Source: Thermoplasmatales archaeon (GTDB lineage: Archaea; Thermoplasmatota; E2; DHVEG-1). Taken from it: a stretch of 33,252 nucleotides of DNA. This document shows, piece by piece, positions 1-33,252 of this stretch; within the stretch, counting starts at the first letter, position 1, and every line of letters begins with the position of its first letter. Location: assembly GCA_020350365.1 (NCBI GenBank), contig CP070712.1:310385-343636 (forward strand). The letters run 5' to 3'. Position numbers and translations under genes: made by a program. The notes beneath the pieces are model-generated. The model worked only from the letters and a program-made list of their open reading frames with translations, was not told the origin of the DNA and searched no databases.

Positions 1-343
1 TAAAATGTAAATTAAAAATAGTAACAGGAAATAATCCAACACATATAAGTGATAATGAGCTAATAGCAAGAAGGTATCCTCCGGCTTTTATAGATAAGAT
101 TTTTATTAATCCTATCGAGAAAATAAATCCCAGAAACCCAGAAAATATCAAACCATTGTTAAGAAAAAAGGCAGAAATTCCTCCCGCACCTAAATCACTT
201 ATTGCATTGTTTGTCCATTTAAACCATGGTGAAAATAACATTGCAATTAAAATATTAATCAAAAAAACAAAAGGCATAATTATACCACAAAGCCCTGCTA
301 ACTTTGTTGTATCAATAATATTAATACGTTTTTTATGTCCCAT
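1..343 (-). CDS. DUF998-type membrane protein, 3' part missing
   Basis: An open frame starts at ATG 343 and runs off the left edge, giving 114 residues. After a short basic N-terminus (MGHKKR) come hydrophobic segments: a first helix around residues 16-37, then a soluble turn containing FKWTNNAISDLG, then further helices. A first helix followed by a W-x-N-x-I-S-D-L-G loop is typical of DUF998 proteins, which usually have about six membrane helices and no assigned function; the remainder would lie outside the window. No Shine-Dalgarno sequence is visible. An AT-rich TATA-like stretch lies about 29 bases upstream, so the transcript is probably leaderless. The family call is from motif recall and was not searched. 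Confidence 0.7.
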   Translation of the reverse strand, partial: MGHKKRINIIDTTKLAGLCGIIMPFVFLINILIAMLFSPWFKWTNNAISDLGAGGISAFFLNNGLIFSGFLGFIFSIGLIKILSIKAGGYLLAISSLSLICVGLFPVTIFNLHF

Positions 344-647
344 TTCATTAATATTGTAGGTTTAATTTTATTTATATTTTTTTATTATATTACTATTTGT
401 TTGAGAAATCATAAAACTTTATGTATTAATAATACATTCAAGAATTCTGGGGGAATTTGGTGGACCAAACTAAGGGTAAAGGATGGGTCTTCCATTACCG
501 ATTCCTCGGTAAAAATGTGTTTGGGGTTTGATGGGGACCAAATACGATTTACGAGTTTCATGCACGGCATGATAAAAATATGTAAAATAAATACACCTCA
601 TTCCCCCCTATATATTATGTTTTTTCAATAAAAAAATTATTAGAAAA
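344..647. other. Gene-free stretch dense in palindromes
   Basis: This 304-base gap lies downstream of orc1/cdc6 and upstream of the DUF998 gene. Bases 443-576 are richer in G than the flanks and carry six short inverted repeats: AATTC/GAATT (443-457), TTTGGT/ACCAAA (456-469), GGTAA/TTACC (475-499), TTACCGA/TCGGTAA (495-512), TTTGG/CCAAA (520-542) and TCATGC/GCATGA (558-572). I recognise no RNA family here. It could be an untranslated RNA, a set of protein-binding sites, or origin-associated sequence, since initiator boxes lie on the other side of cdc6. A 98-codon plus-strand frame crosses it but has no ribosome site or recognisable product. Confidence 0.5.
366..379 (-). promoter_or_regulatory. 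TATA-like box for the DUF998 gene
   Basis: On the minus strand this reads AAATATAAATAAAA, centred about 29 bases before ATG 343. This is the spacing expected for an archaeal TATA box on a leaderless or nearly leaderless transcript. The surroundings are also AT-rich, so the exact box is uncertain. Confidence 0.35.
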
Positions 648-1865
648 TCATATCAAACGTGTTTGACCACGGATTTTATAATTTGATAGTTCTTTAAATA
701 CATCATCCTCATGTAAAATATTTAAAATATCTTCTAATGAATAGGATATTTTTATGTCTCTAGTTCTTCCATATCTTCCTTTAGAGATAACACGGGCAGT
801 AATTATTCCAAGCATATCAAGTTCAGATATTAAGTCAGCAATCCGTCTTTGTGTAAGAATATCGGTTCTAATTTTCTTACTTAAATCCTTATATATTTCA
901 TAAACTTCTCCAGTTGTAATAGTTCCATTAGAACCAACTTTCTGATTTTGCTTTTCTTGCAATAGGATTGCTAAAAGTATTAATTTTGACTGAGTGGGCA
1001 ATGTTCTTACAACTTCAATAATTCTATCGATTTCTATTTTGTTTTGTGCAAGACGAACATGTTTCTTTGTTATTTTTAAGGCTTTTCCTCTTTCAGCAAG
1101 CTCGGCAGACATTCTTAAAAGATCCAATGCTCTCCTTGCATCTCCATGCTCCTGGGCTGCAAGAGCAGAACATAGCGGAACTACGTCCCCTTCAATAGAA
1201 TTTGGTTTTAAGGCCGTTTTTACTCTTTGAATTAATATATCTTCTAGTTCTTTTGCATCATAAGGAGGAAATATCATATTTTCCTCACCCAGACTTGATT
1301 TTACACGAGGATCTAAAAATTCAGTAAACTTAAGATCATTGGAAAGCCCTACAATCGATACTCTTGCATTATTAAGATCTGCATTAATTCTTGACAGATT
1401 ATAAAGTGCCTCATCTCCCTTTAATTTATCAACTTCATCAAGAATAATAACGGTAACTCCGCCTTCTTTTTCTATCATCTGCTTTAATTTTGTAAAAACT
1501 TCATCTGTTGGCCAACCTGTAAAAGGAATTCGTTCAGACCAATCATCAATAAAATGATTTGCAATATTTTGTAAAAGCCGGTATTGCGTATCAACAATCT
1601 CACAGTTAATATAAATAAAATTTACTTTTTTTCCTGTTTCTTTTCCTTTTGATAAAAGCTTATTTCCAACATATTTTGTAACAGCTGTTTTTCCAGTTCC
1701 TGTTTTCCCATAAATAAAGACATTGGACGGAGTTTCGTCTCGTAAAGCAGGTACAAGCACAGAAGCCAAACCATCAATTTCTCTGTCTCTATGAGGTAAG
1801 GTTTCAGGCATATATGTCGGTCTCATAGCTTCTCTGTTTAAAAATAGACCATTAAATTTAAGCAA
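648..1865 (-). CDS. orc1/cdc6: Orc1/Cdc6 replication initiator
   Basis: An AAA+ origin-binding protein that recognises ORB elements and helps load MCM helicase. Numbered from TTG 1865, it shows Walker A GKTGTGKT (53-60), Walker B VIILDEVD (139-146), sensor 1 GLSND (173-177), an LDPRV arginine-finger region (about 185-189), sensor 2 GDARRALD (241-248) and a C-terminal winged-helix domain (about 290-405). Length is normal for the family. The start is uncertain. TTG 1865 has no good ribosome site, and the in-frame sequence upstream, NSDIFGRL, matches the usual N-terminal helix of archaeal Cdc6, but no ATG, GTG or TTG occurs between 1868 and the stop near 1925. Its promoter probably lies inside the origin region, allowing autoregulation. 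Confidence 0.95.
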   Translation of the reverse strand: MLKFNGLFLNREAMRPTYMPETLPHRDREIDGLASVLVPALRDETPSNVFIYGKTGTGKTAVTKYVGNKLLSKGKETGKKVNFIYINCEIVDTQYRLLQNIANHFIDDWSERIPFTGWPTDEVFTKLKQMIEKEGGVTVIILDEVDKLKGDEALYNLSRINADLNNARVSIVGLSNDLKFTEFLDPRVKSSLGEENMIFPPYDAKELEDILIQRVKTALKPNSIEGDVVPLCSALAAQEHGDARRALDLLRMSAELAERGKALKITKKHVRLAQNKIEIDRIIEVVRTLPTQSKLILLAILLQEKQNQKVGSNGTITTGEVYEIYKDLSKKIRTDILTQRRIADLISELDMLGIITARVISKGRYGRTRDIKISYSLEDILNILHEDDVFKELSNYKIRGQTRLI

Positions 1866-1966
1866 TCGACCAAATATATCACTATTTACTGTCTTTCTCT
1901 CCTTCGTAAAAATATCTCCCCCGGGCTAATGTAATCAGCCATGGCATATTAAAAATTTTTGTATTA

Positions 1967-1997
1967 TTTTTCTCCTGATTTTCTCCTGTTGAAAAAG
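1967..1997 (-). repeat. Degenerate third ORB-like element with TTTTCTCCTG repeats
   Basis: Two direct copies of TTTTCTCCTG lie in tandem, 13 bases apart, followed by TTGAAAAAG. On the minus strand, TTTTTCAACAGGAGAAAA resembles box 1 (TTTCCACAGGAAAT) with a two-base insertion and the same orientation. The match is partial, and it also overlaps the likely cdc6 promoter region. Confidence 0.35.
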
Positions 1998-2006
1998 TGA
2001 GAGAGG

Positions 2007-2032
2007 AAGGCCCTTATTTCCTGTGGAAATCG
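2007..2032 (-). repeat. ORB-like initiator box 1
   Basis: The minus strand reads ATTTCCACAGGAAAT then AAGGG and CCTTCC. It agrees with box 2 at 20 of 26 aligned positions and lies in the opposite orientation. The dyad TTTCC/GGAAA plus a downstream G-run is the known ORB pattern bound by Orc1/Cdc6. Confidence 0.75.
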
Positions 2033-2172
2033 TATATAAATATTTTAAAATCTTTAAATTTTTTTATATTTATATTTTTAAAAATCAGAATATTCAAATA
2101 TTTAAAAATTTATACCCTTCTGGATATACTTACGTTTTAAAATTTTTTTAATAACATATACTTACAATTTTA

Positions 2173-2198
2173 TTTTCCACACGAAATGAAGGGGTTCC
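2173..2198 (+). repeat. ORB-like initiator box 2
   Basis: The plus strand reads TTTTCCACACGAAAT then GAAGGGG and TTCC. This is the better match to the archaeal ORB consensus, in which a TTCCA/GAAAC-type dyad is followed by a GGGG string. It faces away from box 1 across the AT-rich core. Confidence 0.75.
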
Positions 2199-2227
2199 CC
2201 CAAAAAAATTAATAAAAAAATTTTTAA

Positions 2228-2467
2228 CTATTGACCCCCAATAATAATTACATCCTTTACGGACTTTATAGAATTGAATGGAAAAACAAGATTACCTTGA
2301 TTATCTAAATGATATAATCTTGGATCTATATCATCTGAGGGTTCTACAAGAATTCCAACTAACTCTCCTGTTGTACTATCAACAGTAGAATTCCTCATTA
2401 TTCCTAAATATAAACCTTCTTCGCTCATCACAGATTTTCCTCTAAGTTCATTTTCAGTAACTTTCAA
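2228..2467 (-). CDS. PRC-barrel domain protein
   Basis: A 79-residue single-domain protein. The pattern ELRGKSVMSEEGLYLGIM, then a strand-rich segment with GELVGILVEPSD, then FPFNSIKSVKDVIII, matches the PRC-barrel fold. That fold occurs as small stand-alone archaeal proteins and in RimM and photosynthetic reaction centres, and usually mediates protein or RNA contacts. The TTG start at 2467 is supported by GGAGGG seven bases upstream. It follows the CDC48 gene by 29 bases on the same strand, so the two are probably co-transcribed and it may be a partner of that ATPase. That link is inferred from position only. Its 3' end borders the origin region. Confidence 0.8.
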   Translation of the reverse strand: MKVTENELRGKSVMSEEGLYLGIMRNSTVDSTTGELVGILVEPSDDIDPRLYHLDNQGNLVFPFNSIKSVKDVIIIGGQ

Positions 2468-2496
2468 TTTTTATCCCTCCTTTTTATTAATTTACC

Positions 2497-4890
2497 TTAC
2501 ATATATTGAATATCTTTTTCGCTTTTATCCTTTTTGGCTAATCCACTACCTAGGGTTTCAGATAGCTTATCATAGAATTTAATTATATTTGGTGTAATTG
2601 TAGCACGAACATCGTCCATTGCTTTTTGGAAGTGAGCCTTTCTAACCTTATTTGCCTTTTCATTTTCTCTAACTGCAATCATTGCTGCCTCCCTACAAAG
2701 AGATTCAATGTCAGCACCGGAATATCCATTAGTTTTAATAGCAAGCCAATAAAATAATTTATCTTTATCAGATAGTTTCTTAGTATTAATATCAGATTCT
2801 AAGGATTCTTTATCTAAATTATCATTTTCAGATTGAGGTATCTCTTCACCCTTAGTGCCAATTTTAATTAAGTGTTTTTTCTTTTTTATAAAATCATCAG
2901 TTTCACCTGTTAGTTGAATATCAAGTTCTTTTAATTCTTGTTTTGTTAATGATATTGGCATACCTTTTGTATGTATCTTGAAAATTTCTAAACGAGCAAG
3001 TTTATCTGGTGAATGAATCAATACTAATCTGTCGAAACGCCCTGGTCGCAACAAACCAGGATCGATGATATCTGGACGATTGGTAGCACCAATGACAACG
3101 ACGCCCTCCATACTTTCTAAACCATCAATGCTTGTTAAAAGTTGATTTACAACACTATCTGTTACATGAGTTCCTGTATCAGTTCCTCTCATTGGGGCAA
3201 TAGAATCAAGTTCATCTAAAAATACAATAGTTGGAGCAACTTGTCTTGCCTTTTTAAATAATTCACGGACAGCCTTTTCACTTTCGCCAACCCACTTACT
3301 CATAACTTCGGGTCCTTTAATTGATATAAAATTAGCTTTTGATTCATGAGCAACGGCTTTAGCAAGTAACGTCTTTCCAGTACCTGGTGGTCCATAAATT
3401 AATATTCCCCTTGGCGGAGTAATGCCCATTTTTTTGAATACTTCTGGTTTTGTAAGTGGCCATTCAACAGCTTCTCTGAGTTGTTGTTTAGCACTTTCTA
3501 GTCCTCCAATATCTTCCCAGGAAACCTTTGGGACCTCAATTAAGAACTCCCTCATTGCTGATGGCTCAATTCCTCTATGGGCACTTTTAAAATCATCCAT
3601 TGTGACTTCCATTTTCTCAAGAAGTCCGACAGGGATTGGTTTTTCGAGATCTATTTCTGGAAGATATCTTCTTAAAGCATTCATTGCTGATTCTCGAGCA
3701 AGAGCTGCAAGATCTGCACCGACAAAACCATAAGTTATGTCAGCAAGCTCTTCAAGATCACAATCTTTACACATTGGCATTCCTCGTGTATGAATCTGTA
3801 GAATTTCTTTTCTACCTGTTCTGTCTGGAGCGTCTATTCTGATTTCTCTATCAAATCTTCCAGGTCTTCGAAGAGCAGGATCTAGAACATCTGGAATATT
3901 GGTAGCTCCAATAACTATTAATTTCCCCCGACCTTTAAGTCCATCCATAAGTGTTAACATCTGTGAAACAACACGACGCTCAACTTCCCCATGAACCTCA
4001 CTTCTTTTTGGTGCAATTGCATCAATTTCATCAATGAATATTATAGATGGTGCATTTTTTTCGGCTTCTTCAAAAATCTTTCTAAGGTTTTCTTCACTTT
4101 GGCCATAAAATTTACTCATGATTTCTGGACCATTAATCGTATAGAAATTTGCACCTGACTCATTTGCCACAGCTTTAGCAATTAATGTTTTACCAGTCCC
4201 GGGTGGGCCATGAAGCAGTACTCCTTTTGGAGGGTCAATACCTAATCGATCAAAAAGCTCAGGATGTTTGAGCGGAAGTTCTATCATTTCTCTTACTTTT
4301 AAAATTTCATCATGAAGACCACCAATGTCCTCATAGCTAACTCTTGGCCCTTCCATTTCAATTTCTTTTGCCGCTTCTTCCTTTACTTTTATTAGAGTCT
4401 CTTCACTAATAGATACAATTCCTGCAGGATTTGTATTAATAATAACAAAAGGTAGTGAGCTTCCAAATAATGCAATTCCAGGTATAATTACACTATCTCC
4501 TTTAGTCAGAGGTCTTTTTAATAATCCTTTTTTAATTAGATTGTCAATGCCACTTCCAAACTGAATTTGTTGACCTTTTGATATTAATGGAGCAAGTGTT
4601 ACATCTTTTGCCTCTTTGACCTCAGCTCTTTTTATTTTAACACGTTCCCCAAGACCACTACCACAATTTTTTCTTGTTAAGTTATCAATACGAATTATCC
4701 CTTTCCCTTCATCAGTAGGATGCGCTCTCCAAACGACAGATGCTGTCTTTTTTGTACCCTCAATTTCAATGACATCTCCTATAGATAAATCTAAATTCAT
4801 ACGTGTTTGATGGTCAATACGTGCTCTACCATAACCAACATCTTGTTGAAATGCTTCTGATATCTTTAATACGGCTTCTTTATCTTTCAT
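2497..4890 (-). CDS. cdc48: CDC48/VAT-type AAA+ ATPase
   Basis: A double-ring unfoldase, the archaeal p97/VAT homologue, feeding substrates to the proteasome or remodelling complexes. Order of parts in 797 residues: N-domain with double-psi barrel (about 1-180, including GRARID and GDVIEIEG), D1 with GPPGTGKT (228-235) and IIFIDEID (283-290), D2 with GPPGTGKT (500-507) and IVFLDELD (555-562), and GATNRPD (601-607). Between IHTKGMPI and NGYSGADIE, where family members usually have about 15 residues, there is a charged stretch of roughly 65 residues (about 648-715). The C-terminus ends IQYM, a poor match to the proteasome-docking HbYX tail. A ribosome site (GGTGGGAG) precedes ATG 4890. The PRC-barrel gene follows. 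Confidence 0.97.
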
Positions 4891-5021
4891 TAAGCTCCCA
4901 CCAAATAAAGGTCTTTTTAGAGCTAATAAAGAAGTTATTATTATAATTTTTTCTGTTGTTGAAAATTCAATTTTTTATTATTTGAATCATTATTAGGGGC
5001 TAAACAGCATTTACATAACAT

Positions 5022-5036
5022 AATTTTTAAATTATT
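5022..5036 (+). promoter_or_regulatory. TATA-like box for the OB-fold/transporter pair
   Basis: TTTTTAAATTAT is centred about 27 bases before ATG 5057, the position expected for a leaderless archaeal transcript. It lies in the 166-base divergent gap shared with CDC48, whose own promoter would be nearer 4935-4950. Confidence 0.4.
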
Positions 5037-5056
5037 ATTGCTAAATTCGATTAAAA

Positions 5057-5698
5057 ATGAAGCTAAAATATTTTTCCATGCTTTTCTCAATAATAGGAAT
5101 ATTGGTATTATATATGATATCAAAATTTTCCCAGGCACCAGTTATAACAATTAGTGATATTCAAAACTACGAAGGAAAACAAGTTACTCTTAGAGGTATT
5201 GTAACAGAACATCATTTAACAAAATTCGGAAGTCAAATAATAAAGATTGCAGATAATAATAGCTCAGTTGAGATTTTTTTAGAAGGAAAAACTGATGTAG
5301 AGTATGGAGATGAGATTCAAGCAACTGGTGAGGTACAAAATTATAAAGATATTTGGGAACTAATCGTTAATGATATTCGTCAATTACAGATTCTAAAAAA
5401 ATGGCAAAATATATCTTTTCCTCTTTGGCAGATTGCAGAAAATCCTACAAGATACCTAAATATAAATGTAAATATTACTGGATATATAGAATCTGTTTCT
5501 AATGCGTATTTTTTACTTGTTGATATTGAAAGAAAACATTCGTTAATAATTTATTATTCTATTTCAAAAAATATTACTCTATATCCTGGGCAAAAAATTT
5601 GCGCATCAGGAAAATTCACATTCGATGAAAAAAATTTCAGGTATATGCTAGATATTTGTGAAGAAAATCATGGTATTGCTATAGCTAAAACAGAGTAA
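5057..5698 (+). CDS. Membrane-anchored protein with two OB-fold-like domains
   Basis: A 213-residue protein with one N-terminal membrane helix (about 7-23). Two beta-rich segments of about 85 residues follow, each resembling an OB fold: one from VTLRGIVTE (about 47) to QLQILKKW, one from VNITGYIES (about 138) to FRYMLDICE. Features such as G-x-V, VEYGDEIQATGEV and YPGQKICASGKF are typical of nucleic-acid-binding tRNA_anti-like OB domains. The N-in helix would probably place them outside the cytoplasm, so a DNA- or RNA-binding role is unsure. The gene ends 5 bases before the TctA-like transporter and is surely co-transcribed with it. The actual ligand is unknown. Confidence 0.7.
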   Translation: MKLKYFSMLFSIIGILVLYMISKFSQAPVITISDIQNYEGKQVTLRGIVTEHHLTKFGSQIIKIADNNSSVEIFLEGKTDVEYGDEIQATGEVQNYKDIWELIVNDIRQLQILKKWQNISFPLWQIAENPTRYLNINVNITGYIESVSNAYFLLVDIERKHSLIIYYSISKNITLYPGQKICASGKFTFDEKNFRYMLDICEENHGIAIAKTE

Positions 5699-5703
5699 TA
5701 TTT

Positions 5704-7044
5704 ATGCTTCCTCTTCTTCTTGTTATTCTCTTTTGTTTTTTTGGAGTAATTACTGGTATTGCTACAGGTTTATTGCCGGGACTACATGTAAATAATATTG
5801 CTCTTATTCTTCTTTCATTATCCGGTGCCATTGTTGCAGGGTTTAGTTTTCTCTTTGATTATGGGATATCAGAGCAGTTTATTTTTATTCTAATTTGTAT
5901 TTATATCATATCAACCTCAATCTCTCATACATTTCATGATGTAATACCATCAACTTTTTTAGGGGCACCTGACGAGGATATGGCACTATCAGTTCTGCCT
6001 GCACATTCATTACTTTTAGAAGGTAAAGGCTATGAAGCAGTTGCTCTTTCTGCAATGGGCAGTTATGGTGCTATTTTATTTTGTTTTCTTTTATTATACC
6101 CAATTCGTTTTATTATCGGAAATCCTTTGTTTTTTTATGAGTCTTTAAGGGAAATTATGTTGTTTGTTTTAATCGCAATCTCAATTCTTATGATTGCAAC
6201 TGAAAAGGCAAAGATTGATGATTTTATAAAAAAGGGTATGGCTCCCTCTATCTTGGGAATGTTATTTGCTATCTTTGTCTTTCTTTTATCTGGCATCTTT
6301 GGTATTGTTATTTTTCAGGTACCTGTTGACTCTCCAATAGGTCTTTCATCTCCTGTTTTATTTCCAGCTCTTGCAGGTCTTTTTGGCACTCCAACGCTTT
6401 TGACATCAATTATGACAAAACCTGTGATACCCAAGCAAGAAATTTTAGAACCAACCCTTGATAATAACACCAAGAAATCATCCATTTTATCTATTACTAC
6501 TGGTAGTCTTGGTGGAATCCTTGTTTCAATAATTCCAGGCATTACCTCTGCCACTGGAACTATACTTGCAATGAATGCAAGAGGAGAATCAGATAAGAGA
6601 CAGACAATTATTACTCTTTCATCTGTAAATACGGCTTGTGCATTCTTTGTTGTAGTTGTGATGTTTATTATCTTGAGGTCTAGAAGTGGTGCTACTCTTG
6701 CTGCTATGGAACTTATGTCTGTTGATGAATGGACTACAATACTTCTTCCAACAAATCTATGTTATTTTCTAATTTCACTTCTATTGGGCGGTACACTTTC
6801 TTATTTCTTAACAATAAAAGTTGGTAAGATATTTGCAAAAAAATTTGCAAATGTTCCTTATTCATTAATTGTAAAACTAACAATTTCAATGATAGTTATT
6901 CTTGTTTTGCTTTTTACTGGAATAGCAGGAATTCTAATTCTTATTGTTGCAACATTAATTGGGCTTCTGCCTGTTGAATGGGGCGTGAGAAGAAGTCACT
7001 GTATGGGTATACTTTTGATTCCAATTATTCTTTATTTTCTCTAA
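5704..7044 (+). CDS. TctA-like integral membrane protein (COG1784 / DUF112)
   Basis: A 446-residue polytopic protein with about ten to twelve hydrophobic segments. The N-terminal GLLPGLHVNN and the block TFLGAPDEDMALSVLPAH, followed by LLEGKGYEAVALSA, are characteristic of the archaeal branch of the TctA family. The second half repeats the pattern with GGILVSIIPGITSATGT. In bacteria TctA works with TctB and a periplasmic receptor to import tricarboxylates. No such partners are seen here, so the archaeal substrate is unknown. The only companion is the membrane-tethered OB-fold protein immediately upstream. Its stop codon abuts that of the convergent DUF2240 gene with no gap. Confidence 0.85.
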   Translation: MLPLLLVILFCFFGVITGIATGLLPGLHVNNIALILLSLSGAIVAGFSFLFDYGISEQFIFILICIYIISTSISHTFHDVIPSTFLGAPDEDMALSVLPAHSLLLEGKGYEAVALSAMGSYGAILFCFLLLYPIRFIIGNPLFFYESLREIMLFVLIAISILMIATEKAKIDDFIKKGMAPSILGMLFAIFVFLLSGIFGIVIFQVPVDSPIGLSSPVLFPALAGLFGTPTLLTSIMTKPVIPKQEILEPTLDNNTKKSSILSITTGSLGGILVSIIPGITSATGTILAMNARGESDKRQTIITLSSVNTACAFFVVVVMFIILRSRSGATLAAMELMSVDEWTTILLPTNLCYFLISLLLGGTLSYFLTIKVGKIFAKKFANVPYSLIVKLTISMIVILVLLFTGIAGILILIVATLIGLLPVEWGVRRSHCMGILLIPIILYFL

Positions 7045-7533
7045 TTAATTATCAATAAAAATTAAGTCTTCAATTTTATCGTAAAAATCATCGAAATTAA
7101 TGTTATATTCCCTGCCAATAAGAATTGCTGCAACTTCTTCAGTTATGTTTTTTTCTTTAGCCATTTTATTTATTAATTCATTCATCTGATCTGTAGCAAT
7201 ATTTTTGTTTTTCTCTATTAATTTTTTTAATTCATCTAAAATGGATACAGGCTTTTCCTCTATATTGTCTTTTGTTATTTCAAAGACTTTTTTGGAAGGT
7301 GTAAAACCAACAGGCACATTTGTTTTTTCATAGTCAAAATTTGGCTTGATTAGAGTATCTCTTTTAATTAATAAATTCTCTTTTATTGCTGAATTTATAA
7401 AAGCTTTGGCATCGTCTGGTGTGAACCAATTCAAATCCATTGAAAGGGCTAGATAAAGATCAGAAAACTTAAGATGCTCTTTTCCACTTCTTTTGAATAA
7501 AAAGGAGATTATTATTTCTCTTTCGGAATCCAT
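7045..7533 (-). CDS. DUF2240 family protein
   Basis: A 162-residue soluble protein. The N-terminal half (IISFLFKRSGKEHLKFSDLYLALSMDLNWF and the following helices) has a winged-helix look. WFTPDDAKAFINSAIKENLL is the most family-like stretch of archaeal DUF2240 (COG3612). The C-terminal half is helical, with NMNELI-like repeats and acidic residues. Function is unknown; a DNA- or RNA-binding role is possible from the fold only. It overlaps the upstream HisA-related gene by 22 bases, so translation is probably coupled. Confidence 0.75.
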   Translation of the reverse strand: MDSEREIIISFLFKRSGKEHLKFSDLYLALSMDLNWFTPDDAKAFINSAIKENLLIKRDTLIKPNFDYEKTNVPVGFTPSKKVFEITKDNIEEKPVSILDELKKLIEKNKNIATDQMNELINKMAKEKNITEEVAAILIGREYNINFDDFYDKIEDLIFIDN

Positions 7534-8114
7534 TTTTTAAACTCCTTTATCTTATCAAAGTCAATTAATAATCCCTTGATGCCAAAACCCTTCCAATAAG
7601 ATATATTTTTTATATTAGATTCATAAGTATAAATCTTATTTTTCATTCCAATTGTTTTAAAATAATCACTATCTTGAAAGCTAGATTCTATTTTTTCTCT
7701 TGTGTAGAAATTTACAAAACCGTCTATTTGCTGTAAATGTATCTCTCTAAAATCATATTTTCCTTTATATTCAAAATCAAGGTTTGTAAAAATTTTATTT
7801 TCAGTAATGTCCTTTATATCTGAAAAATTGATATTTGGCCAAAGCGGTTTTCTTAGAGTTATTGCAGTAGCCCCAGCCATGACTGAATCAACAACATCAC
7901 CTAGGTTTTTTGGTCCAAAATCTACCCATAACTCATAGGAGCTTGACAGTCTTTGAAATGTACATAGATTTGGTTTATCTTTATCTATTCCATCTAAATC
8001 CAAGATGTAAATTTTTTGATTTTCATCAAATTCTTTTAAAAAATCTTTAAAAAAAGATTTGGGATGATCAAGAATTCTTTGTTTTTTTAGCTTTATTATA
8101 GGAATAAGCTCCAT
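7512..8114 (-). CDS. HisA/HisF-related TIM-barrel protein (COG1411)
   Basis: A 200-residue protein with beta-alpha barrel pieces. IYILDLDGIDKDKPN corresponds to the first strand and the catalytic-Asp position of HisA. WVDFGPKNLGDVVDSVMAGATAITLR resembles the middle strands, where the family reads out its phosphate-binding loops. HisA itself is about 240 residues and has clear GG(I/V)R and GG..S loops, which are not evident here. It is therefore better assigned to the archaeal proFAR-isomerase-like group of unknown activity than to HisA. It overlaps the DUF2240 gene and may share its transcript. Confidence 0.7.
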   Translation of the reverse strand: MELIPIIKLKKQRILDHPKSFFKDFLKEFDENQKIYILDLDGIDKDKPNLCTFQRLSSSYELWVDFGPKNLGDVVDSVMAGATAITLRKPLWPNINFSDIKDITENKIFTNLDFEYKGKYDFREIHLQQIDGFVNFYTREKIESSFQDSDYFKTIGMKNKIYTYESNIKNISYWKGFGIKGLLIDFDKIKEFKKWIPKEK

Positions 8115-8145
8115 GTTCCTATAAAGAACTAATAGTAATAAAAGT

Positions 8146-8196
8146 TTTTTAAATCAATAAAAAAGAAAGAGATTAGATATTTTATCTACCTAATCT
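8146..8196 (-). terminator. Stem-loop with U-rich tail after PEP synthase
   Basis: AGATTAG (8170-8176) pairs with CTAATCT (8190-8196), overlapping the end of the PEP synthase frame. On the transcribed strand the stem is followed by TCTTTCTTTTTT. Archaea terminate mainly at U-runs, so the U-tract may matter more than the stem. An alternative TAGATA/TATCTA pairing is also possible. Confidence 0.45.
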
Positions 8197-10584
8197 TTTT
8201 TCAGTTTCAGCAATTTTTAATCTTGTTTTTATAACTGTATCTGGATTTAGTGATATACTATCAATTCCACATTCAACTAAAAACTCTGCAAACTCTGGAA
8301 AATCAGATGGTGCTTGTCCACAGATGCCCACCTTTCTTCTTGGTTCATGTTTATGTGCAGTGTCAATTACAGAAGAGACAAGCCGTTTTACTGCATCGTT
8401 TCTTTCATCAAAGATATGAGCGACCAAATCAGAGTCTCTATCTAGACCAAGTGAAAGTTGTGTTAGATCATTTGAGCCTATGCTAAAACCATCAAAAATA
8501 TCTGCAAATTGATCAGCAACTATTACATTTGATGGGACCTCACACATTACATATATTTCAAGGCCGTTTTCACCCTGTTTCAATCCATACTCCTTCATGA
8601 TTTCTATTACCTTTTTACCTTCATCAGGAGTTCTACAGAAAGGAATCATTGGTTTAATGTTTGTTAGCCCCATTTCGTTTCTTGCCTTTTTTAACGCCTC
8701 ACATTCAAGACCATATGCTGGTTTGAATTTTTCATCATAATATCTTGAAGCGCCTCTCCATCCTATCATTGGGTTGTGTTCCTTTGGTTCGTATAAATAT
8801 CCGCCTACAAGATTTGCATATTCATTTGTCTTAAAATCAGACATTCTAACTATGACATCATTTGGATAGAAACCTGCAGCAATCTTAGCTATTCCTCTAG
8901 CTAGTGTGTCAACGAAGAATTCTACTTTGTTATCATAACCTATACTTCTCTCATCAATTTGTTTAATTACTTCAGCAATTTTCGAGTCCTCTGATGCTTT
9001 TTTCTTTAATTCCTCATATTCAATTAATGCTAGAGGATGAATTCCAATATGTGAGTTTATGATGAATTCCTCTCTTGCAAGGCCAACTCCATCATTTGGT
9101 ATTTGACCCTGTTGAAATGCTTTCTCCGGAACTCCAACATTCATCATAATCTGAGTTTTTGTGTCAGGAATTTGATCAAGTTTTAACTCATCCTTTCTAA
9201 ATTTCAGTAAGCCTTCAAATATACGACCAACACCCTCAGAACAATCAACTGTTACAGATGCTCCATGTGAAATTGTAGAGGTGCCCTTTCCAGTACCAAT
9301 TACACAAGGTATTCCAAGTTCACGAGAAATAATTGCAGCATGACAGGTACGCCCTCCTCTATTTGTGACAATTGCGCCTGCAATTTTCATAATTGGTTCC
9401 CAGTCAGGATCTGTCATATCGGTAACCAAAACTTGGCCTTTTTTGAATTTTCCAATGTCTTTTGAATGTTCAATAACGTTTACTTCTCCCTGCCCTATCA
9501 TACTTCCTACTGCTTCACCTTGGACAAGGATTTTTCCTTGTTCTTCCAAAACATATGTATTAAGTGTTGCAACATCTCTTTGAGAGTGAACTGTTTCAGG
9601 TCTTGCTTGGACAATGAACAACTCTCCAGTTTCACCATCTTTTGCCCATTCGATATCCATGGGTTTTTTGTAATGCTCTTCAATTATATTTGCCCATTTA
9701 GCTAGAGTTATTATTTCATCTTCATTTATTACAAATTTCTTTTTATCTTCATCACTGACTTCTTGTTGTTCAGTTCCTTTTTCCCCATATATCATACGTT
9801 TTTCTTTAGTACCGATTTTTTTCTCAAGAATTGGTTTAAAACCATCTTTTAAGGTTGGTTTGAAAATATAAAATTGATCCGGATTTACTGCACCTTGTAC
9901 AACATTTTCTCCAAGTCCGTATGCACCAGTTAGATATACTGCATTTTTAAAACCGCTTTCAGTATCAATAGAAAACATCACGCCTGAACTAGCTAAGTCA
10001 GATCGAACCATTTTCTGTACACCAACTGATAATAACACTTCAAAATGATCAAAACCTTTATCCTCTCTATATGAGATTGCTCTGTTAGTAAATAAAGATG
10101 CAAAACAATCTCTTACCTTTTCAAGAAGTTCGTCTTCCCCTCTCACGTTGAGGTAGGTTTCTTGCTGTCCTGCAAAACTAGCATCGGGTAAGTCCTCAGC
10201 AGTTGCACTACTTCTAACAGCAACATCAACATTTTTTCCGTAACGATTTTCCATCTCTCGATAATGCTTTCTAATATCTTCCTCAAGATCTGATGGAAGC
10301 GGAGTATTTTTAATAAGTTCTCTTATTTTTTGCCCTCTTTCTGCTAGATTATTAACATCGTGTGTATCAAGGTCTGACAGTATTTCTTTTATTTTTTTGT
10401 CAATTCCTGCTCTTTCCACAGTGTATTTGTATGCATAAGCCGTAACTGCAAAACCCGAAGGAACATTTACGCCTTTCTCACCAAGGTTCCTTATCATTTC
10501 CCCAAGAGAAGCGTTTTTTCCACCAACTGATGGGACATCTTCGATTCGTAAATCTTCAAACCATTTGTTAAATTCTTCAATCAT
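8182..10584 (-). CDS. ppsA: Phosphoenolpyruvate synthase
   Basis: Converts pyruvate, ATP and water to phosphoenolpyruvate, AMP and phosphate, the entry to gluconeogenesis (or, in some archaea, the reverse direction). The 800-residue length is normal. Domain order is right: the N-terminal nucleotide-binding domain with VGGKNASLGEM (about 20-30) and RSSATAEDLPDASFAGQQ; the swivelling phosphohistidine domain with GGRTCHAAI (His about 415); and the C-terminal barrel with GWRGASRY, GSNDLTQLSLG and the active-site Cys in GICGQAP (about 755). A likely TATA box (GTTTAAATAC) is 44 bases upstream, and a GGATGTG ribosome site precedes ATG 10584. It is a single-gene transcript bounded by a terminator-like stem-loop. 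Confidence 0.98.
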   Translation of the reverse strand: MIEEFNKWFEDLRIEDVPSVGGKNASLGEMIRNLGEKGVNVPSGFAVTAYAYKYTVERAGIDKKIKEILSDLDTHDVNNLAERGQKIRELIKNTPLPSDLEEDIRKHYREMENRYGKNVDVAVRSSATAEDLPDASFAGQQETYLNVRGEDELLEKVRDCFASLFTNRAISYREDKGFDHFEVLLSVGVQKMVRSDLASSGVMFSIDTESGFKNAVYLTGAYGLGENVVQGAVNPDQFYIFKPTLKDGFKPILEKKIGTKEKRMIYGEKGTEQQEVSDEDKKKFVINEDEIITLAKWANIIEEHYKKPMDIEWAKDGETGELFIVQARPETVHSQRDVATLNTYVLEEQGKILVQGEAVGSMIGQGEVNVIEHSKDIGKFKKGQVLVTDMTDPDWEPIMKIAGAIVTNRGGRTCHAAIISRELGIPCVIGTGKGTSTISHGASVTVDCSEGVGRIFEGLLKFRKDELKLDQIPDTKTQIMMNVGVPEKAFQQGQIPNDGVGLAREEFIINSHIGIHPLALIEYEELKKKASEDSKIAEVIKQIDERSIGYDNKVEFFVDTLARGIAKIAAGFYPNDVIVRMSDFKTNEYANLVGGYLYEPKEHNPMIGWRGASRYYDEKFKPAYGLECEALKKARNEMGLTNIKPMIPFCRTPDEGKKVIEIMKEYGLKQGENGLEIYVMCEVPSNVIVADQFADIFDGFSIGSNDLTQLSLGLDRDSDLVAHIFDERNDAVKRLVSSVIDTAHKHEPRRKVGICGQAPSDFPEFAEFLVECGIDSISLNPDTVIKTRLKIAETEKRLGR

Positions 10585-10623
10585 AATTTCACATCCAAAA
10601 TGCTTGGTGGGTAATATAAACCT

Positions 10624-10633
10624 GTATTTAAAC
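10624..10633 (-). promoter_or_regulatory. TATA-like box for PEP synthase
   Basis: The minus strand reads GTTTAAATAC preceded by A-rich sequence resembling a BRE. It is centred 44 bases before ATG 10584, which predicts a leader of about 20 bases that contains the visible ribosome site. Confidence 0.5.
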
Positions 10634-10666
10634 TCTTTTTTGATAGAAAACTACAATAAATTGAGG

Positions 10667-10933
10667 TTAAACAGGATGATCATGCAGTCTTTTTACATTT
10701 TTATCGTAATTATACCATTTCTTTGGCCAATTAGTGTTATGTAGTTTTAGTTCATCTAAAACACGACTCTTAATCCATGCTGTTTTTATGCTTTCTTCAG
10801 GGTGTTTTTCAATTTTTTCAGCAATATCTCTTGCAATATGGACTGGAGCACCAGTTTTAACTGCACTTACCACAATTTTTTCCTTAATAAAAGGTTCTTT
10901 CTTACCATCTCTTTTTATAACTATCTTTGGCAT
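10667..10933 (-). CDS. Stand-alone ATP-cone domain protein
   Basis: An 88-residue protein. The opening VIKRDGKKEPFIKEKIVVSAVK, then GAPVHIARDIAEKIEK, is the ATP-cone signature, normally found as the nucleotide-sensing N-terminal domain of ribonucleotide reductases and of the NrdR repressor. The zinc ribbon of NrdR is absent and no reductase domain follows. After the cone comes a short tail rich in Trp, Lys and His (NTNWPKKWYNYDKN). It starts 3 bases after the arginine decarboxylase stop and must share its transcript. A role as ATP/dATP-responsive regulator of its neighbour is an inference. Confidence 0.8.
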   Translation of the reverse strand: MPKIVIKRDGKKEPFIKEKIVVSAVKTGAPVHIARDIAEKIEKHPEESIKTAWIKSRVLDELKLHNTNWPKKWYNYDKNVKRLHDHPV

Positions 10934-10936
10934 TTT

Positions 10937-11482
10937 TTATTCCTCAATAAATACTGCAGCAGCAATAACTGTAGTCCATAATCCGTTTTTATCTCCCTTT
11001 GCTGTTTGTACAATACTTTGGGTTCTAACAAATCTCCCACTCATTTTATATTCCTGTTTTCTTTCATCCCATGCTTTATCAATATCAAAATCAAGACCTA
11101 ATGTTGTTGCAAGCATAGTTGCAGCCAAATCTTCAGCATAATCCCCTGCTTTTTGTGCCTTTTCACCAAAACTATGATGCTCAGAGATATATCCATAACT
11201 GTTCTTTTCTTTGGGGGTTGCAACTCCTATTGAAGCACCTACTAAACGATTAGGTTCATTTGTTTTATTACGAGACATTACACAATATGTTATTTCACCG
11301 GGTTTTAGTAAAGGAACACCTTTTTCACGTGTCATTATTTTACAATTTTTAGGTACAATACTTGATACACTTACCAAATTACATTTTTCAATTCCTGCAT
11401 TACGTAATGCTAACTCAAAAGACTGAAGCTCGTGTTTATGTCTTCCGACTCCCTTTGTAAAAAAAAGCTTTTTTGGCACCAT
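10937..11482 (-). CDS. pdaD: Pyruvoyl-dependent arginine decarboxylase
   Basis: Makes agmatine from arginine, the first step of archaeal polyamine synthesis. The 181-residue length is normal for a PdaD proenzyme. Self-cleavage between Ser40 and Ser41 in [10 protein letters not shown] would generate the pyruvoyl cofactor on the larger chain; the motif is intact. Other conserved parts are [13 protein letters not shown] at the N-terminus, [18 protein letters not shown], and the C-terminal [12 protein letters not shown]. Likely TATA box GTTTATAAA about 30 bases upstream, with little leader. It is the first gene of a two-gene unit with the ATP-cone protein. No agmatinase gene is visible nearby. 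Confidence 0.95.
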
Positions 11483-11529
11483 AATTTTTTCAGAAATAAA
11501 TTATTTTTTTATAAACATATCCATGATTC

Positions 11530-12423
11530 TTACTCTTCGCTACCTTCTTCTCCTTTTTGATCTACTTTTGAATCAGATTGCATTTTTAGAAGATCGCGCA
11601 TTTGTTTTTGAATATCAACTTGTTCCTTTTGAAATGCTACTTGTTCTTTCTGGTAAGGTGTTATGACATTACCCTGTACCATTTCTTCAACAAGTTTCTT
11701 TACCTCTTTGTATGGGAAAACTCCATGGAGTTCGTAATAACTTCTTGCACGAGGAGTTTGAACCTCTTTACCTCCACCAAAAAGACCAAAAAACCCTACC
11801 TTTTTTTCTCCTAATTGAATTCCTCCAGCTGCTAATGATTTATCACTTCCAAGTCCAAAACCTGATTGACTAATCGGAATAATTGTACCAAATCCAAAGA
11901 TTTGGCCCATAATTCCCTGTCTAGCGTCTATATCTGCAATTTTATCATATCTTAATGTTCTTTCTCGTTTTGTGACAATCCCTCCTTTGAATGATATTCG
12001 CTGATTTGAGATAATGTATCTATGAGAACGGCGATATGCTTCAACAAATAAAAAGCCAATAATTGAAATTGATACCATATAAAATGGAATAAATATTCCT
12101 GATGCGCCTAACCAACCTTGAGATAACATTAATGCAACGCCTCCTGCAAATACTCCAAGATAGAGAAAGAAAATACTCCAACGAATTGTCAAGATAGATG
12201 CAATAATACCTGCAAGCAATAATACTAGGCCCCAAACAAGAACGGATAACCATTCATTGTTTGAAAATATAGTATTCCATTCTGAAAAATTGATCAACCA
12301 ACCAGCAACTATCCCCCATATTATGAGAAACATGCTCAATGATTGAAATCTCATGAATGATAATGGATGTGGTGAAAGTATCTTTTCTACTTTTTCTCCG
12401 TTAAGTAATTCATCCTCATCCAT
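11530..12423 (-). CDS. Membrane protein with bacterial-type PH domain (bPH2)
   Basis: A 297-residue protein. Four hydrophobic segments occupy about 25-140, ending in FLFVEAYRRSHRYIISNQRI. The stretch RYIISNQRISFKGGIVTKRERTLRYDKIADID, then GFGTIIPIS, is the typical start of a YdbS/YdbT-like bPH2 domain (about 140-255). The C-terminus has a charged coiled coil with two copies of QKEQV. ATG 12423 is preferred over GTG 12432 because AAGGTGG sits just upstream. The start overlaps the stop of the preceding membrane-protein gene by 8 bases (ATGGATGA), so translation is coupled. Biochemical role is unknown; the domain may bind lipid or protein at the membrane. Confidence 0.8.
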   Translation of the reverse strand: MDEDELLNGEKVEKILSPHPLSFMRFQSLSMFLIIWGIVAGWLINFSEWNTIFSNNEWLSVLVWGLVLLLAGIIASILTIRWSIFFLYLGVFAGGVALMLSQGWLGASGIFIPFYMVSISIIGFLFVEAYRRSHRYIISNQRISFKGGIVTKRERTLRYDKIADIDARQGIMGQIFGFGTIIPISQSGFGLGSDKSLAAGGIQLGEKKVGFFGLFGGGKEVQTPRARSYYELHGVFPYKEVKKLVEEMVQGNVITPYQKEQVAFQKEQVDIQKQMRDLLKMQSDSKVDQKGEEGSEE

Positions 12424-13486
12424 CTTTTCCACCTTTTTTCTTCTTTTTTATTTTTTTTATATCTTGCTTGGTTTTAAATTTATTGCTTTTCCTTTTAAGT
12501 AAAAAATAAGTTACCGTAATGGTAGATAGTATTAATATTAAAATCGAAACAGGTTTTGTAAAATCAGTTGGAATATAAAAAAAGAAAACTCTAGCAAATA
12601 TATAAGATGTAGGTATTGTTATGTAAGGGATAACTTTCCATCTTCCTGTAAGTTCATCTGTTGTTCTTATTAGAATTAATATCGTATCAGCAATTAGAAT
12701 AGATACTATAGAAATAATTGACAACCAACCAAGTATAATAAAGAAAGAAACATACCAATTCTGCTCTAACCAAAATGAAACATAAAAGAAAATATATGCG
12801 ATTGTAAATAATATTATTAGATATATGGGCTTGTTTAGTATGAGTGTTTTAATGTTTTTCAGATCATATAGCATATCTACTTTTTCCTTTTTTTCCTTAC
12901 CGATATAACTTGGTCTTATTCCCATCCCTAAAAATATCATTAAAAGCAAAAATCCGAAATGTGCAGGATGTAAAAGGTCAATATTTAATAAGAAATCTAA
13001 GAAGCCATTTGAAAAAGAAAGTAAACTTGCACCAAAAGTAGAAATCTGTTCACCAAATGTATATTTTATTACTAATAGTTGAGATGAATTTACAATTTCA
13101 AAACCTTTTGTCATCAAGAAAAATAAACAGACTAGAAGTATAAATGCGGGGATAAAAAAAGGCCCAATAAATAAAAAAACATTTGAAATCCATTCAAATA
13201 CTCCTTTTTTTTCTTTTTTTGGTGAAACCTTTCCATAATCCACACTTATATCAAAATTAGAAACCCCGCTTTTTGTAACAGTATAACCTAAAGCATGACA
13301 TACTGTTTGAAAGAAGATTCCCAGAAAATTTGTAAATTTACAAAATGGCTCATGATTTGGTCTTATTTTGGAAAGCAGATATTTTTCACTTTCTATAAAC
13401 AATAGTTGAATAAACCAGAATAATAAAACACCTAATATGGGTGCAAGTGGTGCAAACACTACAATATCAATTGATGAGGCTTCCAT
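12416..13486 (-). CDS. Polytopic membrane protein, possibly a degenerate M50-like protease
   Basis: A 356-residue protein with about eight hydrophobic segments and a very basic lysine-rich tail. I do not recognise it with certainty. The arrangement FFQTVCHALGY in the first membrane region, IGPFFIPAF after a cytosolic loop, and later FLGMGIRPS with a downstream Asp, recalls the layout of site-2-protease (M50)-like membrane proteins (HExxH, GP, PS..D). Here the HExxH zinc motif is reduced to CHALGY, so any such relative would be inactive. The gene is coupled to the bPH2-domain gene and probably works with it at the membrane. Confidence 0.6.
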   Translation of the reverse strand: MEASSIDIVVFAPLAPILGVLLFWFIQLLFIESEKYLLSKIRPNHEPFCKFTNFLGIFFQTVCHALGYTVTKSGVSNFDISVDYGKVSPKKEKKGVFEWISNVFLFIGPFFIPAFILLVCLFFLMTKGFEIVNSSQLLVIKYTFGEQISTFGASLLSFSNGFLDFLLNIDLLHPAHFGFLLLMIFLGMGIRPSYIGKEKKEKVDMLYDLKNIKTLILNKPIYLIILFTIAYIFFYVSFWLEQNWYVSFFIILGWLSIISIVSILIADTILILIRTTDELTGRWKVIPYITIPTSYIFARVFFFYIPTDFTKPVSILILILSTITVTYFLLKRKSNKFKTKQDIKKIKKKKKGGKDG

Positions 13487-13549
13487 CCTTCTCCAATGTG
13501 TGATATATGTTTTTTTATTTAAAACATTGTTTTTCTGTTAGTTTATATT

Positions 13550-13867
13550 TCATTTTCTACGCTCGACAACAATTGTACATTTTGTAGCAATTGCACCAAT
13601 CACACCTAGAGCAGCAAGCCATGGAGCAATTACTGCTCCAATTAATCCAACAGTTGCAGGTAAATCAAGTAATATTTTTCCGTTCTCATCTTTTATAATT
13701 ATTCTTCTAACATTTCCTTCATGTATTAGTTTTTTAACGGTTTTTACTAAATCATCTGATGATACAGTAAATTCCTCAGTTTTAAAATCCTTTAGAGAAT
13801 TACCACAAACTGAGCAAAAATTTGCATCATCTTCTAGTTTTTTACCACATCTTTTACAATAGACCAT
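13550..13867 (-). CDS. Zinc-ribbon protein with DUF4342 domain
   Basis: 105 residues. The first 25 are a double-CxxC zinc ribbon (CKRCG at 4-8 and CSVCG at 18-22). The rest matches DUF4342: VSSDDLVKTVKKLIHEGNVRRIIIKDENG, then a short hydrophobic hairpin (ATVGLIGAVIAPWLAALGVIGAIATKC). DUF4342 occurs in bacteria and archaea with no known function, often with stress-response or envelope genes. The hydrophobic part could insert in or lie along the membrane. It is 63 bases upstream of the M50-like/bPH2 pair on the same strand and may be part of the same membrane module. Confidence 0.8.
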   Translation of the reverse strand: MVYCKRCGKKLEDDANFCSVCGNSLKDFKTEEFTVSSDDLVKTVKKLIHEGNVRRIIIKDENGKILLDLPATVGLIGAVIAPWLAALGVIGAIATKCTIVVERRK

Positions 13868-13908
13868 GTTTTTTTCCAGATTAATATCTTATGTTATTTG
13901 CTTGTTAA

Positions 13909-14409
13909 TCAACCAATACCTATAACAATATATCTGATTGTAGCAATGTTATCATCTGGATTTAGATCATTTGCCGTATTTGTTACCTGAACTTCATAGA
14001 TGTTAATGCCCATTCCGTTAATCCAACATTCGAGATTTAGATAAACATGGCGTCTATATCCAGAATTAAGAGGTCCATATTCGCCCCATTTTCTATCAAT
14101 AATTACACCGGTATGACCGCCAAAAATTCTAGACCATTTGAGGTGTATAGTATAATTACTAGATTCTTCAGGGCCTTCATTAATTACATATGCATCAAAT
14201 GTAGCTACTGTACCAGGTCTATAGATATGAGGAAAAATTTTTCGTGTTGGGTTTAGTTGTTGAACAAGATTGTAATTTTCATTCATAGTATTAATTTCAC
14301 TAGAATTTTTTTGTTCAGAAATTTGATTAGTAACTGTCCCAACCGCAGGAATTGTAGATACTAAAATCATCATTGTGCATACTAATAATCCAATGATTAG
14401 CTTTTTCAT
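13909..14409 (-). CDS. Small secreted protein with CARDB-like domain
   Basis: 166 residues from ATG 14409, chosen because TCCTCC on the plus strand (ribosome site GGAGGA) lies 5 bases upstream and because a clean signal peptide follows (MKKLIIGLLVCTMMILVSTIPAVG). A longer frame from 14490 would bury that signal. The mature part has YRPGTVATFDAYVINEGPEESSNYTIHLKW, then VQVTNTANDLNPDDN, resembling CARDB beta-sandwich domains of archaeal surface proteins. There is no C-terminal membrane helix, so it is likely secreted or loosely attached. Its promoter is nearly identical to that of the secreted protein at 15233-15682. Confidence 0.7.
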   Translation of the reverse strand: MKKLIIGLLVCTMMILVSTIPAVGTVTNQISEQKNSSEINTMNENYNLVQQLNPTRKIFPHIYRPGTVATFDAYVINEGPEESSNYTIHLKWSRIFGGHTGVIIDRKWGEYGPLNSGYRRHVYLNLECWINGMGINIYEVQVTNTANDLNPDDNIATIRYIVIGIG

Positions 14410-14442
14410 ATTATTCCTCCCTAAAAAACTAATAATTAATAA

Positions 14443-14480
14443 ATATTTAAGTTTTATGTCATTTTTTATGAAATAAATAG
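14443..14480 (-). promoter_or_regulatory. Shared promoter/operator element, copy 1
   Basis: The plus-strand sequence ATATTTAAGTTTTATGTCA (14443-14461) is identical to 15717-15735, and the following bases are related (ATGAAATA in both). On the transcribed strand it reads TGACATAAAACTTAAATAT, a BRE plus TATA box with a conserved upstream half. It begins 34 bases before ATG 14409. Confidence 0.7.
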
Positions 14481-14617
14481 TTTTTAACATAAAAAAAATC
14501 TAAAAAATTTTTGAACGTTTAGTATAATAAATTCACATTAAAATTTTGTTTTGTACAATTTTATTCACAATAATTATTAAATATTTCACTTCTCTATTTA
14601 TCTAATAGGTGTAAAAT

Positions 14618-14827
14618 ATGAGTGAATTTGTAATAGGAATACCAATCGGTATGGCAATCGGAATTGCGATAGGTATCAATCTTGGAATTATTATTGGAAA
14701 AAAACAGAAACCCTGGTATGAATTAACAGAAGAAGAAAAAAGAAAACGTAAGGTTTTGATTGGTACAGGAGTAATCATTCTAGTAATTGGATTCTTAACA
14801 GGTTTATGGCAATATTTAACATTTTAA
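14618..14827 (+). CDS. Tiny membrane protein with glycine zipper
   Basis: 69 residues with two membrane helices. The first is a glycine zipper (GIPIGMAIGIAIGINLGIIIG), the second is about 46-64, and they are joined by a charged loop KKQKPWYELTEEEKRKRK. The first helix has G every 4 residues, which favours close helix packing and oligomers. No family is recognised. ATG 14618 is close to a TATA-like TATTAAATATTT about 45 bases upstream. With the following gene it forms a two-gene plus-strand island inside a minus-strand region. Confidence 0.55.
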   Translation: MSEFVIGIPIGMAIGIAIGINLGIIIGKKQKPWYELTEEEKRKRKVLIGTGVIILVIGFLTGLWQYLTF

Positions 14828-14859
14828 AAATGATTTATTTTAATTGAAAGAGGGTAAAA

Positions 14860-15135
14860 ATGATGAACGGGTTGATATTGTTAGTTCTTTTAATCATTGC
14901 ATTATTATTAATTCTAGTTTTTATTCTAACTATAGTTTTTTTGAAAAAACAAAAAGGAAAAAAATTTGAAGAACCTGATTATCAAATATTTTTTTTCATG
15001 GGAATTAGTATCTTACCAATAGGGTTAGTATTTATTATAGCAGTAAGCCCTGCATTTTTTAGTTTTTTAGCAATAGGTTTGTGTTATATTGCTATTGGTC
15101 TTGGAAATAGAGATAAATGGAAAAAGAAGGAATAA
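14860..15135 (+). CDS. Small membrane protein of unknown function
   Basis: 91 residues with a long N-terminal helix (about 3-29), a basic loop KKQKGKKFEEPD, and two further hydrophobic segments (about 45-80), ending DKWKKKE. GAGGG lies six bases before ATG 14860, so the start is well supported. It follows the glycine-zipper gene by 32 bases and they are probably co-transcribed. It shares the topology (helix, basic loop, helix) but not the sequence of that gene. No known family is recognised. It converges on the secreted-protein gene at 15233. Confidence 0.55.
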   Translation: MMNGLILLVLLIIALLLILVFILTIVFLKKQKGKKFEEPDYQIFFFMGISILPIGLVFIIAVSPAFFSFLAIGLCYIAIGLGNRDKWKKKE

Positions 15136-15151
15136 AACATTGCTAAATGTC

Positions 15152-15228
15152 CACTCTTTAAAACTGTTATTGGATTTAATAGAGGAAATTATAGATAATA
15201 ACTATTCTAAATATAATCAGTAAGAGTG
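15152..15228. repeat. Long-range inverted repeat between convergent genes
   Basis: CACTCTT (15152-15158) and ACTG (15163-15166) are complementary to AAGAGTG (15222-15228) and CAGT (15218-15221). This could give an 11-base-pair stem with a four-base bulge around a 51-base AT-rich loop. It fills most of the 97-base gap between two convergent genes and might be a bidirectional transcription end or a small RNA. Confidence 0.4.
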
Positions 15229-15232
15229 CAGT

Positions 15233-15682
15233 TTATTCTTCAAAGTTAACCCATATGAAAGCTATAGAAGAAAAACCATTTATTGTTTTTGTAACAGGTT
15301 CAGCATTATCTGCCCAGACTTTTGCCTTTAAGTTAATATTTCCAAGATATAGTAAATTTAAATGAATTGGACAGTATACTTTCTCACCAGGTTCGATTTT
15401 CCCGCAGCCATATTCCCAAAAATCTCTCATTTTTAACAATTCTCTTAATTTTGAAAAAATTCCTCCTGTAACCCAAAAGTTAACTGCTATTCCTGTTGCT
15501 GTTTCATCTCCTATATTTTCAATTTGTACTCCATGATAATATCTAACTATGAAGCTTTTACTTTCAAAAGCATCTGATATATCTATCTCAAGATCTGCTC
15601 CCTGACTTGCAGATATGGTATTTGAATAAACCAATATAAAAATCAGAAAAAATACAAAAAATCCAATTTGTTTCTTTTTCAT
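15233..15682 (-). CDS. Small secreted protein with CARDB-like domain
   Basis: 149 residues starting with a lysine-rich signal peptide (MKKKQIGFFVFFLIFILVYS) and a cleavage-like ISASQGADLE. The mature part, VQIENIGDETATGIAVNFWVTGG and later KIEPGEKVYCPIHLNLLYLGNINLKAKVWAD, follows the CARDB beta-sandwich pattern. It has two cysteines (in EYGCGK and VYCPIH) that may pair. A GGGAGGAAT ribosome site precedes ATG 15682. The promoter carries the same 19-base element as the gene at 13909-14409, so the two are probably expressed together although the proteins are only distantly alike. Confidence 0.7.
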   Translation of the reverse strand: MKKKQIGFFVFFLIFILVYSNTISASQGADLEIDISDAFESKSFIVRYYHGVQIENIGDETATGIAVNFWVTGGIFSKLRELLKMRDFWEYGCGKIEPGEKVYCPIHLNLLYLGNINLKAKVWADNAEPVTKTINGFSSIAFIWVNFEE

Positions 15683-15716
15683 TTAATTCCTCCCGTATAA
15701 AATCAATAAATTTTAT

Positions 15717-15750
15717 ATATTTAAGTTTTATGTCACTTTTAAATGAAATA
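15717..15750 (-). promoter_or_regulatory. Shared promoter/operator element, copy 2
   Basis: Contains ATATTTAAGTTTTATGTCA (15717-15735), identical to copy 1 at 14443-14461, then a diverged spacer and ATGAAATA in common. It begins 35 bases before ATG 15682, one base different from copy 1. The identical spacing points to retained regulatory function. Confidence 0.7.
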
Positions 15751-15870
15751 GAAGCTTTTTTAATTATTTATTGACTATTTATAAAATATAATACAATCAT
15801 AAAATCCTTGGATATCCCAAAATAGAAATATATTGAATAATATTTTTTTTAGATATATAACAGTTAGATT

Positions 15871-16251
15871 TTATCTGTTATTGATAAGATTTTTTAATTC
15901 TGTTATATCATTTTTTATGGTTTCAACTTCTTCTAATTTTTTCTGCTCAAAATCAGTCAATATTTCAGATAGGTTCTGAGTAGATGTATATATGTGAATT
16001 GGTCTGCCTTTCCCTTCCTTTTTAAGATCTCGCTTTGTTACCCATCCTCTTCTTCTTAGTTCTTTTATCGCAATACAAACTTCCGGCTGCCTCATATCTG
16101 CTGCTTGTTCAACATCAGCAGATCGGAATTCATCAACCTGATTGATATACAATAACGTTTTAGCAAGATTTTTTGGCATCCCAAGCTCTTTGAATATTTC
16201 AACTGCCTTTTCGTCCTTTTCATCTAATACGAGCATATTTTTTCGTTTCAT
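15871..16251 (-). CDS. Winged-helix transcription regulator (TrmB/MarR-like)
   Basis: 126 residues. After FKELGMPKNLAKTLLYI comes a winged helix-turn-helix (about 35-90): EFRSADVEQAADMRQPEVCIAI is the helix-turn-helix and RRGWVTKRDLKKEGKGRPIHIY the wing. The C-terminal 30 residues are a heptad coiled coil (DFEQKKLEEVETIKND), probably for dimerisation. This is the pattern of short archaeal TrmB-like regulators (COG4738 type). GAGGAGG lies just before ATG 16251. A short CATAATATG palindrome lies about 50 bases upstream and could be its own site. Targets are unknown; the secreted-protein genes nearby are the obvious candidates. Confidence 0.8.
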   Translation of the reverse strand: MKRKNMLVLDEKDEKAVEIFKELGMPKNLAKTLLYINQVDEFRSADVEQAADMRQPEVCIAIKELRRRGWVTKRDLKKEGKGRPIHIYTSTQNLSEILTDFEQKKLEEVETIKNDITELKNLINNR

Positions 16252-16484
16252 TTTTTCCTCCTCCTCATAACCCCTAACGTCTATTCTTTTATAAAACCAA
16301 TACTCATAATATGTATTTTGAAAGTAAATAAAAAGCTATTGGAATATTTTTATGTTTTTTGCTTTAGATTAACAAAAATATAAAAAAATAACGTCGATTT
16401 CCTATCACATTTGGTAAAAAATTAAAATATATTGAAAAATACAGAAAAACTAGTTTTAATATCCCTCTAAAGTTTTCTTAATAA

Positions 16485-16817
16485 TTATTTACTCTTCTTT
16501 TTAGTTGACAAGAATATTTCTATTGATGATACATTAGTAGATCTGCCTTCTTCGTTTGTGATGCTTTCAGTACCGATAACAATATCTTTTATTTTTACAT
16601 CTTTGATAAATCTATTTCTGACAATCTCTGCTGTGTCTACCGCTCTACTAATTGCTCTACCCCGTGCTTTTATTACAACTTCATCTGAACCACCGCTCTG
16701 AAACTGTGTTACTACTGCTAATACATAACTCATTGAAGGTTTATTTCCAACAAATATAACATCTTCATTAGTTTTACTTTTTTTTGTAGCTTTACTTCCT
16801 GTTTTTTCTTCAGGCAT
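16485..16817 (-). CDS. alba: Alba chromatin / RNA-binding protein
   Basis: 110 residues, a dimeric DNA- and RNA-coating protein of archaeal chromatin. VFVG-type opening and [10 protein letters not shown] correspond to the conserved N-terminal strand and the acetylation-site lysine region of Sso10b, and [24 protein letters not shown] to the central helix with the RNA/DNA-contacting arginines. The C-terminus ([11 protein letters not shown]) is the last strand. A 19-residue lysine-rich N-terminal tail precedes the fold and is longer than in crenarchaeal Alba. The start is supported by GAGGAG. It is transcribed alone, with an AACTATATAA box about 38 bases upstream. Confidence 0.95.
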
Positions 16818-16900
16818 TTTTTCTCCTCATTTATAAAAACTTTTCTTATGTTATATAGTTTCTGCTTATATTTACAACTTTATCGATTAAATATAACGTC

Positions 16901-17314
16901 TTAGACAACTTCCATATTAATTTCTATTCCAAAATGATTATATGATTTCCATGAGTTATAAGTAAAAGGATAAGCAACGACAATATGAACTTTACCAAAT
17001 CTCCTAAATAATAAAAGATCAGCATCCGAAGGATGAAAGGAAAATGAAGGATGACTATGCACTGTTCCAACAATTGAAAAGTCAATAGGAAGCATATGGA
17101 GTTTAAAGATTGCGTGAGAGTCACCAGAGATAGTACCAGGTAAAATTATAATTTCAAGAATGGTGTCCTTTTCATCTGAATCAATACGAAGAAGTCCTCC
17201 AAACTCATTAGGATAAGTCGATTTTGCACTTTCTAAAATAAAGTCAAGAGTACCACGTTTTATTTTCCATTGAACCTGATTTTCGCTGATTTTCTTCTTT
17301 TTAAAAATTGACAT
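16901..17314 (-). CDS. JAMM/MPN metalloprotease-like protein
   Basis: 137 residues, a single MPN domain. The full catalytic set is present: Glu37 in NEFGG, His86 and His88 in HSHP, Ser96 and Asp99 in HPSDAD, matching the H-x-H-x7-S-x2-D zinc motif. In archaea such enzymes cleave ubiquitin-like SAMP proteins from targets, as in Haloferax HvJAMM1, and CDC48 elsewhere in this window would fit that pathway. No SAMP or E1-like gene is visible here, so the substrate is unproven. It lies 4 bases after NAD kinase and is co-transcribed with it. Confidence 0.9.
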   Translation of the reverse strand: MSIFKKKKISENQVQWKIKRGTLDFILESAKSTYPNEFGGLLRIDSDEKDTILEIIILPGTISGDSHAIFKLHMLPIDFSIVGTVHSHPSFSFHPSDADLLLFRRFGKVHIVVAYPFTYNSWKSYNHFGIEINMEVV

Positions 17315-17318
17315 ATTA

Positions 17319-18131
17319 TTATCGAACCAGTTTCAGTCTGACCATCTGATAAAAGGATTCCCCAAATCTTACAAATCTAGCCTTTTTTTCAGAACCAGTA
17401 ATTATAATATCACTTTCTGGGCTAACTGATTGAGGAGATTCACCATCAATAACAATCTTTGATTCTTTACTTTTAGCAAGTAACTTTATTCCAACCTTTT
17501 TTTTCAAAGGAACAACCCATGGGCGAGCTGACAGCTTAAATGGAGCTAGAGGAGCAATTACCATGGCATCGACTGTAGGATCAAGAATTGGTCCACCAGC
17601 GCTTAATGCATAGCTTGTAGAACCAGTTGGTGTGGCAATTATAATGCCATCTGCGCCAAATGTTTCAATTAATTCGTCATCAATAAAAATTTTTAGATAC
17701 ATAATTTTTGCTATTCGAGGTGTCTGGACTGTTACTTCATTTGTAGCATCAGGAAGTCTATTATTATCAACCATAACCTTCAATTTGGACCTTTCTTCTA
17801 CATTATATTTACCATCTAACAGTTTTTCCAAACCACTCATTGCATATTTTGATTCAATTTCCGTTAGAAAACCCATACCTCCAGAATTTATTGCAAAAAT
17901 TGGTTTATCAACTTTTTCTAACGCTCTAAGAATAGTCCCGTCTCCTCCAATAGTAATTACAATTTCTGCTTCAAGATTTATTTCTTCTAAACTATAACCT
18001 TTAATGCCTTTATTCTTAGCAAGACTTTTCTCAGCAAAAACTTCTCCTTTTTCCTTTAAAAAATCATAAATTTCATTAGCAAGTGAATATGCTTTCTTGA
18101 TATTATAATTGTAAATCAATCCCCATTTCAT
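17319..18131 (-). CDS. nadK: NAD kinase
   Basis: Phosphorylates NAD to NADP, using ATP or polyphosphate. 270 residues, normal for an archaeal single-domain enzyme. Diagnostic motifs: GGDGTILRAL with the catalytic Asp, NSGGMGFLTEIE, then NEVTVQ and FGADGIIIATPTGSTSYALSAGG. A GGAG ribosome site precedes ATG 18131. No fused phosphatase domain is seen. It follows the geranylgeranyl reductase gene by 12 bases, and with ferredoxin and reductase upstream it forms a cofactor and lipid-reduction cluster. NADP(H) supply to lipid reduction is a plausible but unproven link. Confidence 0.95.
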   Translation of the reverse strand: MKWGLIYNYNIKKAYSLANEIYDFLKEKGEVFAEKSLAKNKGIKGYSLEEINLEAEIVITIGGDGTILRALEKVDKPIFAINSGGMGFLTEIESKYAMSGLEKLLDGKYNVEERSKLKVMVDNNRLPDATNEVTVQTPRIAKIMYLKIFIDDELIETFGADGIIIATPTGSTSYALSAGGPILDPTVDAMVIAPLAPFKLSARPWVVPLKKKVGIKLLAKSKESKIVIDGESPQSVSPESDIIITGSEKKARFVRFGESFYQMVRLKLVR

Positions 18132-18143
18132 ATTATATTACTC

Positions 18144-19337
18144 CTATACCTCAGATGAGATTTTCATAAGAGGTCTTAATTTCATAAGTAATGTTGGATG
18201 TTTTAATACCAAAGCCTTAACAAGACCAAAAGTACTAATTTCATCAAATTTGATATCTTTTATAGAATCAGCAAGCATATTCAATGTCTTATCTTCAAAA
18301 TCAAGAAAGATTTCCTTAAGCATATAATTTCTCTTAAGTTTTTTACCAAATGCCTCTTTCCAACCAGTCTCATAAACAGATAAGGTTTCCTTATCAAACT
18401 GTTGTTGTTCTACTGCCTTTCCAATAGTTTCACCTGCAATTTTTCCTGCTTCTAAACAATGAGTTATACCACCACCAGTTATTGGATCTACTTGTCTTGC
18501 TGAATCTCCAACTAAAATTAGATTATCTCTTACAGATTCAACAGGGTTTGCTACAGGTACTGCTCCTGCAAGAAAACGAATAGGATTTCCGTTTTTTAGA
18601 TTAGGATTATTTGAAATAAAATCATCAAGAAGCTTTTTAGGCATTCCAGATTCACTTAGATTTCCGAGGACTCCAATTCCTACATTTGCAATGTCTTTTC
18701 CCTTTGGAAATATCCAAACATAACCCCCTGGAGCAATCTTTTTTCCTAGATAAAAATCACAAAATGCATCTTTACAGTCAATATTTGTTAAGGTGTATTG
18801 ACAACATGTTTCCAGATCTTTCGGATCAAGTCTTGTCTCAATTCCAGCCCATTGTCCAATTTTTGATTCAACACCATCACACCCGACAACAATGTCTGCT
18901 TCAATTTCAAGATCTTCATCATAACGCTTAGCTTTTACCCCAATAATTTTATCTTTTTCCGTTAATAGCTCAGTTGCGTTTGTATTCATTAAAATCTTTG
19001 CACCAGCTTCTGATGCTTTTCGGGCAAGTTCTTGATCAAAAATATCTCTATATACCACATAACCTGTTTCATTACCAGCCATCTCAGCAGAAAGCTTTAC
19101 CATAGTTCCATCTGGTGAATAAATCCTTGCACCTTCCATTTTATTTGCAATCCATCTTTTACCATCAAGCATCCCCCATTCATCGATCTTTCTACTTACT
19201 CCTTCCCCACAGAGAACTGGAGAACCAATTTCCTGTCTTCGTTCTATAACAAGTACCTTTGCTCCTGATTCTGCTGCAAAGCGGGCCGTAACAGTACCGG
19301 CAGGTCCTGCTCCAACAACAACAGCATCATATTTCAT
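18144..19337 (-). CDS. Geranylgeranyl reductase family flavoprotein (digeranylgeranylglycerophospholipid reductase)
   Basis: Saturates the isoprenoid chains of archaeal membrane lipids, using FAD. 397 residues from ATG 19337, chosen because GGAGG lies 9 bases upstream; further in-frame starts at 19346 and 19355 would put the ribosome site inside the gene. An N-terminal Rossmann motif VVGAGPAG (7-14) and a Cys-containing CGEGV (43-47) at the active site are present, as are GGYVWIFPKG (the Y-x-W-x-F-P family motif) and GDSARQVDPITGGGI, the FAD-binding GD motif. The start overlaps the ferredoxin gene end by 11 bases, so both products are made together, and ferredoxin is the likely electron donor. 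Confidence 0.93.
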   Translation of the reverse strand: MKYDAVVVGAGPAGTVTARFAAESGAKVLVIERRQEIGSPVLCGEGVSRKIDEWGMLDGKRWIANKMEGARIYSPDGTMVKLSAEMAGNETGYVVYRDIFDQELARKASEAGAKILMNTNATELLTEKDKIIGVKAKRYDEDLEIEADIVVGCDGVESKIGQWAGIETRLDPKDLETCCQYTLTNIDCKDAFCDFYLGKKIAPGGYVWIFPKGKDIANVGIGVLGNLSESGMPKKLLDDFISNNPNLKNGNPIRFLAGAVPVANPVESVRDNLILVGDSARQVDPITGGGITHCLEAGKIAGETIGKAVEQQQFDKETLSVYETGWKEAFGKKLKRNYMLKEIFLDFEDKTLNMLADSIKDIKFDEISTFGLVKALVLKHPTLLMKLRPLMKISSEV

Positions 19338-19527
19338 TTGAGGCATTCCTCCCACTTATTGCTCCAATTGGGCAAATTCTAATACAGATTGCACAGCTTA
19401 TGCATTTTTCTTCAGTTACAAGAGCTCTTCCACCGTTCATATAAAGAGCATCCTGTGGGCAAACTGAAATGCATCCTCCACAGGCTAAACAAATATTTTT
19501 GTCAACTATTGCTTTAGGCTTTCCCAT
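19327..19527 (-). CDS. 2[4Fe-4S] ferredoxin
   Basis: 66 residues. Two clusters are formed by Cys13-16-19-23 (CLACGGCISVCP) and Cys42-45-48-52 (CISCAICIRICP), each with the classic CxxCxxCxxxCP spacing. It overlaps DUF99 by 14 bases at its 5' end and the geranylgeranyl reductase by 11 bases at its 3' end, which indicates tight translational coupling. Comparable ferredoxin-reductase pairs are known in methanogens, where ferredoxin drives lipid saturation. No membrane segment is present, so it is a soluble electron carrier. Confidence 0.95.
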   Translation of the reverse strand: MGKPKAIVDKNICLACGGCISVCPQDALYMNGGRALVTEEKCISCAICIRICPIGAISGRNASNEI

Positions 19528-20086
19528 ATGATTCTCCTCTAATTATTCCAGATGCTATTAGATGAGCCACTCTTATTGGCTCAGGTATAACACCGCGTAT
19601 TGTTGATATCTTTATTATTTCTTTTGCTTCTTCAATATCTATCCCAGAACATTTTACATAAATTGGGTTATGACTTGTCACAACTTTGTGAATAGTTCCT
19701 TTTTTTATCAATTTCAAACGTTTTTCCCAATCTATAAAATTCTTCTTTAATGCATGCTCAATTTTATTAAAATCCGGTTTATCTCTAGTAACTGTTATTA
19801 CTGGAAGTTTTGTTGAGATAAATATACTGTCAATATCAACTATATTAAATCCTCCAAGTGCAATTCCATCTAGAAGCATTGCTTTTAACTGTTTCCTATG
19901 TCTTGAGCTTTTTATAATATCCTTACAAACAAAAGTTGCATCTTCACCGTCAATTGAAACCTGATTTTTTATAACGCATTCAAGGTAGTTTCCCCCTCTC
20001 ATAACAACACCAATTATTGTTGTGTATTTATCAGTAAATGTAAAAGGGGAATCATCAATACCAAGCACCCGTATTTGCTGCTTCAT
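19514..20086 (-). CDS. DUF99 family protein
   Basis: 190 residues. The opening RVLGIDDSPF and the later TRDKPDFNKIEHAL and RGVIPEPIRVAHLIASGI are typical of the archaeal DUF99 family (UPF0215 type). The family has a proposed endonuclease-like fold, based on structural similarity rather than biochemistry. ATG 20086 lies about 24 bases after a TATA-like sequence, so a leaderless transcript is likely. It is the first gene of the tight run DUF99-ferredoxin-GGR-NadK-JAMM. Why it is linked to lipid reduction is unknown. Confidence 0.85.
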   Translation of the reverse strand: MKQQIRVLGIDDSPFTFTDKYTTIIGVVMRGGNYLECVIKNQVSIDGEDATFVCKDIIKSSRHRKQLKAMLLDGIALGGFNIVDIDSIFISTKLPVITVTRDKPDFNKIEHALKKNFIDWEKRLKLIKKGTIHKVVTSHNPIYVKCSGIDIEEAKEIIKISTIRGVIPEPIRVAHLIASGIIRGESYGKA

Positions 20087-20132
20087 TTAAAAAAAGAATC
20101 TCTTATACTCTTAAAAGGTTTTGAATATTTTT

Positions 20133-20492
20133 TTAAAGTAATTGTAAATCACCAGTTATTTGGTCAATTAAATTACTTGGTGCAGGACCAATTCCAAGAA
20201 CCGTTTTTGTACCTGCAGGTATTTCAGTAAGACCCGCATCTGCAATTATATGAGATACAATATTAAGTTCGTCAGCCTTTTCTTTAAGAGGATAAAAATC
20301 TTTCTCGCTTTCAACTTTCACAATTGCTTTTTTTGCTCCTTCGATTTGCCATTTATTAAACCATTTAGAATTCTCTTTTTTTGTATCAAGAGCACAGGCA
20401 ACAGCGGCATGAGCAACTTGGGCAGCTAGCTTGCCCGGTGAAAGATCTAAATTCTTTCTAGTAACTATGACCATCTTATAATCAAATTCCAT
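20133..20492 (-). CDS. pth2: Peptidyl-tRNA hydrolase, archaeal type
   Basis: Releases peptides from peptidyl-tRNA lost by ribosomes. 119 residues. The start at ATG 20492 (MEFDYKMVIVTR) is chosen because it aligns with the known start of Pyrococcus Pth2, whereas a longer frame from 20579 adds an unrelated leader. The body shows LDLSPGKLAAQVAHAAV (the conserved GKLAAQ-AHA core), QGAK-like IEGAKKAIVKV, then the C-terminal DAGLTEIPAGTKTVLGIGPAP. It overlaps the upstream DUF5749-like gene by 11 bases and is translated from the same mRNA. Confidence 0.95.
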   Translation of the reverse strand: MEFDYKMVIVTRKNLDLSPGKLAAQVAHAAVACALDTKKENSKWFNKWQIEGAKKAIVKVESEKDFYPLKEKADELNIVSHIIADAGLTEIPAGTKTVLGIGPAPSNLIDQITGDLQLL

Positions 20493-20838
20493 CAGAATCA
20501 ACCTTGTCATATTCAATCTTGCTGAATGATTCTCTTCGCCATTTTTCGCCAATAATCTCAGCTTTATCCTTTTCAACAAGACCCTTTACAAGTAGCGTTT
20601 TTTCCTCCTCCTCAATATGTTTAAGGGGAACTCCTAGATACTTTTTCCCAGATTTAATGATAAGAATGTCATTGTCAACTGCAACACTTTCCCCTACTTT
20701 TCTGCCCGATCCATCTAAAACAAATCTGCATGTAAGATTTTTTTTGAAATTTTCTTCATCTTCAATATCATTTTTTTTTCTATTTTTTCCTCTAGAAAAA
20801 AAGAATATGGAACCTAATATTAAAACTCTAATAATCAT
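20482..20838 (-). CDS. DUF5749-like beta-barrel protein with N-terminal membrane helix
   Basis: 118 residues. A short N-terminal hydrophobic stretch (MIIRVLILGSIFFF) is followed by a basic linker, then a beta-rich domain: CRFVLDGSGRKVGESVAVDNDILIIKSGKKYLGVPLKHIEE. The strand pattern and the LDGSGRKVGESV start resemble DUF5749/PRC-barrel-like archaeal proteins. The AAGGA ribosome site precedes ATG 20838. The overlap with Pth2 suggests a link to translation or RNA, but the function is unknown and the family name is from recall. Confidence 0.65.
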   Translation of the reverse strand: MIIRVLILGSIFFFSRGKNRKKNDIEDEENFKKNLTCRFVLDGSGRKVGESVAVDNDILIIKSGKKYLGVPLKHIEEEEKTLLVKGLVEKDKAEIIGEKWRRESFSKIEYDKVDSDGI

Positions 20839-20905
20839 TATCCTTTCCCTGCCACAGAATCTGCGAATCTGTTATAAATCTTTGTAAATATACATTTTTA
20901 AAATT

Positions 20906-22093
20906 ATGAATGAATATGACGCGATTATAGTTGGAGGAGGCCCCACTGGAGCTTATGTTGCTGGAAAGATTGCAAAGAAAAAATATAAAGTTGCAATATT
21001 AGAAAAAAATAAAGAAATCGGAGTTCCAATTAACTGTGCAGGGCTAATTACACCAAGAGTTTTTGACTTACTAGAAATTAAAAAAGAACCTATAATTGAA
21101 AACAATATTAAGGGGGCAAATATCCATTCTCCATCTGGAAAAATTTTAAAAATAGGTGGAGATAAAGTTCATGCGTTAGCAATTAACAGATCAAAGTTTG
21201 ACAAAGAATTAATAAAAAAGGCAGAAGAAAATGATGTAGAGTTGATATTAGAAAATAATGTTATATCAGCTCATAAAGTTAAAGAATATATAGAAATTAA
21301 AACTTCAAAAAACTATAATTTTAGATGTAAATTGTTAATTGGTGCAGATGGCCCGTATTCAAAAGTTAGAGATAGCTTTGCTTTACCAGAACCTAAAGAA
21401 TTTTTAAGAGGTATTGGTGCAGAAATAACAAATACCAATTTAGATCCAGACTATGTTGAGATATTTGTTGGAAAAAGCATTGCTCCTGGTTTTTTCGCAT
21501 GGATTATACCAACAAACAAAAAGGGTACCTATGCAAGGATTGGATTATGTATAAGTCAAGAATCGCCCAAATCTCCAAAGTATTATTTTTCTAATTTTTT
21601 AAAAAGTAAAATTCCTTCAGATTTGATTAGGAATGCAAAGATTACTAATCAATATGGAGGAGTTATACCTATAGGTGCTTTGAAAAAGACGTTTGAATCT
21701 AATGTATTGCTAGTAGGTGATGCAGCAGCTCAGGTAAAACCTACATCCGGTGGAGGAATCTATACTGGTCTTATATGTGCAGAACAATGTTCAAATGTTT
21801 CAATTGATGCATTACAAAAAAATAAATTTAATTCTCAATATCTAAAAAAATATCATAAATCTTGGTCGGTAGATATTGGAAGAGAGCTTTATCTTGGAAT
21901 GAAATTTAGAAAGATTTTCAAACATTTCACAGACAAACAATTTGATAAGTATATAGAAAAATTTCAAAGCTCAAAAATCAATCAAGTCATATCAAGATAT
22001 GGAGATATTGATTATCCTTCTAAACTAATAAAACCAATGCTTAAAAAAGCTCCTTCTCTTCTTAGACTATTGCCTACATCACTAAAGGATTAA
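20906..22093 (+). CDS. Geranylgeranyl reductase family paralogue
   Basis: 395 residues, same fold as the reductase at 18144-19337. It shows IIVGGGPTGAYVAG (Rossmann), NCAGLITP (Cys44 in place of CGEGV), PGFFAWIIP in place of the canonical Y-x-W-x-F-P, and GDAAAQVKPTSGGGI. The changes at the substrate motif suggest a different isoprenoid substrate, for example a polyprenyl carrier or quinone, rather than the same lipid. Codon and base use are more AT-rich than the first copy. It is divergent from the DUF5749 gene, has a TATA-like GTTATAAATC about 31 bases before ATG and no leader. It converges tail-to-tail with the surface-protein gene. Confidence 0.9.
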   Translation: MNEYDAIIVGGGPTGAYVAGKIAKKKYKVAILEKNKEIGVPINCAGLITPRVFDLLEIKKEPIIENNIKGANIHSPSGKILKIGGDKVHALAINRSKFDKELIKKAEENDVELILENNVISAHKVKEYIEIKTSKNYNFRCKLLIGADGPYSKVRDSFALPEPKEFLRGIGAEITNTNLDPDYVEIFVGKSIAPGFFAWIIPTNKKGTYARIGLCISQESPKSPKYYFSNFLKSKIPSDLIRNAKITNQYGGVIPIGALKKTFESNVLLVGDAAAQVKPTSGGGIYTGLICAEQCSNVSIDALQKNKFNSQYLKKYHKSWSVDIGRELYLGMKFRKIFKHFTDKQFDKYIEKFQSSKINQVISRYGDIDYPSKLIKPMLKKAPSLLRLLPTSLKD

Positions 22094-22098
22094 ATATT

Positions 22099-24264
22099 TT
22101 ATTTTGAGCCAGGGGGAGGAGGAACATAAAAATCTTCTTCTTCATAACCTGTTACTTCCTCTTCCTCTGGAATATGTAACTCTCCTCGTTTTATTTTCCT
22201 TTTCTTTCTTATAATATAAATTACAATAATAAGAATAAAAGTAATGAATAAACTTACAATACATGGTATGAAAACACCAATAATAAATAATGCAGATGGA
22301 ATCATTTTGCATGAAACCTCAACCATCTGATTGGACTCTGAGTCACTAAACATAATTTTTATATAATAGCGACCATCATCCATTTGTCCAAAATCAGCCT
22401 TGTTTAAGGGGTCGCTTATTTCTATAACAATACCTTTAGGAAAGATAATTTTATACATTACATCTTGGTTATGTAAACCTGTAAAGTTGAAAGTTCTTAA
22501 GGGAATTTCAAATTTTGGAGGCAAGAATGAAAAATCAAATGAAACAGAATACAAACTATTTGTAGAAGTTGCTACAATTACAGGTTTTTCAGCATCCATA
22601 TCTGAAATGTTTCCATCCCATTGAAGTGAATCCTCAAAAAGATTTTTGTTTGCATTTGCACTTGTCTTCAACCCAGGGAGAAGATGTTTAAAAATTGATA
22701 TAAATTCATCTGTTTCACCAGTTAAGAATTTATTTACATTATTTTCACTGAATACATTTTCCTCTATACAGAGTCTAATAGCATCAGAGTTAAGGTAATT
22801 TAAAGATAACTTTTCAGGTAGATTTAACTCAATGGGAACATTTGTTACGTTATAGTTTCTATTTCCTTCTAAATTTAGTCCGAAGCTTAATTCAGTTTTT
22901 CCTGTGAAAAAGCTAAGCAGATTCAAATCTGTGCTTATAACTTCTATTTCAATTATTGTATTTTTTTCTTCGCTAGTGTAAGAAACTGAGTCATCAGAAT
23001 TAAAATCACCAGAAATCGGATCTGTCCCATTCCATGTATAAACATTTTTATCTTCTAAATAAAGATTATTTGGAAAATAAATGGTTATATTATAATCATA
23101 ACCAATCCTATTTAATTCCTCTCCAAAATTAATATCTTCCTTTGAGATACTTACCAAGCTTCCAGAATTGATTAAACCAAAAAATGCTCTACTTGAAATA
23201 CCACATATTTGCAAATCAATGTTATTATCTGCAAATACAGCTCTAATCGGGGGGTTATAATCCATATTTGATGTTTCATATGGATTTAAACAGTCTATTG
23301 TTGTTTCTTCATCCCAATTAAACAATATATCCAATGTTTGGTTAAAAGGAGATTCTTCTATGGTTGTAAAAATTTTTTCTTCAATTGGTTTAACCGTCTT
23401 CTCATAAGATTTATCCCAAGTGATAAATCCATTATCAACAAATAACCTAAATCCATCTGAAGGTAAGAAATTTATGTTTGATATAAAATCTGGTAGAATA
23501 TTATATGGTCTAATATCAATATTTTTTAAAATTAAGTTGGTAATTAATTTCGGATTCTTTGTTTCAACCGAATCTAATTCAAATCCAATATAAATATCTT
23601 CAGACTCTATTTTTTCAGTTGTGGGTATTTTCTTTTTTACCTGAATTTCTGCAACTTTGTTTTGAATGGCACCATTCCAATTTTTCACTATCCAAACTAA
23701 ATATTTATCACTTGGTGTTCCAGTTGTTCTCTTGAATTCAAGATCGTCACCTAGATTTACATTATAAGTATTATTCCAACCTGGTTCTGCTTGAAGAACT
23801 AGTGAGTAATTTACCAAGGCACTAATATCTAAAATACCACTAATAAAATCATCAATATTTACAGAATCATCTAAATTAAAAAACGATGATGATAAAGTCA
23901 CATTCAACTCTTCAGTAAATATATTTCCATTAAATTTTGGTATTTCAAAATCCTTAATTTCAGCATTTTCAAATGTTACAGCAAGTTGATTCTCAAGCAT
24001 TATATAGAGTAGATATCCTAGAGCTCCAAGTTCTTGGGGAGATGCACTTTTAATTTCCTCAGTTGAAAATGTTTTATCTGTTGTCAATTTTTCGGCATTT
24101 ATTGTAATTATTACGCTCAAATCAGTTCCTGTAATAAATTCAATGTTAAATGTTGCCTCTACTAAATTTTCAATTGAATCCTCAGCAGAAACAGTACCAA
24201 TAATAAAAAATGATAAAAAAATTGATGAACATATTAGTAAGGTTATCAATCTTTCTAGTTGCAT
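22099..24264 (-). CDS. Large type I surface protein of unknown function
   Basis: 721 residues from ATG 24264, chosen over ATG 24294 because it gives a clean signal peptide (MQLERLITLLICSS, then GTVSAEDS) and because the TATA-like TTTTTATAAGG (about 24300-24310) would be too close to 24294. The mature part is about 620 residues of beta-rich sequence with many N-x-S/T sites. A membrane helix follows near residues 657-685, ended by RKKRKIKRGE and an acidic, proline-rich tail (EEEEVTGYEEEDFY, PPPPGSK) on the cytosolic side. No domain is recognised. AglB, encoded nearby, would glycosylate it. Confidence 0.75.
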   Translation of the reverse strand: MQLERLITLLICSSIFLSFFIIGTVSAEDSIENLVEATFNIEFITGTDLSVIITINAEKLTTDKTFSTEEIKSASPQELGALGYLLYIMLENQLAVTFENAEIKDFEIPKFNGNIFTEELNVTLSSSFFNLDDSVNIDDFISGILDISALVNYSLVLQAEPGWNNTYNVNLGDDLEFKRTTGTPSDKYLVWIVKNWNGAIQNKVAEIQVKKKIPTTEKIESEDIYIGFELDSVETKNPKLITNLILKNIDIRPYNILPDFISNINFLPSDGFRLFVDNGFITWDKSYEKTVKPIEEKIFTTIEESPFNQTLDILFNWDEETTIDCLNPYETSNMDYNPPIRAVFADNNIDLQICGISSRAFFGLINSGSLVSISKEDINFGEELNRIGYDYNITIYFPNNLYLEDKNVYTWNGTDPISGDFNSDDSVSYTSEEKNTIIEIEVISTDLNLLSFFTGKTELSFGLNLEGNRNYNVTNVPIELNLPEKLSLNYLNSDAIRLCIEENVFSENNVNKFLTGETDEFISIFKHLLPGLKTSANANKNLFEDSLQWDGNISDMDAEKPVIVATSTNSLYSVSFDFSFLPPKFEIPLRTFNFTGLHNQDVMYKIIFPKGIVIEISDPLNKADFGQMDDGRYYIKIMFSDSESNQMVEVSCKMIPSALFIIGVFIPCIVSLFITFILIIVIYIIRKKRKIKRGELHIPEEEEVTGYEEEDFYVPPPPGSK

Positions 24265-24372
24265 TACACCCACATCCTTTTTAGGATAAAACATATGGTC
24301 CTTATAAAAACTTTCTTACAAAAATTTACGAAACCACTAAAAACACATTTGTAATTTCACACATGTTATCAA

Positions 24373-25227
24373 ATGTATATAATTGGTGGAACTGCATCTA
24401 AAAATGTTGCCGAGGATTTATCAAAGGAATTAGATGCCCCCTTAGCAAATACAATATCAAAACGGTTTCCCGATGATGAATTTTATGTACGTATCCTAGA
24501 TGATATCTCTGGAGAACATGTAATAATTGTACAAACCACCTATCCAGATCATAATACTGTTGAACTTTTTTTAATACAAAATGCTGCAGAAGAGGCTGGA
24601 GCCAAAGAAATTTCAGTTGTAATTCCTTACTTTGGATATGCTAGACAAGATACAAAATTTCAAAAAGGAGAGCCAATAAGTGCAAAAGTATTGGCAAATC
24701 TTATCAGTTTAAGCGCTGATAAAGTAATAACAGTTGATCCACATAAAGAACATATACTAGATTTTTTTTCAACATCTGCTTATAGCTGTTCTGCTGTCCC
24801 TGAGTTAGCAAAATATCTTAAAAATAAAGATATTAATATGATTCTTGCTCCAGATAAAGGAGCTCTTGAAAGAGCAAAACAGGCGTCTGAAATTATTAAA
24901 TGTGATTTTGACTATATGGAAAAAACAAGAATTGATGATTCAACTATAGAAATTAAACCAAAGAAACTAGATGCGAAAAATAAGAACGTTGCTATAATTG
25001 ATGATATAATCTCGACTGGTGGTACAATGGCAAAGTCAATTCAACAACTTAAAAAACATGGTGCAAAAAATGTTTTCGTGGTATGTACGCACGGTCTTTT
25101 TGCAGGTGATGCAATAAAAAAATTAAATAATGCTGGTTGTGATGAAATCATATCTACCGATACCATTCAGAGTGATTTCAGTAGAGTTAAGATTTCACCT
25201 TGTATTTCACCTTTTTTTAAAAAGTAA
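24373..25227 (+). CDS. prs: Ribose-phosphate pyrophosphokinase
   Basis: Makes PRPP from ribose 5-phosphate and ATP, for purine, pyrimidine and histidine synthesis. 284 residues, normal for archaeal enzymes. Conserved parts: FPDDEFYVRI, PYFGYARQDTKF (the ATP-binding flexible loop region), VDPHKEHILDFF, and the PRPP loop VAIIDDIISTGGTM (about 207-220) with its two Asp. ATG 24373 sits at the start of MYIIGGTASKNVAEDL, as in other family members. It is the first gene of a plus-strand run that includes AglB and dihydroorotase, another pyrimidine-pathway gene. Confidence 0.97.
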   Translation: MYIIGGTASKNVAEDLSKELDAPLANTISKRFPDDEFYVRILDDISGEHVIIVQTTYPDHNTVELFLIQNAAEEAGAKEISVVIPYFGYARQDTKFQKGEPISAKVLANLISLSADKVITVDPHKEHILDFFSTSAYSCSAVPELAKYLKNKDINMILAPDKGALERAKQASEIIKCDFDYMEKTRIDDSTIEIKPKKLDAKNKNVAIIDDIISTGGTMAKSIQQLKKHGAKNVFVVCTHGLFAGDAIKKLNNAGCDEIISTDTIQSDFSRVKISPCISPFFKK

Positions 25228-25289
25228 TACTAAGATAATTATAAATAAGGGAATAAATTTACGTTTGTGAATATTCTAAGGTGAATTTA

Positions 25290-28200
25290 ATGCGAAAAAG
25301 AGCTCAAAGACGAATTCGACCAACATCAGAAGAACCAAAATATATTTCGAAATCATCAAGACCAAGTATAGAAAAAAAGCAATTTAAGTTAAAAAAGAAT
25401 TGGTGGATTGCAGTTGCACTAATTGGTATATTTTTCTTAGTATTGTTTTTGAATACTTATTTTAACTTAACTAGTGAGGTTTCAATAAACCCAGAGGGTG
25501 AAGGTTTCAACAAGTTTTATTTATCAGGACCCGACCCATATTATAATTTAAGACTTGTAAAAGAAACATATGAGACGGGTAAGTATCCTTTCTTTTATGA
25601 ACCTGATCCATTACTTAATTATCCTCTAGGTGCAAAAGGTGGAAGAGCTCCATTGTTTAATATGATGGCTTTAGGCTTCAGTAGAATTATGTCACCATTT
25701 ATTGATGAAGTCGAAGCTATAGGTTATTCAATGCAATTTGTTCCAGCATTATATGGAGCTTTATTGGTATTTGTAGTTTATTTTCTAGGAAAAGAACTTT
25801 TTAATAAAAAAGCAGGTCTATTTGGAGCATTTTTCATAGCAATTATTCCTATTCACCTTGGATCTGGACATGGTTCGGCATATGGGCTTTTTGACCATGA
25901 CTCTTTCAATCTTTTACTATTTTTCCTTACATTTTTATTTTTAATAAAGGCAATTAAGGAAAAGGATGCAACAAAATCAATATTATATGCAATTCTTGCA
26001 GGGGTACCTCTTGCAGCATTATCAATGACCTGGGTAGAGGCCCAATATCTCTATACTATAATTGCTATTTATGCTATTGTACAGATGTTATTTGACATCT
26101 TTACAAATAAGATAGAATTCAAGGTCTTTAGAACAATTTCGCTTATCCTATTAACTGGGTTTCTAATTTCTGCACCTGTTATATCATTTAAACCTGATGG
26201 ATTTTCACCAAATACGACTTTTTATATTTGTGTATTTGCTATACTTTTTGGAGTTGTATATTATCTATTTGGAAAATTAAAAATACCATGGACAGTATCT
26301 TTACCAACTATTGTTGTTTTAGGTGCTTCAGGTTTGGGTTTTATTTATTTTGCTAAGGATTTGGCCCAACAATTTCCTTTCCTTTCCCCATTACAAAGAT
26401 TATCAACAGTGATATTTGGAACTGGTATTTATGGTAATAAAGTTTCAATGACTATTGCAGAGGCCGGCACATATCAGATTAGTCAAACTGTTATGTCTTA
26501 CGGTCCTGCATTATATTGGATTGGATGGGGAGGGCTAGTATACCTTATATATCATTATTATAAAAACAAAATTCGCAGGGAATATTTATTCATAATAATT
26601 TTATTTATCACCAATATTTGGTTAGCAGGCGTTGCAGGCCGTTTTTTAAACGATATGGTTCCTGTAATTGTTGTTCTATCTGGTTGGATTGTTTGGCTTT
26701 TTGTGGAATGGTTAGATTATAAACAGATGTTAAGAAATATAAAGAGTGCGGGGGGAGGATTACATGGTATTCGCCGTGGTGTAAAATTCCTTCATATTTT
26801 TGGTATTTTGTTTTTAGCTCTGATTGTAATATTACCAAATGTTTTTGTTGCTTTTGATGCAGCTGTTCCAAACACACCTAAACAAAAAGAGGATGGCACA
26901 TGGACCTCCTATAAGGCATATATGTATGGAGATGATAATTATAGGGGGGCTTATGGTTTAGGAATTATTAAAGAAAAATATTGGCAAGACGCTTTCGAAT
27001 GGTTAAGTGAACAGGATACTAATATCGATAATCCAAATCAAAGACCAGGTTTTATTTCTTGGTGGGACTATGGATTCTATGAGTCTGCTCTTGGTGAACA
27101 TCCCACGGTTGCTGATAATTTCCAGGATGGAATACCCGTTGCAGCAAACTTCCATACCTCAATTACTGAAAGTGAGGCAGTATCTGTATGGATTGTTAGG
27201 TTGTTAGAAGGAGAGAAAAAACATAACAATGGTAAACTTACCCAGGCTACTGCCCAAGTTCTGACAAATCATTTAGGACAAGAGGACAAAGCTAAGGTAG
27301 AACAATGGATATTAGATCCTACAACGTCACCTTCCTATGGTGATCCCATTGGAGAAGAATATGATGAAGAAACCAGTAAAGAATATACTGTGGGTCAACA
27401 ATATCCAGAAAATGCAGTCTATCATGATATAGTTGAACTTTTTAACGAAACTCTTGATGACGAAAAGATAACATGGCTTTATCATGATCTCCAGGAATCA
27501 ACAGGTTGGAGTATTCGATACTATGGTGTTGAAGGTTATGATAGACAAATTTTCAACATTTTTTCATTTTTATCTGATAAAAGCTTACTTTTAATAAATG
27601 GCATTGCAGATGATTTCGTTGAACTTCTTTATGAGGGATATATAATTGATCCATCAACAGGCCAGAAGAGACCTGGCTCGGAGACAACTTGGACTGCAGA
27701 TGAAGTATTAAATTGGGATAAAGATGCAAGAAAATTAAATGTTGTTACAAACACTCAAACAAGGCAAAAGGAGCTATATTTTGAAACAATGTTTTATAAA
27801 ACTTATATTGGCCCAGCACAAGGGGAATCGCCTGATTTAAAAGAATTTGATTATCAAATTCCATGTGTAGGTATGAAACATTTTTATGCAGAATATTTCT
27901 CAGATCTATCTTTGTATCCATATTATGATACTGGAAAGGCAGCTGTGGTAATTGCTAAATATTATGAAGGGGCCTTTCTTAATGGAACAGTTACGTTCAT
28001 GGACGATCCAGTTGAAGCAACAGTTGTAGTTCAAAAAAATATTACTTACTATGGTAATGTTTCAGCTCCAATTGATCACGATAGAAACACTACATCAGAA
28101 AACGGTAATTTTTCTCTTATTGCTGGTGCTGGAACAACACTTCAAATACTTAGAAGTTATCCAGAAAACATCCAGCCATTTGCTATGAAGAATTTATCTT

Positions 28201-29450
28201 TTGATGGAGCGGAAGGTTCCGAATTTGCACCAATTACTGATGATGATGCAATGAGAAAAGGAGATAATTACGAGAGATTTTTAAACATCTCAATTGAACC
28301 TGCAAGTTTAGAGAGCATTATTTATACTGATATTAATGACGATGGATTTTATAACAAATCAGTTGATACTCCAATACAAGATGTTTACATTGAATTATAT
28401 GACATTTCAAATCCAGAAGCGCCCAAAACAATGACAACAAATAAAGATGGATATTTCAAAGCTTCAAATCTAATGCCAGGTTATTATTATGTAGTGGCAA
28501 TTAAGGACGGTTATACAATAAATGAACAATTAGTTGAATTATATGAAAACAATAACTATTACAATATATCTAGATTAAAGAATTCTTCAATTGAAGGAAA
28601 AGTATTTTTTGAAGACGAATCAAATCCAATTGGCAATGCACCTATATTATTAATTTATCAAAGGATGAATATTCAAGGAGGAGTTGATGAAGAATTTCTA
28701 GTTGGTTCCATTGATACCGATGCAAATGGAAAATATGCATTTTATGATCTTGTGCCAGGTGAATACAAGCTACAAGTTGAAAAAGATTTAACTTATAGAA
28801 GTTATGAAGAAATCACGTTGGGAGAAAATGAGACTAAGTACCATAACGTTTCAATGGAGCTTACGCCTGTAAGAGTATTTGGATCAACTATATACAAGGC
28901 AGAAGGTTTAAAGGAAATTGGAATCTTTTTCAAACCAGATGAGTCTGTTGAGAACAACACTGCTGTTGAAAGTTCAATATCAAGCGATGAAAATGGTTTC
29001 TTTGAGGTTGATATACCACCCGGTTCATATAATGTTGAGGTTGACGAAAAAATAGGTAATATCTTGGTTTACTCATTTGAGGGTTATTTAGAACTACAAC
29101 TTGGAGAAGGTAGACGTGGTTATAATATTTCTATTACCAAGCATTCCAGTAATATAAGTGGTTATACTTTATTAAACGGTGAAAAAATTGATAATGTTAC
29201 GAAAATTAGATTTATCCCTGATTTAAGTATTGAAAATAACTCAGCAATATATGGTTTTACAACAGAATCAGATGAAACAGGATATTATTCATTAGAGCTA
29301 TCGCCTGGTTATTATAATGTATCAGTAGAACATGAGTTTATAGAGGACGATAAGAACTATACATATGTATTTAGTAGTAAATTCGTTGTTGATGTTGAAC
29401 CTTCTATATACAAATATGACATTTCAGTAACAAAAGAAGCAATTGATTAA
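25290..29450 (+). CDS. aglB: AglB oligosaccharyltransferase with four C-terminal beta domains
   Basis: Transfers lipid-linked glycans to Asn of exported proteins. 1386 residues from ATG 25290, preferred over GTG 25281 because AAGGTG lies 6 bases before it. The STT3 core has one N-terminal helix, the GPDPYYNLR diacidic loop (about 80-88), about a dozen membrane helices, the WWDYG catalytic-site motif (591-595) and the usual globular part with FLNGTVTF. Then come four repeats of about 90 residues (about 1008-1386), each with a TD-x-DGY-type turn and LPPG-x-Y-like ending (NLMPGYYYV, DLVPGEYKL, DIPPGSYNV, ELSPGYYNV). These look like carboxypeptidase-regulatory/CNA-B domains. They carry several N-x-S/T sites. 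Confidence 0.95.
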   Translation: MRKRAQRRIRPTSEEPKYISKSSRPSIEKKQFKLKKNWWIAVALIGIFFLVLFLNTYFNLTSEVSINPEGEGFNKFYLSGPDPYYNLRLVKETYETGKYPFFYEPDPLLNYPLGAKGGRAPLFNMMALGFSRIMSPFIDEVEAIGYSMQFVPALYGALLVFVVYFLGKELFNKKAGLFGAFFIAIIPIHLGSGHGSAYGLFDHDSFNLLLFFLTFLFLIKAIKEKDATKSILYAILAGVPLAALSMTWVEAQYLYTIIAIYAIVQMLFDIFTNKIEFKVFRTISLILLTGFLISAPVISFKPDGFSPNTTFYICVFAILFGVVYYLFGKLKIPWTVSLPTIVVLGASGLGFIYFAKDLAQQFPFLSPLQRLSTVIFGTGIYGNKVSMTIAEAGTYQISQTVMSYGPALYWIGWGGLVYLIYHYYKNKIRREYLFIIILFITNIWLAGVAGRFLNDMVPVIVVLSGWIVWLFVEWLDYKQMLRNIKSAGGGLHGIRRGVKFLHIFGILFLALIVILPNVFVAFDAAVPNTPKQKEDGTWTSYKAYMYGDDNYRGAYGLGIIKEKYWQDAFEWLSEQDTNIDNPNQRPGFISWWDYGFYESALGEHPTVADNFQDGIPVAANFHTSITESEAVSVWIVRLLEGEKKHNNGKLTQATAQVLTNHLGQEDKAKVEQWILDPTTSPSYGDPIGEEYDEETSKEYTVGQQYPENAVYHDIVELFNETLDDEKITWLYHDLQESTGWSIRYYGVEGYDRQIFNIFSFLSDKSLLLINGIADDFVELLYEGYIIDPSTGQKRPGSETTWTADEVLNWDKDARKLNVVTNTQTRQKELYFETMFYKTYIGPAQGESPDLKEFDYQIPCVGMKHFYAEYFSDLSLYPYYDTGKAAVVIAKYYEGAFLNGTVTFMDDPVEATVVVQKNITYYGNVSAPIDHDRNTTSENGNFSLIAGAGTTLQILRSYPENIQPFAMKNLSFDGAEGSEFAPITDDDAMRKGDNYERFLNISIEPASLESIIYTDINDDGFYNKSVDTPIQDVYIELYDISNPEAPKTMTTNKDGYFKASNLMPGYYYVVAIKDGYTINEQLVELYENNNYYNISRLKNSSIEGKVFFEDESNPIGNAPILLIYQRMNIQGGVDEEFLVGSIDTDANGKYAFYDLVPGEYKLQVEKDLTYRSYEEITLGENETKYHNVSMELTPVRVFGSTIYKAEGLKEIGIFFKPDESVENNTAVESSISSDENGFFEVDIPPGSYNVEVDEKIGNILVYSFEGYLELQLGEGRRGYNISITKHSSNISGYTLLNGEKIDNVTKIRFIPDLSIENNSAIYGFTTESDETGYYSLELSPGYYNVSVEHEFIEDDKNYTYVFSSKFVVDVEPSIYKYDISVTKEAID

Positions 29451-29501
29451 GATATACTATTTAAACAAATCTTATTAACATTCTTTTTTATTCTTTTTTT
29501 C

Positions 29502-30110
29502 ATGCTTAGTTTGGATGATGGAAAAAAGGCTGTTGTCTTTGCAAGAAGGGTAGTAGAAACTTACGTAAAGGATAATAATTTTCCACAGATAACTCTGGGA
29601 AAGACATTTTCAGAAAAACAAGGTGCATTTGTTACAATTCATACATATCCTGATCATAATTTGCGGGGATGTATCGGGATACCCCTTCCAGTAATGTCCT
29701 TAAAAGAAGCAATAATGGAAGGAGCAAAATCAGCAACAAGAGATCCAAGGTTTATGCCACTTGAAGAAAGTGAGTTTGATGGTATCATAATTGAAGTTAC
29801 TATTTTGACTAAACCTGAGGTAATCAAGGTTGATAAACCAGAGGAATATTTATCAAAAATTGAAATCGGTAGAGATGGTCTTATCGTTGAACAGGGTTTT
29901 TTCAAAGGTTTACTTTTGCCTCAGGTGCCTATTGAACAAGGTTGGGAAGTTCAAGAATTTATATCTCATACATGTATGAAGGCAGGCCTTATGCCTGATG
30001 CTTGGGAAAATGAAAATACAAAAATTTTTAAATTTAGTGGTCAAATCTTTACTGAGATTGAGCCAAGAGGAAAAATTGAGGAGAAAAAATTAGATGGATC
30101 TTGTTGTTGA
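29502..30110 (+). CDS. AMMECR1 domain protein
   Basis: 202 residues, close to the family length. The diagnostic LRGCIGIPLPV (about 53-63) is present, with KSATRDPRF and the C-terminal VPIEQGW that completes the conserved pocket. The family is conserved from archaea to human and its biochemical role is not settled; redox or RNA-related activities have been proposed. The last 17 bases overlap the dihydroorotase gene. A TATA-like TATTTAAAC lies about 42 bases upstream. The C-terminus ends GSCC, an unusual pair of cysteines. Confidence 0.93.
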   Translation: MLSLDDGKKAVVFARRVVETYVKDNNFPQITLGKTFSEKQGAFVTIHTYPDHNLRGCIGIPLPVMSLKEAIMEGAKSATRDPRFMPLEESEFDGIIIEVTILTKPEVIKVDKPEEYLSKIEIGRDGLIVEQGFFKGLLLPQVPIEQGWEVQEFISHTCMKAGLMPDAWENENTKIFKFSGQIFTEIEPRGKIEEKKLDGSCC

Positions 30111-31377
30111 GGGAAAAGCATATATCAATGGTATTTTTCAAAATTGTTGTATTGGAATAAAAGATGGGAAAATATCTGCAATAAAAAAGATTTTAAAAGG
30201 TGATGAATACATTGATTTTAGAAATAGGCTGATTCTTCCTTCTGGAATAGATCTTCATGTTCATTTTCGCGATCCTGGTTTAACAAATAAAGAAGATTTT
30301 TCAACAGGTTCAATTGCTGCTGCATTTGGTGGTATTTCATGTGTTTTTGATATGCCAAATACAATTCCTCAAACAAAAACACTACAGAATCTTTCTGATA
30401 AAATTTCTTTAGCTGAAAAAAAATCATATGTTGATTTTGGAATCTATGCTGGTATTACAGATGATAATTTAGATAGTATTGAATATTTATCCAAAAAATG
30501 TAGTGGTTTTAAAATTTACCTAGGTGGGACTACAAATAGTTTGAAGTTTGATAAGAAAAATTTAAGAAAGGCTTTAAAAATAATATCCAAAACTGAAAAA
30601 CTTGTTTTATTTCATGCAGAGGATGATGAAAAACTAATTGAATATTCAGATAAGGAAAATAATCTTATCGATCATCTTAAGTCCCGCCCTTCGGTTTGTG
30701 AAGAAACATCAATAACTGATGTAATAGGTGCTTTGCAAGGTCTGGGTATGAAGGCACACATCTGTCATGTTTCTTCAATTGAAGGTCTTGAGATTCTCAA
30801 GAAAAGACCAAATAATATTACATGTGGTACTACTGCACATCATTGTCTTTTAAGTATAGAAAAAAACATGGGATCACAAACCTTTTTCAAAGTAAATCCT
30901 CCTATAAGATCAAGTTTTGATAAGGAATCCTTATTCAATGGAATAAAAAATGGATTAATTGACGTAATAGAATCTGATCATGCACCGCATACAAAAGAAG
31001 AAAAGAATGTAAGCTTCAATGAAGCACCATCTGGTCTTCCAGGTGTTGAAACAACATTTCCTATATTTTTATATCTTGCAAAAAAGGAGGTAATTTCTTT
31101 TCAAAGAATCGTTTCATTGCTGTGTGAACGACCAGCTGAAATACTTGATATCCCGAAAGGTAAGCTTGAAGTTGGTAGGAATGCAGATTTTATAGTTGTT
31201 GATTTAAGAGATGATTGCAGAATTAAATCTGACATGCTTCATTCAAAATGTGGCTGGACTCCATTTGAAGATTGGTCTGCAATATTTCCAATTCATGTCT
31301 TTTTGAGAGGAGAAAAACTTATAGAAGATTATGAAATCCAGGTGAGTCAAGGATTTGGCAAGTTTGTCGGAGATTAA
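30094..31377 (+). CDS. pyrC: Dihydroorotase
   Basis: Third enzyme of pyrimidine synthesis, closing carbamoyl-aspartate to dihydroorotate. 427 residues. Zinc ligands: HVHFRDPG (His55, His57), the carbamylated Lys in GFKIYLGG, HAEDDE, HVSS, and the catalytic Asp in ESDHAPHTKEEK. Length and order fit class I dihydroorotase. The start ATG overlaps AMMECR1 by 17 bases, so the two are translated together. Allantoinase or hydantoinase relatives are similar, but the pyrimidine neighbour prs and the intact motif set support dihydroorotase. Confidence 0.95.
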   Translation: MDLVVEGKAYINGIFQNCCIGIKDGKISAIKKILKGDEYIDFRNRLILPSGIDLHVHFRDPGLTNKEDFSTGSIAAAFGGISCVFDMPNTIPQTKTLQNLSDKISLAEKKSYVDFGIYAGITDDNLDSIEYLSKKCSGFKIYLGGTTNSLKFDKKNLRKALKIISKTEKLVLFHAEDDEKLIEYSDKENNLIDHLKSRPSVCEETSITDVIGALQGLGMKAHICHVSSIEGLEILKKRPNNITCGTTAHHCLLSIEKNMGSQTFFKVNPPIRSSFDKESLFNGIKNGLIDVIESDHAPHTKEEKNVSFNEAPSGLPGVETTFPIFLYLAKKEVISFQRIVSLLCERPAEILDIPKGKLEVGRNADFIVVDLRDDCRIKSDMLHSKCGWTPFEDWSAIFPIHVFLRGEKLIEDYEIQVSQGFGKFVGD

Positions 31378-31380
31378 ACT

Positions 31381-31863
31381 ATGCTTGAAATGTTTCCTGA
31401 ATGGTTTCAGATATTATTTGGATCAATGCTACCTTGGGTTGAAGCTAGATATATAATTGTTTACGCAATTAATTTTCTTGGATGGCCTTGGTGGCAGGCA
31501 TTTCCGATTGCAGTTTTGGGAAACATGATACCTATTCCATTCATATTGTTATTTTTTAAATTTGTTGAGAAGTTTTTAAGAAATTACAAATTTTGGACAA
31601 ATATAATGGATTGGCTTTTTACAAAAACCAGAAAAAGGGCAGATAAAAAGATTAGAAGATATGAATACATTGGTTTACTTCTGTTTGTTGCTGTACCGCT
31701 TCCTTTTACTGGTGCTTGGACCGGTGCACTCATTGCCTATTTATTCGGTCTGAATTTTTCAAAATCATTAATTACAATATTTATAGGTGTATTGATTGCA
31801 GCAGTTATTATGATAGTTTTAACATTTACTGGTCAATATATCTGGTTTACGTTTAATGGATGA
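31381..31863 (+). CDS. Small multidrug export family protein (COG2426)
   Basis: 160 residues with four to five membrane helices. SMLPWVEARYIIVYAI, then GWPWWQAFPIAVLGNMIP, then PLPFTGAWTGALIAYLFGL are conserved features of the COG2426 family, including the PWVE and P-x-P-F-T-G motifs. The name 'small multidrug export' is a sequence-family label; transport has not been shown for archaeal members. It starts 3 bases after dihydroorotase, so it is in the same operon. The substrate is unknown. Confidence 0.85.
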   Translation: MLEMFPEWFQILFGSMLPWVEARYIIVYAINFLGWPWWQAFPIAVLGNMIPIPFILLFFKFVEKFLRNYKFWTNIMDWLFTKTRKRADKKIRRYEYIGLLLFVAVPLPFTGAWTGALIAYLFGLNFSKSLITIFIGVLIAAVIMIVLTFTGQYIWFTFNG

Positions 31864-31878
31864 TCTGTAGGAATGTTT

Positions 31879-32658
31879 ATGAATGATAATTTAAAACTTC
31901 TAGCCCATAAAACTGTTGATGCAGTAGCTAGAAAAATCAAGCGAGCTAAGACAACTGAGTTTTACAAATTTGGTAGCAATACTGGAATCGGTGCCGATGG
32001 TACAGTTACAAAATATGTTGATAAGATTGCCGAAGATGCAGCTTTTGATTTTCTTAAAAAATCAAAATTGAAGGTAAATTTATTAAGTGAAGAAATTGGT
32101 TTTGTCGATAATGGTGCAGACTATACATTTGTTTTAGACCCTATCGATGGTACTAGAAATGCTTATAGGGGAATTCCTTTTTTTGCAGTTTCTGTTGCGA
32201 TTGGTAAATCAAAAATTGGCGATGTTGAATATGGAATTGTTAAAAACATTCCGACCGGTGATGTTTTTAGTGCGGAGAAAGGTTTTGGAGCTTTTTTTAA
32301 CAAAAATAAGATAGGAGTTCCGGATGTACCTGATACTGAGCTATGTTCTTCACTTGCGCTTGGTAAAAATTTTGATAAATTGACGATTTCTCTTGCAAGA
32401 AAAGAAAAGGTCCGCTCACTGGGATCGGCATCACTTGAAATGTGTATGGTTGCTCTTGGTGCACTGGATTTTTATGTTGTAGGTAAGGAATACCTTCGTG
32501 TTGTAGATATCGCTGCTTCAACACTTATTTTAAGAGAGGCGGGAGGTATTGTTACTAATATTTTAGGTGAAGAGCTTGACATGCCATTTAACTTAGATGA
32601 AAGAACGAGTGTTGTTGCTGCCTGTAATGAAGATTTAATTAAAAAGATAATTTCATAG
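31879..32658 (+). CDS. Inositol monophosphatase / fructose-1,6-bisphosphatase family
   Basis: 259 residues from ATG 31879, favoured over ATG 31873 because AGGA lies 5-8 bases before it. The metal-binding set is Glu71-Glu72 (LLSEEIGF), Asp87-Pro-Ile-Asp90-Gly-Thr (DPIDGTRN), and a late Asp in RVVDIAAS, close to the family's W-D-x-A-A-G but with Val before the Asp. Archaeal members often act on both inositol 1-phosphate and fructose 1,6-bisphosphate. With PEP synthase in the window a gluconeogenic role is plausible. It is the last gene of the plus-strand operon. Confidence 0.9.
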   Translation: MNDNLKLLAHKTVDAVARKIKRAKTTEFYKFGSNTGIGADGTVTKYVDKIAEDAAFDFLKKSKLKVNLLSEEIGFVDNGADYTFVLDPIDGTRNAYRGIPFFAVSVAIGKSKIGDVEYGIVKNIPTGDVFSAEKGFGAFFNKNKIGVPDVPDTELCSSLALGKNFDKLTISLARKEKVRSLGSASLEMCMVALGALDFYVVGKEYLRVVDIAASTLILREAGGIVTNILGEELDMPFNLDERTSVVAACNEDLIKKIIS

Positions 32659-32721
32659 GGAGTCTGGAATAAGCGGAATCGGATGGGAACATGCCCCCTT
32701 CTATACTAATCCAGACCTCCC
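32658..32721. other. GC-rich stem-loop element (possible ncRNA or terminator)
   Basis: A 64-base segment starting on the last base of the IMPase stop codon. GGGAG-TCTGGA (32658-32668) pairs with TCCAGA-C-CTCCC (32710-32721): 11 base pairs with one bulged C. Inside, GG-AT-GGG (32681-32687) pairs with CCCCC (32694-32698) around a six-base loop. It is much richer in G and C than its surroundings. It lies between convergent genes (IMPase and NucS), so it might end both transcripts, though a clear U-tract is lacking on either strand. I recognise no Rfam family. Confidence 0.55.
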
Positions 32722-32753
32722 CAAAAAGTATATCGGGTATTTGTTTAAAAATG

Positions 32754-33252
32754 CTATTGTTTTGAAAATTCCTTCAGCGTTTTTTGATAATCATCAGGTA
32801 AAACGATATTTCTTTCAACCTCTTTCCATTCTAAATCATAATCGTTTAATAATTTTTTTACCATATCGGGAATTCTAGGTGCACACAGTATTCCACGAAC
32901 TTTTGCAGTATCCACATCTTTTTTTATATCTTTTACATACATTCTTAGCTGTTGAACTGCACTGATTGTTGCTAAGCTTCGTTTTACTTCAATAACTACA
33001 GGAACATGATTACAATCATATCCAAAAAGATCAATCATTCCAGATTTTACGTGTTTCTCGCGTTTACTTATACGTAGTCCATCTTCTATTACTCCTGGGT
33101 TACTTATTATTTCATTTACCACATCAGTTTCCATTCCAGATATTATTAACTTAGCTTTATCAAAAAGGGTGGAAGTTGCTACAAGTTTAAGATTTCTGAA
33201 GGTAATCTTCATTTTTTCAGGTGGCCTTGAATGACGCGATCTAAGAACAAGA
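32754..33252 (-). CDS. nucS: NucS/EndoMS mismatch endonuclease, 5' end missing
   Basis: Cuts both strands at mismatched bases (EndoMS), acting with PCNA. The frame is open past the internal ATG 33212 to the right edge, where it reads LVLRSRHSRPPEK; this fits the N-terminal domain, so the true start lies outside the window. The visible 166 residues include most of the C-terminal nuclease domain: GMIDLFGYD, VVIEVKRS and AVQQLRMYV form the RecB-like D-(E/Q)xK active site and following helix. The tail ends KEFSKQ; a PCNA-binding peptide is not clear. About 240 residues are expected for the whole protein. Confidence 0.88.
   Translation of the reverse strand, partial: LVLRSRHSRPPEKMKITFRNLKLVATSTLFDKAKLIISGMETDVVNEIISNPGVIEDGLRISKREKHVKSGMIDLFGYDCNHVPVVIEVKRSLATISAVQQLRMYVKDIKKDVDTAKVRGILCAPRIPDMVKKLLNDYDLEWKEVERNIVLPDDYQKTLKEFSKQ

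Follow-up and report, generated by a model that had tools for sequence, protein, structure and literature searches.

Replication origins of the oriC1 type, as described for Sulfolobus oriC1, Haloarcula hispanica oriC1 and Pyrococcus oriC, have an AT-rich region beside orc1/cdc6 that is flanked by at least two inverted ORBs, each a dyad of the form TTCCA...GAAA followed by a G-string. Experiments in Sulfolobus and Haloarcula show that both ORBs are needed and that the Sulfolobus origin also requires ucm, an element midway in the core. A 2025 study (PMC12141716) describes crenarchaeal ucm as a conserved element, short and distinct from the ORBs, in the core that inverted ORBs enclose, and restricts ubp, the gene of its binding protein UBP, to Desulfurococcales and Sulfolobales. 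Haloarcula origins are active at only some ORB-bearing loci, and the presence of ORBs is therefore no proof of firing.

Among related Thermoplasmata, the predicted origins of Methanomassiliicoccales consist of ORB pairs beside orc1/cdc6.1 with the consensus GTTCCAGTGGAAATGG-AGGGGT, and only one of the two Orc paralogues in these organisms is accompanied by ORBs (PMC4153887). We find that an uncultured Thermoplasmatota archaeon and its family carry a more regular arrangement. The DNA analysed (33,252 nucleotides, hereafter the window) covers positions 310,385-343,636 of a 1.82-Mb genome that is assembled as one contig and has a completeness rating of 64%; a comparison of the contig ends for circular closure revealed no overlap between the first and last bases. 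The closest named relatives are uncultured Thermoplasmata assemblies, including Thermoplasmatales archaeon bin105 (CP070836). Rfam searches of the window and of the gap upstream of orc1/cdc6 returned zero matches. This 320-bp gap (1908-2227) is very probably the chromosomal replication origin of the organism, and is predicted from its sequence to be of the oriC1 type. The genes and principal features are as follows.

648-1907, minus strand: orc1/cdc6, 419 amino acids with ACG at 1907-1905 as the start; TTG first occurs at 1865
1971-1998, minus strand: weak third ORB-like stretch, TTCAACAGGAGAAAATCAGGAGAAAA, which forms repeat D2 with box 1 and shows block conservation in the family alignment
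2004-2031, minus strand: ORB box 1, proximal to cdc6, GATTTCCACAGGAAATAAGGGCCTTCCT, 37.0 bits with a matrix from other genera
2032-2171, no strand: AT-rich core, 87.9% A+T, a candidate region for duplex unwinding and MCM loading
2172-2199, plus strand: ORB box 2, distal to cdc6, ATTTTCCACACGAAATGAAGGGGTTCCC, 42.2 bits with the same matrix
2228-2467, minus strand: gene for a small PRC-barrel protein, on the far side of the putative origin from cdc6
2497-4890: CDC48/VAT gene, following the PRC-barrel gene

Both boxes consist of a dyad and a G-rich string, as the first-pass annotation had recognized. The dyad of box 1 is perfect (TTTCC-ACA-GGAAA) and leads into the tail AAGGGCC, while box 2 reads TTTCC-ACAC-GAAA followed by the tail AAGGGGTTCCCC. 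The two lie in opposite orientation, with the dyad of box 1 facing the AT-rich core and its G/C tail facing cdc6, and with the G-string of box 2 directed outward from the core. The same outward polarity is implied by published mutations in H. hispanica oriC1 (ORB I C-run, ORB II G-run). The identity of 20 in 26 positions that had been noted earlier holds by hand count when the boxes are placed in register (2005-2030 on the minus strand against 2173-2198 on the plus strand), whereas the originally assigned interval for box 1 (2007-2032) was about two bases out of register and yields 9/26 as written. The extended boxes (2004-2031 and 2172-2199) are identical at 20/28 positions, and a repeat search returned arms 2005-2029 and 2174-2198 with 80% complementarity. 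Box 2 differs from the common archaeal ORB motif published with Ori-Finder 2 at 2/20 positions. Box 1 differs from this motif at more than three positions because its G-string is short; compared with oriC1-type origins, the string of the proximal box is reduced to GGGCC here and is replaced by a C-run in some family members. The third stretch, located immediately upstream of the likely cdc6 promoter, did not reach 6 bits when scored with the ORB matrix and was rejected as a full ORB; it is only a lead.

The adjacent gene encodes an initiator of the ORB-binding Orc1-1 type. Its product has AAA, Cdc6_lid and Cdc6_C (winged helix) domains, with Pfam Cdc6_C above the cut-off, and the nearest solved proteins are Sulfolobus Cdc6-1 (2qby_A, 6e-110) and Aeropyrum ORC1 (2v1u_A), in agreement with the initial assignment of this gene. 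A CDC48-like neighbour is seen repeatedly across the gap from cdc6 in relatives.

Conservation of the boxes was assessed by scoring the regions upstream of cdc6 in 29 family genomes with a weight matrix built from 32 boxes in upstream gaps of other genera, our own genus being left out. Among the 26 family genomes in which the gap sequence extends far enough, 25 have box 2, and box 1 occurs in its G-tailed form in 18 family genomes and as the same dyad with a C-rich tail in 7 more; many family boxes trained the matrix, and the independent evidence thus comes from place, polarity, spacing and the genomes outside the training set. Indeed, nearly all testable family members have the inverted pair upstream of cdc6, with box 1 at a maintained distance from the gene and a box-to-box offset of 167-173 bp in most genomes (exceptions are 207 bp in G020 and 193 bp in G041). 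Absence of the boxes from the same gap in relatives had been named earlier as evidence that would count against an origin; instead, the boxes are present, inverted and spaced almost uniformly, an arrangement shared with oriC1-type origins. A strict box pattern gave 26 matches in 45 family genomes compared with 0 for the reversed pattern. Of these, 22 are next to cdc6. Another two have the expected spacing of a pair, on a contig cut off immediately ahead of cdc6, and the remaining two are isolated matches in a single genome (G048). Beyond the family, both genomes of sister family f3 carry an inverted pair with wider spacing, and the rest of the class has single boxes, two boxes in the same orientation, or none. 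Methanomassiliicoccales likewise have ORB pairs beside one of two Orc paralogues, but their spacing and orientation vary and many are downstream of the gene, whereas the pairs described here lie upstream, are inverted and keep an even spacing throughout the family.

At seven loci (L035, L036, L039, L219, L226, L227 and L228), the proximal box, some 160 bp upstream of cdc6, retains its dyad but has a C-run (e.g. ATCCCCTCCCC) in place of the G-string. The G-rich strand is therefore flipped in those proximal boxes.

An AT-rich core of about 140 bases between the boxes had been proposed at the outset, and its length is 140 bp with an A+T content of 87.9%, compared with 68% across the window. Among 33,112 overlapping 140-bp windows, just 12 are equally AT-rich, and seven of these represent the core displaced by 6 bases or fewer, such that only one other place in the window matches it. 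What the first-pass annotation missed is that the core carries two conserved blocks, ACGTRAGTATATCC and TATTTGAATATTCYGATTTTTAAAAATAT. The core elements are as follows.

2072-2100, minus strand: core element B, TATTTGAATATTCTGATTTTTAAAAATAT, slightly to the cdc6 side of the box-to-box midpoint
2122-2135, minus strand: core element A, ACGTAAGTATATCC, conserved among family cores
2156-2165, minus strand: second, partial copy of element A, GTAAGTATAT, direct repeat D3, beside box 2 and about 30 bp from the first copy

In an alignment of 24 family cores, the best 10-column conservation block reaches 10.6 bits versus 2.8-4.3 bits in twelve alignments of shuffled cores, and a second conserved block (TATTTGAATATTC..ATTTTTAAAAATAT) reaches about 10 bits; common descent inflates these values, although adjoining parts of the gap have diverged. 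The element A motif, ACG-N(1-3)-AGTA[TG], keeps a constant distance from box 2 and is present within core bases 26-60 in 21 of the 24 cores (shuffled mean 0.03), while [AG]AGTAT is present within core bases 1-25 in 11 of them (shuffled mean 0.84). A strict form of element A has five matches, of which four are located upstream of cdc6 and the fifth lies on a contig that has no match to cdc6. The reversed control also gives five, which indicates that the strict form alone is nonspecific and that the weight rests on the positional test. Element B gives 17 matches in the 45 family genomes, one per genome and every one upstream of cdc6, versus none for the reversed control.

Elements A and B are thus conserved non-ORB elements between inverted ORBs, and resemble crenarchaeal ucm in position. 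The core with two conserved internal elements distinguishes this locus from other oriC1-type origins, for which we found no description of such elements, and A and B are apparently undescribed before. Element A is a partial repeat around AGTAT with copies about 30 bp apart, and element B is an AT block with palindromic sequence close to the midpoint. Speculatively, the two would form a site for a second origin-binding factor or a site where the duplex preferentially opens. By analogy with the ucm/UBP system, for which reports are so far limited to Crenarchaea, it is possible, if slightly short of an even chance, that A and B constitute a second, lineage-specific and origin-restricted recognition site for an origin factor yet to be named. 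UBP occupies hundreds of sites in the genome (PMC12141716), but matches to element B were confined to the putative origin. The 2025 study closes with the question whether more divergent archaea have a counterpart of the ucm-binding protein, and A and B offer candidate sites in a distant lineage.

The boxes are also unique in the genome. With the matrix, the best background score was 10.1 bits in 800 kb sampled from both strands of the same genome, and no site in the window other than the two boxes reaches 6 bits. Pattern searches covered the entire genome. Allowing up to three mismatches, the box pattern occurs at 12 places (10 for the reversed control) and as a pair only at the cdc6 gap, and allowing up to two mismatches the common archaeal motif occurs at a single place, which is box 2. 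The search for further copies recommended by the first-pass annotation therefore uncovered no second pair or cluster.

If this locus functions as its experimentally studied counterparts in Sulfolobus and haloarchaea do, Orc1/Cdc6 made from the adjacent gene would bind the two inverted ORBs with a polarity fixed by the inward dyads and outward G-tails. The two bound Orc1 molecules would then load MCM helicase on the AT-rich core between them, the core duplex would open, and two forks would depart in opposite directions. The family-wide pair and the strict matches at cdc6 support the earlier interpretation of the gap as an origin, with its activity standing as a prediction, and define a predicted origin in an uncultured archaeal family precisely enough to be tested.

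One other explanation is that the boxes are operators through which Orc1 regulates its own gene and perhaps its neighbours, with the active origin located elsewhere. The gap does double as the cdc6 promoter region, the weak third ORB-like stretch lies just upstream of the likely promoter, and archaeal Orc1-type proteins can regulate, as reported for haloarchaeal Orc1-2 (PMC9738581). However, boxes 1 and 2 are about 100 bp and 265 bp upstream of the start, which is far for simple autoregulation, and origins have just this layout, in which a near-constant pair with opposite polarities encloses a conserved AT-rich core. As the genome also yielded no further box cluster, we regard operator function in place of an origin as quite improbable, while regulation alongside origin function would be compatible with these observations.

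Just as improbable in our estimation is that the locus was inherited as a true origin but has become weak or dispensable, and that replication now begins at another place or through recombination. This is known from Thermococcus kodakarensis, which is viable without Cdc6 and its origin (PMC5663688), and the chromosome-scale signals are compatible with this explanation. In 40 sampled 20-kb stretches from each of three single-contig genomes (G000, analysed here, G003 and G008), no origin fit to GC skew, strand-corrected third-position skew or gene orientation was better than permutation. The evenly spaced stretches used for skew and background scoring cover about 44% of this genome, about 45% of one relative and about 34% of the other. 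Since no replicative skew appears at any position in the three genomes, skew neither supports nor refutes an origin at cdc6. Gene-order symmetry around cdc6 is weak and inconsistent; three comparisons gave rho values of 0.30, 0.19 and 0.03, against a permuted standard deviation of about 0.08. Nevertheless, family-wide conservation of the boxes and core elements resembles that of sequences under constraint, and the genome has only one Orc, though in an assembly rated 64% complete. Chance resemblance within AT-rich DNA can be dismissed, despite the 49 pairs of AT-rich inverted repeats in the gap, by the strict-pattern counts, by box scores that exceed everything else in the genome sample by more than 25 bits, and by family-wide conservation of the sequence, place and polarity of the boxes.

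Returning to the initiator of the predicted origin, a further Orc paralogue of about 30% identity occurs in most of the family, and two of its carriers belong to the same genus. Its absence from our genome reflects loss or an assembly gap, and loss is not certain at the estimated completeness. No boxes were detected near the second paralogue in nine regions checked in relatives. An additional Orc1 relative with 49% identity (G056:C36:14285-15487) is intermediate in similarity between the two usual paralogues, and may belong to an integrated element.

The 5′ end of cdc6 is unusual in that no ATG, GTG or TTG is present between an in-frame TAG (1928-1926, minus strand) and the conserved N-terminus. 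An ACG (1907-1905, minus strand) is located 8 nucleotides past GGGGGAG, and about ten relatives have ACG at the same place without a nearby in-frame canonical start. Five other relatives have ATT or ATC after GAGGAGG, and sister family f2 has ATG at the corresponding place. The gene therefore seems to start at ACG, suggesting that this replication initiator uses a near-cognate start codon. If genuine, such starts would point to control at translation that keeps initiator levels low.

Directly downstream of cdc6 we also observed a conserved non-coding element (412-560, plus strand) with 66-86% identity in about ten other family genomes and with no match in Rfam. A TATA-like TAAAACTTTATGTAT is followed by GGGGGAATTTGG...CGATTCCTC...GAGGGGAACCAAATAC, and the recurrent fold comprises GGGGAAU paired with AUUCCUC and a 3′ hairpin whose stem appears compensatory by eye. 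The element is a candidate for an unnamed RNA of about 110 nucleotides, and in one family genome (G006) its counterpart is located several kilobases away from cdc6.
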